From: an uncultured Desulfovibrionaceae bacterium
GTDB taxonomy: Bacteria; Desulfobacterota; Desulfovibrionia; Desulfovibrionales; Desulfovibrionaceae
NCBI GenBank assembly: GCA_944324045.1
Contig: CALUUT010000026.1
Coordinates: 1 to 57,135, forward strand
Length of the DNA: 57,135 nt
Direction of reading: 5' to 3'
Part shown: positions 1-57,135 of the stretch, one piece after another
Layout: the number at the start of each line of letters is the position of its first letter
Position numbering within the stretch: the stretch's first letter is position 1
Program-made: the position numbers and the translations under genes
The notes under the pieces: generated by a model
Databases searched by the model: none
What the model was told of the DNA's origin: nothing
The model's input: only the letters and a program-made list of their open reading frames with translations

Positions 1-443
1 GTTCCGCCGGACATGACGCTGGTTATCCGGCCGCCGATGAGCATTTCCGCGCCTTTGGCTCTGGCCAGCATGAGCGATTGGGCAGGGGAGTAGAGCGGCG
101 CATTTTCGTCGTACTCAAGAATCGGAAAGATTTTTTCCTGGAGCAGCGTCTGGCTGAATGTGCGGGAAATCTGGCGGCTTATGGCGTCCGCTTCGCCGGG
201 TTCCATGCGCTGCGTCACACGTAAGGGGACCATGAGCACCGTGGGAGAAGTCATGGTTGATTCAGTCGGATGGACGCTGACATGCGGCGCATTGCGGTCC
301 ACCCATGCAAAAACATATAACGTGGCTTCGTCCGCAAGATCAAAATTGACTCTGCGGCCAAGATACCCGGAGGAGCATGCGCTGGTCAGCAGAAACAGCG
401 CGCTTGCCAAAATACTGACGCAAAAGCGGGAAGAAAGCTTCAT
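1..443 (-). CDS. Putative outer-membrane lipoprotein (3' end cut by window edge)
   Basis: The reading frame opens at an ATG at 443, preceded by a CGGAG ribosome site, and stays open to the left edge, so about 147 residues are visible. The N-terminus is a lipoprotein signal peptide: basic start, hydrophobic stretch, and a lipobox LTSAC that places the lipidated cysteine at residue 23. Downstream are VMVPLRVTQRME and a segment on gene dosage of repeated Ala-rich helices with MLIGGRITSVMSGG at the edge, which looks like the start of a beta-rich periplasmic domain. I do not recognise the family. It is likely exported and anchored in a membrane. It is separated from argJ by about 270 bases, so it may have its own promoter there. 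Confidence 0.6.
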   Translation of the reverse strand, partial: MKLSSRFCVSILASALFLLTSACSSGYLGRRVNFDLADEATLYVFAWVDRNAPHVSVHPTESTMTSPTVLMVPLRVTQRMEPGEADAISRQISRTFSQTLLQEKIFPILEYDENAPLYSPAQSLMLARAKGAEMLIGGRITSVMSGG

Positions 444-711
444 GGTAACGTGCTCCGGAAGCGTTTTGTTATTGATTATAATACCGTTTTTTCAGCGATG
501 CGGGCCGCTTTGCCAGAGGCGTCGGACCGTGCGGCCGCAATCGTGACAAAGTTATGCAAGATTCGTGCTGAAAATGGGATATGCCGGCGTTGCGCGCCCT
601 GGGCACAGGCAGCCGCCGGGATAGGCGGAAACGGATGGAACACGCGCGGGGTCGGGAGAAGGAAAGCGGCCGCCGTCCTTCCCCCGGACGGGATAAGCGG
701 GAAATGGCGGG

Positions 712-1893
712 TCAGCTTCTGTATGAGGCGTTGCAATCCACGTAGGCATGAGTCAGGTCTGAGGCCAGAAGTTCATAAGCGCCCTTTCCTTTGCCCATGA
801 CTATGTCGATTGGAAGTTCCTGTTTTTTGAGCGGCTCTTCCAGGAGCGCGTCAAAATCGTCGGAGACAGGCTGCCCGTTACGGAAAAGCAGGACGCCGCA
901 CAGGGACACTTCCACATCCATATACTCAAACGGCACGCCGCTGCGGCCTATTGCGGCCACGATGCGTCCCCAGTTCGCATCGCGACCGTACATGGCTGTT
1001 TTCACGAGCTGCGAATGTCCGACTGTGCGGGCCACGGTTTGCGCGTCCGCATCGGTCGCACAGCCCTGGACGCGGATGCGCATGACCTTTGTCGCGCCTT
1101 CGCCGTCCTGCACCAGCATAAAGGCGAGCTCGTTCAGAACAGAGGTCAGCGCCTCTTCCAAAACGCCAAGGTCCGCGCCGTTGACCGCGACGCCGCTTGC
1201 GCCGTTGGCGAGAGCGAATATGGTGTCATTCGTGCTGGTGTCGCCATCCACGGTGACGCGGTTGAAGCTTTTATCAGCCGCTTTTTTGAGCATGTCCCGC
1301 CAGTCTTGGGTGGATACCGCGGCGTCGCAGGCGACAGTACAGAGCATGGTGGCCATGTTGGGGCAGATCATGCCCGCGCCTTTGGCCATGCCCAGCAATG
1401 TGACGGTTTGGCCGTTGATGGAAATGCATGCGCCGGAAATTTTAGGGAAGGCGTCCGTGGTGAGAATGGCCTTGGCGAAATCTTCGGCGGAGCACGCGCC
1501 TAATGCATCAACGAGCCTGGGCACGGCCCTGGACCACAGGTCCATATTAAGCTGGGTTCCGATGACGCCTGTTGAGGCGGGCAAGATATCCTCTGGCTTA
1601 AGGCCGGCGGCTTTTGAAACCATATCCAGGGTTTGCCGGCAATTGTCGATGCCTTCCTGTCCGGTGCAGGCGTTTGCGGTCCCGGAATTAATGAGCACGG
1701 CGCGCGCGGTCTCATGCGCGCCTATAATCTGTTTGGCGACGATGACAGGCGCGGCGCAAAAGCGGTTGGTGGTGAAGACCGCCGCGCTTGTCGCCGGCGC
1801 GTCGCTGACCATAAGCGCAAGGTCGGCGCGTCCGGACTTGCGAAAACCCGCCGCAGTCGCGGCAAAGCGAAAGCCTTTGGGGGTAGCGAACAT
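712..1893 (-). CDS. argJ: ArgJ, bifunctional ornithine acetyltransferase/N-acetylglutamate synthase
   Basis: Moves the acetyl group of N-acetylornithine to glutamate in arginine synthesis, recycling acetyl groups; some family members also use acetyl-CoA. At 393 residues it is normal length. The self-cleavage site KGAGMICPNMATML lies at residues 171-184, with Thr182 expected to become the N-terminal nucleophile of the beta chain. STGVIG (107-112) matches the family's oxyanion-hole segment, and the C-terminus YVDCNASYRS has the usual form. The start at 1893 has an AAAGGAG site 8 bases upstream. It is the last gene before the left-edge lipoprotein and is separated from the Sel1 gene by a strong terminator, so it is probably transcribed alone. 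Whether it is mono- or bifunctional cannot be told from sequence. Confidence 0.95.
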   Translation of the reverse strand: MFATPKGFRFAATAAGFRKSGRADLALMVSDAPATSAAVFTTNRFCAAPVIVAKQIIGAHETARAVLINSGTANACTGQEGIDNCRQTLDMVSKAAGLKPEDILPASTGVIGTQLNMDLWSRAVPRLVDALGACSAEDFAKAILTTDAFPKISGACISINGQTVTLLGMAKGAGMICPNMATMLCTVACDAAVSTQDWRDMLKKAADKSFNRVTVDGDTSTNDTIFALANGASGVAVNGADLGVLEEALTSVLNELAFMLVQDGEGATKVMRIRVQGCATDADAQTVARTVGHSQLVKTAMYGRDANWGRIVAAIGRSGVPFEYMDVEVSLCGVLLFRNGQPVSDDFDALLEEPLKKQELPIDIVMGKGKGAYELLASDLTHAYVDCNASYRS

Positions 1894-2027
1894 AAGGGTC
1901 GTCTCCTTTTATGGTGTGGTTGCCTTATTTTAATTACAGCGCACGGAGTTTTCGGCGGCGTGCGTTCTTCTGAGTCGCATTTTTCTTCTGACGATTCAAG
2001 TATGAGAGATGCCCTGGCCCGTGGCGT

Positions 2028-2059
2028 AAAAAAGAGGGGGCGCATGCTTTGCGCCCCCT
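2028..2059 (-). terminator. Rho-independent terminator after the Sel1-repeat gene
   Basis: A 10-bp perfect stem (AGGGGGCGCA / TGCGCCCCCT, arms 2035-2044 and 2050-2059) with a 5-base loop is followed on the minus strand by CTTTTTT. It lies about 80 bases past the Sel1 stop codon and ends the secA-sel1 transcript. A T-rich run also follows on the plus strand, so it may act in both directions. Confidence 0.85.
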
Positions 2060-2141
2060 TGTGTTTTTTTCTCTTGCGCCGCGTCTTGCTTGCACTGTGC
2101 AAAAAGCATACGGGCTTAAGCGGCGGAGCCTGTCGTTGCGG

Positions 2142-3026
2142 CTACTTTTTCTTGGACTGCTGCGGCTTGGGCGTGCCTGGAAGCGCGGAGCCGCCGCGCG
2201 GCGCCGCCGCGGCGGGAACAGTCTGTCCGGAAGCGGCCGCCGCCCAGCGTTGGGCGCGTTCCACGGCTTCGTCGCGCTGCTTCTGGCTCATGCCTTCAGC
2301 AACTTTCGAGGATGCCTGAGCCATGCCGGGCACTCCGCCCATATCCGCGAGAATGGACCATTTGAGCGCTTCGACCATATCCTTGGCCACGCCGGTTCCG
2401 TTCATGTAGACAAGAAAAGCCAGACGCATGGCATCGGGCAATCCGGCGTTCGCCGCCTTGATGATGTAGCTTGCGCCTTTCTTTTCGTCCTTGGCGATGC
2501 CTTCGCCCTGAATATAGGCCACGCCCAGATCGCTTAAAGCGGGCGGGAAATCCTTTTCAGCGGCCTTGCGCAGATATTCCACGCCTGTTTTGGGATTGCG
2601 GTCGATATCCACGCCGGACATATACATGGCCGCAAGACGGTAATAGGCGGGCAGCGCGCCGGCACTGGCGGCCTTTTTATACCATTCAATGGCTTCTTCA
2701 GGGTCGTTGCTTGTGCCGTGGCCTTCTTCATAGAAGGTGCCCAGGAAGTACATGGCCTGCGGGTTGTTTTTCTCGGCGGCCTTTTCCAGCCAGGCTATGG
2801 CTTCCTTGGTGCTGCGCTTGACTCCCATGCCTCTGTCATAGAGCATGGCCAATTCCACCATGGCGGCCGCATCGCCGTCATTGGCGCGTTTGCTCATACG
2901 CGCGTACAATTCTTCAGGAGTTTCGCTCAGGGAACTTTGCTGTCCCTGTCCCTGGGCTTGAACCGTCATGGGCGCGCACAGCGCGACGGCGGCGGCAAAA
3001 AGAATGGCTACAATCGATTTACGCAT
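2142..3026 (-). CDS. Exported Sel1-repeat (TPR-like) protein
   Basis: A secreted or periplasmic scaffold protein built from Sel1-like helical repeats. Residues 1-24 form a signal peptide ending in VQAQ, with no lipobox. From about residue 45 to 235 there are five repeats of roughly 36 residues with the pattern A..GD..A.Y.LG..Y..G.GV..D...A..W..KAA. The tail is Ala/Pro-rich and ends in basic residues. Such proteins mediate protein-protein contacts and have no enzymatic residues; the partner is unknown. The gene begins 17 bases after secA and is followed by a terminator, so it is the second gene of a secA-sel1 unit. Confidence 0.85.
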   Translation of the reverse strand: MRKSIVAILFAAAVALCAPMTVQAQGQGQQSSLSETPEELYARMSKRANDGDAAAMVELAMLYDRGMGVKRSTKEAIAWLEKAAEKNNPQAMYFLGTFYEEGHGTSNDPEEAIEWYKKAASAGALPAYYRLAAMYMSGVDIDRNPKTGVEYLRKAAEKDFPPALSDLGVAYIQGEGIAKDEKKGASYIIKAANAGLPDAMRLAFLVYMNGTGVAKDMVEALKWSILADMGGVPGMAQASSKVAEGMSQKQRDEAVERAQRWAAAASGQTVPAAAAPRGGSALPGTPKPQQSKKK

Positions 3027-3043
3027 GAAAATCTATCCTCCGG

Positions 3044-5620
3044 TTAGGCTGCACCGCAGCATTTTTTGTATTTTTTCCCACTGCCGCAGGGACATTCATC
3101 ATTGCGTCCCACTTTTTGCGTTACGCGGCGAGGTTTGTTTTTTGCCTGTTCCGTTCCCCTGGAGCCGGAATAGGAAAGTTTTGATGAAACCGGCTTGTGT
3201 TCAAGGGAAAGTTTGGGCTCAGGCGCGGGTTGCGCCGTTTCCGCGGAAGGATGGTCCGCGGCGTCCAGGGGATTGCCGTTTTCATCCACAGGCCTGAGCT
3301 TTAAATGGGTGAGGGCGCGGCATACGTTTTCCCGAATGCGGTGCACCATGTCCTGGAACATGGCGAATCCTTCTTTCTTGTACTCCTGTTTCGGGTCTTT
3401 CTGACCGTATCCGCGCAGGCCAATGCCGTCGCGCAAATGGTCCATGGCCACAAGATGTTCTTTCCAGCACCGGTCCAGTTCCTCAAGCAGGAAATAGCGC
3501 AGAATTTCAGGATAGACCGAGCCGGATTGCTCCTTGAGCTCGCCAAGTATTTTGGCGATGCCCGCTTCAGTTTCTTCGCGCGTGGGAAGCGCGCTTTCAT
3601 CTTCCCAGAAGCGTTGCAGGAAGAATATGTCTTTCAACTGGGCTACGGCAAACTCTTTTGTATCATCGTCAAGATCGTTTTTGGCCGCCTCCACAGGGGC
3701 GTAAATGCCGTCCAGGACATCTCTGATGAATTCACTGACAATGGCTTCACTGTCGTCGTTCATGGTGTCCCGGCGCAAGGAGTAGATGACCTCCCTTTGC
3801 TGGTTCATGACGTTGTCATAGTCAAGCAGCGTCTTGCGTATTTCAAAGTGATGCGCTTCCACCCGTTTTTGGGCGTGTTCTATGGCGCGCGAAACCAGAC
3901 GGTCTTCAATTGGTTGGCCGTCATTCATGCCCAGTTTGGTCAGAATGCCGGAAAATCTGTCGGACCCGAAAATGCGTAAAAGATCATCCTCAAGCGAGAG
4001 ATAGAACCGGGAACTGCCCGGATCTCCCTGACGCCCGGAACGGCCGCGCAACTGGTTGTCGATGCGCCGGCTTTCGTGACGTTCCGTGCCGATGATGTGC
4101 AGGCCGCCAAGTTCCCTTACTCCTTCGCCAAGCTTGATATCGGTGCCGCGGCCGGCCATGTTTGTGGCGATGGTGACTTTGCCCCTGCATCCGGCTTCAG
4201 CCACAATGAGCGCTTCCTGCTCATGGTTTTTTGCGTTTAACACATTGTGCGGAACATGACTTTTCTTGAGCATTTCGGAAATAAGTTCCGAATTTTCAAT
4301 GGAAATCGTTCCCACCAGCACAGGTTGCCCTTTTTCGTGCAGTTCTTTAATCGCCTTGCCTATGGCCGCGAACTTTTCCTGTTTGGTCCGGTAAATAAAA
4401 TCCGGGCTGTCCACGCGGATCATGGGCTGATGCGTGGGGATGCTTATGACTTCAAGATTGTAGATTTGATGAAATTCCACGGCTTCCGTGTCCGCCGTGC
4501 CGGTCATGCCCGCAAGCTTTTCGTAGAGCCGGAAGTAATTCTGAAACGTGATGGACGCAAGCGTCTGGTTTTCGGCCTGAATCTTTACATGTTCCTTGGC
4601 CTCAAGCGCCTGGTGCAACCCGTCGGAAAAACGGCGTCCGGGCATGGTGCGGCCTGTAAATTCGTCCACAATCACCACTTCGCCGTCTTTAACCAGATAA
4701 TTCACATCATTGCGGAACAGTTCATGGGCTTTGAGCGCCTGGAGCACATGATGCTGATAGGTCGTGTTGCGCGGGTCATAGAGGTTGTCTATGTGGAGCA
4801 GCTCTTCGCAACGGGTCACGCCGTCATCTGTGAGCGTGACCGTGCGGGCCTTTTCGTCAACCGTAAAGTGCGTATCCTTTTGCAGTTTTGGAATAATCGC
4901 GTCCACCTGACGGTAGAGACCGGTGGAGTCCTCCGCCGGTCCGGAAATGATGAGCGGCGTTCGCGCCTCGTCAATGAGGATGGAGTCCACTTCGTCTACA
5001 ATGGCGTAGTTGTGGCCGCGCTGCACAAGCTGGTTTTTGTAGAATTTCATGTTGTCGCGCAGATAGTCGAAACCGAACTCGTTGTTGGTCCCATACGTGA
5101 TGTCCGCGGCATATGCGGCTTTGCGCTCTTCATCGCTCATGTCGTGGATGATGGTTCCAACGCTCAAGCCAAGGAAACGATATATTTCGCCCATCCATTC
5201 CGCGTCGCGCCGGGCAAGGTAATCGTTGACCGTGACCACGTGCACGCCCTTGCCGCTCATTGCGTTCAACACGACAGGCAAGGTGGCTACAAGGGTTTTG
5301 CCTTCGCCGGTTTTCATTTCCGCGATGCGTCCGGAATCAAGGACCGCGCCGCCAATGAGGTGCACGTCGAAATGCCGCATGTGCAGGGTGCGGTTGCTGG
5401 CTTCGCGGACAAGCGCGAACACTTCCGGCCGTATGGACGCAAGGTCGCGGCCGTTTTCTATTTCGGTTCTAAGTTCGGCGATGCGGCTGCGCATTTCGTC
5501 GTCGGAAAGGGCCTGAATACTTTTTTCAAGTTCATTTATTTCTCTGACCAGAGGCCGCAATTTACGCAGAAAGCGGTCATTTTGCGAGCCAAATATTTTT
5601 TTGAGCACTACGCTGAACAT
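3044..5620 (-). CDS. secA: SecA, preprotein translocase ATPase
   Basis: The ATP-driven motor that pushes unfolded preproteins through SecYEG. The 858 residues show nucleotide-binding fold 1 with Walker A MKTGEGKT (102-109) and Walker B IVDEVD (207-212), the preprotein cross-linking region, the second RecA fold with the [12 protein letters not shown] and [13 protein letters not shown] motifs, the helical scaffold, and a C-terminal zinc finger (CPC, eight residues, CC), which binds SecB or ribosomes in the family. The start has GGAG six bases upstream. It is cotranscribed with the Sel1 gene. A GC-rich hairpin stands 30 bases upstream of the start codon. All expected domains are present and it should be functional. 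Confidence 0.98.
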
Positions 5621-5978
5621 GTATTCTCCATGGGAGGGAGTTTAAAACAGCGCCGGGCGGCAAGCGCCGCGCCCGGCGAAGATTGCCGCCGCGCGGGAAG
5701 ACGGCTGGAAGGAACAGGCATCTTTGCGTTTCACGCAGGATATCATTGCGGCACACGCCTTTAACGAGACGGCCTTTATTTTTTCACGCGGCAATTTTTG
5801 CGAACGCCGCAACCATATACATAAGTGAAAAGATTTCCCTTGGCAATCATCTTGTTGTTTCCATGTATTTTAAGGGCATGCGATATATGTGTTTTGAAAG
5901 CGGCAATTGCTCCTGGAAGGGTTTTTCCGTTTTTTGACGCGGCGGACGTTTTTTCCGTTCATTTTGAACGACGGTTTT
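5621..5978. other. Intergenic region between smpB and secA with a GC-rich leader hairpin
   Basis: No gene is seen. The clearest structure is a 9-bp perfect inverted repeat, CGCCGGGCG / CGCCCGGCG (5651-5659 and 5670-5678, 10-base loop), about 30 bases before the secA start. On the minus strand it is followed by CTGTTTT, so it could attenuate readthrough from smpB or structure the secA leader. The rest (about 5820-5960) is AT-richer and probably holds the secA promoter, but no convincing -35/-10 pair can be assigned. Confidence 0.35.
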
Positions 5979-6443
5979 CTAATATCGGCCCATTTCACGA
6001 GCCGTGTCCCGGTCTTCGGCGCGTCGTTTAAGGTCTTCCCGCTGGTCATACAGTTTTTTGCCTTTGCCGAGCGCGATCTCAACTTTGACTTTGCCGTTTT
6101 TAAAATACATTTTCCACGGAACAAGCGTCAGGCCCTTTTGTTCGACCCGGGCCGCCAGGTTGCGTATTTCCGACGCATGCAGCAACAGTTTGCGGTCCCG
6201 TTCCGTGTCGGGCTGGGCATAGCCCGCGTTGCCGTAGGGAGCGATGTAAAGACCGCAGAGCCAAGCCTCCCGATTGCGGAAAAAGACAAAGGAGTCCTTG
6301 AAACTGACCTTTCCTTCGCGCAGGCTTTTGACTTCCGGACCGACCAGGGCGATGCCCGCTTCCACGGTGTCGAGAAACTCATATAGATGGCGCGCCTTGC
6401 GGTTTGTGGCGATATTATGGATTCCGGAATTGTTTTTTTTCAT
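5979..6443 (-). CDS. smpB: SmpB, tmRNA-binding protein
   Basis: Delivers tmRNA to stalled ribosomes during trans-translation. The 154-residue length is typical. Recognisable elements in order: NRKARHLYEFLDTVEAGIAL (N-terminal strand), GPEVKSLREGKVSFKDSF (tmRNA contact), DRDRKLLLHASEI-type segment, GLTLVPWKMYFKNGKVKVEI (core barrel), and the basic C-terminal tail GKKLYDQREDLKRRAEDRD that enters the mRNA channel. The tmRNA gene itself is not seen in the window. It is transcribed towards secA but is separated from it by 358 bases. Confidence 0.97.
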   Translation of the reverse strand: MKKNNSGIHNIATNRKARHLYEFLDTVEAGIALVGPEVKSLREGKVSFKDSFVFFRNREAWLCGLYIAPYGNAGYAQPDTERDRKLLLHASEIRNLAARVEQKGLTLVPWKMYFKNGKVKVEIALGKGKKLYDQREDLKRRAEDRDTAREMGRY

Positions 6444-6805
6444 GGATGTGTTCCGTCAGTGGCGCATTTGCCGTGAATTTTTTTGTTTTGTCGAAATATA
6501 TATGGACCCTGGAAGGCGGCATGAAGATATTTTCGCATGGAAAGAGGCGTTTTTAAGCTCAATGCCTGACATTTGTTTATTTTAGGATGTTTCTGTTTTT
6601 TCTTCGTAAGGCGCGATATCATGAACAGGCGGCGGCATGCAATGTAAATCATGTCGGGAATCGGCTCAATATATCATTGCCGTCAGCGTATTGCGCGTAA
6701 AATTTTCAGCGCGGTTTTGTTGTTGAAATCATCACGACAGTCAAAAAATGAAAGTCATGACGCGGCTTGACGGCAATGCCGCTTCAGGCGTTATAAAAAT
6801 GGCGC
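6444..6805. other. Intergenic region between ptsI and smpB
   Basis: No gene is seen. Part of it must hold the smpB promoter (AT-rich around 6480-6520, reading left) and the end of the ptsI transcript. A weak stem GCGGC / GCCGC near 6758-6778 followed on the minus strand by a T-rich stretch may terminate ptsI, but the stem is short and the T run is offset. Confidence 0.3.
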
Positions 6806-8581
6806 TCAGTCGCTGACTCCGTCAAAGGGCAGATGGAAGGCCAGTTTTTCCGGGATGCGCGCATAGACGAATTCACAGACCATGCGATTGATGCGGCTTG
6901 TGCGTGAAGTGCGCAAAAGCTGTCGTACCAGCTCCAGGCAGTCGTTGAAGGCAAAATGACGGATGACGTCCTTCACCCCGGGGATTGCTTCAGGCGGAAC
7001 GGAAAGGGCGTCCACCTGCAGCCCCAGAAGGACCGGGATGCAATAGGGGTCGTTGGCCATTTCGCCGCACACGCAGACTTCAATGCCCGCTTGATGCGCG
7101 GCGTCGACCGTGTGCTTGAGCGAGCGCAGCACCGCGGGATGCAGCGGCTGATACAGGCTGGCCACATGAGGATTGGTGCGGTCTATGCCAAGAAGATACT
7201 GCACAAGGTCATTGGTCCCGATGCTGAAAAAATCCACCTTGTCCGCAAGCGGTTTGGACAAAATGACCGCGGACGGCACTTCGATCATGACGCCCACAGG
7301 CAGTTCCCGCGCGTAGGCGATGCCGGCGTCGTCAAGTTCCCGGCGCGCGTCTGAAAGAATGTCCAGAGCATGGTCAAGCTCTTCGACGCTGGAGATCATG
7401 GGAAACATGAGCGCGACGGCGCCGTGCATTCCGGCGCGGAGTATGGCGCGCATCTGGCGTTTGAAGAGGGCCTGGTGCTGAAGGCAATAACGAATGCCCC
7501 TGAGCCCCAGCGCGGGGTTGGCCTCATATTGTTCCTTTTGCTGTTCCATGAGCTTTTCAGCGCCCACATCCAGAGTTCTGAACGTGACTTCCTGCGGAGT
7601 CAGGTCCATGACCGCGCGTTTGTATTCCTGGTACAGCTCCTCTTCGCTGGGAAGCGAAGAGCGGTTCATGAAACCGTACTCCGTGCGGTACAGGCCCACG
7701 CCTTCGCCGCCGTTGCCGCGAATGACGGACGCCCCGGTTTCATCCTCGATGTTGGCGAGCACGTTCATGATCAGGCCGTCCGTCGTACATGCGGGCAGCA
7801 TGCATTGGCGTCGTATTTCCTGATGGTACTGTTCGAAACGGACGGCAAGGTCCGTGTACATGTTCAGTTCGCTTTCGTCCGGCTCCACAAGCAGGAATCC
7901 CTTGATTGCGTCCACCACAAGCAGCGCGCCGTCAGGAACGCGGCCGTCAAGTCCGATGACTCCGACAAGCGCCGGTATGTGCTGTCCTCTGGCCAGAATT
8001 CCTGTGTGCGACGCCTTGCCGCCTTCCTGGGTGACAAACGAGATAATGCGCGCAAGGGAAAGCTCTATGGCGTCCGCCGGCGAAATGTCATGCGCAAGCA
8101 AAATGATTTTTTCGCCGGGTTCTGATTCGCGGGCCTTTTCGCCAATGAGCCGGGCCATGACCCTGTCCACGACCATATGCACATCCTGGATGCGTTCGCG
8201 GATATATTCGTCGTCTATGGATTCGAAGGTTTTTGATATTTCCGAAAGGCTTTGGTCAAGCGCCCATTCAGCGCGTATTTTCTGGGTCTTGATGCGCGCG
8301 GCGGCGCTCTTGATGAGTTTTGGGTCGCGGCAGATCATAAGATGCGAGGTAAGCACCGCCGTATGTTCCGCAAAATCGTCCGGCACAAGGCTGCGGGCGT
8401 GTTCAAGCTCCGCGGCCACAGTCTGAAATGCCGCAAGCAGACGGTTGACTTCGGCGTCCACGCGTTCCCCGGCGATATATTGCCGCATTGCGGGCACAAA
8501 ACCCTGACGGCTCATGAAGTGCGCTTTGCCGATGGCGATGCCTGGAGAGACCGCTATGCCGTGCAGAATATCCTTGGCCAT
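6806..8581 (-). CDS. ptsI: PTS Enzyme I, phosphoenolpyruvate-protein phosphotransferase
   Basis: Transfers phosphate from phosphoenolpyruvate to HPr. I place the start at the ATG at 8581 (MAKDILHGIAVSPG), which has AGGAAAG 8 bases upstream and follows the ptsH stop codon by one base; an ORF start at 8623 would run into ptsH. The 591-residue product has the N-terminal HPr-binding domain, the phospho-histidine site GGKASHTGILARG with His192, and the PEP-binding TIM barrel with SIGTNDLVQYLLG and CGEMANDP, whose cysteine is the catalytic acid. It forms one unit with HPr and EIID. Because EIIA, EIIB and EIIC are absent here, the sugar or regulatory role is open. Confidence 0.95.
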   Translation of the reverse strand: MAKDILHGIAVSPGIAIGKAHFMSRQGFVPAMRQYIAGERVDAEVNRLLAAFQTVAAELEHARSLVPDDFAEHTAVLTSHLMICRDPKLIKSAAARIKTQKIRAEWALDQSLSEISKTFESIDDEYIRERIQDVHMVVDRVMARLIGEKARESEPGEKIILLAHDISPADAIELSLARIISFVTQEGGKASHTGILARGQHIPALVGVIGLDGRVPDGALLVVDAIKGFLLVEPDESELNMYTDLAVRFEQYHQEIRRQCMLPACTTDGLIMNVLANIEDETGASVIRGNGGEGVGLYRTEYGFMNRSSLPSEEELYQEYKRAVMDLTPQEVTFRTLDVGAEKLMEQQKEQYEANPALGLRGIRYCLQHQALFKRQMRAILRAGMHGAVALMFPMISSVEELDHALDILSDARRELDDAGIAYARELPVGVMIEVPSAVILSKPLADKVDFFSIGTNDLVQYLLGIDRTNPHVASLYQPLHPAVLRSLKHTVDAAHQAGIEVCVCGEMANDPYCIPVLLGLQVDALSVPPEAIPGVKDVIRHFAFNDCLELVRQLLRTSRTSRINRMVCEFVYARIPEKLAFHLPFDGVSD

Positions 8582-8582
8582 G

Positions 8583-8855
8583 CTACTTTCCTGATTCTCC
8601 GAAAAACGTGCGGATGTTTTCAAGCGCGGCTTCAGCGTCCGGGCCGCAGACGCGGACGGTTATTTCCGAGCCGGGGCCCGCGGCCAGAGTCAGCACGTCA
8701 AGGATGCTGCTTGCATCCGCTTCGGCGCCATGGTGGCTTAAAACAATTGAAGAGGAAAAACGATGGGCTGTTTCAGCCAGCCGCGCGGCCGGGCGCGCGT
8801 GCAGGCCAAGCGGGTCTGAAATACGGACGGTTTCTGTAAGTTCCTGATGCTTCAT
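8583..8855 (-). CDS. ptsH: HPr, PTS phosphocarrier protein
   Basis: Carries phosphate from Enzyme I to EII components. With the start at 8855 the product has 90 residues. This start has AGAGGT seven bases upstream; the alternative ATG at 8873 overlaps the EIID stop as ATGA but lacks its own ribosome site. The active site is DPLGLHARPA with His19. A DASSILDVL segment holds a serine (about residue 50) in the place of the regulatory Ser46 of Firmicutes HPr. The gene is translationally packed between EIID and ptsI. Confidence 0.93.
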   Translation of the reverse strand: MKHQELTETVRISDPLGLHARPAARLAETAHRFSSSIVLSHHGAEADASSILDVLTLAAGPGSEITVRVCGPDAEAALENIRTFFGESGK

Positions 8856-8869
8856 GAATCTGACCTCTG

Positions 8870-9679
8870 TCATATAAGAGAACCCACGCTCCAGATGCCA
8901 AGCAGGATTCCCGCCAGCGCCAGACGTGGGATATTTTTACGGGCGACGCACCATGCCGCGATGCACAGCATGGCGCAAACAGAATAAAATATTTCAGGAC
9001 CAATGCCGGCGGGCGCAATAAGACGCAAAAGGAGTGCAAGTAAAACGGCGTTCGCCAGCTTAATCCGCTGCCCCCAATCTATGAGCCGCATTTGCCGCAC
9101 CCGCATAAGCGCCGTTATTCCCGTGCGCAATCCAAGAACGAACGTGTATAACCTGAAAGCCTGGAGCAGCGCAAACAAAAGCGCGCTGAAAATAAAAGCC
9201 CAGACATGATGACCGGAAACGAGAAGGCAGGATGCGGCAAAAGCCCAGAAAGGCAGCAGGGTGCCTGTGAACACGGAATCGCCGATTGCGGAAAGAGTGT
9301 AGCTTGCCGTATCTTTCATGGCAAGGAGCGCCTGTACGGGCAAAACGCCCGCATGGATATTTTTTTCCGCACGCAGAAAAATGCCAAGAAGCAGAGGCGT
9401 CCAGAAAGGATGCGTGTTGTAATGGGCGATATAGCGATCCCGCGCTTCGATTAGTTTTTCCCGGTCGGAATAGATGATGCGCAATCCCGGTTCCATGGCG
9501 TAAATAAATCCAAGATTTTGCATGCCGTGCGCGTTGAAGCCGGCGGACACAAGGTAAGAACGCAAAAAGCAGGAAATAAGGGCTCTTGCGACGTCAATCG
9601 CCTGACGTTCCTTTTCACGGAAGCCGGACTTCTGTGGAGTCGGCAGTTTGCATTGAGTCTTTTGCGAATGTGCGTTCAT
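8870..9679 (-). CDS. Mannose-family PTS EIID component
   Basis: Membrane subunit of the mannose/fructose/sorbose PTS family. The 269 residues show SYLVSAGFNAHGMQNLGFIY near the N-terminus, YNTHPFWTPLLLGI, and the conserved GDSVFTGTLLPFWAF segment, followed by several hydrophobic helices in the C-terminal half. It normally pairs with EIIC to form the channel and receives phosphate from EIIAB. None of those partners is encoded here, although EI and HPr are directly downstream. It may work with EIIC made elsewhere or be part of the reduced, regulatory PTS that has been noted in Desulfovibrio. The ribosome site at 9679 is weak. Confidence 0.85.
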   Translation of the reverse strand: MNAHSQKTQCKLPTPQKSGFREKERQAIDVARALISCFLRSYLVSAGFNAHGMQNLGFIYAMEPGLRIIYSDREKLIEARDRYIAHYNTHPFWTPLLLGIFLRAEKNIHAGVLPVQALLAMKDTASYTLSAIGDSVFTGTLLPFWAFAASCLLVSGHHVWAFIFSALLFALLQAFRLYTFVLGLRTGITALMRVRQMRLIDWGQRIKLANAVLLALLLRLIAPAGIGPEIFYSVCAMLCIAAWCVARKNIPRLALAGILLGIWSVGSLI

Positions 9680-9783
9680 GGAAATGCGGCGGCATGTCTT
9701 TGGGGTTGCAGAAAGCAGGTCGCGCTCCTATGCCGGCAATGCATGGCATTGTCCTTTCCGGGCAATCCGGACCGATTCGGATT

Positions 9784-10617
9784 TTATGCGTCTGTACTGA
9801 TAAGCTCGTATAGCTCCTTGATGCTCCAGCCCGTCACCAGAGGATGCAGTTTGCGGGCGATATCTTTGGGTTTGTTTTTTTCCGCGGAAATGGTTCCCAA
9901 AAGCCGACGCACGTCATCGATGGGCGTGCGCGCGACATGTTCAGGCGGCCCCACGATTACGGTGCATTCTCCCAGAAGTTTTTCCGGAAGAAGAGCGGGA
10001 TTTTCCAGCCGGAAGAGTATAAACTCCTCATAGGTCTTGGTCAATTCGCGCGCAAGGCAGCATTCGCGCGGGCCAAGCAGGGCATGGGCCGTTTTCAGCG
10101 TATCCGCCAGCCGGTCCTTGCGTTCAAAAAAAACAAGCGTGGTTTGCAGCGAGGCAAAAGGCGCCAGCAGCCGTTCCTGATCTGAGCGTTTGCGCGGCAG
10201 AAAACCAAGAAATGTGAAAGGCTGGGGGGCAATGCCGCTTGCGCTCAACGCGGCTGTTATCGCAGAGGGGCCCGGGACGGGACGGACGCGGATTCCCTGT
10301 TCGCGGCAGGCGCGCACCAGGCGGTAGCCTGGGTCCGCGCAAAGCGGCGTGCCTGCGTCCGAAATAAGAGCGGCGCTTGCGCCCTGCTTGAGTTCATTCA
10401 GGATGTGCCCCAAACGTTCCTCTTCGTTGTGGTCATGAAAGCTGATGAAGCGGGGAGGCGCAATATTGCAGCGCGCGCACAAAAGTCCGGCCCGCCGCGT
10501 GTCCTCCGCCAGGATGAAATCAACGGAAGAAAGAATTTCCGCCGCGCGGGGCGACAGGTCACCAGGGTTGCCAAGCGGCGTCGCCACCACCCATAAGGTC
10601 GGTAAGGTCAAAGGCAT
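9784..10617 (-). CDS. rsmI: RsmI, 16S rRNA (cytidine-1402-2'-O)-methyltransferase
   Basis: Adds the 2'-O-methyl group to C1402 in the ribosomal decoding centre. The start at 10617 ([20 protein letters not shown]) is chosen because family members begin just before the VxTPIGN motif; a longer ORF start at 10701 would lie far inside yraN. The tetrapyrrole-methylase fold is shown by [34 protein letters not shown] and VPGPSAITAALSASG. It overlaps the 3' end of yraN by 59 bases, which suggests translational coupling in the trmD-to-ptsI gene row. Confidence 0.95.
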   Translation of the reverse strand: MPLTLPTLWVVATPLGNPGDLSPRAAEILSSVDFILAEDTRRAGLLCARCNIAPPRFISFHDHNEEERLGHILNELKQGASAALISDAGTPLCADPGYRLVRACREQGIRVRPVPGPSAITAALSASGIAPQPFTFLGFLPRKRSDQERLLAPFASLQTTLVFFERKDRLADTLKTAHALLGPRECCLARELTKTYEEFILFRLENPALLPEKLLGECTVIVGPPEHVARTPIDDVRRLLGTISAEKNKPKDIARKLHPLVTGWSIKELYELISTDA

Positions 10618-10969
10618 GAGGATAATGCTCCACTTCGCATAGTTCGCCTGCGCAATACACGCATACAAGATCAAAGCGACAAGGCGCATCCCAAGCGTCA
10701 TGCTCCAGCAAATAGAGTCTGGCGGCGCGGAGCAGCTTGTCTTTTTTGGCCGGCGTCAGGGCTTCATCCGGCCTGGTCATGCCGTTTTTTTCGCGGGTTT
10801 TTACTTCCGCGAAAACCAGGAATCCTTCATGCAGGCAAATGATATCCACTTCCAGAGGTCCGGAGCGCCAGTTTCGCGCAAGAACGGTTGCGCCGGCGCG
10901 TTGAAGAAACGCCGCGGCCGCGTCTTCGCCTTTGCGGCCGCGTTCGCGGGCTGCGTCGCGCTTTAGCAT
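10559..10969 (-). CDS. YraN/UPF0102 nuclease-fold protein
   Basis: A small protein of the UPF0102 family, which has a restriction-endonuclease-like fold; its cellular role is not settled. At 136 residues it is typical. The motif set is [12 protein letters not shown] near the N-terminus, LEVDIICL (the Asp of the nuclease core) and FAEVKTR (the E-x-K). RFDLVCV follows. Family members usually sit beside rnhB and rsmI, as here: its start overlaps the rnhB stop by 7 bases, and its end overlaps rsmI. Confidence 0.9.
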
Positions 10970-11724
10970 AATCTGCCCTGCGTCTCGTGTGAAGCGTTTT
11001 CAGCGCGCGGCCCGCGCGCGCCTGCAAACGTATGCCGGTGCATGGGGCTTGCGCCAAGCCGGAGTATGGCTTCCCTGTGTTTTTTTGTTCCGTATCCTTT
11101 ATGCACGGCAAATCCGTAGCCCGGATGCCGTCGGTCCAGGGCGCTCATGAGTTTGTCGCGAAAGGTTTTGGCAAGAACGGATGCGGCCGCAATGGCGAGA
11201 ATGCGGCTGTCTCCCTTGATTATTGCTTGCTGAAAGGGAATGCGCGCGGGCAGATGGCATTCGGGAATGCTGTGATTGCCGTCAACCAGAATGCCCTTGA
11301 GTCCGGACAGTTTTTGCAGATTGCGCAGAGCTCTTGACATAGCCAGAAAGGTCGCCTGCAAGATATTGCATTTATCTATTTCCGGAGGCCAGGACAGACC
11401 AAGTCCCCAACCCAGCGCATGGGCGCGGATACGCGGAGCAAGTTCTTCGCGTTTGGCGGCCGGCAATTTTTTTGAGTCCGTCAGACCGGAAAAGGCTTCA
11501 AGAAGGCTGGGGTTCAGTGCGGCGTCATCGGGCAAAAGCACGGCCGCTGCCACGACAGGTCCGGCCAGGCAGCCGCGTCCGGCTTCGTCCACGCCCGCAT
11601 AGCCGGGAATGTGCGTTGGACAGGCATTCCCGTCGGGAATGAATGCGGGCTCCGTTTGGACATACGGAAGAGAAGAGGAGAGAAGCGGCAATTCCAAAAA
11701 CGCGTTGTTTTGTCTTTTGGGCAT
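10963..11724 (-). CDS. rnhB: RnhB, ribonuclease HII
   Basis: Cuts RNA in RNA-DNA hybrids and begins removal of misincorporated ribonucleotides. The ATG at 11724 ([12 protein letters not shown]) has AAAGGA seven bases upstream and gives 253 residues; longer in-frame extensions lack a ribosome site. The signature [19 protein letters not shown] holds Asp46 and Glu47, and later acidic residues follow in ILVDGN and the C-terminal KxxRD region. There is a family-atypical N-terminal extension of about 40 residues before the catalytic core. It follows rplS after a gap containing a probable terminator. Confidence 0.95.
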
Positions 11725-11790
11725 ATGCGTTCCTTTCCCGGTATGGACGAAGATGGGAGGATGACGCCCTGCAGGAGCCGGAAAAGCAGG

Positions 11791-11825
11791 AAACACAGAA
11801 AGGGACCGGCGGAAAAGCCGATCCC
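11791..11825 (-). terminator. Probable terminator after rplS
   Basis: An imperfect 9-bp stem (GGGACCGGC 11802-11810, GCCGATCCC 11817-11825, one mismatch) is followed on the minus strand by TTTCTGTGTTT. It sits about 140 bases past the rplS stop and may partly end the trmD-rplS transcript before rnhB. Confidence 0.5.
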
Positions 11826-11965
11826 GTAAATATTCCGCGTTGCGTTTGGAAAAACGAAACGGTTCCCGCCTACGTCTTTGCTGCAGAAGAGACCTGCACG
11901 ATTCGAATACGCTGTTCTTAATCCGGAAAGGTCTCTGTGCAAAGCGTCTGCGGCAGGAAAGTCCG

Positions 11966-12313
11966 TTACCAGTTTTTCTTCGGCTTGATGCGCGCCGCTT
12001 TGCCTTTGAGTTTACGCAGATAGTAAATGCGGCTGCGGCGCACATCGCCTTCGGTCACCATTTCGATGCGTTCAATAAACGGCGAGTGCAGGGGAAATAC
12101 GCGTTCCACGCCAACGCCGTCAGAAATTTTACGCACAGTGAACGTGGCGTTTGTCGTTCCGCGGTTGATGCGAATGACATTGCCCTGGAAAACCTGAATG
12201 CGTTCCTTTTCGCCTTCAACAATGCGCAAATGCACTTTGACCGCGTCGCCGGCCCGGAATTTGGGCAGGTCGAATCTCATTTGTTCCTGTTCAATCTTTT
12301 TGATGATATCCAT
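11966..12313 (-). CDS. rplS: Ribosomal protein bL19
   Basis: A 50S subunit protein at the 30S-50S interface. The 115 residues carry the family features: [53 protein letters not shown], and the basic C-terminus [16 protein letters not shown]. It lies 69 bases after trmD, the usual partner in the rpsP-rimM-trmD-rplS operon; rpsP and rimM are not adjacent here. Confidence 0.98.
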
Positions 12314-12382
12314 ATGGCGTCTCCCCTGTGGGTGGAAAATTTTTCAGATTCAGGACAAAAGCGCCTCATGTGCGGCGCGTCA

Positions 12383-13660
12383 TTAATACCAGTCGCCGAG
12401 AATGCGGTCCAGCGTTATGGCGGCGGCGGCCCGTACCGAAAGATGGTTGTAGGGGCCGCATGCGCGTATGGGCGGCAGCATTCCGTCACACTGGGCCAAA
12501 ATCTGCGGAGCCAGCCCATGGCTGGTTCCAAGCAGGAGCAGCGCCGGCTCTTCCGCCAGAAGTTCGCGGAGTTCCGTAAACCCCATGGAGCCTGCGCCGC
12601 GTGCGCTTGTCGCAATAATTCGCGGACGCTGTCCGGTTTTCCGGGCAATGTCGTCCACGGCATCCTGTACATGAGCGACCCCGCGCACCAGGGACAGCGC
12701 TTTGGCTCTGTCCGGGTTGGCGATGCTTCCCGGTCCGTTCACCCAGTGCTCCAGAAGGACGGACAAAAGTTTTTGCTGATCTTCCAGCGGGGTGGCGACA
12801 TAAAACGCGCCAAGGCCATATGTACAAGAGCTGCGAGCTATATCGTGAATATCGAGGTTTGTCAAAGATACGGCCAGAGATTTTTTTTGCGCCGACAAAA
12901 CAGGGTAGTGGACCAGCGTCAAAAAGAGATTGCGGCCGGCGGCTCTGCGTTGCCGCGTGCGCAGATATTCCATGTCCTGTTCGGAGAGGCGCGCTTTTTC
13001 AAGAAGTTCCGGCCGCATGCGCACGGTCGCATCAAGCGCCTTGTCGCGGCGCCACCGTTTAATTTGTCCATGGTCGCCGCTTCGCAGTATTTCCGGAACA
13101 GCGAGGCCTTCATATTCTTCCGGACGGGTGAAGTGGGGGTATTCAAGCAGTCCGTCTGAAAAGCTTTCATCCGTTCCGGATTCTTCATGCCCCATAAAGC
13201 CGGGCAAAAGACGGCTTACTGATTCAATGATCGCAAGCGCCGCGGTTTCGCCGCCATTGAGAATCATGTCGCCGACGCTGATTTCTTCAAGAGGGAAAAG
13301 CGATTCCAAACGTGCGTCGATTCCTTCATAACGGCCGCAAATGAGGGTCAGCGCATGTTCCCGGCTCAATTCATGGGCGAGGTTTTGCGTGAAAGGCCGT
13401 CCCTTTGGCGACATAAGCAATATTCGTCCCGGCTGGGGCATGGCGCGAAGCGTTTTGACGAGCGGATCCAGCATCATGACCATGCCCGGCCCGCCGCCAT
13501 AAGGACGGTCATCCACGGTCTTGTGTTTGTCTTTTGCAGCATCGCGCGGGTTGAACAATGAAAAATCCACGAGGCCGGCTTCACGTCCTTTTTGCATGAG
13601 CGCGCAGGAAAGCGGCGAAGTGAAAAATTCAGGAAAAAGCGACACAATATTCCAGAGCAT
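12383..13660 (-). CDS. trmD: TrmD, tRNA (guanine-37-N1)-methyltransferase, fused to a second RNA-methyltransferase-like domain
   Basis: Residues 1-240 are TrmD, which methylates G37 of tRNAs to prevent frameshifting: SLFPEFF at the N-terminus, DDRPYGGGPGM (50-60), the trefoil-knot segment ISVGDMILNGGETAAL, and ESGTDESFSDGLLEYPHFTRP, with the catalytic Asp. Residues from about 245 to 425 form another domain with LLLLGTSHGL and YNHLSVRAAAAI, which fit the SPOUT-like family often described as SAM-dependent RNA methyltransferase (Methyltrn_RNA_4). This fusion is known in Desulfovibrio and its second activity is not characterised. The start has no clear ribosome site, but it gives the canonical N-terminus. 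Confidence 0.93.
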   Translation of the reverse strand: MLWNIVSLFPEFFTSPLSCALMQKGREAGLVDFSLFNPRDAAKDKHKTVDDRPYGGGPGMVMMLDPLVKTLRAMPQPGRILLMSPKGRPFTQNLAHELSREHALTLICGRYEGIDARLESLFPLEEISVGDMILNGGETAALAIIESVSRLLPGFMGHEESGTDESFSDGLLEYPHFTRPEEYEGLAVPEILRSGDHGQIKRWRRDKALDATVRMRPELLEKARLSEQDMEYLRTRQRRAAGRNLFLTLVHYPVLSAQKKSLAVSLTNLDIHDIARSSCTYGLGAFYVATPLEDQQKLLSVLLEHWVNGPGSIANPDRAKALSLVRGVAHVQDAVDDIARKTGQRPRIIATSARGAGSMGFTELRELLAEEPALLLLGTSHGLAPQILAQCDGMLPPIRACGPYNHLSVRAAAAITLDRILGDWY

Positions 13661-13688
13661 GGGGCAAAACCAAAAGGCGCGCGGCGCG

Positions 13689-14828
13689 TCAACTCAATGT
13701 GGAAAGGACTATTCGCAGTGATGAAAGAAAAATCACCATGACCAGAAGGTATCCCGGTAAAAGAGTCATGACCACATGGCGCCAGGACAGGGCATATGCG
13801 TATCTGAGCGCCTGCGCTGTGACCACGATGCCGAGGAAAAGCGCGGCCGGCGGCCCGATGACCGGTATGAAGCTCAAAATTGTGGGAGCGCAGGTATAGG
13901 CTATAATGCGCAGGGTTTTATTGAAGTGAACGCCGGATATGCCAAGCACATGCAGCACCAGATTGGTGATGATTGTGAAAAAGAGCAGGGAAATCAGCGC
14001 CTGAATAGGGCTGGCGATGATGAATCCTACAAGAAAATGCGTTGTCGTCATATGGAGCGTGTTGAAAAACGGCTCCAGCTCCGCTCTGCGAAAGCCCAGA
14101 AGATATATGAGGTTTATAAAGGCGGGCAGAAAATTGACCAGTATGCAGAAAAAGACCGCGCGCAGGGGAGATTGCCTGAGGCGAATGGAGGCGAAAAAAC
14201 GCGGCGCGGAAAGGATAGCTCTGGAAATGGTCATGAAGAAGGCAGGGACAAGTTCCGCTCCGCGCGCCAGTTCCCAGGGAATGTCGTTAGGGTCGGAATA
14301 TCCGGAAGTTGAATGATGTTTTTGCGGCCGCGCCGCGACAGGTCTTCGATATGCGGAAACCGTATCTGTATTTTCATTCCGGGCGTTTCGCGGGGGTTCG
14401 CTTTCGACGCCGTCAAAAGAAGGCGTCGGGCTTTTTTGGGGCGCCGCCTGATTTTCAGGCTGGTCTTTTTTTTCCCATCGTTCCCCAAGCGCTTCAATGG
14501 AGTCCCACAGATCCTTTTTTCTGCTCTTGACGTGCGCGGAACGGATATCTTGGGCGGCGCTTTCCTTGTTTTCTATATTGGCGATGCCTTCATACCGTTT
14601 TGCCGCGGTCTGGGGCGTTATGACTTCATCGCCGGATGTGTCGTTTTGTTGCGTTGAAATTGGGATGTCATTGTGTTCTGGTTGGAGCGCCGAAGCGCCG
14701 TCAACCGCTGTTTCTCTGAAATTGAAACGGTGTTTGCATTTTGGGCATGTCGCCATCTGCGCCGAAGCGGGGATGGATTGGTCATCCACAGTTTTTGCGA
14801 AATTACATTTCGGGCAGCGTATTATCAT
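13689..14828 (-). CDS. Zinc-ribbon (MJ0042-type) membrane protein with a Yip1 domain
   Basis: The start at 14828 (MIIRCPKC) has AGGAG upstream with wide spacing. Cys5, Cys8, Cys28 and Cys31 make two CPKC knuckles of an MJ0042-type zinc ribbon. Residues 35-180 are polar and probably disordered, with Gln/Asn- and Pro-rich stretches. The C-terminal 190 residues hold about five membrane helices of the Yip1 family, starting at PWELARGAELVPAFFMT and including ISGVHFNKTLRIIAYTCAPT. The function is not known; the ribbon faces the cytoplasm in the likely topology. It ends 28 bases before trmD and may be cotranscribed with it. Confidence 0.75.
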   Translation of the reverse strand: MIIRCPKCNFAKTVDDQSIPASAQMATCPKCKHRFNFRETAVDGASALQPEHNDIPISTQQNDTSGDEVITPQTAAKRYEGIANIENKESAAQDIRSAHVKSRKKDLWDSIEALGERWEKKDQPENQAAPQKSPTPSFDGVESEPPRNARNENTDTVSAYRRPVAARPQKHHSTSGYSDPNDIPWELARGAELVPAFFMTISRAILSAPRFFASIRLRQSPLRAVFFCILVNFLPAFINLIYLLGFRRAELEPFFNTLHMTTTHFLVGFIIASPIQALISLLFFTIITNLVLHVLGISGVHFNKTLRIIAYTCAPTILSFIPVIGPPAALFLGIVVTAQALRYAYALSWRHVVMTLLPGYLLVMVIFLSSLRIVLSTLS

Positions 14829-15067
14829 GAAGAAAAAGCGCTCCTGCATTATACAATTGATTTTGCGTGCCATAAGCCTGAAAGAAGCCTGAAGGCCGAA
14901 TAAAGCTTATGCATTTTCCGTAAATGAGGCAAATGTTTTACTAAGCCGCAAAGGACCGTTTAATGAAGGCGGCCTTGCGCGCGGTTCCGAAAGACTGTTA
15001 CCGTATACGCCGGGAAAAGGTCTTTCGCAAGCGTCATGGGAAAACCCCGGCGGGTTGCGGCAGATTT

Positions 15068-16384
15068 TCAGAGCATGGCGTCTATGACCAGAGCATGGAG
15101 ATGTTTTGACTGCATAGCGAGCTCATCAAGAAATGATAAGGGCAATTGCGGAAAATCCTTGTTCAGCAGATGTACGGGAGCGCCGCCCGCGCGGTCGAAG
15201 TCCGCGAGTCTTTGGCGCAGGGCGTCGCGGTCTTTGAGAATGTAGCTTGCATGTTCAATCGGGCAATGCGGCAGCAACGCTATGGGGCCGTTCAGCCCTG
15301 TAAGCTCTTCATGCACCGGCCGATGATAGCTTACGCTCTTGGAGCGCCGGAACAGGCGCAATTGAAGATCAGGCCAAAGGCCATACCCCATGCGGAAATG
15401 GTTTTGATCCGGATAGAGCGTGACCCGCGGCAGAAGCGCGGCGCATACCGGCCAGTCGGGGGCCGGGACCAGTTCATTGTCGCGGCGCACGGCGTGCGCT
15501 GCGGAATTATGCCGCAAAAAGGCGCGGATATGTTCCCATGTTTCGGGTTTGAGGCGTTCATCCGCATCAAGGCAGAGAATCCAGTCGCTCTGGCAAAGTT
15601 CCAGGGCGCGGTTGCGTTGCTCAGCAAAGTTGGTTAGCGGATGCGCTATCTGGCGTGTGGGAACCGGGCATGCTATGCGCACGTTCAGGCTGCGTTCGGG
15701 AATATCCCCGGCGTCCCAGACAATGACCAGACGCGCCGCCCAATCAGGAATTTCGGATGCGAACTCTTCAAGTTTCGGCTCGTCAGGGTGTAGAATCGCC
15801 GCTATCGTGAGCGAAGGTTCAGTAATTTCCTGCGTGATTTCCAGTGTCGGATTTGTGGACTCTTCGTCATGAAAGCCGCAACCTGAGGGCGTCTTGCCGA
15901 ATGTATAGGGTTTTGCGCTGAGAAACAGCCTCTGTACGCGTCGCAACGCCTCGCTTTCATCGCGGGGGAGTTCCGGATGCATGACCAGCGTCGTGTTGGC
16001 GGGCGTATATCCCAGCATGGCAAGCAGAAAAAATGCTGCCCGCGGCGATTCGTCGGTCAGAATCCGTCCGGGAAATGTTCCGGGCGTCAATCGTCCTGTT
16101 TCCATGGCCTGGCGTATGCGCTCCGGGCGCAGTTCGCACAGGGTGAAGTCTGCAAGTCCCTGGCGCGCCGCCGCTGCCGCTATGTTTTCAGCAAGCGCGC
16201 CGTCGCCCGTGCCCATGAGCAGAATGCGACTGCGCTCTCCGGCCGCGGTAAAATGCAGGGCCTGCTCCGTCATTCTGGCAATGCTGCTTTTGCCGAGCGC
16301 GGGCGCGGGATCTATTTTTGTTTCGCCAAGGCGAAAGGCAAGAACTTGGGCCGAATATTGGGCGAGAAGCTGTTCAGGCGTCAT
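15068..16384 (-). CDS. Family 2 glycosyltransferase with an N-terminal Rossmann-like domain
   Basis: Residues 190-438 resemble the GT2 transferases of the WaaE/KdtX group used in lipopolysaccharide core synthesis: TIAAILHPDEPKL at the nucleotide-sugar fold, NFAEQRNRALE, and the DXD metal site CLDADERL (Asp273, Asp275), then RLFRRSKSVSYHRPVHEEL. Residues 50-180 are not part of GT2: ILLMGTGDGALAENIA followed by LCELRPERI looks like a Rossmann nucleotide or SAM-binding site of unclear role. It is read from the same strand as, and 17 bases after, a GT4 transferase, so both probably act on one surface glycan. Confidence 0.8.
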   Translation of the reverse strand: MTPEQLLAQYSAQVLAFRLGETKIDPAPALGKSSIARMTEQALHFTAAGERSRILLMGTGDGALAENIAAAAARQGLADFTLCELRPERIRQAMETGRLTPGTFPGRILTDESPRAAFFLLAMLGYTPANTTLVMHPELPRDESEALRRVQRLFLSAKPYTFGKTPSGCGFHDEESTNPTLEITQEITEPSLTIAAILHPDEPKLEEFASEIPDWAARLVIVWDAGDIPERSLNVRIACPVPTRQIAHPLTNFAEQRNRALELCQSDWILCLDADERLKPETWEHIRAFLRHNSAAHAVRRDNELVPAPDWPVCAALLPRVTLYPDQNHFRMGYGLWPDLQLRLFRRSKSVSYHRPVHEELTGLNGPIALLPHCPIEHASYILKDRDALRQRLADFDRAGGAPVHLLNKDFPQLPLSFLDELAMQSKHLHALVIDAML

Positions 16385-16401
16385 TCGCTTGCACCGTTCC
16401 T

Positions 16402-17544
16402 TTACATTGAGTCTTGGAGAAGTTCATCATACACATCCGCAAGTTGTCCCGCAATAAGACGGGCGGCGTATTGGGACAGGGCTTTTTTCCGTGCGGCCTG
16501 TCCCATGCGGCGCGCTTCTTCCGGATGGCTGAAAAGCCACAGGATTGCCTGGGCGTATTCATGCGCGGTCGTGGCCACAAATCCCGTTCGGCCATGCTCG
16601 ACCAGTTCAATTTGGGCGTTGTCCCGGGGAAACGCGCATGGGTGGGTGACGACCGGAAGTCCGGCGCACATGGCCTCGGCGATGCACATGCCGAAACTTT
16701 CGCCCGTGTCGTTTGCGTGGACAAAAACGGAAAGTCTGTTTAAGAAGCCCGCAAGCTCCTGCTCTGTTACAACAGGCTTAAGAAACTGGATATTTTTCCC
16801 CAAACCATTGCGGCGTGCAAACTCGCGCGCGGAAGCGATTCCGCCGATTATAAGATATGTGAAATCCGGAATGGCCGCACGCAGTTCCGGAAGAAAATCC
16901 AGCGCCAGGGAAGACCATTTTCCAGGGTCGGGCCGTGAAAGTCTTCCGATGACGGGCCTGGAGAAATCGCGCTTTTCCGGAGGCAGGCACTGGCTTGCGA
17001 GAAAATCCGCATCAACAGGATTGTACAGGACTTGAAAACGCGGCGGCTGAGTTCGGATGCCATACAGCGTTTCATAGCGTTTTGCGCAAAAAGCCGATAC
17101 AAACAGGGTGCAGTGCACAGCTTGCCCCCATGGAGAAGGGTCGTAACGCCCAAATACGTTTGTTTCCACAATGCGCGCATGACGATGCGCTCTGGCATAA
17201 AGGACAATCGGGCGCATCAGCGCAGGTTCCGGCCAACCCGCACGATGGACATGAATGATTGCCGGTTTGATTTGTGAAAGGGCGCTGTCGATGGATTTTC
17301 CTATATATGTGGGAATGTTGGCGGCCCGCAACGGCGCTGCCCGCTCCCCGTCCACAGGACTGTAAACGGCGGGCGCGTAACGCGAACGATCAAGATGCGT
17401 CATGAGAAGTTGAGCCGTTTTTTCTGTGCCGCCAAGTCCCATGGATTTTAAGACATGCAGTACGGGAATCGGGGCATGGGGCTCCCCGGTTCTTTTATGC
17501 AACCTGGTTGCCGCGTTATGTTCGCGTTCAGAATGGAGAGGCAT
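16402..17544 (-). CDS. Family 4 glycosyltransferase
   Basis: A GT-B transferase that adds a sugar to a surface polysaccharide or lipopolysaccharide. The N-terminal fold has the glycine-rich VLKSMGLGGTEKTAQLL (residues 32-48), and IIHVHRAGW follows. In the C-terminal fold, VIGRLSRPDPGKW and the E-x7-E motif ESFGMCIAEAMCAGLP (Glu282, Glu290) are the nucleotide-sugar site. At 380 residues it is typical. The donor and acceptor cannot be read from sequence. The ribosome site is weak; the gene starts 24 bases after the NlpC/P60 gene. Confidence 0.85.
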   Translation of the reverse strand: MPLHSEREHNAATRLHKRTGEPHAPIPVLHVLKSMGLGGTEKTAQLLMTHLDRSRYAPAVYSPVDGERAAPLRAANIPTYIGKSIDSALSQIKPAIIHVHRAGWPEPALMRPIVLYARAHRHARIVETNVFGRYDPSPWGQAVHCTLFVSAFCAKRYETLYGIRTQPPRFQVLYNPVDADFLASQCLPPEKRDFSRPVIGRLSRPDPGKWSSLALDFLPELRAAIPDFTYLIIGGIASAREFARRNGLGKNIQFLKPVVTEQELAGFLNRLSVFVHANDTGESFGMCIAEAMCAGLPVVTHPCAFPRDNAQIELVEHGRTGFVATTAHEYAQAILWLFSHPEEARRMGQAARKKALSQYAARLIAGQLADVYDELLQDSM

Positions 17545-17568
17545 GTTTTTTTGCCTTTGCCGCTTTTA

Positions 17569-18996
17569 TCAGAGACGAGGCAGCAGCGTCATGGTTTTAA
17601 GGCGTGGAAGCAAGGGCGCGCCTGCGCGCACATCGTCCCACTCCATACCAGGATCAAGTGAGGTTATCGCTACCTTTCCGATAAGCAGTCTTCCCTCATA
17701 GCCGCTGTTTTTAGTGCGCAATCCCCATATGCAATGCAGTATTGCAGGTTCATTGTTCCATTCTCCCAGGTAAAGGGCCACATGTCCCGGAAACCCCACA
17801 AGCGTTCGAAAAGGAACGGCATTATCTTTGATGAAGTCCAGTTTGGCATCCGGCGTCATGCCGTCGAGTTGGCGTGGGTCGCCTGCGGTTAATTGTCGCG
17901 CGGAGTTTACAGGTAAAAATATGCCTACGGACTGCATGAGTTCGCGCGTCAGAAGCGAGCAATCCCGTCCGCCGTACGCTCCGCCCCATTCATAGGGAAG
18001 CCCCATGAGCTGGTCGGCCAGCAGGGCCAGAGTCGCGGCCGTGAAAGGCAGGGGGAAAGGGGCTGCGTTTTCCCGGGCTGTGACGCTGTTCATGAGCCGG
18101 GCGTTGCCCAGTTCGTCGCGGGCTGGCAGGAGAAGAACGCGTTCGCTGTTTGAGTCGCTTGGCCGATAGGGTAGGAGCGTGCCTATATGCAGCAATGCGG
18201 CGCTTTGAGAGAAAGAGGGAGCGTTTTTGCGGTCGGAAACAGGGGCCTGCGTCGTTTCGGATAAAAAAAGTTGGGCGCGTTCCCTGGTGATGACGGCAAG
18301 AGGCAGCGCTTTCCAGGCTTCCTCAAAAGCGGCGTCGGTCGTCGCCACTGCGTCGGTTGGAAGCCAGCCCGCGCCCCATGCGGTTTCGCAGAAAAGCCAG
18401 GCGCCGTCTGTTGAAGTATGGCTGATGAACAGGGGCATGCCCTGGCGTATGATTCCATGCTGAAGCATGTCGAAGGGGTATCCTTCCCCGGCTTTCCATG
18501 GGGCATGATAGAACGGCGTGGATGTGGGAAGAGCCCGCATCGAAGTTTCTCTGGTTGCGATGCCATGTTTCGCCATGGAAGGAAACGCCGTCATTCCGGT
18601 TCGGGCGGTCAGGTCTTTGCGCTCATGCTCAGGAATGGGGAGGAGATTCCGGCCGTAGAAAGTCGTTTGGTCGTATCCTGTCATGGCCATGGCAAATGTT
18701 TTCGGGCTAAGGCCGCTTTTTTCCATGGTCCATGGGCGGAAAAAGGCGGATTCAAGCCGTTTTGCTTCTTCAGTCTGTTTTTGGGGGCTGATCAGCGGCG
18801 CTGTTTTGCCGGCGCGGGCCGCAAAAACTGCGACGTTTTGCGGGAAACGCGCAAGGTCCGCAAGCTCGCGACGCTTGTTCGTCGAGATGGGGACGATTCT
18901 GTCCTGCGGCGTGGCGACAGGTTTTGTGCTTGAACAGGCGCAAAGTAAAAAGACGTTGGCCAGAAAAATGGGGAAGATACGGCGAAAAAGCGACAT
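17569..18996 (-). CDS. NlpC/P60 cell-wall peptidase lipoprotein with SH3b domains
   Basis: A gamma-D-glutamyl-diamino acid peptidase for peptidoglycan stem peptides, anchored in a membrane. The ATG at 18996 (MSLFRRIFPIFL) has AAGGA about nine bases upstream and gives a signal peptide with lipobox LLCAC (Cys21). An N-terminal clip region and two SH3b-like domains follow (for example PLFISHTSTDGAWLFCETAWGAGWL). The catalytic domain has GLPYEWGGAYGGRDCSLLTR with the nucleophile Cys, then FPGHVALYLG with the His, and PAILHCIWGL with the third residue. The layout matches the four-domain Desulfovibrio enzyme whose crystal structure is known. The ribosome-side ORF extension to 19164 is rejected for lack of a signal. 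Confidence 0.9.
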   Translation of the reverse strand: MSLFRRIFPIFLANVFLLCACSSTKPVATPQDRIVPISTNKRRELADLARFPQNVAVFAARAGKTAPLISPQKQTEEAKRLESAFFRPWTMEKSGLSPKTFAMAMTGYDQTTFYGRNLLPIPEHERKDLTARTGMTAFPSMAKHGIATRETSMRALPTSTPFYHAPWKAGEGYPFDMLQHGIIRQGMPLFISHTSTDGAWLFCETAWGAGWLPTDAVATTDAAFEEAWKALPLAVITRERAQLFLSETTQAPVSDRKNAPSFSQSAALLHIGTLLPYRPSDSNSERVLLLPARDELGNARLMNSVTARENAAPFPLPFTAATLALLADQLMGLPYEWGGAYGGRDCSLLTRELMQSVGIFLPVNSARQLTAGDPRQLDGMTPDAKLDFIKDNAVPFRTLVGFPGHVALYLGEWNNEPAILHCIWGLRTKNSGYEGRLLIGKVAITSLDPGMEWDDVRAGAPLLPRLKTMTLLPRL

Positions 18997-19103
18997 GAGA
19001 ACACATCCTTGCCCATTAAAGTTGGGATGGAAACGTCTTTTAGACCTTGCATAATGCGAGCCGCCAATTCCGGGCGGCCTGGCGCATTTTGGAGACCGGC
19101 ACG

Positions 19104-20072
19104 TCAGCCGCCTTTCCGGTCCTGGAAACCGGTATGGAGTCTGGTTGCCAGCCATTCCAGACACAGGGCCGGATTGACGGATGCTTCAAGGGATTCCAGG
19201 CAATGATTGAGCGTTTCGTCGAGCCGGCGCAGGGCATGCAGATCAAGCTCGCTGAAAATATGTTCCGTTGCGATGCCGCCTATTATAGCTTGCGCAAGTT
19301 GTCTTTGCAAATTCGCGACCAATCGGGCGACTGTATTTTTATCCAGCGCGCCCTTGATTGAAGTGTGCGAAAATAGCCCCTTGCCGGTGCGCAGAAAGTT
19401 TTGCAGGGCTTCTTTCCAGTTTTCAATATCGGAGTCTGTTTCCTGCGAACCGGGTTGCGGCCAGGCCAGAGTCAATATCCAGGAGCGGGAAACCAGCGTG
19501 GGCAGGAGGCGTTCGCGTTGAGGCGCGGTCAGAATAAAACAGGTGCCCGGACGCGGCTCTTCCAGAATTTTCAATTGTGAATTAGCCGCGTCATTTCCCA
19601 TGGACTGCGCTTCCAGCAGCAGCACGACGCGGGTGCGCGCATGACGCGGCGGTTCGCCCAGCGTGGCGCGCACAGCCCGCAGATCGCCTATTTTGATGCT
19701 TTGCTCGCGTCCGTCAAAGAGGAAAAAGTCATGATGCCGTTCTTCCAGGAAGCGACGGCAGGAGTCGCAGGCAAAACAGGGCGTCGGGCCGCGGTTTTCG
19801 CAGTTAAGAAGACAGGCCCAGTATAAAGAGAAAGCGGCGCGTTCCATCACCGTGCCGCCTTCCAGAAGAAGCGTCTGCGGCGCCTTCTGGACCAGACGCG
19901 CCATAAAGCAGCGCACTCGTTCATTATGAGGGAGCGCGCTCAGCGCCGTCAACGTGTCGGGACTGGGGAGTCGCGGACAGTCGTCCTGCGCCGGTCGTGC
20001 GGCCGCGCCATTTTTGGATGCCGTCCCGGTTTTCCCGGCGCGGGCTCCAGAAACGGAATCGGCCGCACGCAT
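19104..20072 (-). CDS. holB: HolB, DNA polymerase III delta' subunit
   Basis: A clamp-loader AAA+ subunit that helps place the sliding clamp. The start at 20072 (MRAADSVSGARAG) is supported by GGGAG eight bases upstream and lies two bases past the purA stop; it gives 322 residues. A zinc-binding cluster C-x8-C-x2-C-x2-C (NCENRGPTPCFACDSC) is followed by VVLLLEAQSMGNDAANSQLK and ILEEPRPGTCFIL. The P-loop is degenerate (LLLEGGTVMERAA, no GKT), as is usual for delta', which does not hydrolyse ATP. It appears coupled to purA. Confidence 0.88.
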   Translation of the reverse strand: MRAADSVSGARAGKTGTASKNGAAARPAQDDCPRLPSPDTLTALSALPHNERVRCFMARLVQKAPQTLLLEGGTVMERAAFSLYWACLLNCENRGPTPCFACDSCRRFLEERHHDFFLFDGREQSIKIGDLRAVRATLGEPPRHARTRVVLLLEAQSMGNDAANSQLKILEEPRPGTCFILTAPQRERLLPTLVSRSWILTLAWPQPGSQETDSDIENWKEALQNFLRTGKGLFSHTSIKGALDKNTVARLVANLQRQLAQAIIGGIATEHIFSELDLHALRRLDETLNHCLESLEASVNPALCLEWLATRLHTGFQDRKGG

Positions 20073-20073
20073 A

Positions 20074-21363
20074 CTATGCTCCCGCCTTTCTGGAAAAGGT
20101 CTCGTCGCGGTCCGGACCGACGGAAACAATGGTTACTGGCACTCCGAGCAGTTCCTCAACGCGGCGCACATATGCCTGCACCGGCGCAGGAAGCTCTTCC
20201 CATGCGCCGATATGCCGCAAAGGCGTATTCCATCCGGGAAGCGTCTCATATATCGGAACGACCTCAGCCAGCGCATTATGCGTCTGCGGAGGATAGAGAT
20301 AGGATCTTCCTTTATATTCATAGGCGGTCGCCATTTTTATTTCGTCAAGTCCGGTAAGCACGTCCAGTTTGGTAAAAGCGATTTCCGTAAGGCCGCACAG
20401 GCGGACGGTTTCGCGCAAAAGAGCGATGTCCAGCCAGCCGCAGCGTCGCACCCGGCCTGTGGTCGCGCCCACTTCCGCGCCGCATGTTTGAAGATGAGCG
20501 CCGGTTTCATCGAAAAGTTCCGTGGGAAACGGTCCTGTGCCCACGCGGGTGGTGTAGGCCTTGACGATGCCCATAACGCGGTCAAGCATGGATGCCGGAA
20601 CGCCGCACCCGGCGGCTGCATTGCTGGCGACGGTATTCGAGGAGGTCACAAAGGGATAGGTTCCATGGTCCACGTCAAGATGAACGCCCTGGGCGCCTTC
20701 GAACATGATGTTTTTTCCCTTGGCCGCGCCGTCCATGATTTCTGAGGATACGTCGGTGAGATGGGGAATAAGTCTGGCTCCAGCGGCCATGACTTCATCA
20801 AACACCGCCCCGGCCTTTAGTTCCGGTTTTCCGTACATGGCAAGCAGTGCGTTTTTTTCCGGAAGCGCCAGTTCAATTTTGCGCCGCACGACGTCCGGCT
20901 CGCACAAATCGGCGGCCCGGATGCCTGTGCGGCCGACGCGATCTTCATAGCAGGGGCCGATTCCGCGCCCTGTGGTCCCGATGCGGTTGGCCGCGGATTT
21001 GGCTTTTTCACGCGCAATGTCAAGAGCCCTGTGATAGGGCATGATAATGTGGGTTTTATAGCTGATTTTGAGACGGGCGGGGCTGATCTCGACGCCTTTT
21101 GCCGCAAGCGTATCCATTTCCTGGCAGAAAACTGTCGGGTCGAGAACCACTCCGTTTCCGATGAGGCACACCTTGCCGGGGTGCAAAATTCCGGAAGGGA
21201 TGAGGTGCAAGATATATTGCTCGCCGCCGACGATCACCGTGTGCCCGGCATTGTTGCCGCCTTGAAAGCGGACAATGATATCCATGTCCCCGGAAAGCAG
21301 GTCTACGAGCTTCCCCTTTCCCTCATCGCCCCATTGGGCGCCCACAATGACTAAATTTGACAT
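20074..21363 (-). CDS. purA: PurA, adenylosuccinate synthetase
   Basis: Joins IMP and aspartate using GTP in AMP synthesis. Starting at 21363 ([18 protein letters not shown]) with AAGGAGAAATT just upstream, it has 429 residues. GDEGKGK (12-18) is the nucleotide loop, with Asp13 as catalytic base; GNNAGHT contains the catalytic His; [13 protein letters not shown] is the aspartate loop, and [10 protein letters not shown] follows. All expected residues are present. It is transcribed ahead of holB with a two-base gap. Confidence 0.98.
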
Positions 21364-21553
21364 TAATTTCTCCTTATGCCAAAAGACTTGCGACGATGAA
21401 GTCAAACGCGCACAAAATGGCAAGGTATCCTAAGAAAGCATTGCCGCAAAGTCAATTAATCTGTGCTGTCCTCTTTGCGGGATTCCGTTTTCTCTCTCCG
21501 TTTTCGTCTGATTCCCGCGTCCGGTTGCCTTAGGCCATACCCCCGCTGACCAT

Positions 21554-23053
21554 ATGAAGCTGTTTCATTTTCGCTTTTTTTTGACGCTGTTTTTGATTCT
21601 TGCCGCGTTTATCGGCGTGGGGGCTGCTCTTTTTGTTGCAATCAGAGACGCGGGGCCAGACATGCGTTTGTTTATGGTTCGCCAGAGCGTGGATGGATAC
21701 CGGGCCATGACGAAGCGTTTTTTGCGTGTGGCTATTCCCTATAAATCCAGACTTTCCGGCGAGCTTTCTCCTTATGGGCCAGGCTTTGAACTGGAACTTT
21801 TGGATTATTTGCGTCTTGAGGCGGGCGTTGATCTGCGTTTGATCGAGGTTCCGACCTTGACTGAAGCGCTTCAGCTTTTAAGGGACGAGGTCGTTGATAT
21901 GGCGGCCGGATTCGCTGTTCCGGACGACGTTCTTACAGATGCCGCATTTGTCGCCGGACCGCCCTATTATGATGTGCGCGCTGTGCTTTTAAGCGTCCGG
22001 CCACGGCCGGAAAAAAAGGCCCGTACGGTTTTGTTTTCAGATAAGGCGCTTATGGTCGTGCTTGACGAAGCCGCGCGTATGGAAGCGATGCCTGAAAAGG
22101 TTGAGTTTGTTCCGGAGGAGCAGGAGATTTTCAAGCGGCTTGCGCGCAAGGAGAGTTCGCACGCGCTTATGGATTATCGAGACGCACGGGTCTGGTCGCC
22201 GTTTTTTCCGCGTCTGAACAGCGTTGCGCACTCTTTTGGTCAGCCTGCGGCGCACCGCTGGATATGGCGGGCAGACGTCGCAGGCATGAGCGAAATTGTG
22301 ATGTCGTTTTGGCGGAACAGAGGGCGCGATGGATTGCTTGAAGAGCTTGAAGAGCGTTATTTTGGCTTTTTCCCCAGAAAAGTGAACAAGATGGAAGTCA
22401 ACGCGCTTTTGAAGGTGCTGAAGCGTACATTGCAGACCTATTACACGCCTATAGTCCGGGCTGCGCGGGAATACGACATTGATCCGCTTCTTTTGACCGC
22501 GCTGATTTTTCAGGAATCACACTTTAATCCGGATGCGTGCAGCTTTACAGGGGTCCGCGGCATCATGCAGCTTACAGAGCGCACTGCAGCGGCCCTTGGA
22601 GTGGACAGGCGCAACCCGGTTCAAAGCATCCACGGCGGCGCAAAATATCTCCGCCAGATGTGGGACTCGTTGGACGAAGACGCTTTAAACCCATGGGACC
22701 GCTGGTTTTTCACGCTTGCAGGATATAATCAGGGTATGGGGCATCTTAATGACGCCATAGCGCTTGCCAAAGCCCGCAAGGATAAAACCGGCAAAAACGA
22801 ATCCCTTACCTGGCGGGACTTGCGGCACATATATCCCTTACTGACTCAGCAGAAGTTTTACTCCCGGACGCGGCATGGCTATTGCCGCGGATATGAAGCC
22901 GTCAATTTTGTGGATCATGTTCGGTTTTACTATTATGTGCTAAACGGTCTCATCGTTCTTGACCGGCCGGAAGCTCAGTATCTTGCACCGTTGCTTAGAG
23001 GCATGCCCGATATCTGGCCCGGCGCCGTCCCTTCCGTCGTCGTTCGCAAATGA
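21554..23053 (+). CDS. MltF-like membrane-bound lytic transglycosylase
   Basis: Cleaves peptidoglycan glycan strands to form 1,6-anhydro ends. Residues 10-32 are an uncleaved-looking hydrophobic signal or membrane anchor. Residues 55-270 are a periplasmic solute-binding (SBP_bac_3) domain: FLRVAIPYKSRLSGEL, GFELELLDYL and VVDMAAGFAVPDD. Residues 295-470 are the SLT domain with the catalytic Glu321 in FQESHFNPDA, GVRGIMQLTERTAAALGV and FTLAGYNQGMGHL. The order matches MltF, in which the binding domain regulates the catalytic one. It is divergent from purA, with which it shares the 190-base promoter region; no strong ribosome site is visible. Confidence 0.9.
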   Translation: MKLFHFRFFLTLFLILAAFIGVGAALFVAIRDAGPDMRLFMVRQSVDGYRAMTKRFLRVAIPYKSRLSGELSPYGPGFELELLDYLRLEAGVDLRLIEVPTLTEALQLLRDEVVDMAAGFAVPDDVLTDAAFVAGPPYYDVRAVLLSVRPRPEKKARTVLFSDKALMVVLDEAARMEAMPEKVEFVPEEQEIFKRLARKESSHALMDYRDARVWSPFFPRLNSVAHSFGQPAAHRWIWRADVAGMSEIVMSFWRNRGRDGLLEELEERYFGFFPRKVNKMEVNALLKVLKRTLQTYYTPIVRAAREYDIDPLLLTALIFQESHFNPDACSFTGVRGIMQLTERTAAALGVDRRNPVQSIHGGAKYLRQMWDSLDEDALNPWDRWFFTLAGYNQGMGHLNDAIALAKARKDKTGKNESLTWRDLRHIYPLLTQQKFYSRTRHGYCRGYEAVNFVDHVRFYYYVLNGLIVLDRPEAQYLAPLLRGMPDIWPGAVPSVVVRK

Positions 23054-23299
23054 ACCTTGAGCATGCGCGGACGGCGCGTTTTCTGTTCCCGCTTTGACGG
23101 ATTGGGACCAGTAGTAATTGAAAAGCTGATTTTTCCAGCGCATGGCCTGCACCATGGACAGAGCGAGAACCGCTTCTTCCCATGCCTTGCTTGGTTCAAA
23201 GCGTTCGACGCGGGCGACCAGCGAATCCCACAGGGATGTCAGGGAGGATTCATCCAGGCAGTTTAGTTGATGAGCCAGTTTTTGCAGCATTTTTTCCAT
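22940..23299 (-). CDS. Small conserved hypothetical protein
   Basis: The 119-residue product starts MEKMLQKLAHQLNCLDESSL with AGGAG upstream. It contains a helical segment with several Trp (LWDSLVARVERFEPSKAWEE, then MVQAMRWKNQLFNYYWSQS). The C-terminal 38 residues overlap the 3' end of the transglycosylase on the other strand and look low in information, so conservation probably ends near residue 75. I recall similar short cytoplasmic proteins in Desulfovibrio but no function. It stands divergent to the AICAR transformylase gene. The overlapping tail could also be a drifted stop codon. Confidence 0.6.
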   Translation of the reverse strand: MEKMLQKLAHQLNCLDESSLTSLWDSLVARVERFEPSKAWEEAVLALSMVQAMRWKNQLFNYYWSQSVKAGTENAPSAHAQGSFANDDGRDGAGPDIGHASKQRCKILSFRPVKNDETV

Positions 23300-23608
23300 G
23301 AGACGCTTTTCTCCTGCGTTTTTGCTTCACGCCGTTTTCCCCTGGTCCGGCACGGCCTTTTCACGATTCGGATGCACCATAAACATTCTTGCAGCGCATC
23401 GCAAGGGCGGGAAGCATCCGTCGCTTTTTTGTCCAAAACAGGTTATGTTCGCCGGACTCCTGGTTTTTCGCTCCATCCTTATTTTTTCCGGAAAATTGAC
23501 CGGGGGCCGCGTTTTGCGGCGGCCGGCAAATGGAAATTGTCTCTATCCACGGCCTGTGGTACACTGCCCGCCATTCAATGTTCATACATCAACTATCTGG
23601 AGTATTCA

Positions 23609-24904
23609 ATGTCGAGCAACACAGGGCCTGCAAAGAATTTGAAAAACATGTACCGTGTTCTGACAAAGGACGCGTTCCCCGATACAATGAAAATCACGCT
23701 TGGGGAAAATGAGCTCGTGTATGAAAAAAGGACCTGGACCATTGATGGGGAGCACAGGGGGCTGCGTTATGGGGAAAATCCTGATCAGCCTGCGGCTCTT
23801 TATGAATTGAAAAAGGGAAGCCTTGTGCTGGACGGGGTGGAATATCGCGGCCCGGGCTGCGGCCTGGTCTCTGCGTTGACCGAAGAGAACATGATTCAGG
23901 CCGGAAAGCATCCCGGCAAGACCAATCTTACCGATGTTGACAATGGCATCAACATGCTGCAGTACCTGTGCGCCCGCCCAGCGGCGCTTATCCTAAAGCA
24001 TAATAATCCTTCCGGCGCGGCATGGTCTGATGAAGGCGTGGCCGTCGCTTTGGAAAAGGCGTATATGTCCGACCGCATAGCGGCGTTCGGCGGCGCGGTG
24101 GTCGTGAACCGGCCTTTGGACAAGAATGCCGCCGAACTGATTGACAGCGCTTATTTTGAGGTCGTGGCCGCGCCGGATTTTGAACCCGGCGTAACGGATA
24201 TCCTGCGCCGCCGGAAAAATTTGCGTATTTTGCGCATACCGGGCATGGGGCGCCTTGAGGAATTCGCAGGCATGCCCTTTCTTGATGTGAAAAGCCTGAC
24301 GGATGGCGGGATTGTGCTCCAAAAATCCTTTGTGAGCCGTATTCGCACTGTGGACGACTTTTTGCCTGCGTCCGCTGAAAAGGACGGCGTCGTCGTGACC
24401 GCGCGCAAGCCCACAAAGCAGGAAGCTTTGGATTTGCTTTTTGCCTGGTCCGTGGAGGCCGGGGTCACGTCCAATTCCGGTATCTTCGCCAAGGACGGCG
24501 CGACCGTGGCCATTGGAACCGGGGAGCAGGATCGGGTCGGATGCGTGGAGCTTGCCATTCATAAGGCGTATACGAAATATGCCGACGCCTTGAGTTTTGG
24601 CCGCAAAGGCTTGTCCATTTACGAATTGGGCCGCAGGGCCGCTTCAGACAAGGATGCGGCAAAGCTGCTCGCCCAGATTAAGGAAGAAACCGCGCAGGCC
24701 AGAGGCGGTCTTCCAGGAACAGTGCTTGTTTCGGACGGTTTTTTTCCGTTCCGGGACGGCGTGGATACGGCTCTTGCCCAGGGCGTGACCGCAATAGCCC
24801 AGCCCGGCGGCTCTCTGCGGGACAGCGAAGTCATTGCGGCGGTTAATGAATCCGTGCCTCAGGCGGCCATGGTTTTTACCGGTCAGCGCTCTTTTAAGCA
24901 CTGA
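23609..24904 (+). CDS. AICAR transformylase (formyltransferase domain only)
   Basis: Transfers a formyl group to AICAR, the next to last step of IMP synthesis. The ATG at 23609 (MSSNTGPAKNLKNMY) has TGGAG seven bases upstream; 431 residues. RYGENPDQPAALYE (53-66) and the catalytic KHNNPSG (Lys130, His131) are diagnostic, along with SDRIAAFGGAVVVNRP, SNSGIFAKDG and VLVSDGFFPFRDGVD. The usual PurH N-terminal IMP cyclohydrolase domain is missing, so cyclization must be done by a separate protein, an arrangement known in Desulfovibrio. The motif has Ser where most enzymes have Cys (NNPCG). Confidence 0.9.
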   Translation: MSSNTGPAKNLKNMYRVLTKDAFPDTMKITLGENELVYEKRTWTIDGEHRGLRYGENPDQPAALYELKKGSLVLDGVEYRGPGCGLVSALTEENMIQAGKHPGKTNLTDVDNGINMLQYLCARPAALILKHNNPSGAAWSDEGVAVALEKAYMSDRIAAFGGAVVVNRPLDKNAAELIDSAYFEVVAAPDFEPGVTDILRRRKNLRILRIPGMGRLEEFAGMPFLDVKSLTDGGIVLQKSFVSRIRTVDDFLPASAEKDGVVVTARKPTKQEALDLLFAWSVEAGVTSNSGIFAKDGATVAIGTGEQDRVGCVELAIHKAYTKYADALSFGRKGLSIYELGRRAASDKDAAKLLAQIKEETAQARGGLPGTVLVSDGFFPFRDGVDTALAQGVTAIAQPGGSLRDSEVIAAVNESVPQAAMVFTGQRSFKH

Positions 24905-25001
24905 TAAGCATGCGTCCGGTTTTAGGAACGATTTTCTTGCGCTTTTGAAATAAAAGCGGAGTGAACAGCATTCATATTTGCAAAAGGCAGTTTGTTTTTT
25001 C

Positions 25002-26486
25002 ATGACGCATGAGGAACTTCATGCCCGTTTTTTGGAGATGGAGGGCAACGCGGCGGAGATTGCCGGCGCATTCGTCGTGAATGGAATGCAGGCATGGCCG
25101 TGTCTGCGTCTGGCCATGCTGCACAACTTCGCCCTGCATCCCGAAGGCGGACCGTATATCCACAGGGCGGACGGTTTCGCGGGGGGAATCTACAGAAGCG
25201 TGCGGGATTTTTCCGCACAGACCTGGGAGATGTTTGCCAATGCGCCTAAAAACGCCTGTCTTTTGCCTGTATGGTTTCGCCCCCGAACATGGCCGCTTGA
25301 AGGGCGTGAATATTGCCCCTGCGTTGATCCTGTGGCTGAAGAGGCGGAAAAACTGGGATTGACGGCGGTGCGCATACAGCATGGAAGCGCGGCGGCGCCT
25401 TTTCCAGAAAAGGCATATGCCGGCTTGACGCTGAATGTCCCTTTGCCTGTGCGCCGCGACGCCTTTGTTCCGTATTCCGGGCTTCAGCATATCTGCGCCT
25501 ACAAAGAGTATTTCCGTTTGTGCCGTAAATACGGCCTGCCGCGCGTAAGCGAGCTTTTTGTGCTCCAGACTGTCGAACTTGTGCGCGCTTATGCGGCGCT
25601 TTATGAAAAGGCGCTTACGCTTATGCAGCCACGGATGGTGTGTTTGCATTGGTACCTGGAGCCTGAAAAAATGGGGCTGGCGTCGGCCTGTCGCAAACTG
25701 GGCGTTCCATGCGTGGAGTATCAGCATGGGATTCAGGAATGGCCGAATCTTGCCTATGACTTTCAATATTTTCCGAAAAATGGCTTTGACTGCGTGCCGG
25801 AATGGTTTTTCCACTGGGGCGAGTTTTCCGCAAAACGCATGCAGAGCCGCCTGGCCGGACAGGCGTATCATAAGGCGACTATCGCCGGTTTGCCGGAGTA
25901 TCTGGCATGGAAAGAGGGACGCATTGTTGAAGACCCGAACATGCTTGAACGATTCAATCAACGGATAAGGGGCAAAAAAGCCGTAACCGTGGCGTTTCCG
26001 CTGATGGTTCCTGAGGCGCGTTTCCGCGCGCTTGAAGAAGCGATCATTCTGTCGCCGGATGACTGGATATGGCTTTTGCGCCAGCATCCGCGCGACATGT
26101 ACCGGGAAGAGAAACGGCTTGCCGTGCCTGAATCCAAAATAGAACGCGCGTGCAGCTCCATGCTGAACGTGCACACGGTTCTTTCCCGAAGCAGGCATCT
26201 GGTTACGGCATGGTCTTCTTGCTCCCATGAGGCGATGTCGTTGCACCATATGCGCGTGACCACTATAAGCAATGCGGGAACGCTGTACTTTAAAGACGCT
26301 GTGGAGCGCGGCGGGATGTGTTTTGCGGATTCGGCGCAGGACATTTTGAACAGTGTGGCTGAAGGCTTCAGTCAATATCCGTACGTTGAGCCCAAGCCGG
26401 CGTATATCGCCACGGACCGCGCTGTTTTAACGGCTGCTTTGGGGCAGGTGCTGGGAGGCGCCGCAGAAAATGAGTACTGTTTTTGA
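25002..26486 (+). CDS. GT-B-like protein, probable surface polysaccharide glycosyltransferase
   Basis: A 494-residue protein with no family that I can name with certainty. The ATG at 25002 (MTHEELHARF) is preferred to a TTG at 24978; the ribosome site (AAGG) is far upstream. CLHWYLEPEKMGLASACRKL, then VPCVEYQHGIQEWPNLAYDF, WLLRQHPRDM and HLVTAWSSCSHEAMSLHHM resemble the donor-binding half of GT-B enzymes acting on capsule or teichoic-like polymers. No signal peptide is seen. It overlaps the RNase II start by 17 bases, suggesting coupling. The enzyme role is inferred from these motifs only. Confidence 0.5.
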   Translation: MTHEELHARFLEMEGNAAEIAGAFVVNGMQAWPCLRLAMLHNFALHPEGGPYIHRADGFAGGIYRSVRDFSAQTWEMFANAPKNACLLPVWFRPRTWPLEGREYCPCVDPVAEEAEKLGLTAVRIQHGSAAAPFPEKAYAGLTLNVPLPVRRDAFVPYSGLQHICAYKEYFRLCRKYGLPRVSELFVLQTVELVRAYAALYEKALTLMQPRMVCLHWYLEPEKMGLASACRKLGVPCVEYQHGIQEWPNLAYDFQYFPKNGFDCVPEWFFHWGEFSAKRMQSRLAGQAYHKATIAGLPEYLAWKEGRIVEDPNMLERFNQRIRGKKAVTVAFPLMVPEARFRALEEAIILSPDDWIWLLRQHPRDMYREEKRLAVPESKIERACSSMLNVHTVLSRSRHLVTAWSSCSHEAMSLHHMRVTTISNAGTLYFKDAVERGGMCFADSAQDILNSVAEGFSQYPYVEPKPAYIATDRAVLTAALGQVLGGAAENEYCF

Positions 26487-28710
26487 TAGGCAGTCCGGGA
26501 TTGTGCGGTATCCCGGCCCGGGCTGCGTCGTGGAATTCATGCAGGGAAATCAGCCGCAGCAGGCTTTTGTTTTGGAAGAAAACAATGGTCAGTTGCGGCT
26601 TTACACCATCGGACGGCGTGAAGCGAAATTGTCCCTGTCGCGCGTGTTGCCCTGGGCCGGGCCGGTGTATTCGCCGGAACGTTCCCGCCAGGATATGCAG
26701 ACGTTGCTTGAGGAACACAGAGACCGGCGCAGAGATAAAAGCGCTTCTATTGATCCTCTGGAACTTTGGAATTTGGCTCAGGGAGAAGTGACTCAGGCGT
26801 CCGCGCAATGGTTTGCGGAACTTTTGTGGCAGTCTCCCGGGGTGGACGATATTGCGGCAATGGGCGCTGTGTTGCTGGAAAACAAAACGCATTTCAAATT
26901 TCAACCGCCTGATTTTGAAATTTACAGCGCAGAGCGGGTGGAGATACGGCTGCGCGAATATGAGGCCGCCCGCATGCGCGAGCAAATGGCAGGCCGCGGA
27001 CAGGTTTTCTTACGGGCATTGTGGGATTCGTTTTGCGCCCGTAAAGTTTCCGGACGGGAAATGCCGTCGCTTGAGCCGGAACTGGAGTCCAGACTTGAAG
27101 CCCTGCTTCGGACCAGAATGGCGGACCCGGATGATCACGACAGCTCCGCAATATGGAAGGAGCTTGTAAAAAGCCTTCCGGACAGCGAGCATCTGCCTAT
27201 GCATCTTCTCCAGGCATGGGGCAAGATTCCGGCGCATTACAACTTTTGGCTGGACAGGGCGGATTACGCGCCGAAAGATGCATGGTCCAGCGCATTTGCG
27301 GAAGAAATCAACGCCGTGCGCGCGGCTGCGGCGGACGCGTCTTTGGAAGCATCGGAAGACTTGGACGCGCAGCCTCTGATCAGCATTGATTCCGCAACGA
27401 CCATGGATATCGATGATGCCTTTCATGTGCGCAAAAACAGCGACGGCACATTCCGGGTCGTTGTGGCGCTTGCCAACCCGGCCGGTTTCTGGCCGTTTGG
27501 CTCCGCTCTTGACCGTGCGGTCCTGCGCCGGGGCACAAGTATATATTTGCCCGAGGCCACGCATCACATGCTTCCCGAAGTGTTTGGCGCGGGCTGCTTT
27601 TCCATGAAATCAGGCCGCGTTTTGCCGTCTTTTTTTGTGGATGCGACCATAAGCGCGCAGGGAGAGCTTTTGCGTTGCGAGCCGCGTAGCGGCGCGGCGC
27701 GCATTGCCGCCAATCTGACGTATGAGGCCTGTGAGATTGCGGTTAATGAAAGTGCAAAAAGCGTGCAAGGCGTCCATGAAGAAGCGATATCATTGCCGAA
27801 CGAGAAGAACGCCCTGGATGCCGCAAGCGTCGCGGTCGCTCCGGTTTGCACGCCTGAGGCTGTGGAAGCGGCCAGACCCTATGTGGACATGCTGCTTGTC
27901 GCTGAAGAATTGTCGCATCTGCTTCAGGCGCAGAGGCTTGCGCGCGGCGCGGTGATCATTGAACGGCCGGACCCGCAGGTCGTGCTGCACGGCGAAGGCG
28001 CGGACGTGACGGTGGAGATTGTGCCGGGGTCTTACTGCCCGCGTATGCAGCTTGCGGTGAGCGAGATCATGATTCTGGCCAATTCAGGCATGGCTGAATG
28101 GGCGAAAAGTCATAATGTGGCGTTGCTGCACCGGACGCAGGATGTGGCCGTGCCGCGTGAATATTCCGGAATATGGTCGCGGCCGCAGGATATAGCCCGT
28201 GTGGTCAAGGTTCTGTCTTCCGCTCTTCTGGAGGTGTCTCCCCGTCCTCATGCGGGAATCGGCGTTCCCTGTTATTGCCCGATAACGTCGCCGTTACGGC
28301 GTTATACGGATTTGTTGAATGAAGCGCAGATATTGTCTGTTTTGTCCGGCAACGGTCCGCGCTGGAGCGCTGAAGACTTAAACACGCTTTTGCCCTTGCT
28401 TAATGTCCGCCTTGAGGCGGCCGGGCAGATGCAGCGTTTCAGGCCGCGTTACTGGAAGCTTGTTTTTTTCCGGCAGAAGGGCGATAAATACTGGCATTCC
28501 GGGGTCGTCAGCGAGGAAAATGACGCCTTTGTCACGGTGGCCATGCCGCAATATCAGATTTTGGTCCGGGGCCGCAGAAATTTGTTTGGCGATAAGGTTA
28601 TTCCCGGTTCGCCTGTTGAAGTGCGCATCGGCAAGGTCAATCCCCTGACCAATGACATGACGGTGCTTGATGCGCGCGAGCCGGAAGAATTTCAGGGCAT
28701 GGCCCCGTAA
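26470..28710 (+). CDS. Ribonuclease II family exoribonuclease
   Basis: Degrades RNA from the 3' end. Residues 1-60 form a small beta domain (FDRQSGIVRYPGPGCVVEF); cold-shock-like and linker regions follow. The RNB domain begins with PLISIDSATTMDIDDAFHV (about residues 301-319), whose aspartates bind the metals, then ALDRAVLRRGTSIYLP and the conserved ITSPLRRYTDL near residue 614. A C-terminal S1-like segment (YWHSGVVSEENDAFVTVAMP) ends the protein. At 746 residues it is longer than E. coli RNase II. The start has GGGAGG 11 bases upstream. RNase II or RNase R cannot be decided from sequence. Confidence 0.9.
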   Translation: MSTVFDRQSGIVRYPGPGCVVEFMQGNQPQQAFVLEENNGQLRLYTIGRREAKLSLSRVLPWAGPVYSPERSRQDMQTLLEEHRDRRRDKSASIDPLELWNLAQGEVTQASAQWFAELLWQSPGVDDIAAMGAVLLENKTHFKFQPPDFEIYSAERVEIRLREYEAARMREQMAGRGQVFLRALWDSFCARKVSGREMPSLEPELESRLEALLRTRMADPDDHDSSAIWKELVKSLPDSEHLPMHLLQAWGKIPAHYNFWLDRADYAPKDAWSSAFAEEINAVRAAAADASLEASEDLDAQPLISIDSATTMDIDDAFHVRKNSDGTFRVVVALANPAGFWPFGSALDRAVLRRGTSIYLPEATHHMLPEVFGAGCFSMKSGRVLPSFFVDATISAQGELLRCEPRSGAARIAANLTYEACEIAVNESAKSVQGVHEEAISLPNEKNALDAASVAVAPVCTPEAVEAARPYVDMLLVAEELSHLLQAQRLARGAVIIERPDPQVVLHGEGADVTVEIVPGSYCPRMQLAVSEIMILANSGMAEWAKSHNVALLHRTQDVAVPREYSGIWSRPQDIARVVKVLSSALLEVSPRPHAGIGVPCYCPITSPLRRYTDLLNEAQILSVLSGNGPRWSAEDLNTLLPLLNVRLEAAGQMQRFRPRYWKLVFFRQKGDKYWHSGVVSEENDAFVTVAMPQYQILVRGRRNLFGDKVIPGSPVEVRIGKVNPLTNDMTVLDAREPEEFQGMAP

Positions 28711-28789
28711 CGTTTGCGCTTGCTTAGAGCGAGGGCGGCGGGCCGGGAAGAGGAAGCCGCCCCTTTGTTTTTCCGAAAATCTGCGATGT

Positions 28790-30343
28790 ATGCCTATGGA
28801 AAAAAATGCGACCACAAGGGCGACAGTGGTCATTTCCGGAGCCGCGTTGCTTTCCCGGATGATGGGGCTTTTCCGGGACGTGCTTTTTGCGCATCTTGTC
28901 GGGGCCGGCATGGTTGCGGATATTATGCTCGCCGTATTTCGAGTCCCGCATCTTATGCGGCGTCTTTTTGCCGAAGGCTCGCTGACCTTGGCGTTTGTGC
29001 CGCGCTATGTGAGGCTTGCGCACGCCGGGGGGCCGGAACGGGCTGATGCGTTCGCGCGCGCCGTATTGCTCCGTGCGGTCGTGGGGAGCGCGCTTTTGGC
29101 TGGAGCCGGCGGATTTTGTTCCGAGCATTGGGTGTGGATTCTGGCGCCGGGAATGGCCGAAAGCAAGGGCGCCCTTGACGTTGCGGCTGAGCTTGTTCGC
29201 TATACGCTGGCCTATGTGCCCTTTAGCTGCGCTTTAGCTGTTTGTATGGGAATTTTGAATTCACGCGGCGCTTTTTTGGGGCCGGCGCTTGCGCCGGCTA
29301 TATTGAACAGCGCGCTTATCCTTGTAGGCGCGTTTCTTTTCGCAACCGGCGCCGGGCCGGAACGGGCGGTATGGGCTTTATGCATGGCCATGCCCGTTGC
29401 CGGGTTGCTGCAATGGTGCATGCAGCAGCCTTTTTTGCGGGCCGCGCGATTCCAATGGCGCGGAGCCCTGCTGCGAAAAGATGCGGAAGCCGCATCTTTT
29501 TTTAAAGCGCTTCCGGAAACCGTGGTTGGCGCATCCTCGCACCAGCTTAATATCTTTCTGAGCGGCATTTTGGTTTCTTTCGTCGGTCCGGGCGGTATTT
29601 CCCAATTGTATTACGCACAACTTTTGGCTGAATTTCCGCTTGGCGTGCTGGGTATGGCTGTGGGCATCGCATCGCTTCCGGAGTTTTCCGGTTTGACTAA
29701 AGAGCCAGCGGCCTTTGCCCACAGTCTGGGTCAGGCTGTCGATATGGCTCTGTTTTTGTCTGTGCCGGCGGCGTTTGGACTTTTGGGCGTTGCTCCATGT
29801 CTTGTATCCGTAATTTTTGGACATGGCGCGTTTGGCGCAACGGCCGTCGCGGGCGCGACAGCCGCTTTGTATGGTCTTGCCCCAGGCATTCCCGCCGTGG
29901 CTGTAAATCGGGTTTTTCTGTCCGCATGCCAGGCTCTGGGGTGCGCCCGCGTAACCATGATTGCATCGTTGTTTTCGCTTTTGGTCACGCTGCTGGCTGG
30001 ATGGCTTGGCATGCACCTTGCGGGAAGTATGGGCGTGGGCATGGGCGTCAGCGTAGGAGCCTATGCCATGACTTTTTTTCTGGGCTTTGCCCTGTGCCGC
30101 CGGAAGATTGCTTTAAAGTGCCGGTTCCAGGACGCTGTGATTATATTTGGGGCGAGCTTGGCCATTTTAGGGTATTGTGTGCTTTTACGCATGTTTTGGC
30201 ATCCCATGGAACGTACGGAACAGGCGCTGTTTCTTTTTGCCGCCGTGCCGGTCAGCGCGTTCGCCTATGGCTTGGCTGTTTTCGTATGGGACTGCGGCGC
30301 GGCGCGCGCCTTGCTGCCGAAGCGTTCCACAAAACGCCGGTAG
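28790..30343 (+). CDS. murJ: MurJ/MviN lipid II flippase
   Basis: Moves lipid II across the inner membrane for peptidoglycan synthesis. The start at 28790 (MPMEKNATTRATVVISGAAL) gives 517 residues, the family norm; an ATG at 28796 is an alternative. The N-terminus SGAALLSRMMGLFRDVLFA is the family signature with the conserved Arg, and RLFAEGSLTLAFVPRY follows. Thirteen to fourteen hydrophobic helices are predicted. It begins 79 bases after the RNase II gene and its 3' end overlaps the convergent DUF721 gene. Confidence 0.93.
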   Translation: MPMEKNATTRATVVISGAALLSRMMGLFRDVLFAHLVGAGMVADIMLAVFRVPHLMRRLFAEGSLTLAFVPRYVRLAHAGGPERADAFARAVLLRAVVGSALLAGAGGFCSEHWVWILAPGMAESKGALDVAAELVRYTLAYVPFSCALAVCMGILNSRGAFLGPALAPAILNSALILVGAFLFATGAGPERAVWALCMAMPVAGLLQWCMQQPFLRAARFQWRGALLRKDAEAASFFKALPETVVGASSHQLNIFLSGILVSFVGPGGISQLYYAQLLAEFPLGVLGMAVGIASLPEFSGLTKEPAAFAHSLGQAVDMALFLSVPAAFGLLGVAPCLVSVIFGHGAFGATAVAGATAALYGLAPGIPAVAVNRVFLSACQALGCARVTMIASLFSLLVTLLAGWLGMHLAGSMGVGMGVSVGAYAMTFFLGFALCRRKIALKCRFQDAVIIFGASLAILGYCVLLRMFWHPMERTEQALFLFAAVPVSAFAYGLAVFVWDCGAARALLPKRSTKRR

Positions 30344-30828
30344 CACCGTCCCAGGGGCGTGTCCGGCGCAAACTTATCAAGAAGCGTTCCGACCTTTTCC
30401 GGGGCCGGCGGAGGAAATAGCGGCGTCTTGTTTGGACGGATAAAGCGGGGATGCATGGGACTGTTTAGAATGTTTCGTCCCTGAATCAGGGTTATCTGCA
30501 CTTTGACGAACCGGGGTTCGTCCAAGAAGGCGTTGACTCGCTCCAGAATTTCATCGGTTTGGAAGGACAGTTCCTGTTGCGCCAAATGGTCGTCCGCTCC
30601 GACTATAAGCGTGTCGTTACGATGTCCCAATGGTCTGGCCAAAGGCGCCAGCTCTTCGCCCATGACCATATCCCAGTGCCGCCAAAGCTCATTCAGTCCG
30701 GCGGAGCCATTGCCGTCAAACGCTGAAATAAAATCGGCAAGCCCGTCCGCCAGGCGCATGGCTTGGCGCGGCGGCGCATCAGGCGGGTCTGCTCGGCGTC
30801 GGAAAAATTTCATGCTGTTTTTTTTCAT
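30265..30828 (-). CDS. DUF721 (DciA-like) protein
   Basis: Members include DciA, which loads or recruits the replicative helicase in bacteria that lack DnaC. The 187-residue protein has the DUF721 core at about residues 45-105: LNELWRHWDMVMGEELAPLA, then HRNDTLIVGADDHLAQQELSF and ILERVNAFL. An extension of about 70 residues rich in Pro and basic residues follows. Its end overlaps murJ by 79 bases on the opposite strand. An alternative start lies at 30813 (MKFFRRRADP); neither start has a clear ribosome site. Confidence 0.8.
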   Translation of the reverse strand: MKKNSMKFFRRRADPPDAPPRQAMRLADGLADFISAFDGNGSAGLNELWRHWDMVMGEELAPLARPLGHRNDTLIVGADDHLAQQELSFQTDEILERVNAFLDEPRFVKVQITLIQGRNILNSPMHPRFIRPNKTPLFPPPAPEKVGTLLDKFAPDTPLGRCYRRFVERFGSKARAAPQSHTKTAKP

Positions 30829-30862
30829 GGAAAAAGCGAGGCGTCAAGTTTTGGAATTGGGC

Positions 30863-30909
30863 TTGACCATATAAAGTTATCGGGATATATCACATCAAGA
30901 AATCTTGAT
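30863..30909 (+). promoter_or_regulatory. sahR promoter and inverted-repeat operator
   Basis: A -35 box TTGACC (30863-30868), 17-base spacer and -10 box TATATC (30886-30891) are followed two bases later by the inverted repeat ATCAAGA-AA-TCTTGAT (30894-30909). The repeat covers the expected start site. SahR is an ArsR-type repressor that in Desulfovibrionales binds palindromes before methyl-cycle genes and is released by S-adenosylhomocysteine, so self-regulation of sahR-ahcY is the likely reading. Confidence 0.8.
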
Positions 30910-31008
30910 AAAGAGGTGAGGCGCTGAATAAGCGCGCGTGCGGCGGCGATGTGGAACACGCGCGTTGAGACAATTATTGCGGCGCACAGCAGGGAGCACG
31001 GAGAAAGC

Positions 31009-31923
31009 ATGTCGCAGGTTCTTCAGTATATCAAGGCGTTATCCGACGAGACCAGACTTCGTCTCATGGCTGTTCTTTCCCGGTACGAATTAAGCGTCAA
31101 TGAGCTTGTGACGCTTTTTGAAATGGGCCAGTCCCGTATTTCACGGCATTTGAAAATTTTGACTGCGGCGGATCTCCTGAAATGGCGGAGAGACGGATTA
31201 TGGGTGTATTATTCTGGGACGACAAATGGCGGAGGACAAAAGTTTTGGGCCGCAATTGCGCCGTTTTGCGCGGATGATGCGTTTTTTTCCGATGACCTGC
31301 GTATGGCCCAGAGCATCATTGAGGAGCGAACCCGCAAAACCCGCCAGTTCTTCAATTCCATAGCGGAAGATTGGGATCAGCTTAATAATGAAATCATGGG
31401 GGATTTCGATCTGCCCGGCGCGGTTCTTGATTTTATGCCCCTATGCAATATGGCTGCGGACCTTGGCTGCGGTACAGGCACCGTGCTTTCCCGCCTGCTT
31501 GAATGCGCCGGACATGCCATTGGCGTGGACGGCTCTCCGCGTATGCTCGCGCTTGCGCGTCGGCGTTTTGGCGACAGTTCGCGGGTGTCCTTGCGTATTG
31601 GGGATCTTGAGCATCTGCCCTTGCGGGATGGAGAGGCGGATTTTGCCTGCATCAATATGGTGCTGCATCACCTTTCCCACCCGCGCGAGGCCTTGCCGGA
31701 AATAGCGCGGGTGCTTGCGCCGAAAGGCCGGCTTGTCATTACGGATTTTGAACGCCATGAAAATGAATTCATGCGCACCGAGTACGGCGATCTCAGTCTG
31801 GGATTTGATGTTGACGAGCTTTTCCAATGGCTGAGCGCGGCTGGATTTCATGTGGAGTCGGTACGCCGGGAGCCGGTCAAGAGAAACTTGATTGTTGTTG
31901 TCGTGAGCGCTTCACGCGCGTAA
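31009..31923 (+). CDS. sahR: SahR-type ArsR regulator fused to a SAM-dependent methyltransferase domain
   Basis: Residues 1-90 are an ArsR winged helix: [40 protein letters not shown] (recognition helix) and [13 protein letters not shown]. Residues 115-290 are a class I methyltransferase fold with [10 protein letters not shown] (151-160) and [10 protein letters not shown]. In SahR proteins this domain senses S-adenosylhomocysteine. The start at 31009 has GGAGA seven bases upstream; an upstream in-frame ATG at 30949 has none. ahcY follows after 38 bases, and an operator sits on the promoter. The identification rests on domain fusion plus context. Confidence 0.88.
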
Positions 31924-31961
31924 GAGAATATAACCTGTACAGTAATTTTGCCGGAGGAAAC

Positions 31962-33398
31962 ATGGCAAGTAGTGGTTCTGTTCGTCCCCTCGATCTTTCC
32001 CTTGAATATTCTGTAGCCGATATCAACCTTGCTGATTTTGGGCACAAGGAAATGCAGTTGTCTGAAAACGAAATGCCCGGACTTATGGAGCTTATCCGTC
32101 TTTATGGCGAAAAAAAACCTCTTTCCGGTTTGAAAATCACGGGCTCGTTGCACATGACCATTCAAACCGCAATGCTTATCAAGACGCTGTACACCCTTGG
32201 CGCGGATGTGCGTTGGGCGTCCTGCAATATTTTTTCGACCCAGGATCATGCGGCGGCGGCCATAGCTCAAAGCGGCATGGCCAAGGTCTTTGCCTGGAAG
32301 GGAGAAAGTCTGGAAGACTACTGGTGGTGTACGGAAATGGCTTTGACCTGGCCGGACGGCTCCGGGCCCGACCTTATAGTGGACGATGGCGGGGATGCGA
32401 CGTTGTTTATTCATAAGGGCGTGGAAGTGGAAAAAAATCCCACGCTTCTGGATAAGCCATGCGACAACAAAGAACTTCAGATCATCATGGACCGCCTGTC
32501 GCTGTCTTTGAAAAACAACCCCAAACGCTGGCAGGACGTTGCGTCCAAAGTCCGCGGCGTCTCAGAGGAAACCACTACCGGCGTGCATCGGCTTTATCAG
32601 ATGGAAAAGACCGACGCGCTTTTATTTCCCGCTATCAACGTCAATGATTCCGTGACGAAATCCAAATTCGACAACTTGTATGGCTGTCGTGAATCTCTGG
32701 CGGACGGGCTCAAGCGCGCCACAGATATCATGGTTGCCGGCAAGATTGTGGTCGTCGCCGGGTATGGCGATGTGGGCAAGGGCTGCGCTCAGAGCATGCG
32801 CGGTTTTGGCGCGCGCGTGCTGATTACGGAAATAGACCCGATTTGCGCCCTTCAGGCCGCCATGGAAGGCTTTGAGGTCGTCACTATGGATGACGCCGCG
32901 TCCATAGGCGACATTTTTGTGACCGCCACGGGAAATTACAGGGTCATTACAGGCGAGCATATGCTTAAAATGAAAAATGAGGCCATTGTGTGCAATATCG
33001 GTCACTTTGATAATGAAATCGATATGCACTATTTGGAAACCACGCCCGCGTGTGTGAAGACCAATATCAAGCCTCAGGTTGACAAGTGGCTGCTGCCTAC
33101 AGGCCGTTCCATCATCGTTTTGGCGGAAGGACGCCTGGTGAATCTTGGGTGCGCTACTGGGCATCCCAGCTTTGTTATGTCCGCAAGCTTTACCAACCAG
33201 GTGCTGGCCCAGCTTGAACTGGCGTCCAAAAATTTGGAAAAGAAAGTCTATGTGCTGCCCAAGCGTCTGGATGAGGAAGTGGCGCGGCTTCATCTTGGGC
33301 GGCTTGGCGTGAAATTGACCACCTTGACAAAAGAACAGGCCGAGTACATCGGCGTTGACGTGCAGGGACCCTACAAACCTGACCATTATAGATATTAA
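31962..33398 (+). CDS. ahcY: AhcY, S-adenosylhomocysteine hydrolase
   Basis: Splits S-adenosylhomocysteine into adenosine and homocysteine, clearing the product of methylation reactions. The start has GGAGG six bases upstream and gives 478 residues. [31 protein letters not shown] and the NAD-binding loop GYGDVGKG (267-274) are present, and the C-terminus PDHYRY is canonical. It is cotranscribed with sahR. metA, also in methionine metabolism, lies convergent downstream. Confidence 0.98.
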
Positions 33399-33523
33399 AA
33401 GAGATTGTATGGCGTCATCAGGCGGGCAATGTCCGGCGCATAGCGGAGCTGCCGCAGTCTGATGCTTCATATGACTGTGTTTTTGCCTGATTAAAAATTG
33501 CCGGCATCATTGGCCGAAAAAAA

Positions 33524-33570
33524 GGCGCGCATGGGAATGCTCTGAGAGAATCCATGCGCGTCTTTTTTAT
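33524..33570 (+). terminator. Rho-independent terminator after ahcY
   Basis: GGCGCGCATGG and CCATGCGCGTC (33524-33534, 33552-33562) pair at 10 of 11 positions and are followed by TTTTTTATTTT. It lies about 125 bases past the ahcY stop. Confidence 0.85.
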
Positions 33571-33659
33571 TTTCAGACAAGGATTGAGTTGAATAAAAGA
33601 TAGTGAAATCAATATGTTGTGCTATTAGAAAAAAATAAAAAAAATATGGAAATTTGTTC

Positions 33660-33718
33660 TTGACAAGATGTTTGGAAAACTGTAAATTGCAATTGAATTT
33701 GAAATTCAAATTCAATTG
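33660..33718 (+). promoter_or_regulatory. Promoter with a 29-bp perfect palindrome over the start site
   Basis: A consensus -35 TTGACA (33660-33665), a 17-base spacer and TAAATT (33683-33688) are followed at once by two 14-bp arms around one central base (33690-33718; arms CAATTGAATTTGAA and TTCAAATTCAATTG). The palindrome covers the expected start at about 33695 and is likely an operator. No open reading frame follows on this strand; a strong terminator lies 175 bases on. Confidence 0.7.
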
Positions 33719-33926
33719 TCAGGGGCCGTGCTCAGGTTTGCAGAGTTCAACTTGCAGGCAATTTTGTTTGTCAGGTCTGGCTCTCCTTCGGAACAGCGGC
33801 CCGGACAGAATCTCTCCGTGTCTGTCCGGGCCGGTGTCTGAAAAAGTTTTTTGTCAGGTTGGTTGTTTCAGGCTGTTTTTCTTCCTCTTTTGGTGCGAAG
33901 CGCATTTGTGCGCTTCGCACTTTTTT
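33695..33926 (+). ncRNA. Candidate small RNA between ahcY and metA
   Basis: Predicted from its edges: a good promoter and a strong terminator frame about 230 bases with no credible reading frame. Inside is an 11-bp perfect stem, GGCCCGGACAG / CTGTCCGGGCC (about 33799-33833), with a 13-base loop. A GTG-initiated frame of 38 codons exists but has a badly spaced ribosome site. The 3' end could instead read towards metA, making the RNA a possible antisense or leader-like regulator of methionine genes. No known RNA family is recognised. Confidence 0.5.
33893..33926 (+). terminator. Strong rho-independent terminator of the candidate small RNA
   Basis: A perfect 12-bp stem (GTGCGAAGCGCA / TGCGCTTCGCAC, 33893-33904 and 33909-33920) with a TTTG loop is followed by six T. 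No T run exists in the other direction, so it ends a plus-strand transcript, not metA. Confidence 0.9.
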
Positions 33927-33966
33927 ATGCATCGACGTGACGGCCAGCCGGATGTTTCGGATTTTG

Positions 33967-33986
33967 GGCGCAATGGTAATTGCGCC
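33967..33986 (-). terminator. Hairpin past the metA stop codon
   Basis: A perfect 8-bp stem GGCGCAAT / ATTGCGCC with a GGTA loop lies 23 bases past the metA stop. It lacks a T run on the metA strand, so it may end or protect the transcript without being a standard terminator. Confidence 0.35.
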
Positions 33987-34008
33987 TGTTTGCCATGCGC
34001 ATCAGAGA

Positions 34009-34971
34009 TTAAGGCATGGCTCCTTGACTGAATCCTCTGCTTGGCACATGCTGCCGGGCAATATCGTAGATGTGATAAGGCGTTTCCTGATACACGTGAT
34101 AGTTGAGCCAATTGGAAAAAAACAGATGGGCGTGAGCGCGCCAGGTCATAATTGGCGTTCGGCTTGGATCATTGTCCGGATAATAGTTTTCAGGAATCGC
34201 TGCATTAAGTCCTTTTGCCAGATCGCGACGATATTCTCCGTCCAGGGTATCGCGATCATATTCCAGATGTCCGGTGATAAAGTGCCGGCGTCCGTCTTTA
34301 GAGGCAAGAAGGAGTATTCCGGCCTGATCAGATTCCGCCAGAATTTCCAGGGCGCCAATCTGCTCTACATCGGCGCGCAAGGTTTGAGTATACCGCGAAT
34401 GCGGCGCATGGAACACATCGTCAAAACCGCGAAATATTTTATTTAAGGGCTTGGTAATCGTATGAGTGTAAATTCCGGAAAGCTTTTTTTCCATGGGATG
34501 CTTGGGGATGCCGTAAAGATGGAACATTCCCGCTTGCGCTCCCCAACACACATACAGGGTTGAAAGAACATTGGCTTCCGCAAAATCAATGATTTCACGC
34601 AGTTCGTCCCAATAGTCCACTTCTTTGAAATCAAGCTGTTCAACAGGCGCGCCGGTTATGATCATTCCATCAAAAGCCTGACGTTTGATATCGGAAAAGG
34701 TTTTGTAAAAACGTTCCAGATGTTCGGGAGCAGTATTTTTGGATATATGGCGTTCTGTACGGAGCAGGGTGATGTTTACCTGCAAAGGCGAATTTCCGAG
34801 CAGACGCAGCAGTTGGGTCTCAGTTGCAATTTTTGTAGGCATCAGATTGACGATGACAATTTCAAGCGGCCGAATATCCTGACGGAGCGCTCTGGATTCC
34901 GTCATGACAAAGATGTTTTCATTCTCAAGTATGTTTCGGGCCGGCAGGTCTTCCGCTATCTTGATGGGCAT
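34009..34971 (-). CDS. metA: MetA family homoserine O-acetyltransferase
   Basis: Activates the hydroxyl of homoserine, the first step towards methionine. The 320 residues hold the catalytic Cys142 in YVCWGAQAG, the His of the family's catalytic triad in the C-terminal half, and HLEYDRD. Residue 111 is Glu (TGAPVEQLDF); in this family Glu here selects acetyl-CoA and Gly selects succinyl-CoA, so acetyl transfer is predicted. The start at 34971 has AAGGA eight bases upstream. It is convergent with ahcY and the candidate small RNA. Confidence 0.92.
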   Translation of the reverse strand: MPIKIAEDLPARNILENENIFVMTESRALRQDIRPLEIVIVNLMPTKIATETQLLRLLGNSPLQVNITLLRTERHISKNTAPEHLERFYKTFSDIKRQAFDGMIITGAPVEQLDFKEVDYWDELREIIDFAEANVLSTLYVCWGAQAGMFHLYGIPKHPMEKKLSGIYTHTITKPLNKIFRGFDDVFHAPHSRYTQTLRADVEQIGALEILAESDQAGILLLASKDGRRHFITGHLEYDRDTLDGEYRRDLAKGLNAAIPENYYPDNDPSRTPIMTWRAHAHLFFSNWLNYHVYQETPYHIYDIARQHVPSRGFSQGAMP

Positions 34972-35691
34972 GGCGTATCCTTATCGCTGTTGGGGTCGGG
35001 ATATTCTGTCTTTTGGGGCAGTGTGGAGCATCTGCATCCAGATTTTTATCTTGTGATGCCGTCGAAATATTTTTTATAGGGGAATATGTTTCTTTTGGGC
35101 ATCAACTGAAATTTCTATCAAATCACAAGAGGTTGTTCAAGTTGGATCAATGCTTCTTGTTTTTGCGGCATCACAATGCGTGCCTCTCATTACATGGAAG
35201 AACGCTTCCGGAAAGGAGGTGTTCTGGCGGGCTGCCAGGTTGGAGCGGAACTAGTCGAATCCAGCGTTCCCTGAGGCGAGAACGTTTGTATTTATACTCT
35301 TGCATTCCATCCTGCACGCGCATTGGAGCTGCCGTTAAAGATATTCAAACCGTCATATATTTTGTTGAAGATCATGGATAAATCCGCATTTGTGCATTAG
35401 GTATAGGGGGTTTCGTCAGGCCTCTGTTCCTGATTCATCTGACATGCTCTTTTGCGGCGGAAATTTTGCAGTTTCTCTATAATACCCAAATCTTCTTTTT
35501 TCTTTTTATCATCAGTATTTGTATATATTGTATTTTCGGCCAATCCGGCGATTAGGCTTGCATAGCCTGACATGCGGTATAAAGATTGCCGCGGTTGCCA
35601 TTGCCTCATCCATCTTCCTTTGTGGTTTGAGATCGAAGATCGGAAGGCCATATAGCCCCACCCCGCACTTTTTGGCTGGGGTATCAGATGG

Positions 35692-35744
35692 GCGCTTGGG
35701 AGGGGATGCACACCCTTCCCAAGCGCAAAGCCCTGAAGGGCTTT
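35692..35744. repeat. Tandem hairpins
   Basis: A 14-bp stem (35692-35705 with 35713-35726, one G-U pair, 7-base loop) abuts a second inverted repeat, AAAGCCCT / AGGGCTTT (35727-35744). They lie directly past the stop of the decayed gene on the minus strand and may be its terminator, or part of a repeat family. Confidence 0.6.
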
Positions 35745-35750
35745 ACTACC

Positions 35751-36032
35751 TTATTGCTTTCCCATGACTCTGATATTCACGTCATTGGAACCGTCGCCGA
35801 GTTTCAGAGCGCTTTTGTCTTTCTCTTCTATGATGCTTTGGTCGCTTGAAAGGTTCCGTTCCGCCTCAGGTATTTTTTCAGCATAGGGTAGGCTGCCCGG
35901 CAATATGTCTTGCTTGCAAATATCTTAGCCAGATATTCGTTAATCCCTGCCCTGACCCAGCTCTTTTGTTCAAAATGCTTCAAATATTTTATCTGCCCGC
36001 TTGGCGGGAGATTCTAGGTTTTTTTCAGGCAT
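35751..36032 (-). pseudogene. Decayed small gene of unknown function
   Basis: An ATG at 36032 with AAGG eight bases upstream opens MPEKNLESPAKRADKIFEAF and stops. The next frame then reads FEQKSWVRAGINEYLAKIFA and AYPMLKKYLRRNGT, and the first frame resumes with DQSIIEEKDKSALKLG, NDVNIRVMGKQ and TAA at 35751. The protein-like composition of each piece suggests one protein of about 93 residues broken by two frameshifts that cancel. The family is not recognised. It lies between metA and tRNA-Glu. Confidence 0.4.
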
Positions 36033-36137
36033 GTTTTTGCCTTTTGGCGGAACTGAAAAGCAGATAGCATGGAAGGATGCTTTTTATAAAAAACGTCATA
36101 AAATGATTTGCATATCCTGCAATATGCATTTTTTTAC

Positions 36138-36192
36138 TTGACGAATGCCGTGTACGCACGTATATGAACCGCACTGCAAACAACTGCGGTTC
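36138..36192 (+). promoter_or_regulatory. tRNA-Glu promoter and leader hairpin
   Basis: TTGACG (36138-36143), 17 bases, TATATG (36161-36166). Just after it an 8-bp perfect inverted repeat GAACCGCA / TGCGGTTC (36166-36173, 36185-36192) lies between the -10 box and the tRNA; it may be a leader structure removed during processing. Confidence 0.75.
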
Positions 36193-36199
36193 ATGATGC

Positions 36200-36276
36200 G
36201 TCCCCATCGTCTAGCCGGCCCAGGACAACGGCCTTTCACGCCGTCGACAGGGGTTCAAATCCCCTTGGGGACGCCA
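36200..36276 (+). tRNA. tRNA-Glu (anticodon TTC)
   Basis: A complete cloverleaf: acceptor GTCCCCA / TGGGGAC, D arm, anticodon stem CGGC..GCCG with loop CTTTCAC (TTC), T arm with GTTCAAAT, discriminator G and encoded CCA. Its 3' 49 bases are the attachment site of the element that follows, and the gene is kept whole by the insertion. Confidence 0.97.
36228..36276 (+). repeat. attL: left attachment repeat
   Basis: The 49 bases from the anticodon arm to CCA of tRNA-Glu recur exactly at 54993-55041. This copy is part of the functional tRNA. Confidence 0.95.
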
Positions 36277-36285
36277 AATGAAATC

Positions 36286-36317
36286 AAAGGGTTACATGAA
36301 AATGTAGCCCTTTTTTT
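36286..36317 (+). terminator. Terminator after tRNA-Glu
   Basis: AAAGGGTTACAT and ATGTAGCCCTTT (36286-36297, 36302-36313) pair at all positions if one G-T pair is allowed, with a GAAA loop, followed by a T run to 36317. It is supplied by the inserted element. Confidence 0.85.
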
Positions 36318-36320
36318 CGT

Positions 36321-36354
36321 TGTGGGGTAAATTTGCCCCACGCTCTGCCCCACA
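36321..36354. repeat. Left-end integrase arm-type repeats (TGCCCCACA)
   Basis: TACCCCACA inverted at 36321-36329, TGCCCCACG at 36334-36342 and TGCCCCACA at 36346-36354. The same 9-mer recurs at the right end, as expected for arm-binding sites of a tyrosine integrase flanking the core. Confidence 0.65.
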
Positions 36355-36761
36355 GAAATTTGAAAAGATTAACTTAAGTGTCATGATTAACTGAAAGGCT
36401 TGATAAAAGGGGCAGGGACAGGGGGGAGACTATCTCTCACTTGGAATCTGGAGTATTAAGCGATGTACTCAAGTGCCTCATAACCAGCTTTTTGGGGATG
36501 AAGATGGAGGTTGGAGTGCAGGCAGAATCATAGCTGATATGCTGCGTCCCCTTCCGACAAAACACCGAAAGCACGCTCTCTAGTTTATGGTTGAGTTGGT
36601 GAGAGTGTTGCGATTTTAGTTATTTGTTGATAAATTTTAAAAGGATTTAGAATATGATGTGAATTCTGCATGTTATGTATAAAAATATATAATAAGGATT
36701 CCGTGCCATAGGTAAGACATGATACACTCCAATAAGGTAGTTTTGTTTTTCAGGAGGAAGC
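36355..36761. other. Non-coding region at the left end of the element
   Basis: No gene is seen. AT-rich from about 36600. TATAAT at 36688-36693 may be the -10 box of the NdpA/RelA-SpoT unit, but its -35 (TCTGCA) is poor, which suggests an activator or a weak promoter. Confidence 0.35.
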
Positions 36762-37838
36762 ATGCTGTTTGAAAACCTGAAAGTTGATAGATTAGTCGTC
36801 CATGAAGTCCACAGAAGGGATAACAATGGTCCCAAAGCTCCAGAATTGAGCAATAATTTTGAAATTTTGACTGGGGAAGCGACTGCGGTTTTTTGCAGCA
36901 GACTGAGTGATGCTTTAGGGAGTGCGTCTCGAAGTATTGAAATGTCACTGGGGAACATTGGGGCCGGTTCAATGTTCCTTTTATCTAAAGAATTATTAGA
37001 TGCGGGGGATGATGATTTTATTGCTCTATCTCAAGAAGCCGCTCGAATGCTAGTTAGAGCCCAAAATGCAATGACAATTCCTGGTGGATTACTAATGGTT
37101 TTTCAAGGAGTAGCGGGTGCGCCGCCAAAACGATATCTTGGACTTTTAAAAGCAGAGCCTCAAACCGGATTTAGGCAAAATAGAAGTAGTGGTCAGTCCT
37201 TATTAGAGTACATAAATAAATTATTTCTGACACCTGATTCAAAAGTGTATAAAATAGGAATGTTTGTCGAAATTGCGCCCCCAACTAGCAATATCAGTGA
37301 TTGGAACAATTACTATTCGTGCTATTTATTTGATGCAAATATTGTCAGCAAAGAAGCTGCAAAGGCGGCAACATATTTTTATGAATCATTTCTTGGGTTT
37401 ACTTCTTTGCATAATAATGCAAAGACAACTCGAAAATTTATTGAGACCACACGAAAATTTATTTCAAAAATGAGTATACAAGAAGAAAAAAAACTTGATT
37501 TATATTCTGCATTAATGGCTTATATACGAGCAGATCAGTCTCAAGTGATATCTGTAGCAGAATTTGCAACAAAATATTTGAGCGATCCTGACAGTAGAGA
37601 TGCATACGAAAGTTTTTGTAAAAAGCAAAATCTTCCAGAACATTCTTTTTCTAAAGACATAAGCGAAAGTAAAAGCTTGTTAAGAAGAAGAAAAATTAAA
37701 TTTGGAAATGATGTCCAACTTAGTGGACCAGCAGATAAACTTGGAGATTTGGTAGATATATCTGCCATCAATGGTCCTAATAATGAGCAATGGACAAAAA
37801 TTACTGTGAAATCTCCTCTGTTGGGTGAAAATGTCTGA
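36762..37838 (+). CDS. NdpA/NA37-like nucleoid-associated protein
   Basis: A 358-residue protein starting right after GGAGGAAGC. Its general course fits the NA37 (NdpA/YejK) family: an N-terminal domain with KVDRLVVHEVHRR, a central beta segment GGLLMVFQGVAGAPPKRYLG followed by LLKAEPQTGF, KIGMFVEIAPP and NYYSCYLFD, a helical AAKAATYFYESFLGFTSL, and a C-terminal KIKFGNDVQLSG and TKITVKSP. YejK binds chromosomal DNA in E. coli; members in islands are uncharacterised. The gene is far more AT-rich than the chromosomal genes around it. It overlaps the RelA/SpoT gene by 8 bases, so the two are translationally coupled. The assignment is by similarity of pattern and not certain. Confidence 0.65.
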   Translation: MLFENLKVDRLVVHEVHRRDNNGPKAPELSNNFEILTGEATAVFCSRLSDALGSASRSIEMSLGNIGAGSMFLLSKELLDAGDDDFIALSQEAARMLVRAQNAMTIPGGLLMVFQGVAGAPPKRYLGLLKAEPQTGFRQNRSSGQSLLEYINKLFLTPDSKVYKIGMFVEIAPPTSNISDWNNYYSCYLFDANIVSKEAAKAATYFYESFLGFTSLHNNAKTTRKFIETTRKFISKMSIQEEKKLDLYSALMAYIRADQSQVISVAEFATKYLSDPDSRDAYESFCKKQNLPEHSFSKDISESKSLLRRRKIKFGNDVQLSGPADKLGDLVDISAINGPNNEQWTKITVKSPLLGENV

Positions 37839-38823
37839 AGCTCTTTTTTTACAGCGCTGGAAACGAGAAGCACCGATATATTCTGCTTGGGGTAACTTTG
37901 TATCCTCAAAAATTCTTTCTGAAATAAGAAATGCCATTGGTAACAGTGCTTCATCTTTTGTTAAAATTCCACCAACCCCAAGAATTAAGGAAACCCAAAG
38001 TCTTCTTGACAAAGCTTTTCGCCGTGGCAAGGAGTACCAGGACCCATATGATGATATTGCCGACAAAGTAGGCGTTCGTTTTGTTCTTCTAACTACTGAT
38101 AATGTTAACAAAGTGTGTAGTCTGATTGAACAATGTTCGTGCTGGATGGCCTCAAAAGATAGGGATTTTGAAAAAGAGAAAGCTGACAATCCCAATCTTT
38201 TTATATACCAGTCAATGCATTACATTATTAGAAATAAGAATGAATTCACATATGATGAACAAATTTTACCAGCATCAATACCATGTGAAGTCCAAGTAAG
38301 GACTCTTTTGCAGCATGCTTGGTCGGAGTTATCACATGATATTGTTTATAAGCCTAATACCGTTGCTGCAAGTCCAAAAGTTCAGAGACTTTGCGCTCGT
38401 GCTGTTGCGCTTGTAGAAACCGTTGATGATATTTTTTCAATAGTAGCAAAATCTGTGGTCGATGTGTCAAAACCATTAGAAGATATAATGCCAATCTTAC
38501 GCCAGCTATACTTAAATTTTATTGGGGGACCACCAAGTGAAGGTTCATTAAACATATTTTTACTTGATGCCTACTCTTCTGTAATGCCTATAAACCTATT
38601 AGATATACTTAATGATTTCTATATAAATGGAGAACGACAATATATCATTAAGAAAATCAAAGAAAGGCGTTTAGAACAGGTACTGTATCGTCAATCGGCT
38701 ATCTTATTAGTTTATTATCTGGCAGCAAATAATAAACATAAAACAAAAGCACTATGGCCTTTTATCCCAGAAGAATTACACTTAATATATTCTGATTTAG
38801 GCATTTCATTTTCCAACTTATAA
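37831..38823 (+). CDS. RelA/SpoT-domain (p)ppGpp synthetase-like protein, possible toxSAS
   Basis: A 330-residue single-domain RelA/SpoT synthetase with a C-terminal helical extension. In order: R51-x-K53 in TPRIKETQSLLDKAF, YDDIADKVGVRFVLL (73-87), the G-loop-like FIYQSMHYII (125-134, with the Tyr and Ser-x-His of guanosine binding), and CEVQVRTLLQHAWSELSHD (152-170), whose Glu is catalytic in the family. No hydrolase, TGS or ACT domain is present, as in small synthetases and toxSAS toxins. Residues 180-330 match nothing I know. A GTG at 37825 is an alternative start. It is coupled to the NdpA-like gene and ends 6 bases from the convergent res relic. Confidence 0.8.
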   Translation: MSEALFLQRWKREAPIYSAWGNFVSSKILSEIRNAIGNSASSFVKIPPTPRIKETQSLLDKAFRRGKEYQDPYDDIADKVGVRFVLLTTDNVNKVCSLIEQCSCWMASKDRDFEKEKADNPNLFIYQSMHYIIRNKNEFTYDEQILPASIPCEVQVRTLLQHAWSELSHDIVYKPNTVAASPKVQRLCARAVALVETVDDIFSIVAKSVVDVSKPLEDIMPILRQLYLNFIGGPPSEGSLNIFLLDAYSSVMPINLLDILNDFYINGERQYIIKKIKERRLEQVLYRQSAILLVYYLAANNKHKTKALWPFIPEELHLIYSDLGISFSNL

Positions 38824-38828
38824 TTTTC

Positions 38829-41800
38829 TCAAATTTCCATCTTAAACTCCTTCCACTCCTTTGCCACTCGCAGCTCCACCTCATTCCCCAAAGCCTTAAA
38901 GTGTTGTTTGCCGCAATGAATTTTGAGAGCTTCCGGAGTCCGTAAGTTGAACATGTTGATGTTGCCCTTGGTTTCCAGCACAAAATAGAGTTTTTGCGCG
39001 CCGTCGCGTTCAAGGCACACTGCCCAATCGGGATTATAAGTTCCAATGGGTGTTTCGATTTTAAAAGCACGAGGGATTTTGAAAAACATCTTCACCTGTG
39101 GGTCGTTATCCAGGGCTTGGGCAAAGGGGCGTTCCACAGTATCGCTATCATAGATAACGTAGTCGTAAACGCTGTTTTGCACGGCCACGGCGTTCTTTTC
39201 CAGATTGGCAAGCAACTCTTCGCTGTCAAAGATTTCCTGTATGTAGTAGTCGTTGCCTTCAAGCTTAAGATAGCTGATACCATCCACATCCATATGGTGC
39301 AGGCGGTTGTTGATAATATCCACGCAACACTCGATGAAACGTTGCGGGTTATTGTTCAAATCCTGGAACCGCCCGCTTTGCAAAAGAATATCACAGATCA
39401 CGGCCCGGCTGGTTAAGGTTTGCTCTCCGATTACCGCCAAGACGTCCGGCATTTTGCCGTAACTGTCTTCAATGTCCGTGGTCTGGAATCCGGTTTCTTG
39501 ATGCGTCACTCCGCTTGTTTCAATATTGATGTTCGCGGTCTGTAATACAAGGCGGGCTTTGGGAATGAGTTCCATGTCCCGCAAGTCTTGGACGCATTGA
39601 CTGACCAAGGCGGCGCTGTCCACTTTGACGCGATACGTGGTCTTCTGCTTAATTTTATCCCACAGTTTCAAAAATTCCGGGGAAAGCAGAACCTGCTTTT
39701 TGAGTTTGACCATAACGTCTTTTGAGGCGTCGCGAAGCGGCGGTCGCTTGTCGGCCCGGCTGATGATGTACTCGAATTTCTCACGGGCAGCTTCAAACTT
39801 TGCGGGCAGGTCCAGAGTGCCGTGTTTGAGGGCATTTTTCAGGGTATCCTTGATTTTGCCGCTCTTGTCCATGTAGCCTTTTGTTTCCAGGTGGGTCAAA
39901 AGCTCTTTGGCATCCTCATAGGACACGGTCTTTTCCACCTGCACCGTCTTTGTATAGCCAATACCGGACAGAGCCATGGCATCCACCTTGGGCGTATCGC
40001 GGATAATGGCGGTAACAGCAGTCACCGCCGAAGCCGCCATTTCCTTGGGCAACGTCAGTGTGTTTGCTTCAATGGCTGTTTTCAACGCTGGCTGCGGTCG
40101 GCCTTCAGGCGTAATGTAGCCGTGTTTTTCCAAGTAGGCCACAATGCTTTTGGCTTCTTCCGGGGCAATGGTTTTATGTTCTTCCACAGTGTCCGTATAG
40201 GTGATTCCAGCGAACAAGCTCAGTTGCAGAATACCGAATTTCAGACCGGTTTCGTCCTCTATTTCCTTTTGCAGTGTGCTCGCGAACTCCGCAAAGCTCT
40301 CGTTGGCCATGACGTGCAGCAGGTTGATGTCCTTATCTTCAACGCGTTCCCCATCCTGGTTCACGCACAGGCGCAAGCCGCGTCCGACTTTCTGGCGGCA
40401 GGTAAACGTGGATTTTTGTTCAATGAGGGTACAGACCTGGAAGACGTTGGGGTTGTCCCATCCCTCTTTCAGTGCGGAGTGGGAAAAAATAAAGCGTAGA
40501 GGGCACTCAAAGGACAGAAGCCGCTCCTTGTCTTTCATGATAGTGTTGTAGGTATTATAATCGTCCAGAGTGTCGCCCTTGGTGTCCTTGAGAGTGCCTC
40601 TCTTGTCCTGGGAAAAATAGCCGTCATGCACGCCGGTAACCGCCATACCGAAGCGTTCCCTGAGCGCTTCATATTTGGGTAAGGCCAGAAGTTCCTGATA
40701 GCATTCTTCAAACATCAAGGCATATGGGCCTTTGTCGCCTTCTGGAGTGCGGTATTTCTTTACTTCATCAATGAAAAAGAGGGAGAGTACCTTAATGCCT
40801 TTCTCAAGGAGCCGCAATTCTTTCTGAAAGTGGGTTTCAATGGTGCGCCGAATCTGTGCTCGCTTAACGATGTTTTCATCAATATCGCCAATGGATTTGC
40901 CGAGTTTCAGGAATTCGCCGCTGGCGAACTCAATGCACTCGAAGCCCGGGGTTGCGTCAATGCCAACCAAGGCGTAGCCTTCGTACAAATCGCGTTCCCC
41001 GGAAAGCCCGAATAGGTCCGAAGATGGGGAAAGTGTGACTGTTTTCCGGGATACCTTGCCGTCTTTGGCGCGGATATCCATTTCCACTTTGGCTCGATAG
41101 CCCCTGTCATCTTTGGTAACAGAAAGCAGTTTGATGTAGGGTTTGTTAAAGCCATGGGTAACCTGATTGGAAGACACGCAAATTTGTTTGACCAGCCCCA
41201 TTTGGTACGCATCTACCGGGGTCAGGCGGAACAATAGATTGACCTTTTCGCGATGGGTAGCGGAATAGCGTAAAACACACAACGGATTCAGAGAGGCAAT
41301 GGCTTCCTTGGCTTTTGCGGTATTGTCCACGCTTTGCGGCTCGTCGATGATGACAATGGGGTTGGTATCCTGAATGAAGCGTATGGCCGATTCGCCGGAA
41401 AGCCTGTCTTGAGCCTGATTGATGATGTTCTCAGATTTTTTGAACGCATCAATGTTGATAATCATGATTTCAATGGCAGCGGAAGCCGCGAACTGACGCA
41501 CATCGGACAAGCGCGCTGTTGTAAATGAAGTAGCGGCACGGCGCGTTGTTGTATTGCAAGCCGAAATGTTCTTGCGTCACTTGGAAGGATTTGTACACAC
41601 CTTCCCGGATAGCCACGGACGGCACAACAATGATAAACTTGGTGAAGCCGAAACGTTTGTGCAACTCAAAAATAGTTTTAGTGTACACATAGGTTTTGCC
41701 AGTGCCGGTTTCCATTTCAATGTTGAAATGCCGGTTTTCCAGACTTGCAGTCTGTGGCAGGCTGTTGCGCTTCTGCACGGCCTGCATGTTGGCAAGCATG

Positions 41801-41976
41801 GTTTCGTCGTCAATGAGCAGGGCGTTGCCTACGCCGTACTGGTTTTCCAACAGCGTTGGACGGTCTCCCCGGACAATGGAAAACGTAGCGGCCTTTTTCT
41901 CTTGGCCGACAAATAAATCGGCCACGGCATTGACAGCCAAATCCTGGAATTTTTGGTGTTTAAATTTGAGTTTCAT
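38829..41976 (-). pseudogene. Type III restriction enzyme Res subunit, frameshifted
   Basis: Would cut DNA after ATP-driven search together with Mod. The first part (41976-41470) has METGTGKTYVYTKTIFE (Walker A) and ends out of frame after YFIYNSALVR. The second part (41510-38829, 893 residues) resumes with LSDVRQFAASAAIEIMIINI, then IDEPQSV (Walker B box), the helicase half, and a C-terminal nuclease PD...E-x-K in TYNPDWAVCLERDG and FVLETKG. A single-base change near 41510-41525 (GCGCGC run) separates the frames. Total length near 1,050 residues fits an ancestral whole gene. Its ATG overlaps the rhuM stop. Confidence 0.85.
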
Positions 41977-43022
41977 GCACTCTTACCCTTTTTGATGGCC
42001 TCAATTTTTTTTAGTTCCCGCTCCGCTTCCACAAAGTCTTTTTCTACTTGCGTGGGCTTGGCCAGCAGTTGTGCCTTGTATTTGTCATATTCCGCATGAG
42101 CCTTTTGCAACGCCTGTTCATGGGATATTTTCCCGGTATGGGTCAGGAGTTCCCGTCCGGTCATGGTCAGGAACTGTTGTAAACGTTCAGCCCAATCTTT
42201 CATCGTTTGCGGACTGTGGTTCATAGCCTGAATTTCAGCCACTTCAAGGTAGGCGGTGACAATGCGGTTGAGCATATCCAGTTCTGTTTTGCTCAAGTAA
42301 TTTTTGGCTATTTCCACATCACGCTTGAGAAGCCGGGCGCCGGGGAAGTTGGTTACGCCCATTTGCGGCTTTTCCGCGTCGGCACGGTGATAAATGAGTT
42401 CCGCTGCCGTGTGACCGTGGGCTGCCCAGTGCATCTGATTTTGTACTTGTTTGAAGAATTCCTTGGAAAGGTCAGAACGCGGATCATAGTCGATACTGGT
42501 GGCGTAAATATCCAGCACCTTACGTCAAAAGACTTTTTCTGAAGAACGAATATCCCGGATACGGGCGACAAGTTCCTCAAAGTAACGTGCTGACGCGGTT
42601 TCCTTAAGACGCTTGTCGTCAAGTGTGAACCCTTTGAGTAGATATTCTTTTAGCCGTTGTGTTGCCCATATGCGGAACTGAGTACCCCGCAGGCTGTTGA
42701 CGCGATATCCCACGGAGATAATGGCGTCCAGATTGAAGTATTCGACTTGCCGCGAGACTTGGCGTTGTCCTTCGGTTTGAACTGTTGCAAAATTTGCAAC
42801 AGTTGCCTCCCGTTCCAATTCGCCGCTTTCAAAGATATTCTTCAAATGACGAGAAATGCCGGACTTGTCCACCTGAAAAAGCGCGGCCATTTGATTCAGG
42901 CTCAGCCATACGCTTTCGTCATACAGGCGCACTTCAAGACGCGGGCCGTCATCGTCGGCCTGATAGAGGAGGAGTTCGCCCCTGCTTTCGTCAGGCAGTT
43001 CAGTAGGAGAATGTTTACTCAT
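41973..43022 (-). pseudogene. RhuM family protein interrupted by an in-frame TGA
   Basis: The N-terminal 165 residues (VRLYDESVWLSLNQMAALFQ, VEYFNLDAIISVGYRVNSLRG, LKEYLLKGFTLDDKRLKE, RIRDIRSSEKVF) run to TGA at 42525-42527 and continue in the same frame with RKVLDIYATSIDYDP and QNQMHWAAHGHTAAELIYHRA. Family members read straight through here with an aromatic residue at the TGA position, I believe Trp, so one base change explains it. RhuM is common beside type III restriction genes and its function is unproved. An in-frame palindrome lies at 42780-42804. Confidence 0.85.
42780..42804. repeat. 25-bp perfect palindrome inside rhuM
   Basis: Twelve-base arms AACTGTTGCAAA / TTTGCAACAGTT around one central A. 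Read in the rhuM frame it encodes ATVANFATV. Similar palindromes lie in yhcG. Confidence 0.9.
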
Positions 43023-43038
43023 ACGGACAGGCTCCCCG

Positions 43039-44932
43039 TTAAACCAGCTTTAATTCAATATTCCTATCGCGCAAGACATAATGCGCATTGCGCATGGCGG
43101 ACAGATCCGCCAAAGAGTGTTCGGCCAAGATAATTTGTCCTGGTGCGTATTCGGCCATTTCTTCAATCATTTCTGTGGTCAGGTTTTCAGCTAGACAGAT
43201 GAACAACAAACATTCATCGCCTATGGAATAAGCGGTTTTCTTGGTAGCCGGATTGCCGCCGGTTATTTCCATGGGTATGACGTGATACGTCAAAGGAACC
43301 CCAAGTTTCAGCATTATTTCATAGACCACGTCCAAGTCAGTACGGTCCGGCTTTATCCGGTCAATCATATTGTACAGCCGGTTTTTTATGGATATAAGAT
43401 CATCTTCCGGGAACCGGGAAGAGTCCCATATTTTCAAATTGGAAGAATCCAGTTTGAAGACTTTGAAGCCGATATCTAATGTAGAATTGGTTGAAGAGTT
43501 GTCAATATCGGAAACAAGCGAAAGTTGTCCTTTATCTTTTGCTATTTGTCTTTCATTCTCTACATTCTCAAGTATTTTTACTCCAGCGCGGCGAATGCGT
43601 TCTTTGCCAATTTCGCAGATATTCTTGTATCTGGCCTTAAAGGCTTCGCTTTTTTCATCACACACTTCCGGAAGCTGAACCATGATAAAGCGGCGATTGC
43701 CACCGTCCTCGGCATTCAACTGTATCACCGCATGGGCTGTTGTGGCGGAACCGGAAAAGAAGTCGAGAATGATGGAGTCTTCATTGCTAGCTATTTGAAG
43801 CATTTGTTTTATTAGAGTGCTGGGTTTTGGTGTGCCAAAAGGAACAGTATTATCAAATAGTGAACGAATCTCCTTGTTTGCAGAATCATTATGGCCAACT
43901 TCGTTATGTTGCCATAGCGTTGTAGCTGGCATTGAATCCGACACTTCTGAAAGAAATCGCTTATATGCTGGCCTTGAAGTGCCATCTTTACCGAACCATA
44001 TACGGTTGTCCGCGATTAATTCTGCAAATTTTTCTTTTGTATAACGCCAACTTGTTCCAGAAGGAGGATATACTTCTTTGCCGCTTGGAAGCCTGACAGG
44101 AAAATAGGCGTATTCTCTGTATTCTCTACGTAAAACATTATCTGGCTTCCACGGACCTCGTGGATCATTGTCTATATTTTTGTACCTGTCGTTTTGTTTT
44201 TCGGTTTTTGCTAACCTGTTTATTGTGCATCTTTCCAAATTCTTAGCATAAAGCACTATATAATCATGCGACTCTGACAAATATTTTGAATCAGATTTAG
44301 CAGCGTATTTTTTTTGCCAAATAATTTGTGCCACAAAATTCTCTTCCCCAAAAATCTCGTCGCACAACTTTCGCAAATTATGCACTTCATGATCATCAAT
44401 GGAAATAAAAATAACTCCATCGTCCCTGAGCAGGTTTGCGGCCAAGCGCAAGCGCGGGTACATCATATTCAGCCAGCGGGTATGAAAACGGCCCATGTAT
44501 TCAGGGTTGCTCTTGGTGGTCTGGCTGGTTACTTCTCTGTAACGCTCCAGCGGATCTTTAAAATCATCTTCATATACAAAATCATGGCCTGTATTGTACG
44601 GCGGATCAATGTAGATCATCTTGATTTGACGGAAGTACGACGTTTGCAGAAATTTTAAAACTTACAGATTATCGCCTTCAATGTACAGGTTTTGTGTGGT
44701 GTCAAAATTCACACTTTCGTGAGGACAAGGCCTGCGCCAAGGGCAGACATTCGCTCTTGCCCTTCCACGTGAATTCGTACTTCTCAAAATCCTTAAGTAT
44801 GTATTCGCCGCACAGAGAAAGCAATTTGTCTATGTCCAACTTGCCTTCCACAAAACATTGCGGGAATACGGACGCCAGCTTTTCACGTTCAGTCTGTTCT
44901 ATATCCTTGGAAAGTCCGTCAATCTTTTCCAT
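43039..44932 (-). pseudogene. Type III DNA methyltransferase Mod, frameshift plus nonsense
   Basis: An adenine-N6 methyltransferase of the beta class. The start MEKIDGLSKDIEQ (44932) has GAGGA seven bases upstream. The N-terminal part runs to KGKSECLPLAQ, shifts frame near 44715-44740, continues as PCPHESVNFDTTQNLYIEGDNL, and meets TAA at 44662-44664 in place of an expected Glu codon. The rest (from 44619) is intact: MIYIDPPYNTGHDFVY (motif IV), a target-recognition region, and ILDFFSGSATTAHAVIQL (motif I). Restarting at the internal ATG would lose the domain before motif IV. With Res also broken the system is inactive. Confidence 0.88.
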
Positions 44933-44952
44933 ATTCGTCCTCGGCCGTTTGT

Positions 44953-47610
44953 TCAGCAATTCACGGTAATGATAAACTGCCGTTCTATTTCAGCAACAAG
45001 TTGCGCATTATTCACAAGTTCTTGTATCTGTTCATCCAGCTCTCTATCTAGTTGCAGACGCTGCATAAACAGATTTTGTTCAGCTTGTTTTAATTCCTTA
45101 GTCAGAAAGCTGCATTGTTTTTGCAGTTTCAGCTTCTCCATGCCGGAAATTCCTTTGCGCAAGTCATTTTCCACAGCCTTGACCTTGGAACGAAGCGTGC
45201 CAATACCGCGCTCCAATGCGTTTTTATTGTCCGTTGTGCGGGCTTTGAGCCGATCTATCTCTTCTTTTTCCGCTGAATTGCTGTCAGTCAGTACTTTGTC
45301 AATATAAATTTGCGGAGAGACAAGCTGATCAAGGTCTTCTGATTCTTTTTTCATCAAATGGCGGTTGCAGTTGCCAATAGCCGGACCGTGGGCAAGGTGG
45401 CGCACAACCGGAAGTTCCATGATGGCGCGGCACTTCGCATCATCAAGAATCTGTCCAGTTGTGGTTCTTCCTGCAAAAACATCAAAGGAATACCCGCCCC
45501 AATACATGCGTTTGGGCTTCACTGTAACCAGATACAAAGCAATGGTGCACGGATCAATAGCTGCATCCACTACAATGTCGCCTTTGTCCGGAATGCCGCG
45601 CCAGAACAATTCGCTCAAAATGCCTCTTGCAAGAGAACCGGTAACAGTATGACGGCCGGAGCGCGGCTGATAGTCTTGCGGCATGCTGTATTCCGTGCGG
45701 CGCAACGCCTTGCCGGTAAAGACTTTAGGCGGCGGAAGATGAGTCACGGCAAGCGTGCGCGTTTCATTATCAAGACGGAAGCCCGGTTTTCCTTCAAAGA
45801 ACCAGCGGGTGACATACCAGAGAGCATCTTCAATCTCTCTGGTCTTGGACTCAATATATTGCGGGGTAATGTGGACCTTTTCCGCTATATCTTTGGTAAA
45901 GGACGTGAACAGGGAGTGTTCGGCCTGGTTCACAAGTTGTTTGTTTTCCGCTTCAAACTGTCCCAAGGCGGTTTGATGGGCCTGTTCTATTTCCTGTCTG
46001 GTCCGGGCCTGGGAAAGCACATTGGAAAAACCGCATTCCAGATCACTGTTGAAATTGCCGATTACGCTATCTGACATACCGAAAATGCCGGAAAATTGCA
46101 GGATGCGTTTGTTAATGAGCTCCAGGGTGCGCACATCCGCAAAGTTGTTGCGGTTCAGGAAATTGAGAATAATCACGTCCGACTGTTGCCCCTGGCGGTG
46201 GCAACGGTTGATACGCTGTTCAATGGTCAGGGTGTTGTATGGCAAATCGTAGTTGATAACAAAAGAGCAAAATTCCAGATTGAAACCTTCTGCACCGATA
46301 TCCGTGGAAATGAGGATTTTCGCCTCATTTTGGAAGCGTTCCATGATGGAATACTCACGGGTTTTTCCGCCGTGGTAGGTCAGAACCTTGCCCTTGTATG
46401 GGCCGTCATCCAGCAAGGAAAACAAAAAGTCTTGCGTGGTCCGGTTTTCGGTGAAAATAAGGGCTTTCTGCTTTGCGCCAAGCTCCTTGAGCCGGGCAAA
46501 GCCCTGCTTCAAGCCGGTAAGCAGTTCTGTGGCCTTGGCGTTCTGTTTGATGCTGGCGGCCAAAGCCTGCATGCGCCGAAGTTCGGAAAGTTCGGCAACA
46601 ACGTGCGCGTTCTTCGCGTTGTCGCTGGATTCCATCCGCCGAATCACGCCGCGCAACAGCTTGTCTAGAGCGAATATTGACGAAGAAAAGGTACGGAACA
46701 GCAGGAGCGCCAGATCATACTGGTCCATGTTCGGGAACGCGGCCTTGTTCTCCCTTTGCACATACACATCAAGCAGATCATACAGTTCCTGTTCTTTGGG
46801 CGTGAGCGTAAATTCAACGGTAATTGGAATACGTTCCGGAATCTTGACGTAGTTCGTTACTTCCGGTCTGGTTGTCCGAAAACAGAACCGGCTTACCCTG
46901 TCGGCCAGTTCCGGATAGTTTTCCGGCTTGCGGAAATAACGCTCGTAAAATGCTTTTTCATCCGGGAACACAGTCTCGTCAATGAAATGAATCAGGCCGT
47001 ACAGGTCCATAATGGAATTCTGCATGGGCGTGGCCGTGAGCAGGATTTTAAAAGCCTTACTGACCGCGTTTTTCAGCACACCGGCGGTTTTGTTGGTGTC
47101 CGCATATATCCGGCGTAGGTGGTGGGCTTCCTCAAAAACAACCGCATCCCACTGTACATTGGCGATATGCTCGGCGTTTTGCGCCGCAATGTCGTAGGTG
47201 GTCAGAACAAGCCCATCCTGAAGAAAAAGATTCGTATCCTCATTTTGGCTTGCATCATGGACCGTAGCGGAGTCCAACGTAAAACAGGGAACAGAGAAAC
47301 TCTTGTCAATGATTTCGTGCCACTGATAGAGCAAGGGCGTTGGCACAATAAGCAATAGCCGGTCTTTGCCCTCATACCAAAGCTGGGTAATGATCAACAG
47401 GGCTTCATAAGTCTTGCCCAACGAACCTTCATCACACAGGATAACGCCTTTCAGATACGGCGAACGCAAGGCGAACCGCGCGGCCGCTATCTGGTAGGGA
47501 TAAACTTCAATGTCAGAAGACGCAAAAACAGCCGTCAGCCGGTCCTGGCCAAAGGCGTAACTTGAAAGCTTATGGGCTTTGTACAGGGCGTGAAAAGGGG
47601 ACAGGAGCAA
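44953..47610 (-). CDS. SNF2-family helicase with C-terminal coiled coil
   Basis: An 885-residue DNA translocase-like ATPase. Walker A is CDEGSLGKT (residues 59-67) where most SNF2 proteins have DEMGLGKT; Walker B is EEAH (160-163) and not DEAH. LLTATPMQNSIMDLYGLIHF, FNLEFCSFVINYDLPYN and EQRINRCHRQGQQSDV (motif VI) are present. Residues 790-880 are a long coiled coil. The start is a TTG at 47610 with AGGAGG eight bases upstream, and no ATG is available. Such helicases often adjoin type III Mod and Res genes in defence islands. Here it is intact while its partners are broken. It ends where mod begins. Confidence 0.85.
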   Translation of the reverse strand: MLLSPFHALYKAHKLSSYAFGQDRLTAVFASSDIEVYPYQIAAARFALRSPYLKGVILCDEGSLGKTYEALLIITQLWYEGKDRLLLIVPTPLLYQWHEIIDKSFSVPCFTLDSATVHDASQNEDTNLFLQDGLVLTTYDIAAQNAEHIANVQWDAVVFEEAHHLRRIYADTNKTAGVLKNAVSKAFKILLTATPMQNSIMDLYGLIHFIDETVFPDEKAFYERYFRKPENYPELADRVSRFCFRTTRPEVTNYVKIPERIPITVEFTLTPKEQELYDLLDVYVQRENKAAFPNMDQYDLALLLFRTFSSSIFALDKLLRGVIRRMESSDNAKNAHVVAELSELRRMQALAASIKQNAKATELLTGLKQGFARLKELGAKQKALIFTENRTTQDFLFSLLDDGPYKGKVLTYHGGKTREYSIMERFQNEAKILISTDIGAEGFNLEFCSFVINYDLPYNTLTIEQRINRCHRQGQQSDVIILNFLNRNNFADVRTLELINKRILQFSGIFGMSDSVIGNFNSDLECGFSNVLSQARTRQEIEQAHQTALGQFEAENKQLVNQAEHSLFTSFTKDIAEKVHITPQYIESKTREIEDALWYVTRWFFEGKPGFRLDNETRTLAVTHLPPPKVFTGKALRRTEYSMPQDYQPRSGRHTVTGSLARGILSELFWRGIPDKGDIVVDAAIDPCTIALYLVTVKPKRMYWGGYSFDVFAGRTTTGQILDDAKCRAIMELPVVRHLAHGPAIGNCNRHLMKKESEDLDQLVSPQIYIDKVLTDSNSAEKEEIDRLKARTTDNKNALERGIGTLRSKVKAVENDLRKGISGMEKLKLQKQCSFLTKELKQAEQNLFMQRLQLDRELDEQIQELVNNAQLVAEIERQFIITVNC

Positions 47611-47657
47611 CTGGTTTTCCTCCTTTTCTTAGGGAAGAAAAAAGCCCTCGTCAATTT

Positions 47658-49280
47658 TTATTGGTAGGGAGATTCAATAAAACGATATTTCTTTCTCGCT
47701 ATTTTTCTGTGAGCGGGAAATTTTTTCATCTTTCGTTCAACAATAGGTTCAATTTCGTTAAGAGCGGTTGCAAGTTCTCGTACACAGTGCTCAAGCGTTG
47801 CAAGTGCCGCGCTGATTCCTGTTGTTCGGCTTGGAGTTTCCCGATGTGCTCTTGCAACTGGCGGATAGCCCGGGCGTGGTTCTCCAGACTGTATTGATGG
47901 TTGGTCAAGGATGCGCTGTGCGCTTCCTGGGTGGCGCTCAATTCTTGCTCCAGGTTGAGCAGTGTGGTTTTGAGAGTGCGTTCCAGTTCGGTCATGGCTT
48001 ATTTCCTCACTATTCTCCAGGCGTCCCGCTTGTCGAGCGTCCCGCTGAAGATGATGGTCCAGCCTTCCAGGGTTAGCAGATAATCCTTGCCCTCCGCGTG
48101 ATACGGCTCCAATCCCTTGAACGTGGCCCATATTCTGGCGCTCTGTACTTCCAGGGCTTCTTTCCGCTCTGAAAGCGTGGTTATTTCCCGGTGCAGGGCC
48201 GTAATTTTTTTCTCGGCCAAGGACAACAAGCTCCAACCGCCGAATATCGTGCCTGTGAGGATACACAAGGTCAAAGCCAGAGCTTGCAAGCATTTCCAGC
48301 CAAAGGCGGCGTTCATTATCCGACAGCGTGAAGTCATGCTCTGCTCCAATCTGGCGAGCTGGTGCTGGATAGCGGCTTCGGTTGTACTGAGCGCGTTTTT
48401 TGATGATTCGCTCAAGCTCTTGCTCAAGGCGTCGAACTGTTGCCGAGTCAAGACTTCCATTTCTTGCCGGTCCTGTTCGGCCTTGGCCTTCATGCGCTGA
48501 ATCAACGAGTTCATGTTGTTGGATTCGCCAGTGTTCAGCATATATTCCTCCTTTAAGGCGTAGTTTTTCCCCGCTTTCCGGGTCCTTAATCGTGACGTAA
48601 TCTTTTCCTGCGCGATTGACGTCAAGCCCGGCCTCACGCAAAGCCGTAAGCACGTCGGAACGGTCCGTAATCATGCCCATTTTCACGCGCTCCATGAGAA
48701 AAGCGTGAACAGCCTCTTTAGCGGCCGCGCGTTCATCCCTGGAAGGCGTTTTGCCCCAGCGCAAGAGGCGGGCATTATGCAGATCCGCGTGTTCCGGAAC
48801 GCGCGAACGGGCGCGGGCTGAGTCGTCCGGTCTGGCCCATCCTTCCCGGTGGTTGTGCAGGTCGCGGAACACATCAAAGTGTTTCTGCCAGCCGGGTGGG
48901 CAAGGATTGAAGGCTTTGCCCGTGGATAGTTCCACGCGGGGAATGACAAAATGCAATTCATGGTGGTCAGCGTGGGTGTGGCGTACCCATAGGATATTGC
49001 GCTGATCCGCATCCAGCCCGGCAAAAGCCATGGCCTCAAAGTCATCCATGACACACCTCTCCTGCTCTAGCGTCACCTTGTCATCCGGATGCCAAGACAA
49101 AACGCCAGCGGTGAATTTCCATTTTGTGTCTAGGGAATCTATAAGAGCGCGGGTTAGGTCCAGATCGCCGCGCAAGACTTCCGGCGGATGGTCTTTGCGT
49201 CCCGGGTAGTCCGGGCGTACAAGGTAATGCGTGGGACCATCACCGCCGCCTTGGCCGTGGGGAAAGACTTTCATATACAT
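47658..49280 (-). CDS. MobA-type relaxase
   Basis: Nicks the element at oriT and leads the strand into a recipient. MKVFPHGQGGGDGPTHYLV at the N-terminus holds a candidate catalytic Tyr19; the metal site is the His-rich RHTHADHHELHFVIPRVEL (residues 100-118). Residues past 300 are low in structure and rich in Arg, Gly and Gln, as expected where two other genes are read in another frame. Length 540. The ATG at 49280 follows GGAGAG and overlaps nothing but lies three bases from mobC. It belongs to the broad MOB-P group by organisation. Confidence 0.85.
   Translation of the reverse strand: MYMKVFPHGQGGGDGPTHYLVRPDYPGRKDHPPEVLRGDLDLTRALIDSLDTKWKFTAGVLSWHPDDKVTLEQERCVMDDFEAMAFAGLDADQRNILWVRHTHADHHELHFVIPRVELSTGKAFNPCPPGWQKHFDVFRDLHNHREGWARPDDSARARSRVPEHADLHNARLLRWGKTPSRDERAAAKEAVHAFLMERVKMGMITDRSDVLTALREAGLDVNRAGKDYVTIKDPESGEKLRLKGGIYAEHWRIQQHELVDSAHEGQGRTGPARNGSLDSATVRRLEQELERIIKKRAQYNRSRYPAPARQIGAEHDFTLSDNERRLWLEMLASSGFDLVYPHRHDIRRLELVVLGREKNYGPAPGNNHAFRAERSPGSTERQNMGHVQGIGAVSRGGQGLSANPGRLDHHLQRDARQAGRLENSEEISHDRTGTHSQNHTAQPGARIERHPGSAQRILDQPSIQSGEPRPGYPPVARAHRETPSRTTGISAALATLEHCVRELATALNEIEPIVERKMKKFPAHRKIARKKYRFIESPYQ
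47726..47995 (-). CDS. MbeD/MobD-like mobilization protein, nested in mobA
   Basis: An 89-residue helical protein, MTELERTLKTTLLNLEQELS, that resembles the MbeD/MobD family of ColE1-type plasmids, where it aids mobilization. AGGAAATAA stands just before the ATG, which follows the mbeB-like stop by three bases. The whole gene lies inside mobA in a different frame. Confidence 0.7.
   Translation of the reverse strand: MTELERTLKTTLLNLEQELSATQEAHSASLTNHQYSLENHARAIRQLQEHIGKLQAEQQESARHLQRLSTVYENLQPLLTKLNLLLNER
47999..48541 (-). CDS. MbeB-like mobilization protein, nested in mobA
   Basis: The ATG at 48541 (MLNTGESNNMNSLIQRMKAK) has the strong site AAAGGAGG six bases upstream. The 180-residue product has an MbeB-type N-terminal helical segment, then LQALALTLCILTGTIFGGWS (a membrane helix) and a basic C-terminus. 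In ColE1 MbeB anchors or stabilises the relaxosome, and mbeB lies inside mbeA as here. The longer frame to 48637 is not needed. Confidence 0.72.
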   Translation of the reverse strand: MLNTGESNNMNSLIQRMKAKAEQDRQEMEVLTRQQFDALSKSLSESSKNALSTTEAAIQHQLARLEQSMTSRCRIMNAAFGWKCLQALALTLCILTGTIFGGWSLLSLAEKKITALHREITTLSERKEALEVQSARIWATFKGLEPYHAEGKDYLLTLEGWTIIFSGTLDKRDAWRIVRK

Positions 49281-49282
49281 GA

Positions 49283-49624
49283 CTACTCTCCAGAATCAGA
49301 CGGCGGGGGTGTGTCTGCACCTTTCAATTCCCGCTCCAAGCTGGCTAAGGCAACCAGTACATCTATAACTTGGGCACGGCCTTTGTGGATATTAGCCCAT
49401 CGCGCGAGTTGATTTAGGTTCGCACCGATGCGGGCAAGCTGACGGACGCGCTCTTTTTCAAGCGGATTTTGGCGCAAACGGTAATTAAGAGCGCGCTGTC
49501 GCATAAAATCCGTCACTGTCCGACCTTGAGCTTCGGCCTTGGCGGCGATAGCTTTTTTCTCTTCCGGGGTAACGCGAATTTTTAACCATGCCGTGCGGCG
49601 GCTCGGCGTTTTTTGTTTCTTCAT
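49283..49624 (-). CDS. MobC/MbeC-like relaxosome accessory protein
   Basis: The ATG at 49624 (MKKQKTPSRRTAWLKI) gives 113 residues. It has the ribbon-helix-helix-like pattern LKIRVTPEEKKAIAAKAEAQ, GRTVTDFMRQRAL and ARIGANLNQLARWAN of the MobC family, which binds oriT and helps the relaxase. GGA lies eight bases upstream. It ends three bases before mobA and follows the candidate oriT. Confidence 0.85.
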   Translation of the reverse strand: MKKQKTPSRRTAWLKIRVTPEEKKAIAAKAEAQGRTVTDFMRQRALNYRLRQNPLEKERVRQLARIGANLNQLARWANIHKGRAQVIDVLVALASLERELKGADTPPPSDSGE

Positions 49625-49679
49625 GGCATTATCCGTTTTTTTGCCTTTCCGCCTTTGCAGGGGTCGAGGGGCGGAACGC

Positions 49680-49738
49680 ACCCGCCAGCCTCCGGTAGTG
49701 GACACCGCGAAGCGTGTGCCCACAACGGGTAGGCTGGC
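49680..49738. other. Candidate oriT upstream of mobC
   Basis: Inverted repeats crowd the gap before mobC: GCCAGCCT / AGGCTGGC (49684-49691, 49731-49738), ACCCG / CGGGT, and a hairpin at 49698-49723 with a GAA loop (GTGG...CCAC closing). This is the place where oriT lies in ColE1-type plasmids. The nick site cannot be named. Confidence 0.5.
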
Positions 49739-49775
49739 TCTCTTTGATACGCGCGGAAATGGACGGCGCTTCGTT

Positions 49776-50714
49776 TCATTCCACGCCTCCATTTTGCAGC
49801 TTGGGCCAGATTTCTGCGCGAAAGTAATTTCGCAAAGCCACGTTGTCAGGGATATGGAAACCATTGTTTTTGCCTTTTAGGATGGCTATCCTTTCATCAA
49901 ATGAAAGGCCCGCTATCCAGGCGTTGCATTCCGTTTTCAGGCGTTCTTCTCGAGCGGTGATAAGCCGCCTCTGCTCTTCTGCCGCGTCCAGTTCAGCCTG
50001 CTCTTGCGGCGAGATATAACCGGATGGTCTGGGATAGTATCCCTGTTTGGCAAGAATACGGAACACCCAATTTACCGGCTGTTTAATTTCAAGCCCTTCC
50101 GCATCTTTCATCTGTCCGTGCTTCAATTCCCATTCCGCATGGTCCAGCCCGGTCAAGATGTTGGCACGCGGCACGTTTTCGCCTTTTTGTTCAAGACGTC
50201 GGATAATTTGGCGTATCTGATCTGTTCCGAAACCAAACCCGGCCAGCTTGGGCCAATGAAACTTGATATCCTCTTCGGTCAGGGATTCTAGTTGATTTTT
50301 ATCTTCTTCCCATTGAGAAGAGACAGAAAGATTCTTTCTATCTTTCTTTTCTAGAATAGATAGGGGGGCGGATTCGCATTCCTCCGTTTCTGAATGCGTA
50401 TGTGGCGGATTTCCGGACTCCATAGCGGAATAAGTGGGAATGTACGGGCATGGATCGGCAACGAAAGCGTATCGGTTGCCTTTTAAACTTCCAACGGCGG
50501 CTCTGCTGCGTATAAGAAAACCTCGTCGATATATCCGTTCCAGCGCTCCTCGTACTGCTCCTTCTGTGGTGGTTATCTTGTAATGGGCCATAATCAATTC
50601 CGCGATTTGCCAGTATGTTATAATCTGCTGGTGCGCCTTCAACACGCTTAGTATGGCTATTTGCAAAGTGGAGAAACCGCGCGGACAACGGCCACTCCTT
50701 GAAGGTAAATCCAT
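49776..50714 (-). CDS. Winged-helix protein of the mobilizable element
   Basis: The ATG at 50714 (MDLPSRSGRCPRGF) has AAGGAGAACAAC upstream; the product has 312 residues. Residues 15-85 look like a winged helix: STLQIAILSVLKAHQQIITY, then EGAVRGALERIYRRGFLIR and NRYAFV. A variable linker and a second domain (KFHWPKLAGFGFGTDQIRQI, GLDHAEWELKHGQMKD) follow, then a charged helix. It could act in replication of the excised form or in control; neither is shown. It stands between xis and the oriT region. Confidence 0.55.
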   Translation of the reverse strand: MDLPSRSGRCPRGFSTLQIAILSVLKAHQQIITYWQIAELIMAHYKITTTEGAVRGALERIYRRGFLIRSRAAVGSLKGNRYAFVADPCPYIPTYSAMESGNPPHTHSETEECESAPLSILEKKDRKNLSVSSQWEEDKNQLESLTEEDIKFHWPKLAGFGFGTDQIRQIIRRLEQKGENVPRANILTGLDHAEWELKHGQMKDAEGLEIKQPVNWVFRILAKQGYYPRPSGYISPQEQAELDAAEEQRRLITAREERLKTECNAWIAGLSFDERIAILKGKNNGFHIPDNVALRNYFRAEIWPKLQNGGVE

Positions 50715-50844
50715 GTTGTTCTCCTTACCTCCCAACATGCTAAAGTCCACAGGCTTGTGCGTACATGCGTGAGAACATGCTTCAATACGTGACTGTCGGC
50801 ATTTGTTCGTGAGTGGATGTATTGGTGATTCCATGCCTGTCTCC

Positions 50845-51063
50845 TTATGACTTGCGGCGAGTGCGAATGACGGCGCTTTCGAGAGTATCCACCGCGCGAG
50901 CAGTGAAAAAAGCTTCCAAGTCATTTACGTCGTACAGAACACGAGTGCCGATTTTGGAGTAGCGTGGGCCTTTGTGCTTACAACGCCAGACTTCAAGAGT
51001 GTTGGGCTGGATGCCGAGGTATGTGGCGGCTTCACGGGTGTTGAGCTTTTGCCGGGTCGTCAT
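50845..51063 (-). CDS. Excisionase-like helix-turn-helix protein
   Basis: A 72-residue MerR/HTH_17-type protein: LNTREAATYLGIQPNTLEVW (helix-turn-helix) and KIGTRVLYDVNDLEAFF (wing). Such proteins act as recombination directionality factors or regulators in integrative elements. The start has GGAAG seven bases upstream; the site is buried in a predicted leader stem. Confidence 0.8.
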   Translation of the reverse strand: MTTRQKLNTREAATYLGIQPNTLEVWRCKHKGPRYSKIGTRVLYDVNDLEAFFTARAVDTLESAVIRTRRKS

Positions 51064-51129
51064 GGTATCTTCCTTTCTTGGTTTTGCCTGTGCGGGATGC
51101 AGACAGGCTAGTTTTGAAAGAAAGATACC
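51064..51129 (-). promoter_or_regulatory. Structured leader hiding the xis ribosome site
   Basis: In the minus-strand transcript GGTATCTTTCTTTC (51129-51116) pairs along all 14 bases with GAAAGGAAGATACC (51077-51064), including one G-U pair. The second arm contains the ribosome site and ends at the xis ATG. The loop holds a second stem GCCTGT / ACAGGC. Another inverted repeat with an AT-rich loop lies just upstream (51131-51158). Confidence 0.7.
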
Positions 51130-51174
51130 CAGCTTGGAAAATAATAAAATTTCCAGCTTTGATGCGAGAAAAAG

Positions 51175-51213
51175 AAAAAATCTCCGAGTTCTGTACGGAC
51201 ACGGAGATTTTTT
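51175..51213 (-). terminator. Bidirectional terminator
   Basis: AAAAAATCTCCG / CGGAGATTTTTT (12-bp perfect stem, 15-base loop) ends the transcript of the integrase-yhcG-membrane protein genes 65 bases past the last stop codon; A/T tails allow use in both directions. Confidence 0.85.
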
Positions 51214-51278
51214 AGATTATCTTGTTTTTTCAGCGGATTATAAAATATGAAAGTTCTGTCTTGGCCTGAAAAAATATA

Positions 51279-52373
51279 TCACAGAACTCTGTGTTTTTTG
51301 ATTTTTAGCGTAGCTCCCGGCTCTTTCTTAGCCAAATTACCCAAGGCCGCTCGGATAGCATCCATGCCCCAACCTTCCAAGGCAAGCGGCGTATTTTCAC
51401 GCTCCTTTTTGGGGGTATGCAGCAATTTTTGAATATTTGGCTTCAGTTCCGGGAATTTTTTTAACTCTTCTAGAAAAGCATCCTGAATATCCCGTCGTGT
51501 GTATTGGGTTCCCTCTCCGGACTCCGCTACAAGCCGGTTTATTACTGGAGCAGCCACTCGCCAAAAAGGTATTCTGTCATTTTCCCGTTTTTCCGCCCTC
51601 CTTTCTCGGCCAGGAGCGGTTTGCTGTTTTCGCTGCAAGTCTTCTTTTTCGGTCAAGAGAGTTTCCTTTTCCTGGGTAATCTTAGCGATATCAGTGTTCA
51701 GTAAAGAATTGACCGCTTTCAAGTCGATAATATTTTGTTCCAGTTCAGCAATCCGTGCGGAATATGCCGACTTTGTTTTTGGGCCATACTCCGGCAAAAG
51801 GCGCTCGTAGTCGCCCATATCCAGGCAAAGCGTCTGCTTTCCTGTGTGGAGTTCAAAAATATCCTTGTCACCAAAAGAAGGGTTGTGAGCAAAAGCATAG
51901 TACCGGGCGCGAACAGCCTCTTGCTCTTTTTCAACAAGGGGTAATAACGCTATAAAAACTGGAAGGTTATGCTTGCGGACAAAATCAATACGCTCTCCAG
52001 GCTCAACAATGCCGAGTTGCTCCATTGCCCATCGGAACTCCACGGCTTTAGGCAACGTGACTGGCCATGACCAATTGCGTTTTGCTGACCAACGCATAAA
52101 GAACCACCCTGAAACGGCACAAAGCAACCCGATAAAAATGATAGCAAAAATCGTTGTTGGATCCCGCGATTCAATCAGTAATTTCAATCCGTTGAATCCC
52201 TCTGAAGTGATAATTCCCTGCTGTTCAGCATGTTCCGCGATAGTTATGAAAGAGCCTTTTTCAAACGAATCAAGAATGAGGGTTCCGATGGCGATACTGC
52301 CGAAATATGCAAAAACAGTAGCAGCCTTTTGAAGAAGGCCACGCTGAAAAATATTAAGTTTAGTGGAGGCCAT
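51279..52373 (-). CDS. Membrane protein with coiled coil, unknown function
   Basis: The ATG at 52373 (MASTKLNIFQRG) with GGAAG eight bases upstream gives 364 residues; a TTG at 52448 inside yhcG is rejected. Two membrane helices (about 18-34 and 74-93) are followed by a cytoplasmic region, a coiled coil (about 205-250) and a basic, folded C-terminal segment (FWRVAAPVINRLVAESGEGT, then GWGMDAIRAALGNLA). No family is recognised. It is the last gene of the integrase operon and is cargo of the element. Confidence 0.6.
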   Translation of the reverse strand: MASTKLNIFQRGLLQKAATVFAYFGSIAIGTLILDSFEKGSFITIAEHAEQQGIITSEGFNGLKLLIESRDPTTIFAIIFIGLLCAVSGWFFMRWSAKRNWSWPVTLPKAVEFRWAMEQLGIVEPGERIDFVRKHNLPVFIALLPLVEKEQEAVRARYYAFAHNPSFGDKDIFELHTGKQTLCLDMGDYERLLPEYGPKTKSAYSARIAELEQNIIDLKAVNSLLNTDIAKITQEKETLLTEKEDLQRKQQTAPGRERRAEKRENDRIPFWRVAAPVINRLVAESGEGTQYTRRDIQDAFLEELKKFPELKPNIQKLLHTPKKERENTPLALEGWGMDAIRAALGNLAKKEPGATLKIKKHRVL

Positions 52374-52431
52374 TGTAATTCTTCCGGTCTGGGGGTTAAA
52401 CTGGTAGAATTCGATTGAGTTACGGCAGATA

Positions 52432-53529
52432 TTATGTTTTATCTTCAAGCCGCTCCTCTATTTCCTCAACAGTAGGCAGGCTGGATTTCAGATTGTCCGG
52501 CAAGGCTCGGGTAAGCTGGTATTCCGATACACCGATGGGGGCATCAATATTACGCAACGTGTATTCAGCAACAACGCGGTCTTGAGTCAGACAAAGAATC
52601 AGACCGATAGTGGGATTGTCCCCTTTCGCGCGCAACAAGTCATCCACAGCGGTACAATAAAAATTAACTTTTCCGGCATGTTCGGGGCGGAACTCGTCAT
52701 TCTTCAATTCCACGACAACATAGCAGCGTAGTTTCGTATGGTAAAATAACAAGTCCACATAAAAATCACTGTTCCCAACGGTCAAATGGTACTGCCGCCC
52801 TAGGAAGGCAAAACCCGCGCCAAGTTCCAAAAGGAATTTTTCCACATGGGCGATAAGTCCAATTTCCAGTTCCTGCTCGTGAAACGGTTCTTCTAGGGTA
52901 AGAAAGTCAAACTTATAGGGATCTTTTAGCGTTTCTTGAGCTAGAGCTGATTGTGGAGCGGGCAAGCGCAAGGAAAAATTCGTCACCGCCCGGCCATGAC
53001 GGGAATAAAGATCCGCCTTGATTTGCGATGCAAGCCAATCTTTGCTCCAGCCATGCTCAAGTGTTTGCTCCATATACCAGACGCGGGCCGCGCGGTCTTT
53101 AACGCCTAGCAGGATGACATTGTGCGCCCAAGGCAAACGAAGAATAAAGTCATATATTTTAACTGATTCAGTGTTGGCCGGTAATTTTGCCACCGTCAGT
53201 GGCAAAATTGAACCATCCTCTGTGTGGGGCCCTATTTTTGCCACTAACGGCGGCAAAAATTCCAATTCGCGGTATTCACGAAAGAAAGCGAGCATTCTAC
53301 CTATATTGCGAACGGAAAAGCCTTTGATTTCCGGCAAATCATTACGAATATCCCTTGCGAGTCTCGGAATTACCCCTGCTCCCCAACCTTCCTCTCCCTG
53401 CCGTTCCGCAACTATACGTCCCACATCCCAATAGAGGGATAACAATTCGACATTTACAGCCATAGAAGCTCGAAGCTGCCCTTGACGGATACGGTCTGTA
53501 ATTTCTTTTAATAGTGCCGAATAGTTCAT
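52432..53529 (-). CDS. YhcG/DUF1016 protein with PD-(D/E)XK nuclease domain
   Basis: A 365-residue protein with the DUF1016 N-terminal domain (MAVNVELLSLYWDVGRIVAE, then GWGAGVIPRLARDI and GFSVRNIGRMLAF) and a C-terminal PD-(D/E)XK fold: GNSDFYVDLLFYH (Asp255, Asp259) and VVVELKNDEF (Glu274, Lys276). A linker at about residues 92-125 is encoded by two palindromes. Members are common in mobile elements, and nuclease or recombination roles are inferred only. Its ATG overlaps the integrase stop (ATGA), so the two are coupled. Confidence 0.85.
   Translation of the reverse strand: MNYSALLKEITDRIRQGQLRASMAVNVELLSLYWDVGRIVAERQGEEGWGAGVIPRLARDIRNDLPEIKGFSVRNIGRMLAFFREYRELEFLPPLVAKIGPHTEDGSILPLTVAKLPANTESVKIYDFILRLPWAHNVILLGVKDRAARVWYMEQTLEHGWSKDWLASQIKADLYSRHGRAVTNFSLRLPAPQSALAQETLKDPYKFDFLTLEEPFHEQELEIGLIAHVEKFLLELGAGFAFLGRQYHLTVGNSDFYVDLLFYHTKLRCYVVVELKNDEFRPEHAGKVNFYCTAVDDLLRAKGDNPTIGLILCLTQDRVVAEYTLRNIDAPIGVSEYQLTRALPDNLKSSLPTVEEIEERLEDKT
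53183..53209. repeat. Palindrome inside yhcG, copy 1
   Basis: Perfect 11-base arms AATTTTGCCAC / GTGGCAAAATT around CGTCA. In the yhcG frame it encodes ILPLTVAKL. Confidence 0.9.
53234..53260. repeat. Palindrome inside yhcG, copy 2
   Basis: Perfect 9-base arms ATTTTTGCC / GGCAAAAAT with a 9-base centre. In the yhcG frame it encodes FLPPLVAKI, a near copy of the first. Confidence 0.85.
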
Positions 53530-54763
53530 GCGCTCTCACTTTTCGTTTGATGTTTCTTGATACATATTTTTGTTTCTACCGTCTTAGGAGCCTCTTGAAA
53601 AGCTGGCGCATTCTCTTTATCTTTTTGCACTGCGGCGAACAGAGCGCTTGCCACGCCGGAAGCCTTTTTCAACGCGTCATCATGCAAATGAGCGTAACGC
53701 TGTGTCATCTGTGGACTGGAGTGCGTCAGCAATTTTTGCAGCTCATACATGGACACCTGCCCGGAACTGGCCAGCCACGAGGCAAAGGAATGGCGCAGAC
53801 CATGCAGGGGACGAAATGATTCTGGTAATCTGGCTTTCTCTTTCACACGCTTGAGCATATCCGTAATATTGCCCCTTGGCTTGTCGTCATACCGACCGGG
53901 GAAAACGTAGGGGCTTCTGGTCTGCGGCAGAGCGGTCAGAATAGCCCGTGCCTGGTCATTCATGGGGATGGTCTCCGTTTTGCCTTTCTTAGCCACCGTA
54001 CCGCGCAAGGTGATGAATCCCCGTTCAAAATCAAGGTCTTCCCATTGCAGATTGAGAAGGGCACTGCGACGCATCCCGGTGAACAGAGCCAGACGCACAA
54101 GAGAAGCCAGCGTCTGATCCGCCTCTTCGTCCAATGCTTTCATGAGATTCTGAACCTGTTCCGGGGTAAGGTTTTCCGTGACCTTGTTGTCCACTGTGGG
54201 CATGGTGATGCGGAGAGTGCCGGGAATGGAATCAACATAGCCTTTCTGTAAAGCAAAATTCAGTATGCGCTTGACCAATGTCAGAACGTGCTTGACTGTT
54301 TGCGGCGATTTGCCCGCTTTCTCCAGCTTCGCGCGAAGCTTGTCTATGTCGTGGATGGTCAGTTCAGGAATGCTTTTCATTCCCAAAGAAGGAGCGATAT
54401 GAAGGTTGAAGCGGATACGGTCATCCTTGATGGAACGATTGGAACTTTTGGCTTCCTCGAACAGGTTCCACAGCCTGTTAAAACTGTATCGTGATTCTTC
54501 GGCCATCTTTGCGGCGCGAACAGCAGCGCGTTTTTCCTCATTGGAGGCATCTTTGCCTTCCATACGCAGTCCACGGATGCTGGCGGTTTGGCGGCAGTCA
54601 TGTTGTCGCGGTATTGTCCGCCGACTTTTTCCTCAATGAGCTTTCCCTGTTTGCGGTATCGAATGTAATAGACCTTTTCCAGCCCATGCCCTGTGGAACG
54701 TGGGACTTCAATAAAATACACGCCTGCATAGCCTACGACCGACTGTCTTTTTCTGCTTGCCAT
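53526..54763 (-). pseudogene. Tyrosine recombinase (integrase) of the element, frameshifted
   Basis: The start MASRKRQSVVGYAGVYFIEV (54763) has AAAGG six bases upstream. The N-terminal domain runs to YRDNMTAAK, then shifts frame near 54581-54595; the other frame reads ASIRGLRMEGKDASNEEKRA and continues to the stop. The larger part (54563-53526) holds all catalytic residues: Arg in TGMRRSALLNLQW, HGLRHSFASWL, and LLTHSSPQMTQRYAHL with the nucleophile Tyr. One missing or extra base explains the break. Without the N-terminal arm-binding domain, recombination is probably lost, unless a frameshift or sequencing error is involved. Confidence 0.85.
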
Positions 54764-54791
54764 ACCGCCTTTGACCTTTTTTGGTGTGTTT

Positions 54792-54971
54792 TGCCCCACA
54801 TATACGGGATAAAATGGGCATTAATTCCTTGATAACGGCTGAAATAGCCGTTTTCATCTGCCCCACACTATGCCCCACAAATGGCATAAAGTCCAATCGA
54901 AGTCTGCGGCTTTTTAGAAGAAAAAAAGTAAAATAACTATGTGAAATATATACGTTAGTAAAAGTGGGGCA
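54792..54971. repeat. Right-end integrase arm-type repeats (TGCCCCACA)
   Basis: Exact copies of the 9-mer at 54792-54800, 54859-54867 and 54871-54879, and an inverted near-copy (TGCCCCACT) at 54963-54971, between the integrase start and the right attachment repeat. Confidence 0.7.
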
Positions 54972-54992
54972 AGGTCTGTCAAAATGGCTGTC

Positions 54993-55041
54993 ACGGCCTT
55001 TCACGCCGTCGACAGGGGTTCAAATCCCCTTGGGGACGCCA
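54993..55041 (+). repeat. attR: right attachment repeat (tRNA-Glu 3' part)
   Basis: Identical to 36228-36276. The upstream 28 bases of the tRNA are absent here, so this is not a gene but the attachment copy. Confidence 0.95.
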
Positions 55042-55075
55042 TGTTTAGAGGTTGATGTAATTGGCGTGTGCCAAA

Positions 55076-55501
55076 TTATGTGCCAATTACTTTTTTTGCT
55101 GGCTCGAAGGGTAGAACTTTCGAGCCAGTTCTTTTTGCGAAAACGTGATCAAGTTTATCCGGCTGTACGCCCAGACTTTTGATGTATCTTGCCGTGGTGT
55201 TTGGATTGTGGTGTCTGAGGACAGCCTGAATGCTTGGGATATCCAAACCGCCATATGCAAGAATGGTCGCCGCAAGGTGTCGTATGGCATGGAACCCAAA
55301 CGGCTTCACCCCGGCCCGTCTGCAAAGACGTTCCATGAAATGCTGTCGGGCCTTGTATGGCTCGCTGGTGTCTTTATCGTTGACATCCTCCCCCGACTTT
55401 AGGCGGGGGAGGATGTCAAATTTTCTTCCTTCGCCCATACCCTGCGCCTCTTGAGAGGCTTCCCATTTTTTGCTTCTTGCTTTGTGGCAAAAGAACATCA
55501 A
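55076..55501 (-). pseudogene. C-terminal fragment of a second tyrosine integrase
   Basis: The last part of a phage-type integrase: RQHFMERLCRRAGVKPFGFH, HAIRHLAATILAYGGLDIPS (HxxR region) and LRHHNPNTTARYIKSLG (His and nucleophile Tyr). The first Arg box and the whole N-terminal half are missing; the frame ends at about 55500 where the portal relic begins in the opposite direction. Its 3' end lies 34 bases from the attachment repeat, the usual place for an integrase. A hairpin of IS type interrupts it at 55380-55419 without breaking the frame. Confidence 0.8.
55380..55419. repeat. 15-bp perfect inverted repeat, possible IS200/IS605 end relic
   Basis: Arms TTGACATCCTCCCCC and GGGGGAGGATGTCAA with a 10-base loop GACTTTAGGC. 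This resembles the terminal hairpins of IS200/IS605-type (tnpB) elements. No transposase gene is nearby. The assignment is from resemblance only. Confidence 0.5.
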
Positions 55502-57135
55502 TTACAAACGCTTTTTCATAAAGCCGCCGAACTGGTCGGGTACGAAGGCGGGGCCTTTATTTTCATCGATACCGGCGCGACAGGCGCGGGTCTGGAAGCG
55601 CCGTTGCACAAAGGGCCGCATTCTTCGGAACTGCGGCCCGGCGGGACGCTTCGCTTCACGGTTATCGACCCGGTGAATGTTTTCCCCGGAGACTACAACA
55701 GCGCTTCCCCGTTGTCCCCCGATTATTTTCGGCCGCGCTGGTGGTGGGTTTTGGGGCAGCGCGTGCATTCGTCCCGACTTATCCGGATGGTGGCGAACGA
55801 AGTCCCGGTGTTGCTTAAACCGGCCTATAATTTTTTGGGGATTCCGCAGGCGCAAATTTTGTGGGATTACGTGTTGCATTTTCAGGAATGCCGCGCGGCA
55901 AGCGCCCGCCTGCTGACAAAATTTTCACTGACTGTTTTCAAAACAAAAATGGACGATATCCTTTTCGCGGCGGGCGGCACGACGGAGCTTGATTCCCGCG
56001 TTCGTTACATGATTCAGACCATGAACAACGATGGCGTGCTTGCTGTGGACAAGGAAAGCGAAGACGTGGTTAAGCTGGAAACGCCGCTTTCCGGCGTAAC
56101 GGACATCGTGCGTCAGTCTCTTGAGTTTCTCGCGGCCCTGAACCGCACGCCGGCGGTCAAGCTTCTTGGGGTCAGTCCTTCAGGGTTCAACGCCACAGGC
56201 GAAAGCGATATCCGCAATTACTACGATCATATTGCAAGCCAGCAGGAAAAGGTTCTGCGCGACGGGATTCGCATCGCGCTTGAATGTCTTCAGCTGCACC
56301 TTTTCGGAGAAACAGACCCGTCCATAACGTTTGACTTCGCGCCGCTTGGCGAGGAAGACCGGTCGGCGCTGTCGGCTTATCAGAAGTCGCTTGCGGACAC
56401 GACGGCCGTATACCTTGACCGTCAGGTCATCGCGCCGGAAGAAGCGCGCGCCATGCTCGCGGACGACCCGGACAGCGGATTTTCAAATATCGACCCAAAC
56501 AGGGTTTTTGAAGACGAAGGCGCGCCGGACGATGAAGACGGCCTTGAAGATGAAAGCGCGCCGTTCAGGGCGGATATTGACGACGTGGACAAGGCCGGGG
56601 CCGTGTACGACGGGGCCATGGACGCCGAAGAATGGCGTACAGCAAAAAACGGCAAGCGGTTTCAGGTCGATACTGAGACCGGCGAGATTGTCAAGGGCAA
56701 TGTGGGACAGAAGCAGGGTGGCTATGCGTCGCGCCCGATAGAATCCACAAAACCGGACATGGCTCGCTACGACGCGCTTTTAGAAGAGTTTAGCGACTAT
56801 AAAAAAGCGGCCCACGCTTATTTTCGCGAAAACCTGCAAGGCCGCCATGTTGAAGCCCAGACCGACAAAGGACCGGCGCGGGTCTGTTTTACCGGCGGAA
56901 CATGGCAGGAGCTTAAACGGGATCTGAATCGGGACGGGCTGAAAGCCGAGCTTATTCCGCATATGCCGGACATTATCAGCACGGGACAGTATCAGAAAAA
57001 CGAGCTCCATAAAAATAGAACCGACAAGGCTATAGCGTTCCACTCCTACAGCAAGGCGGTTGATACTTCGCAGGGGAGGAAGGATGTTGTCGTTGATGTG
57101 GTGGAGCGAGAAGAGAATGAACCGCGTTATTCCGC
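55484..57135 (+). pseudogene. Phage portal protein (DUF1073/PF06381 type), 5'-truncated, with C-terminal nuclease-like domain; runs off the right edge
   Basis: Open from a stop at 55400 to the window end with no proper start; the first start-like codon is GTG at 55484. The recognisable portal core starts at LFHKAAELVGYEGGAFIFID and includes FTVIDPVNVFPGDY, LLGVSPSGFNATGESDIRNY and ITFDFAPLGEEDRSALSAY, then YLDRQVIAPEEARAMLADDP. After an acidic linker (near 56510-56600) comes a separate segment, GKRFQVDTETGEIVKGN to AELIPHMPDIISTGQYQ and AIAFHSYSKAVDT, which resembles BECR-type nuclease or other polyvalent-protein domains of phages. The portal N-terminus has been lost at the junction with the integrase relic. 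Confidence 0.72.

Follow-up and report, generated by a model that had tools for sequence, protein, structure and literature searches.

A candidate Fur-repressed small RNA gene between ahcY and metA in an uncultured Desulfovibrionaceae bacterium

Introduction

Small RNAs (sRNAs) that are repressed by Fur are a known functional class, the members of which arise independently; RyhB (enterobacteria) and PrrF (Pseudomonas) are Fur-repressed sRNAs that depend on Hfq. The sulfate reducers of the family Desulfovibrionaceae are rich in iron-sulfur and haem proteins.

IsrR from Staphylococcus aureus (174 nt) is encoded by a stand-alone gene, is directly repressed by Fur via boxes in its promoter, and works without Hfq; the RNA is structured and pairs through short single-stranded regions that are C-rich (PMC9410917). 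For Desulfovibrio vulgaris and D. desulfuricans G20, the published Fur regulon has only protein-coding targets and no RNA gene (PMC545781); the regulon described for the family includes iron uptake, flavodoxin, and hypothetical proteins, without an RNA arm that lowers iron use. For Oleidesulfovibrio (Desulfovibrio) alaskensis G20, the published set of predicted non-coding RNAs is described with no mention of RyhB or of any Fur-controlled sRNA from that study (PMC11124144), and a search that left most of the subscription literature outside its reach found no published Fur-repressed sRNA in Desulfovibrio or in the family.

Here we describe a locus in a 57,135-nucleotide stretch of DNA (the window; GenBank assembly GCA_944324045.1, contig CALUUT010000026.1) from an uncultured member of this family. 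A first-pass annotation of the window, made from the sequence alone, had proposed that the gap between ahcY and metA encodes an RNA of about 230 nt under the control of a repressor, and had placed it in the methionine region. From its operator and layout, we conclude that the region 33660–33926 is probably a stand-alone gene for a Fur-repressed small non-coding RNA that would spare iron as RyhB or IsrR do and would act without Hfq.

Results

The plus strand of the gap between ahcY and metA contains a complete small transcription unit, in which an A-rich stretch, a promoter, and a palindrome are followed by a structured region of approximately 170 nt and a terminator. The −35 hexamer TTGACA (33660–33665) and the −10 hexamer TAAATT (33683–33688) are separated by 17 nt and match the consensus at 10 of 12 positions, in agreement with the near-consensus promoter of the first-pass annotation; promoter matches of such quality are by themselves not unusual (2 in 4 kb vs 5.0 expected). 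The A-tract stretch located 5′ of the −35 hexamer (33629–33659) resembles an UP element and may act as one. The predicted start of transcription is 7 nt 3′ of the −10 hexamer, and the predicted end is an intrinsic terminator (33892–33926) with a 13-pair stem (33892–33921; 8 of the 13 pairs are G-C) that is followed by TTTTTT; the strong terminator that had been noted is present.

The upstream neighbor, ahcY (31956–33398, plus strand; S-adenosylhomocysteine hydrolase), lies outside the RNA gene. The transcript that it shares with a sahR-like gene (30949–31923, plus strand) ends at its own intrinsic terminator (~33520–33571, plus strand; a hairpin of −26 kcal/mol, then TTTTTT), as had also been recognized, so the sahR-ahcY transcript is set apart from the RNA gene. 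The downstream neighbor, metA (34009–34971, minus strand; homoserine O-succinyltransferase), is convergent. No clear terminator for metA is seen on the minus strand between 33501 and 34009, so the metA mRNA may extend through the RNA gene in antisense.

The inferred start site is covered by a 29-bp perfect palindrome, CAATTGAATTTGAAATTCAAATTCAATTG (33690–33718; two 14-bp arms and one central base), exactly as first described; just nine perfect palindromes in 1.68 Mb of the same genome are longer. The Desulfovibrio Fur box is WTGAAAATNATTTTCAW (17 bp), and double boxes overlap with a 6-bp shift (Rodionov and colleagues, PMC545781), an arrangement that gives TGA-N3-TGA-N3-TCA-N3-TCA; TTGAATTTGAAATTCAAATTCAA (33693–33715), within the palindrome and over the start site, agrees with this Desulfovibrio consensus at 12 of the 12 defining bases. 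Using a weight matrix built from 20 published Fur sites, all from D. vulgaris and D. desulfuricans G20, we scanned 1.72 Mb of the genome (the scans for Fur boxes and for targets covered about two thirds of it). The palindrome site scored 30.4 bits and ranked second among all sites; the maximum with 20 column-permuted matrices was 21.8 bits. The genome encodes two Fur-family proteins, presumably Fur proper and PerR. The operators of PerR and Zur in Desulfovibrio, taken from their published consensus (PMC545781), were also compared with the palindrome, and neither fits.

The double box is located directly 3′ of the −10 hexamer and covers the start site. To its left it faces the 3′ end of ahcY and to its right the RNA alone, with the start of metA ~1 kb away; because ahcY is terminated before the box and metA is transcribed toward it, this box, one of the two best that we found, has no evident client other than the RNA. 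Judged from these sequence features, the assignment of the palindrome as a Fur site is strongly supported, and the control of the RNA gene by Fur is well supported; the regulator of the palindrome, the search for which had been suggested with the first-pass annotation, is predicted to be Fur.

The other top-scoring Fur sites in the genome adjoin iron genes: they are found at an NRPS cluster of the siderophore-like type, at feoA-feoA-feoB, at a flavodoxin operon, and between the genes for FTR1 and a solute-binding protein; we count this in favor of the Fur reading. A box in the siderophore-like cluster, read on the other strand, differs from the box at 33693 at 2 of 21 bases. This cluster (L074; contig C104:20500–30500) has strong Fur boxes at 2481, 3868, and 5875 and encodes NRPS condensation and adenylation domains, an AMP-binding enzyme, a thioesterase, and a phosphopantetheinyl transferase; no known pathway for siderophore synthesis was reported in the Desulfovibrio genomes studied earlier (PMC545781). 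On contig C30 (L120), a Fur box at 1355 (24.4 bits) is common to the divergent genes encoding the FTR1 iron permease and an iron-type solute-binding protein.

In relatives, such double boxes are also found 5′ of genes that, judged by their translations and by the published regulon, resemble flavodoxin, genY, HD-GYP, and feo genes. On the minus strand of one locus in a near relative (L226 in G034; 1522–1300), a Fur box (~1500–1522; score 26.4) beside feoB is followed by ~170 nt without an evident gene and by a strong terminator (near 1300); the fold has z = −5.5, and the promoter, judged by eye, is TTGACT-17-TATAAA. This candidate is similar in layout to the RNA at 33695–33926 and unrelated to it in sequence; it could be another Fur-controlled RNA or the leader of an HD-domain gene that is located further downstream. 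At a further locus in the relatives (L223), a Fur box has no adjacent gene, and no convincing promoter–terminator pair was found.

The predicted RNA (33695–33926, plus strand; ~230 nt) folds with an energy of −98 kcal/mol (z = −7.95 vs dinucleotide shuffles); when the palindrome and the terminator are removed, z is −4.1. The fold includes a 5′ hairpin derived from the operator palindrome (33695–33713) and a long internal hairpin with a UCUCC-containing loop (33793–33837). The stem of the latter (33793–33809 with 33821–33837) had been reported as 11 bp; it is present but longer, with 17-nt arms that are 94% complementary. The sequence UUGUCAGG occurs in three exact copies (33716–33723, 33768–33775, and 33851–33858) in 143 nt, the sole such cluster of this 8-mer in 1.68 Mb (53 occurrences in total); since 1.3% of dinucleotide shuffles contain some 8-mer three times, the repeat is suggestive, not conclusive. 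The third copy, which opens at low cost, is entered from the unpaired AAAGUUUUUUGU; together these form the probable pairing region (33843–33869). The U/C-rich stretch UUUUUCUUCCUCUUUU (33876–33891) is partly unpaired and resembles an anti-Shine-Dalgarno sequence. Searches of Rfam, both curated and permissive, gave only chance-level matches, none near a gathering score, including that for the RyhB family.

Using the whole region as the query against 149 family genomes, and the body of the RNA against 288, we found only matches of 20–45 nt, and none of those to the RNA body had a Fur box beside it; the remaining nucleotide matches in relatives are the Fur box itself. The genus is represented in the compared genomes by the present genome alone. 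Target prediction with accessibility (1389 genes) gave a best energy of −17.3, no better than that of shuffled RNAs (−17.2 and −17.3), and somewhat more hits of intermediate strength (99 genes below −12 vs 59 and 46), with no evident set of iron proteins among the predicted targets. Many of the low-cost predicted pairings fall in 33845–33869; CCTGACAA, which is complementary to UUGUCAGG, is located close to the start of only three genes, with no evident iron set. A profile search for Hfq (PF17209) that recovered the protein in E. coli and others gave no match in this assembly, which is rated 100% complete; a very divergent Hfq could escape such a search.

Elsewhere in the window, 36200–41510 contains a tRNA gene (36200–36273), a gene of the 37-kD nucleoid-associated type (PF04245), a gene with a RelA/SpoT domain, and a long frame that resembles helicase/restriction genes; the segment has the look of a defence island or a mobile one. 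A perfect palindrome, AACTGTTGCAAAATTTGCAACAGTT (12-bp arms, 1-base center), is located at 42780–42804.

The position of the RNA gene directly 3′ of sahR-ahcY would suit an RNA controlled by methionine or SAH under SahR. The product of the sahR-like gene combines an ArsR-type HTH with a methyltransferase domain, which fits SahR; a scan of genome contigs with this protein returned one unrelated locus. In Desulfovibrio, SahR controls the SAM cycle, and its sites have the motif ATC-N10-GAT (PMC4239095). A SahR-type operator with this motif, ATCAAGAAATCTTGAT (30894–30909), precedes sahR, and many relatives have the same type of motif (e.g., TATATCAAGATATCTTGATATA-like palindromes) upstream of or near ahcY; ATC-N10-GAT is absent from the palindrome at 33690, which matches the Fur box. 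It is a different motif, so the link to methionine is by position only. In addition, metA is within 1.5 kb of ahcY in 0 of 29 relatives, and the RNA is not conserved there. We consider control by SahR extremely improbable. The proposal of a repressor-controlled RNA of ~230 nt is supported, with Fur as the repressor by the match of the site, and its methionine component is not.

Three further explanations take the Fur box or the neighboring genes as their starting points. Under Fur control, the transcript might be an mRNA, or an RNA with a dual function, from which a 37-codon GTG frame at 33728 is translated into a small protein; AGGGG is located just 5′ of the GTG, and in a relative a Fur box precedes a short frame (L085). 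However, this frame, the best in a transcript (33695–33926) that contains no ATG, has a badly spaced Shine-Dalgarno sequence (~2 nt) and crosses the internal hairpin that is strongest; a Pfam match is lacking for the longest frame over the region, and no homolog is available for comparison at the codon level. We regard translation as unlikely, in keeping with the earlier judgment that the region has no credible protein frame. The convergent arrangement would also allow antisense control of metA, by pairing of the RNA with an overlapping 3′ end of the metA mRNA: the minus strand shows no clear terminator for metA before 33926, and metA is a weak predicted target in trans (−13.7 kcal/mol, ~33rd of 1389). 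But that score is within noise, metA and ahcY are not neighbors in relatives, and no link between Fur and metA is known here, which together make antisense control of metA improbable. Finally, the RNA could be functionless, the Fur box and terminator being the remnant of a Fur-controlled gene that was lost; such a history is compatible with an RNA that is apparently genome-specific, given that no homolog was found in 288 family genomes. We regard it as unlikely, because the near-perfect operator, the intact promoter and terminator, the strong fold, and the repeated UUGUCAGG are unlike decay.

Discussion

As a Fur-repressed sRNA gene, the locus would respond to iron. When iron is plentiful, Fe-Fur would occupy the double box (33693–33715) and block RNA polymerase; when iron is short, Fur would be released and the strong promoter would yield the ~230-nt RNA, with transcription expected to end at the hairpin-T6 terminator. 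The RNA would most likely base-pair with mRNAs via the accessible stretch that holds a copy of UUGUCAGG, and the U/C-rich stretch near the 3′ end is a possible second pairing site. Pairing may lower the synthesis of dispensable iron proteins or adjust iron uptake; we infer that the function of the RNA is to spare iron. With no Hfq gene detected, the RNA would function unaided or with the help of a different chaperone. A broader proposal, which we offer tentatively and with more doubt than confidence, is that Desulfovibrionaceae without Hfq have fast-evolving Fur-repressed, iron-sparing sRNAs, of which the present RNA pairs via its repeated UUGUCAGG; the unrelated candidate beside feoB in a near relative (L226) could be a further example, or else a leader.

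If this assignment is true, a Fur-repressed sRNA in a genome without detectable Hfq would be the missing RNA arm of the regulon, and it would test whether iron-sparing RNAs originate independently in each lineage. The locus, the operator, and the pairing element are now defined for probing.

The present RNA is presumably longer and more structured than RyhB. Like RyhB, PrrF, FsrA, and IsrR, the gene has, as read from its sequence, its own promoter, an intrinsic terminator, and a short non-coding transcript; we assign it to this class by its predicted operator and layout, and not to any RNA sequence family. With RyhB and PrrF it shares the Fur box in the promoter and the intrinsic terminator; those RNAs depend on Hfq, whereas Hfq was not found in the present genome and the RNA has no match in Rfam. 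Although sahR-ahcY is its physical neighbor just upstream, the gene is not a member of the SahR regulon, from which its palindrome differs. Its double-box operator is of the type described for Fur targets in D. vulgaris and in D. desulfuricans G20 (PMC545781), and the shared regulon genes feo and flavodoxin carry such an operator here, too.

The comparison with IsrR (PMC9410917) is made across phyla; no relation in sequence or synteny is claimed, and the function of the present RNA is ascribed by inference. The pairing regions of IsrR are C-rich, and the present RNA has UUGUCAGG and the U/C-rich stretch. The two RNAs are comparable in size, and the present RNA, as predicted, is likewise structured, with short single-stranded regions for pairing, and would likewise work without Hfq.
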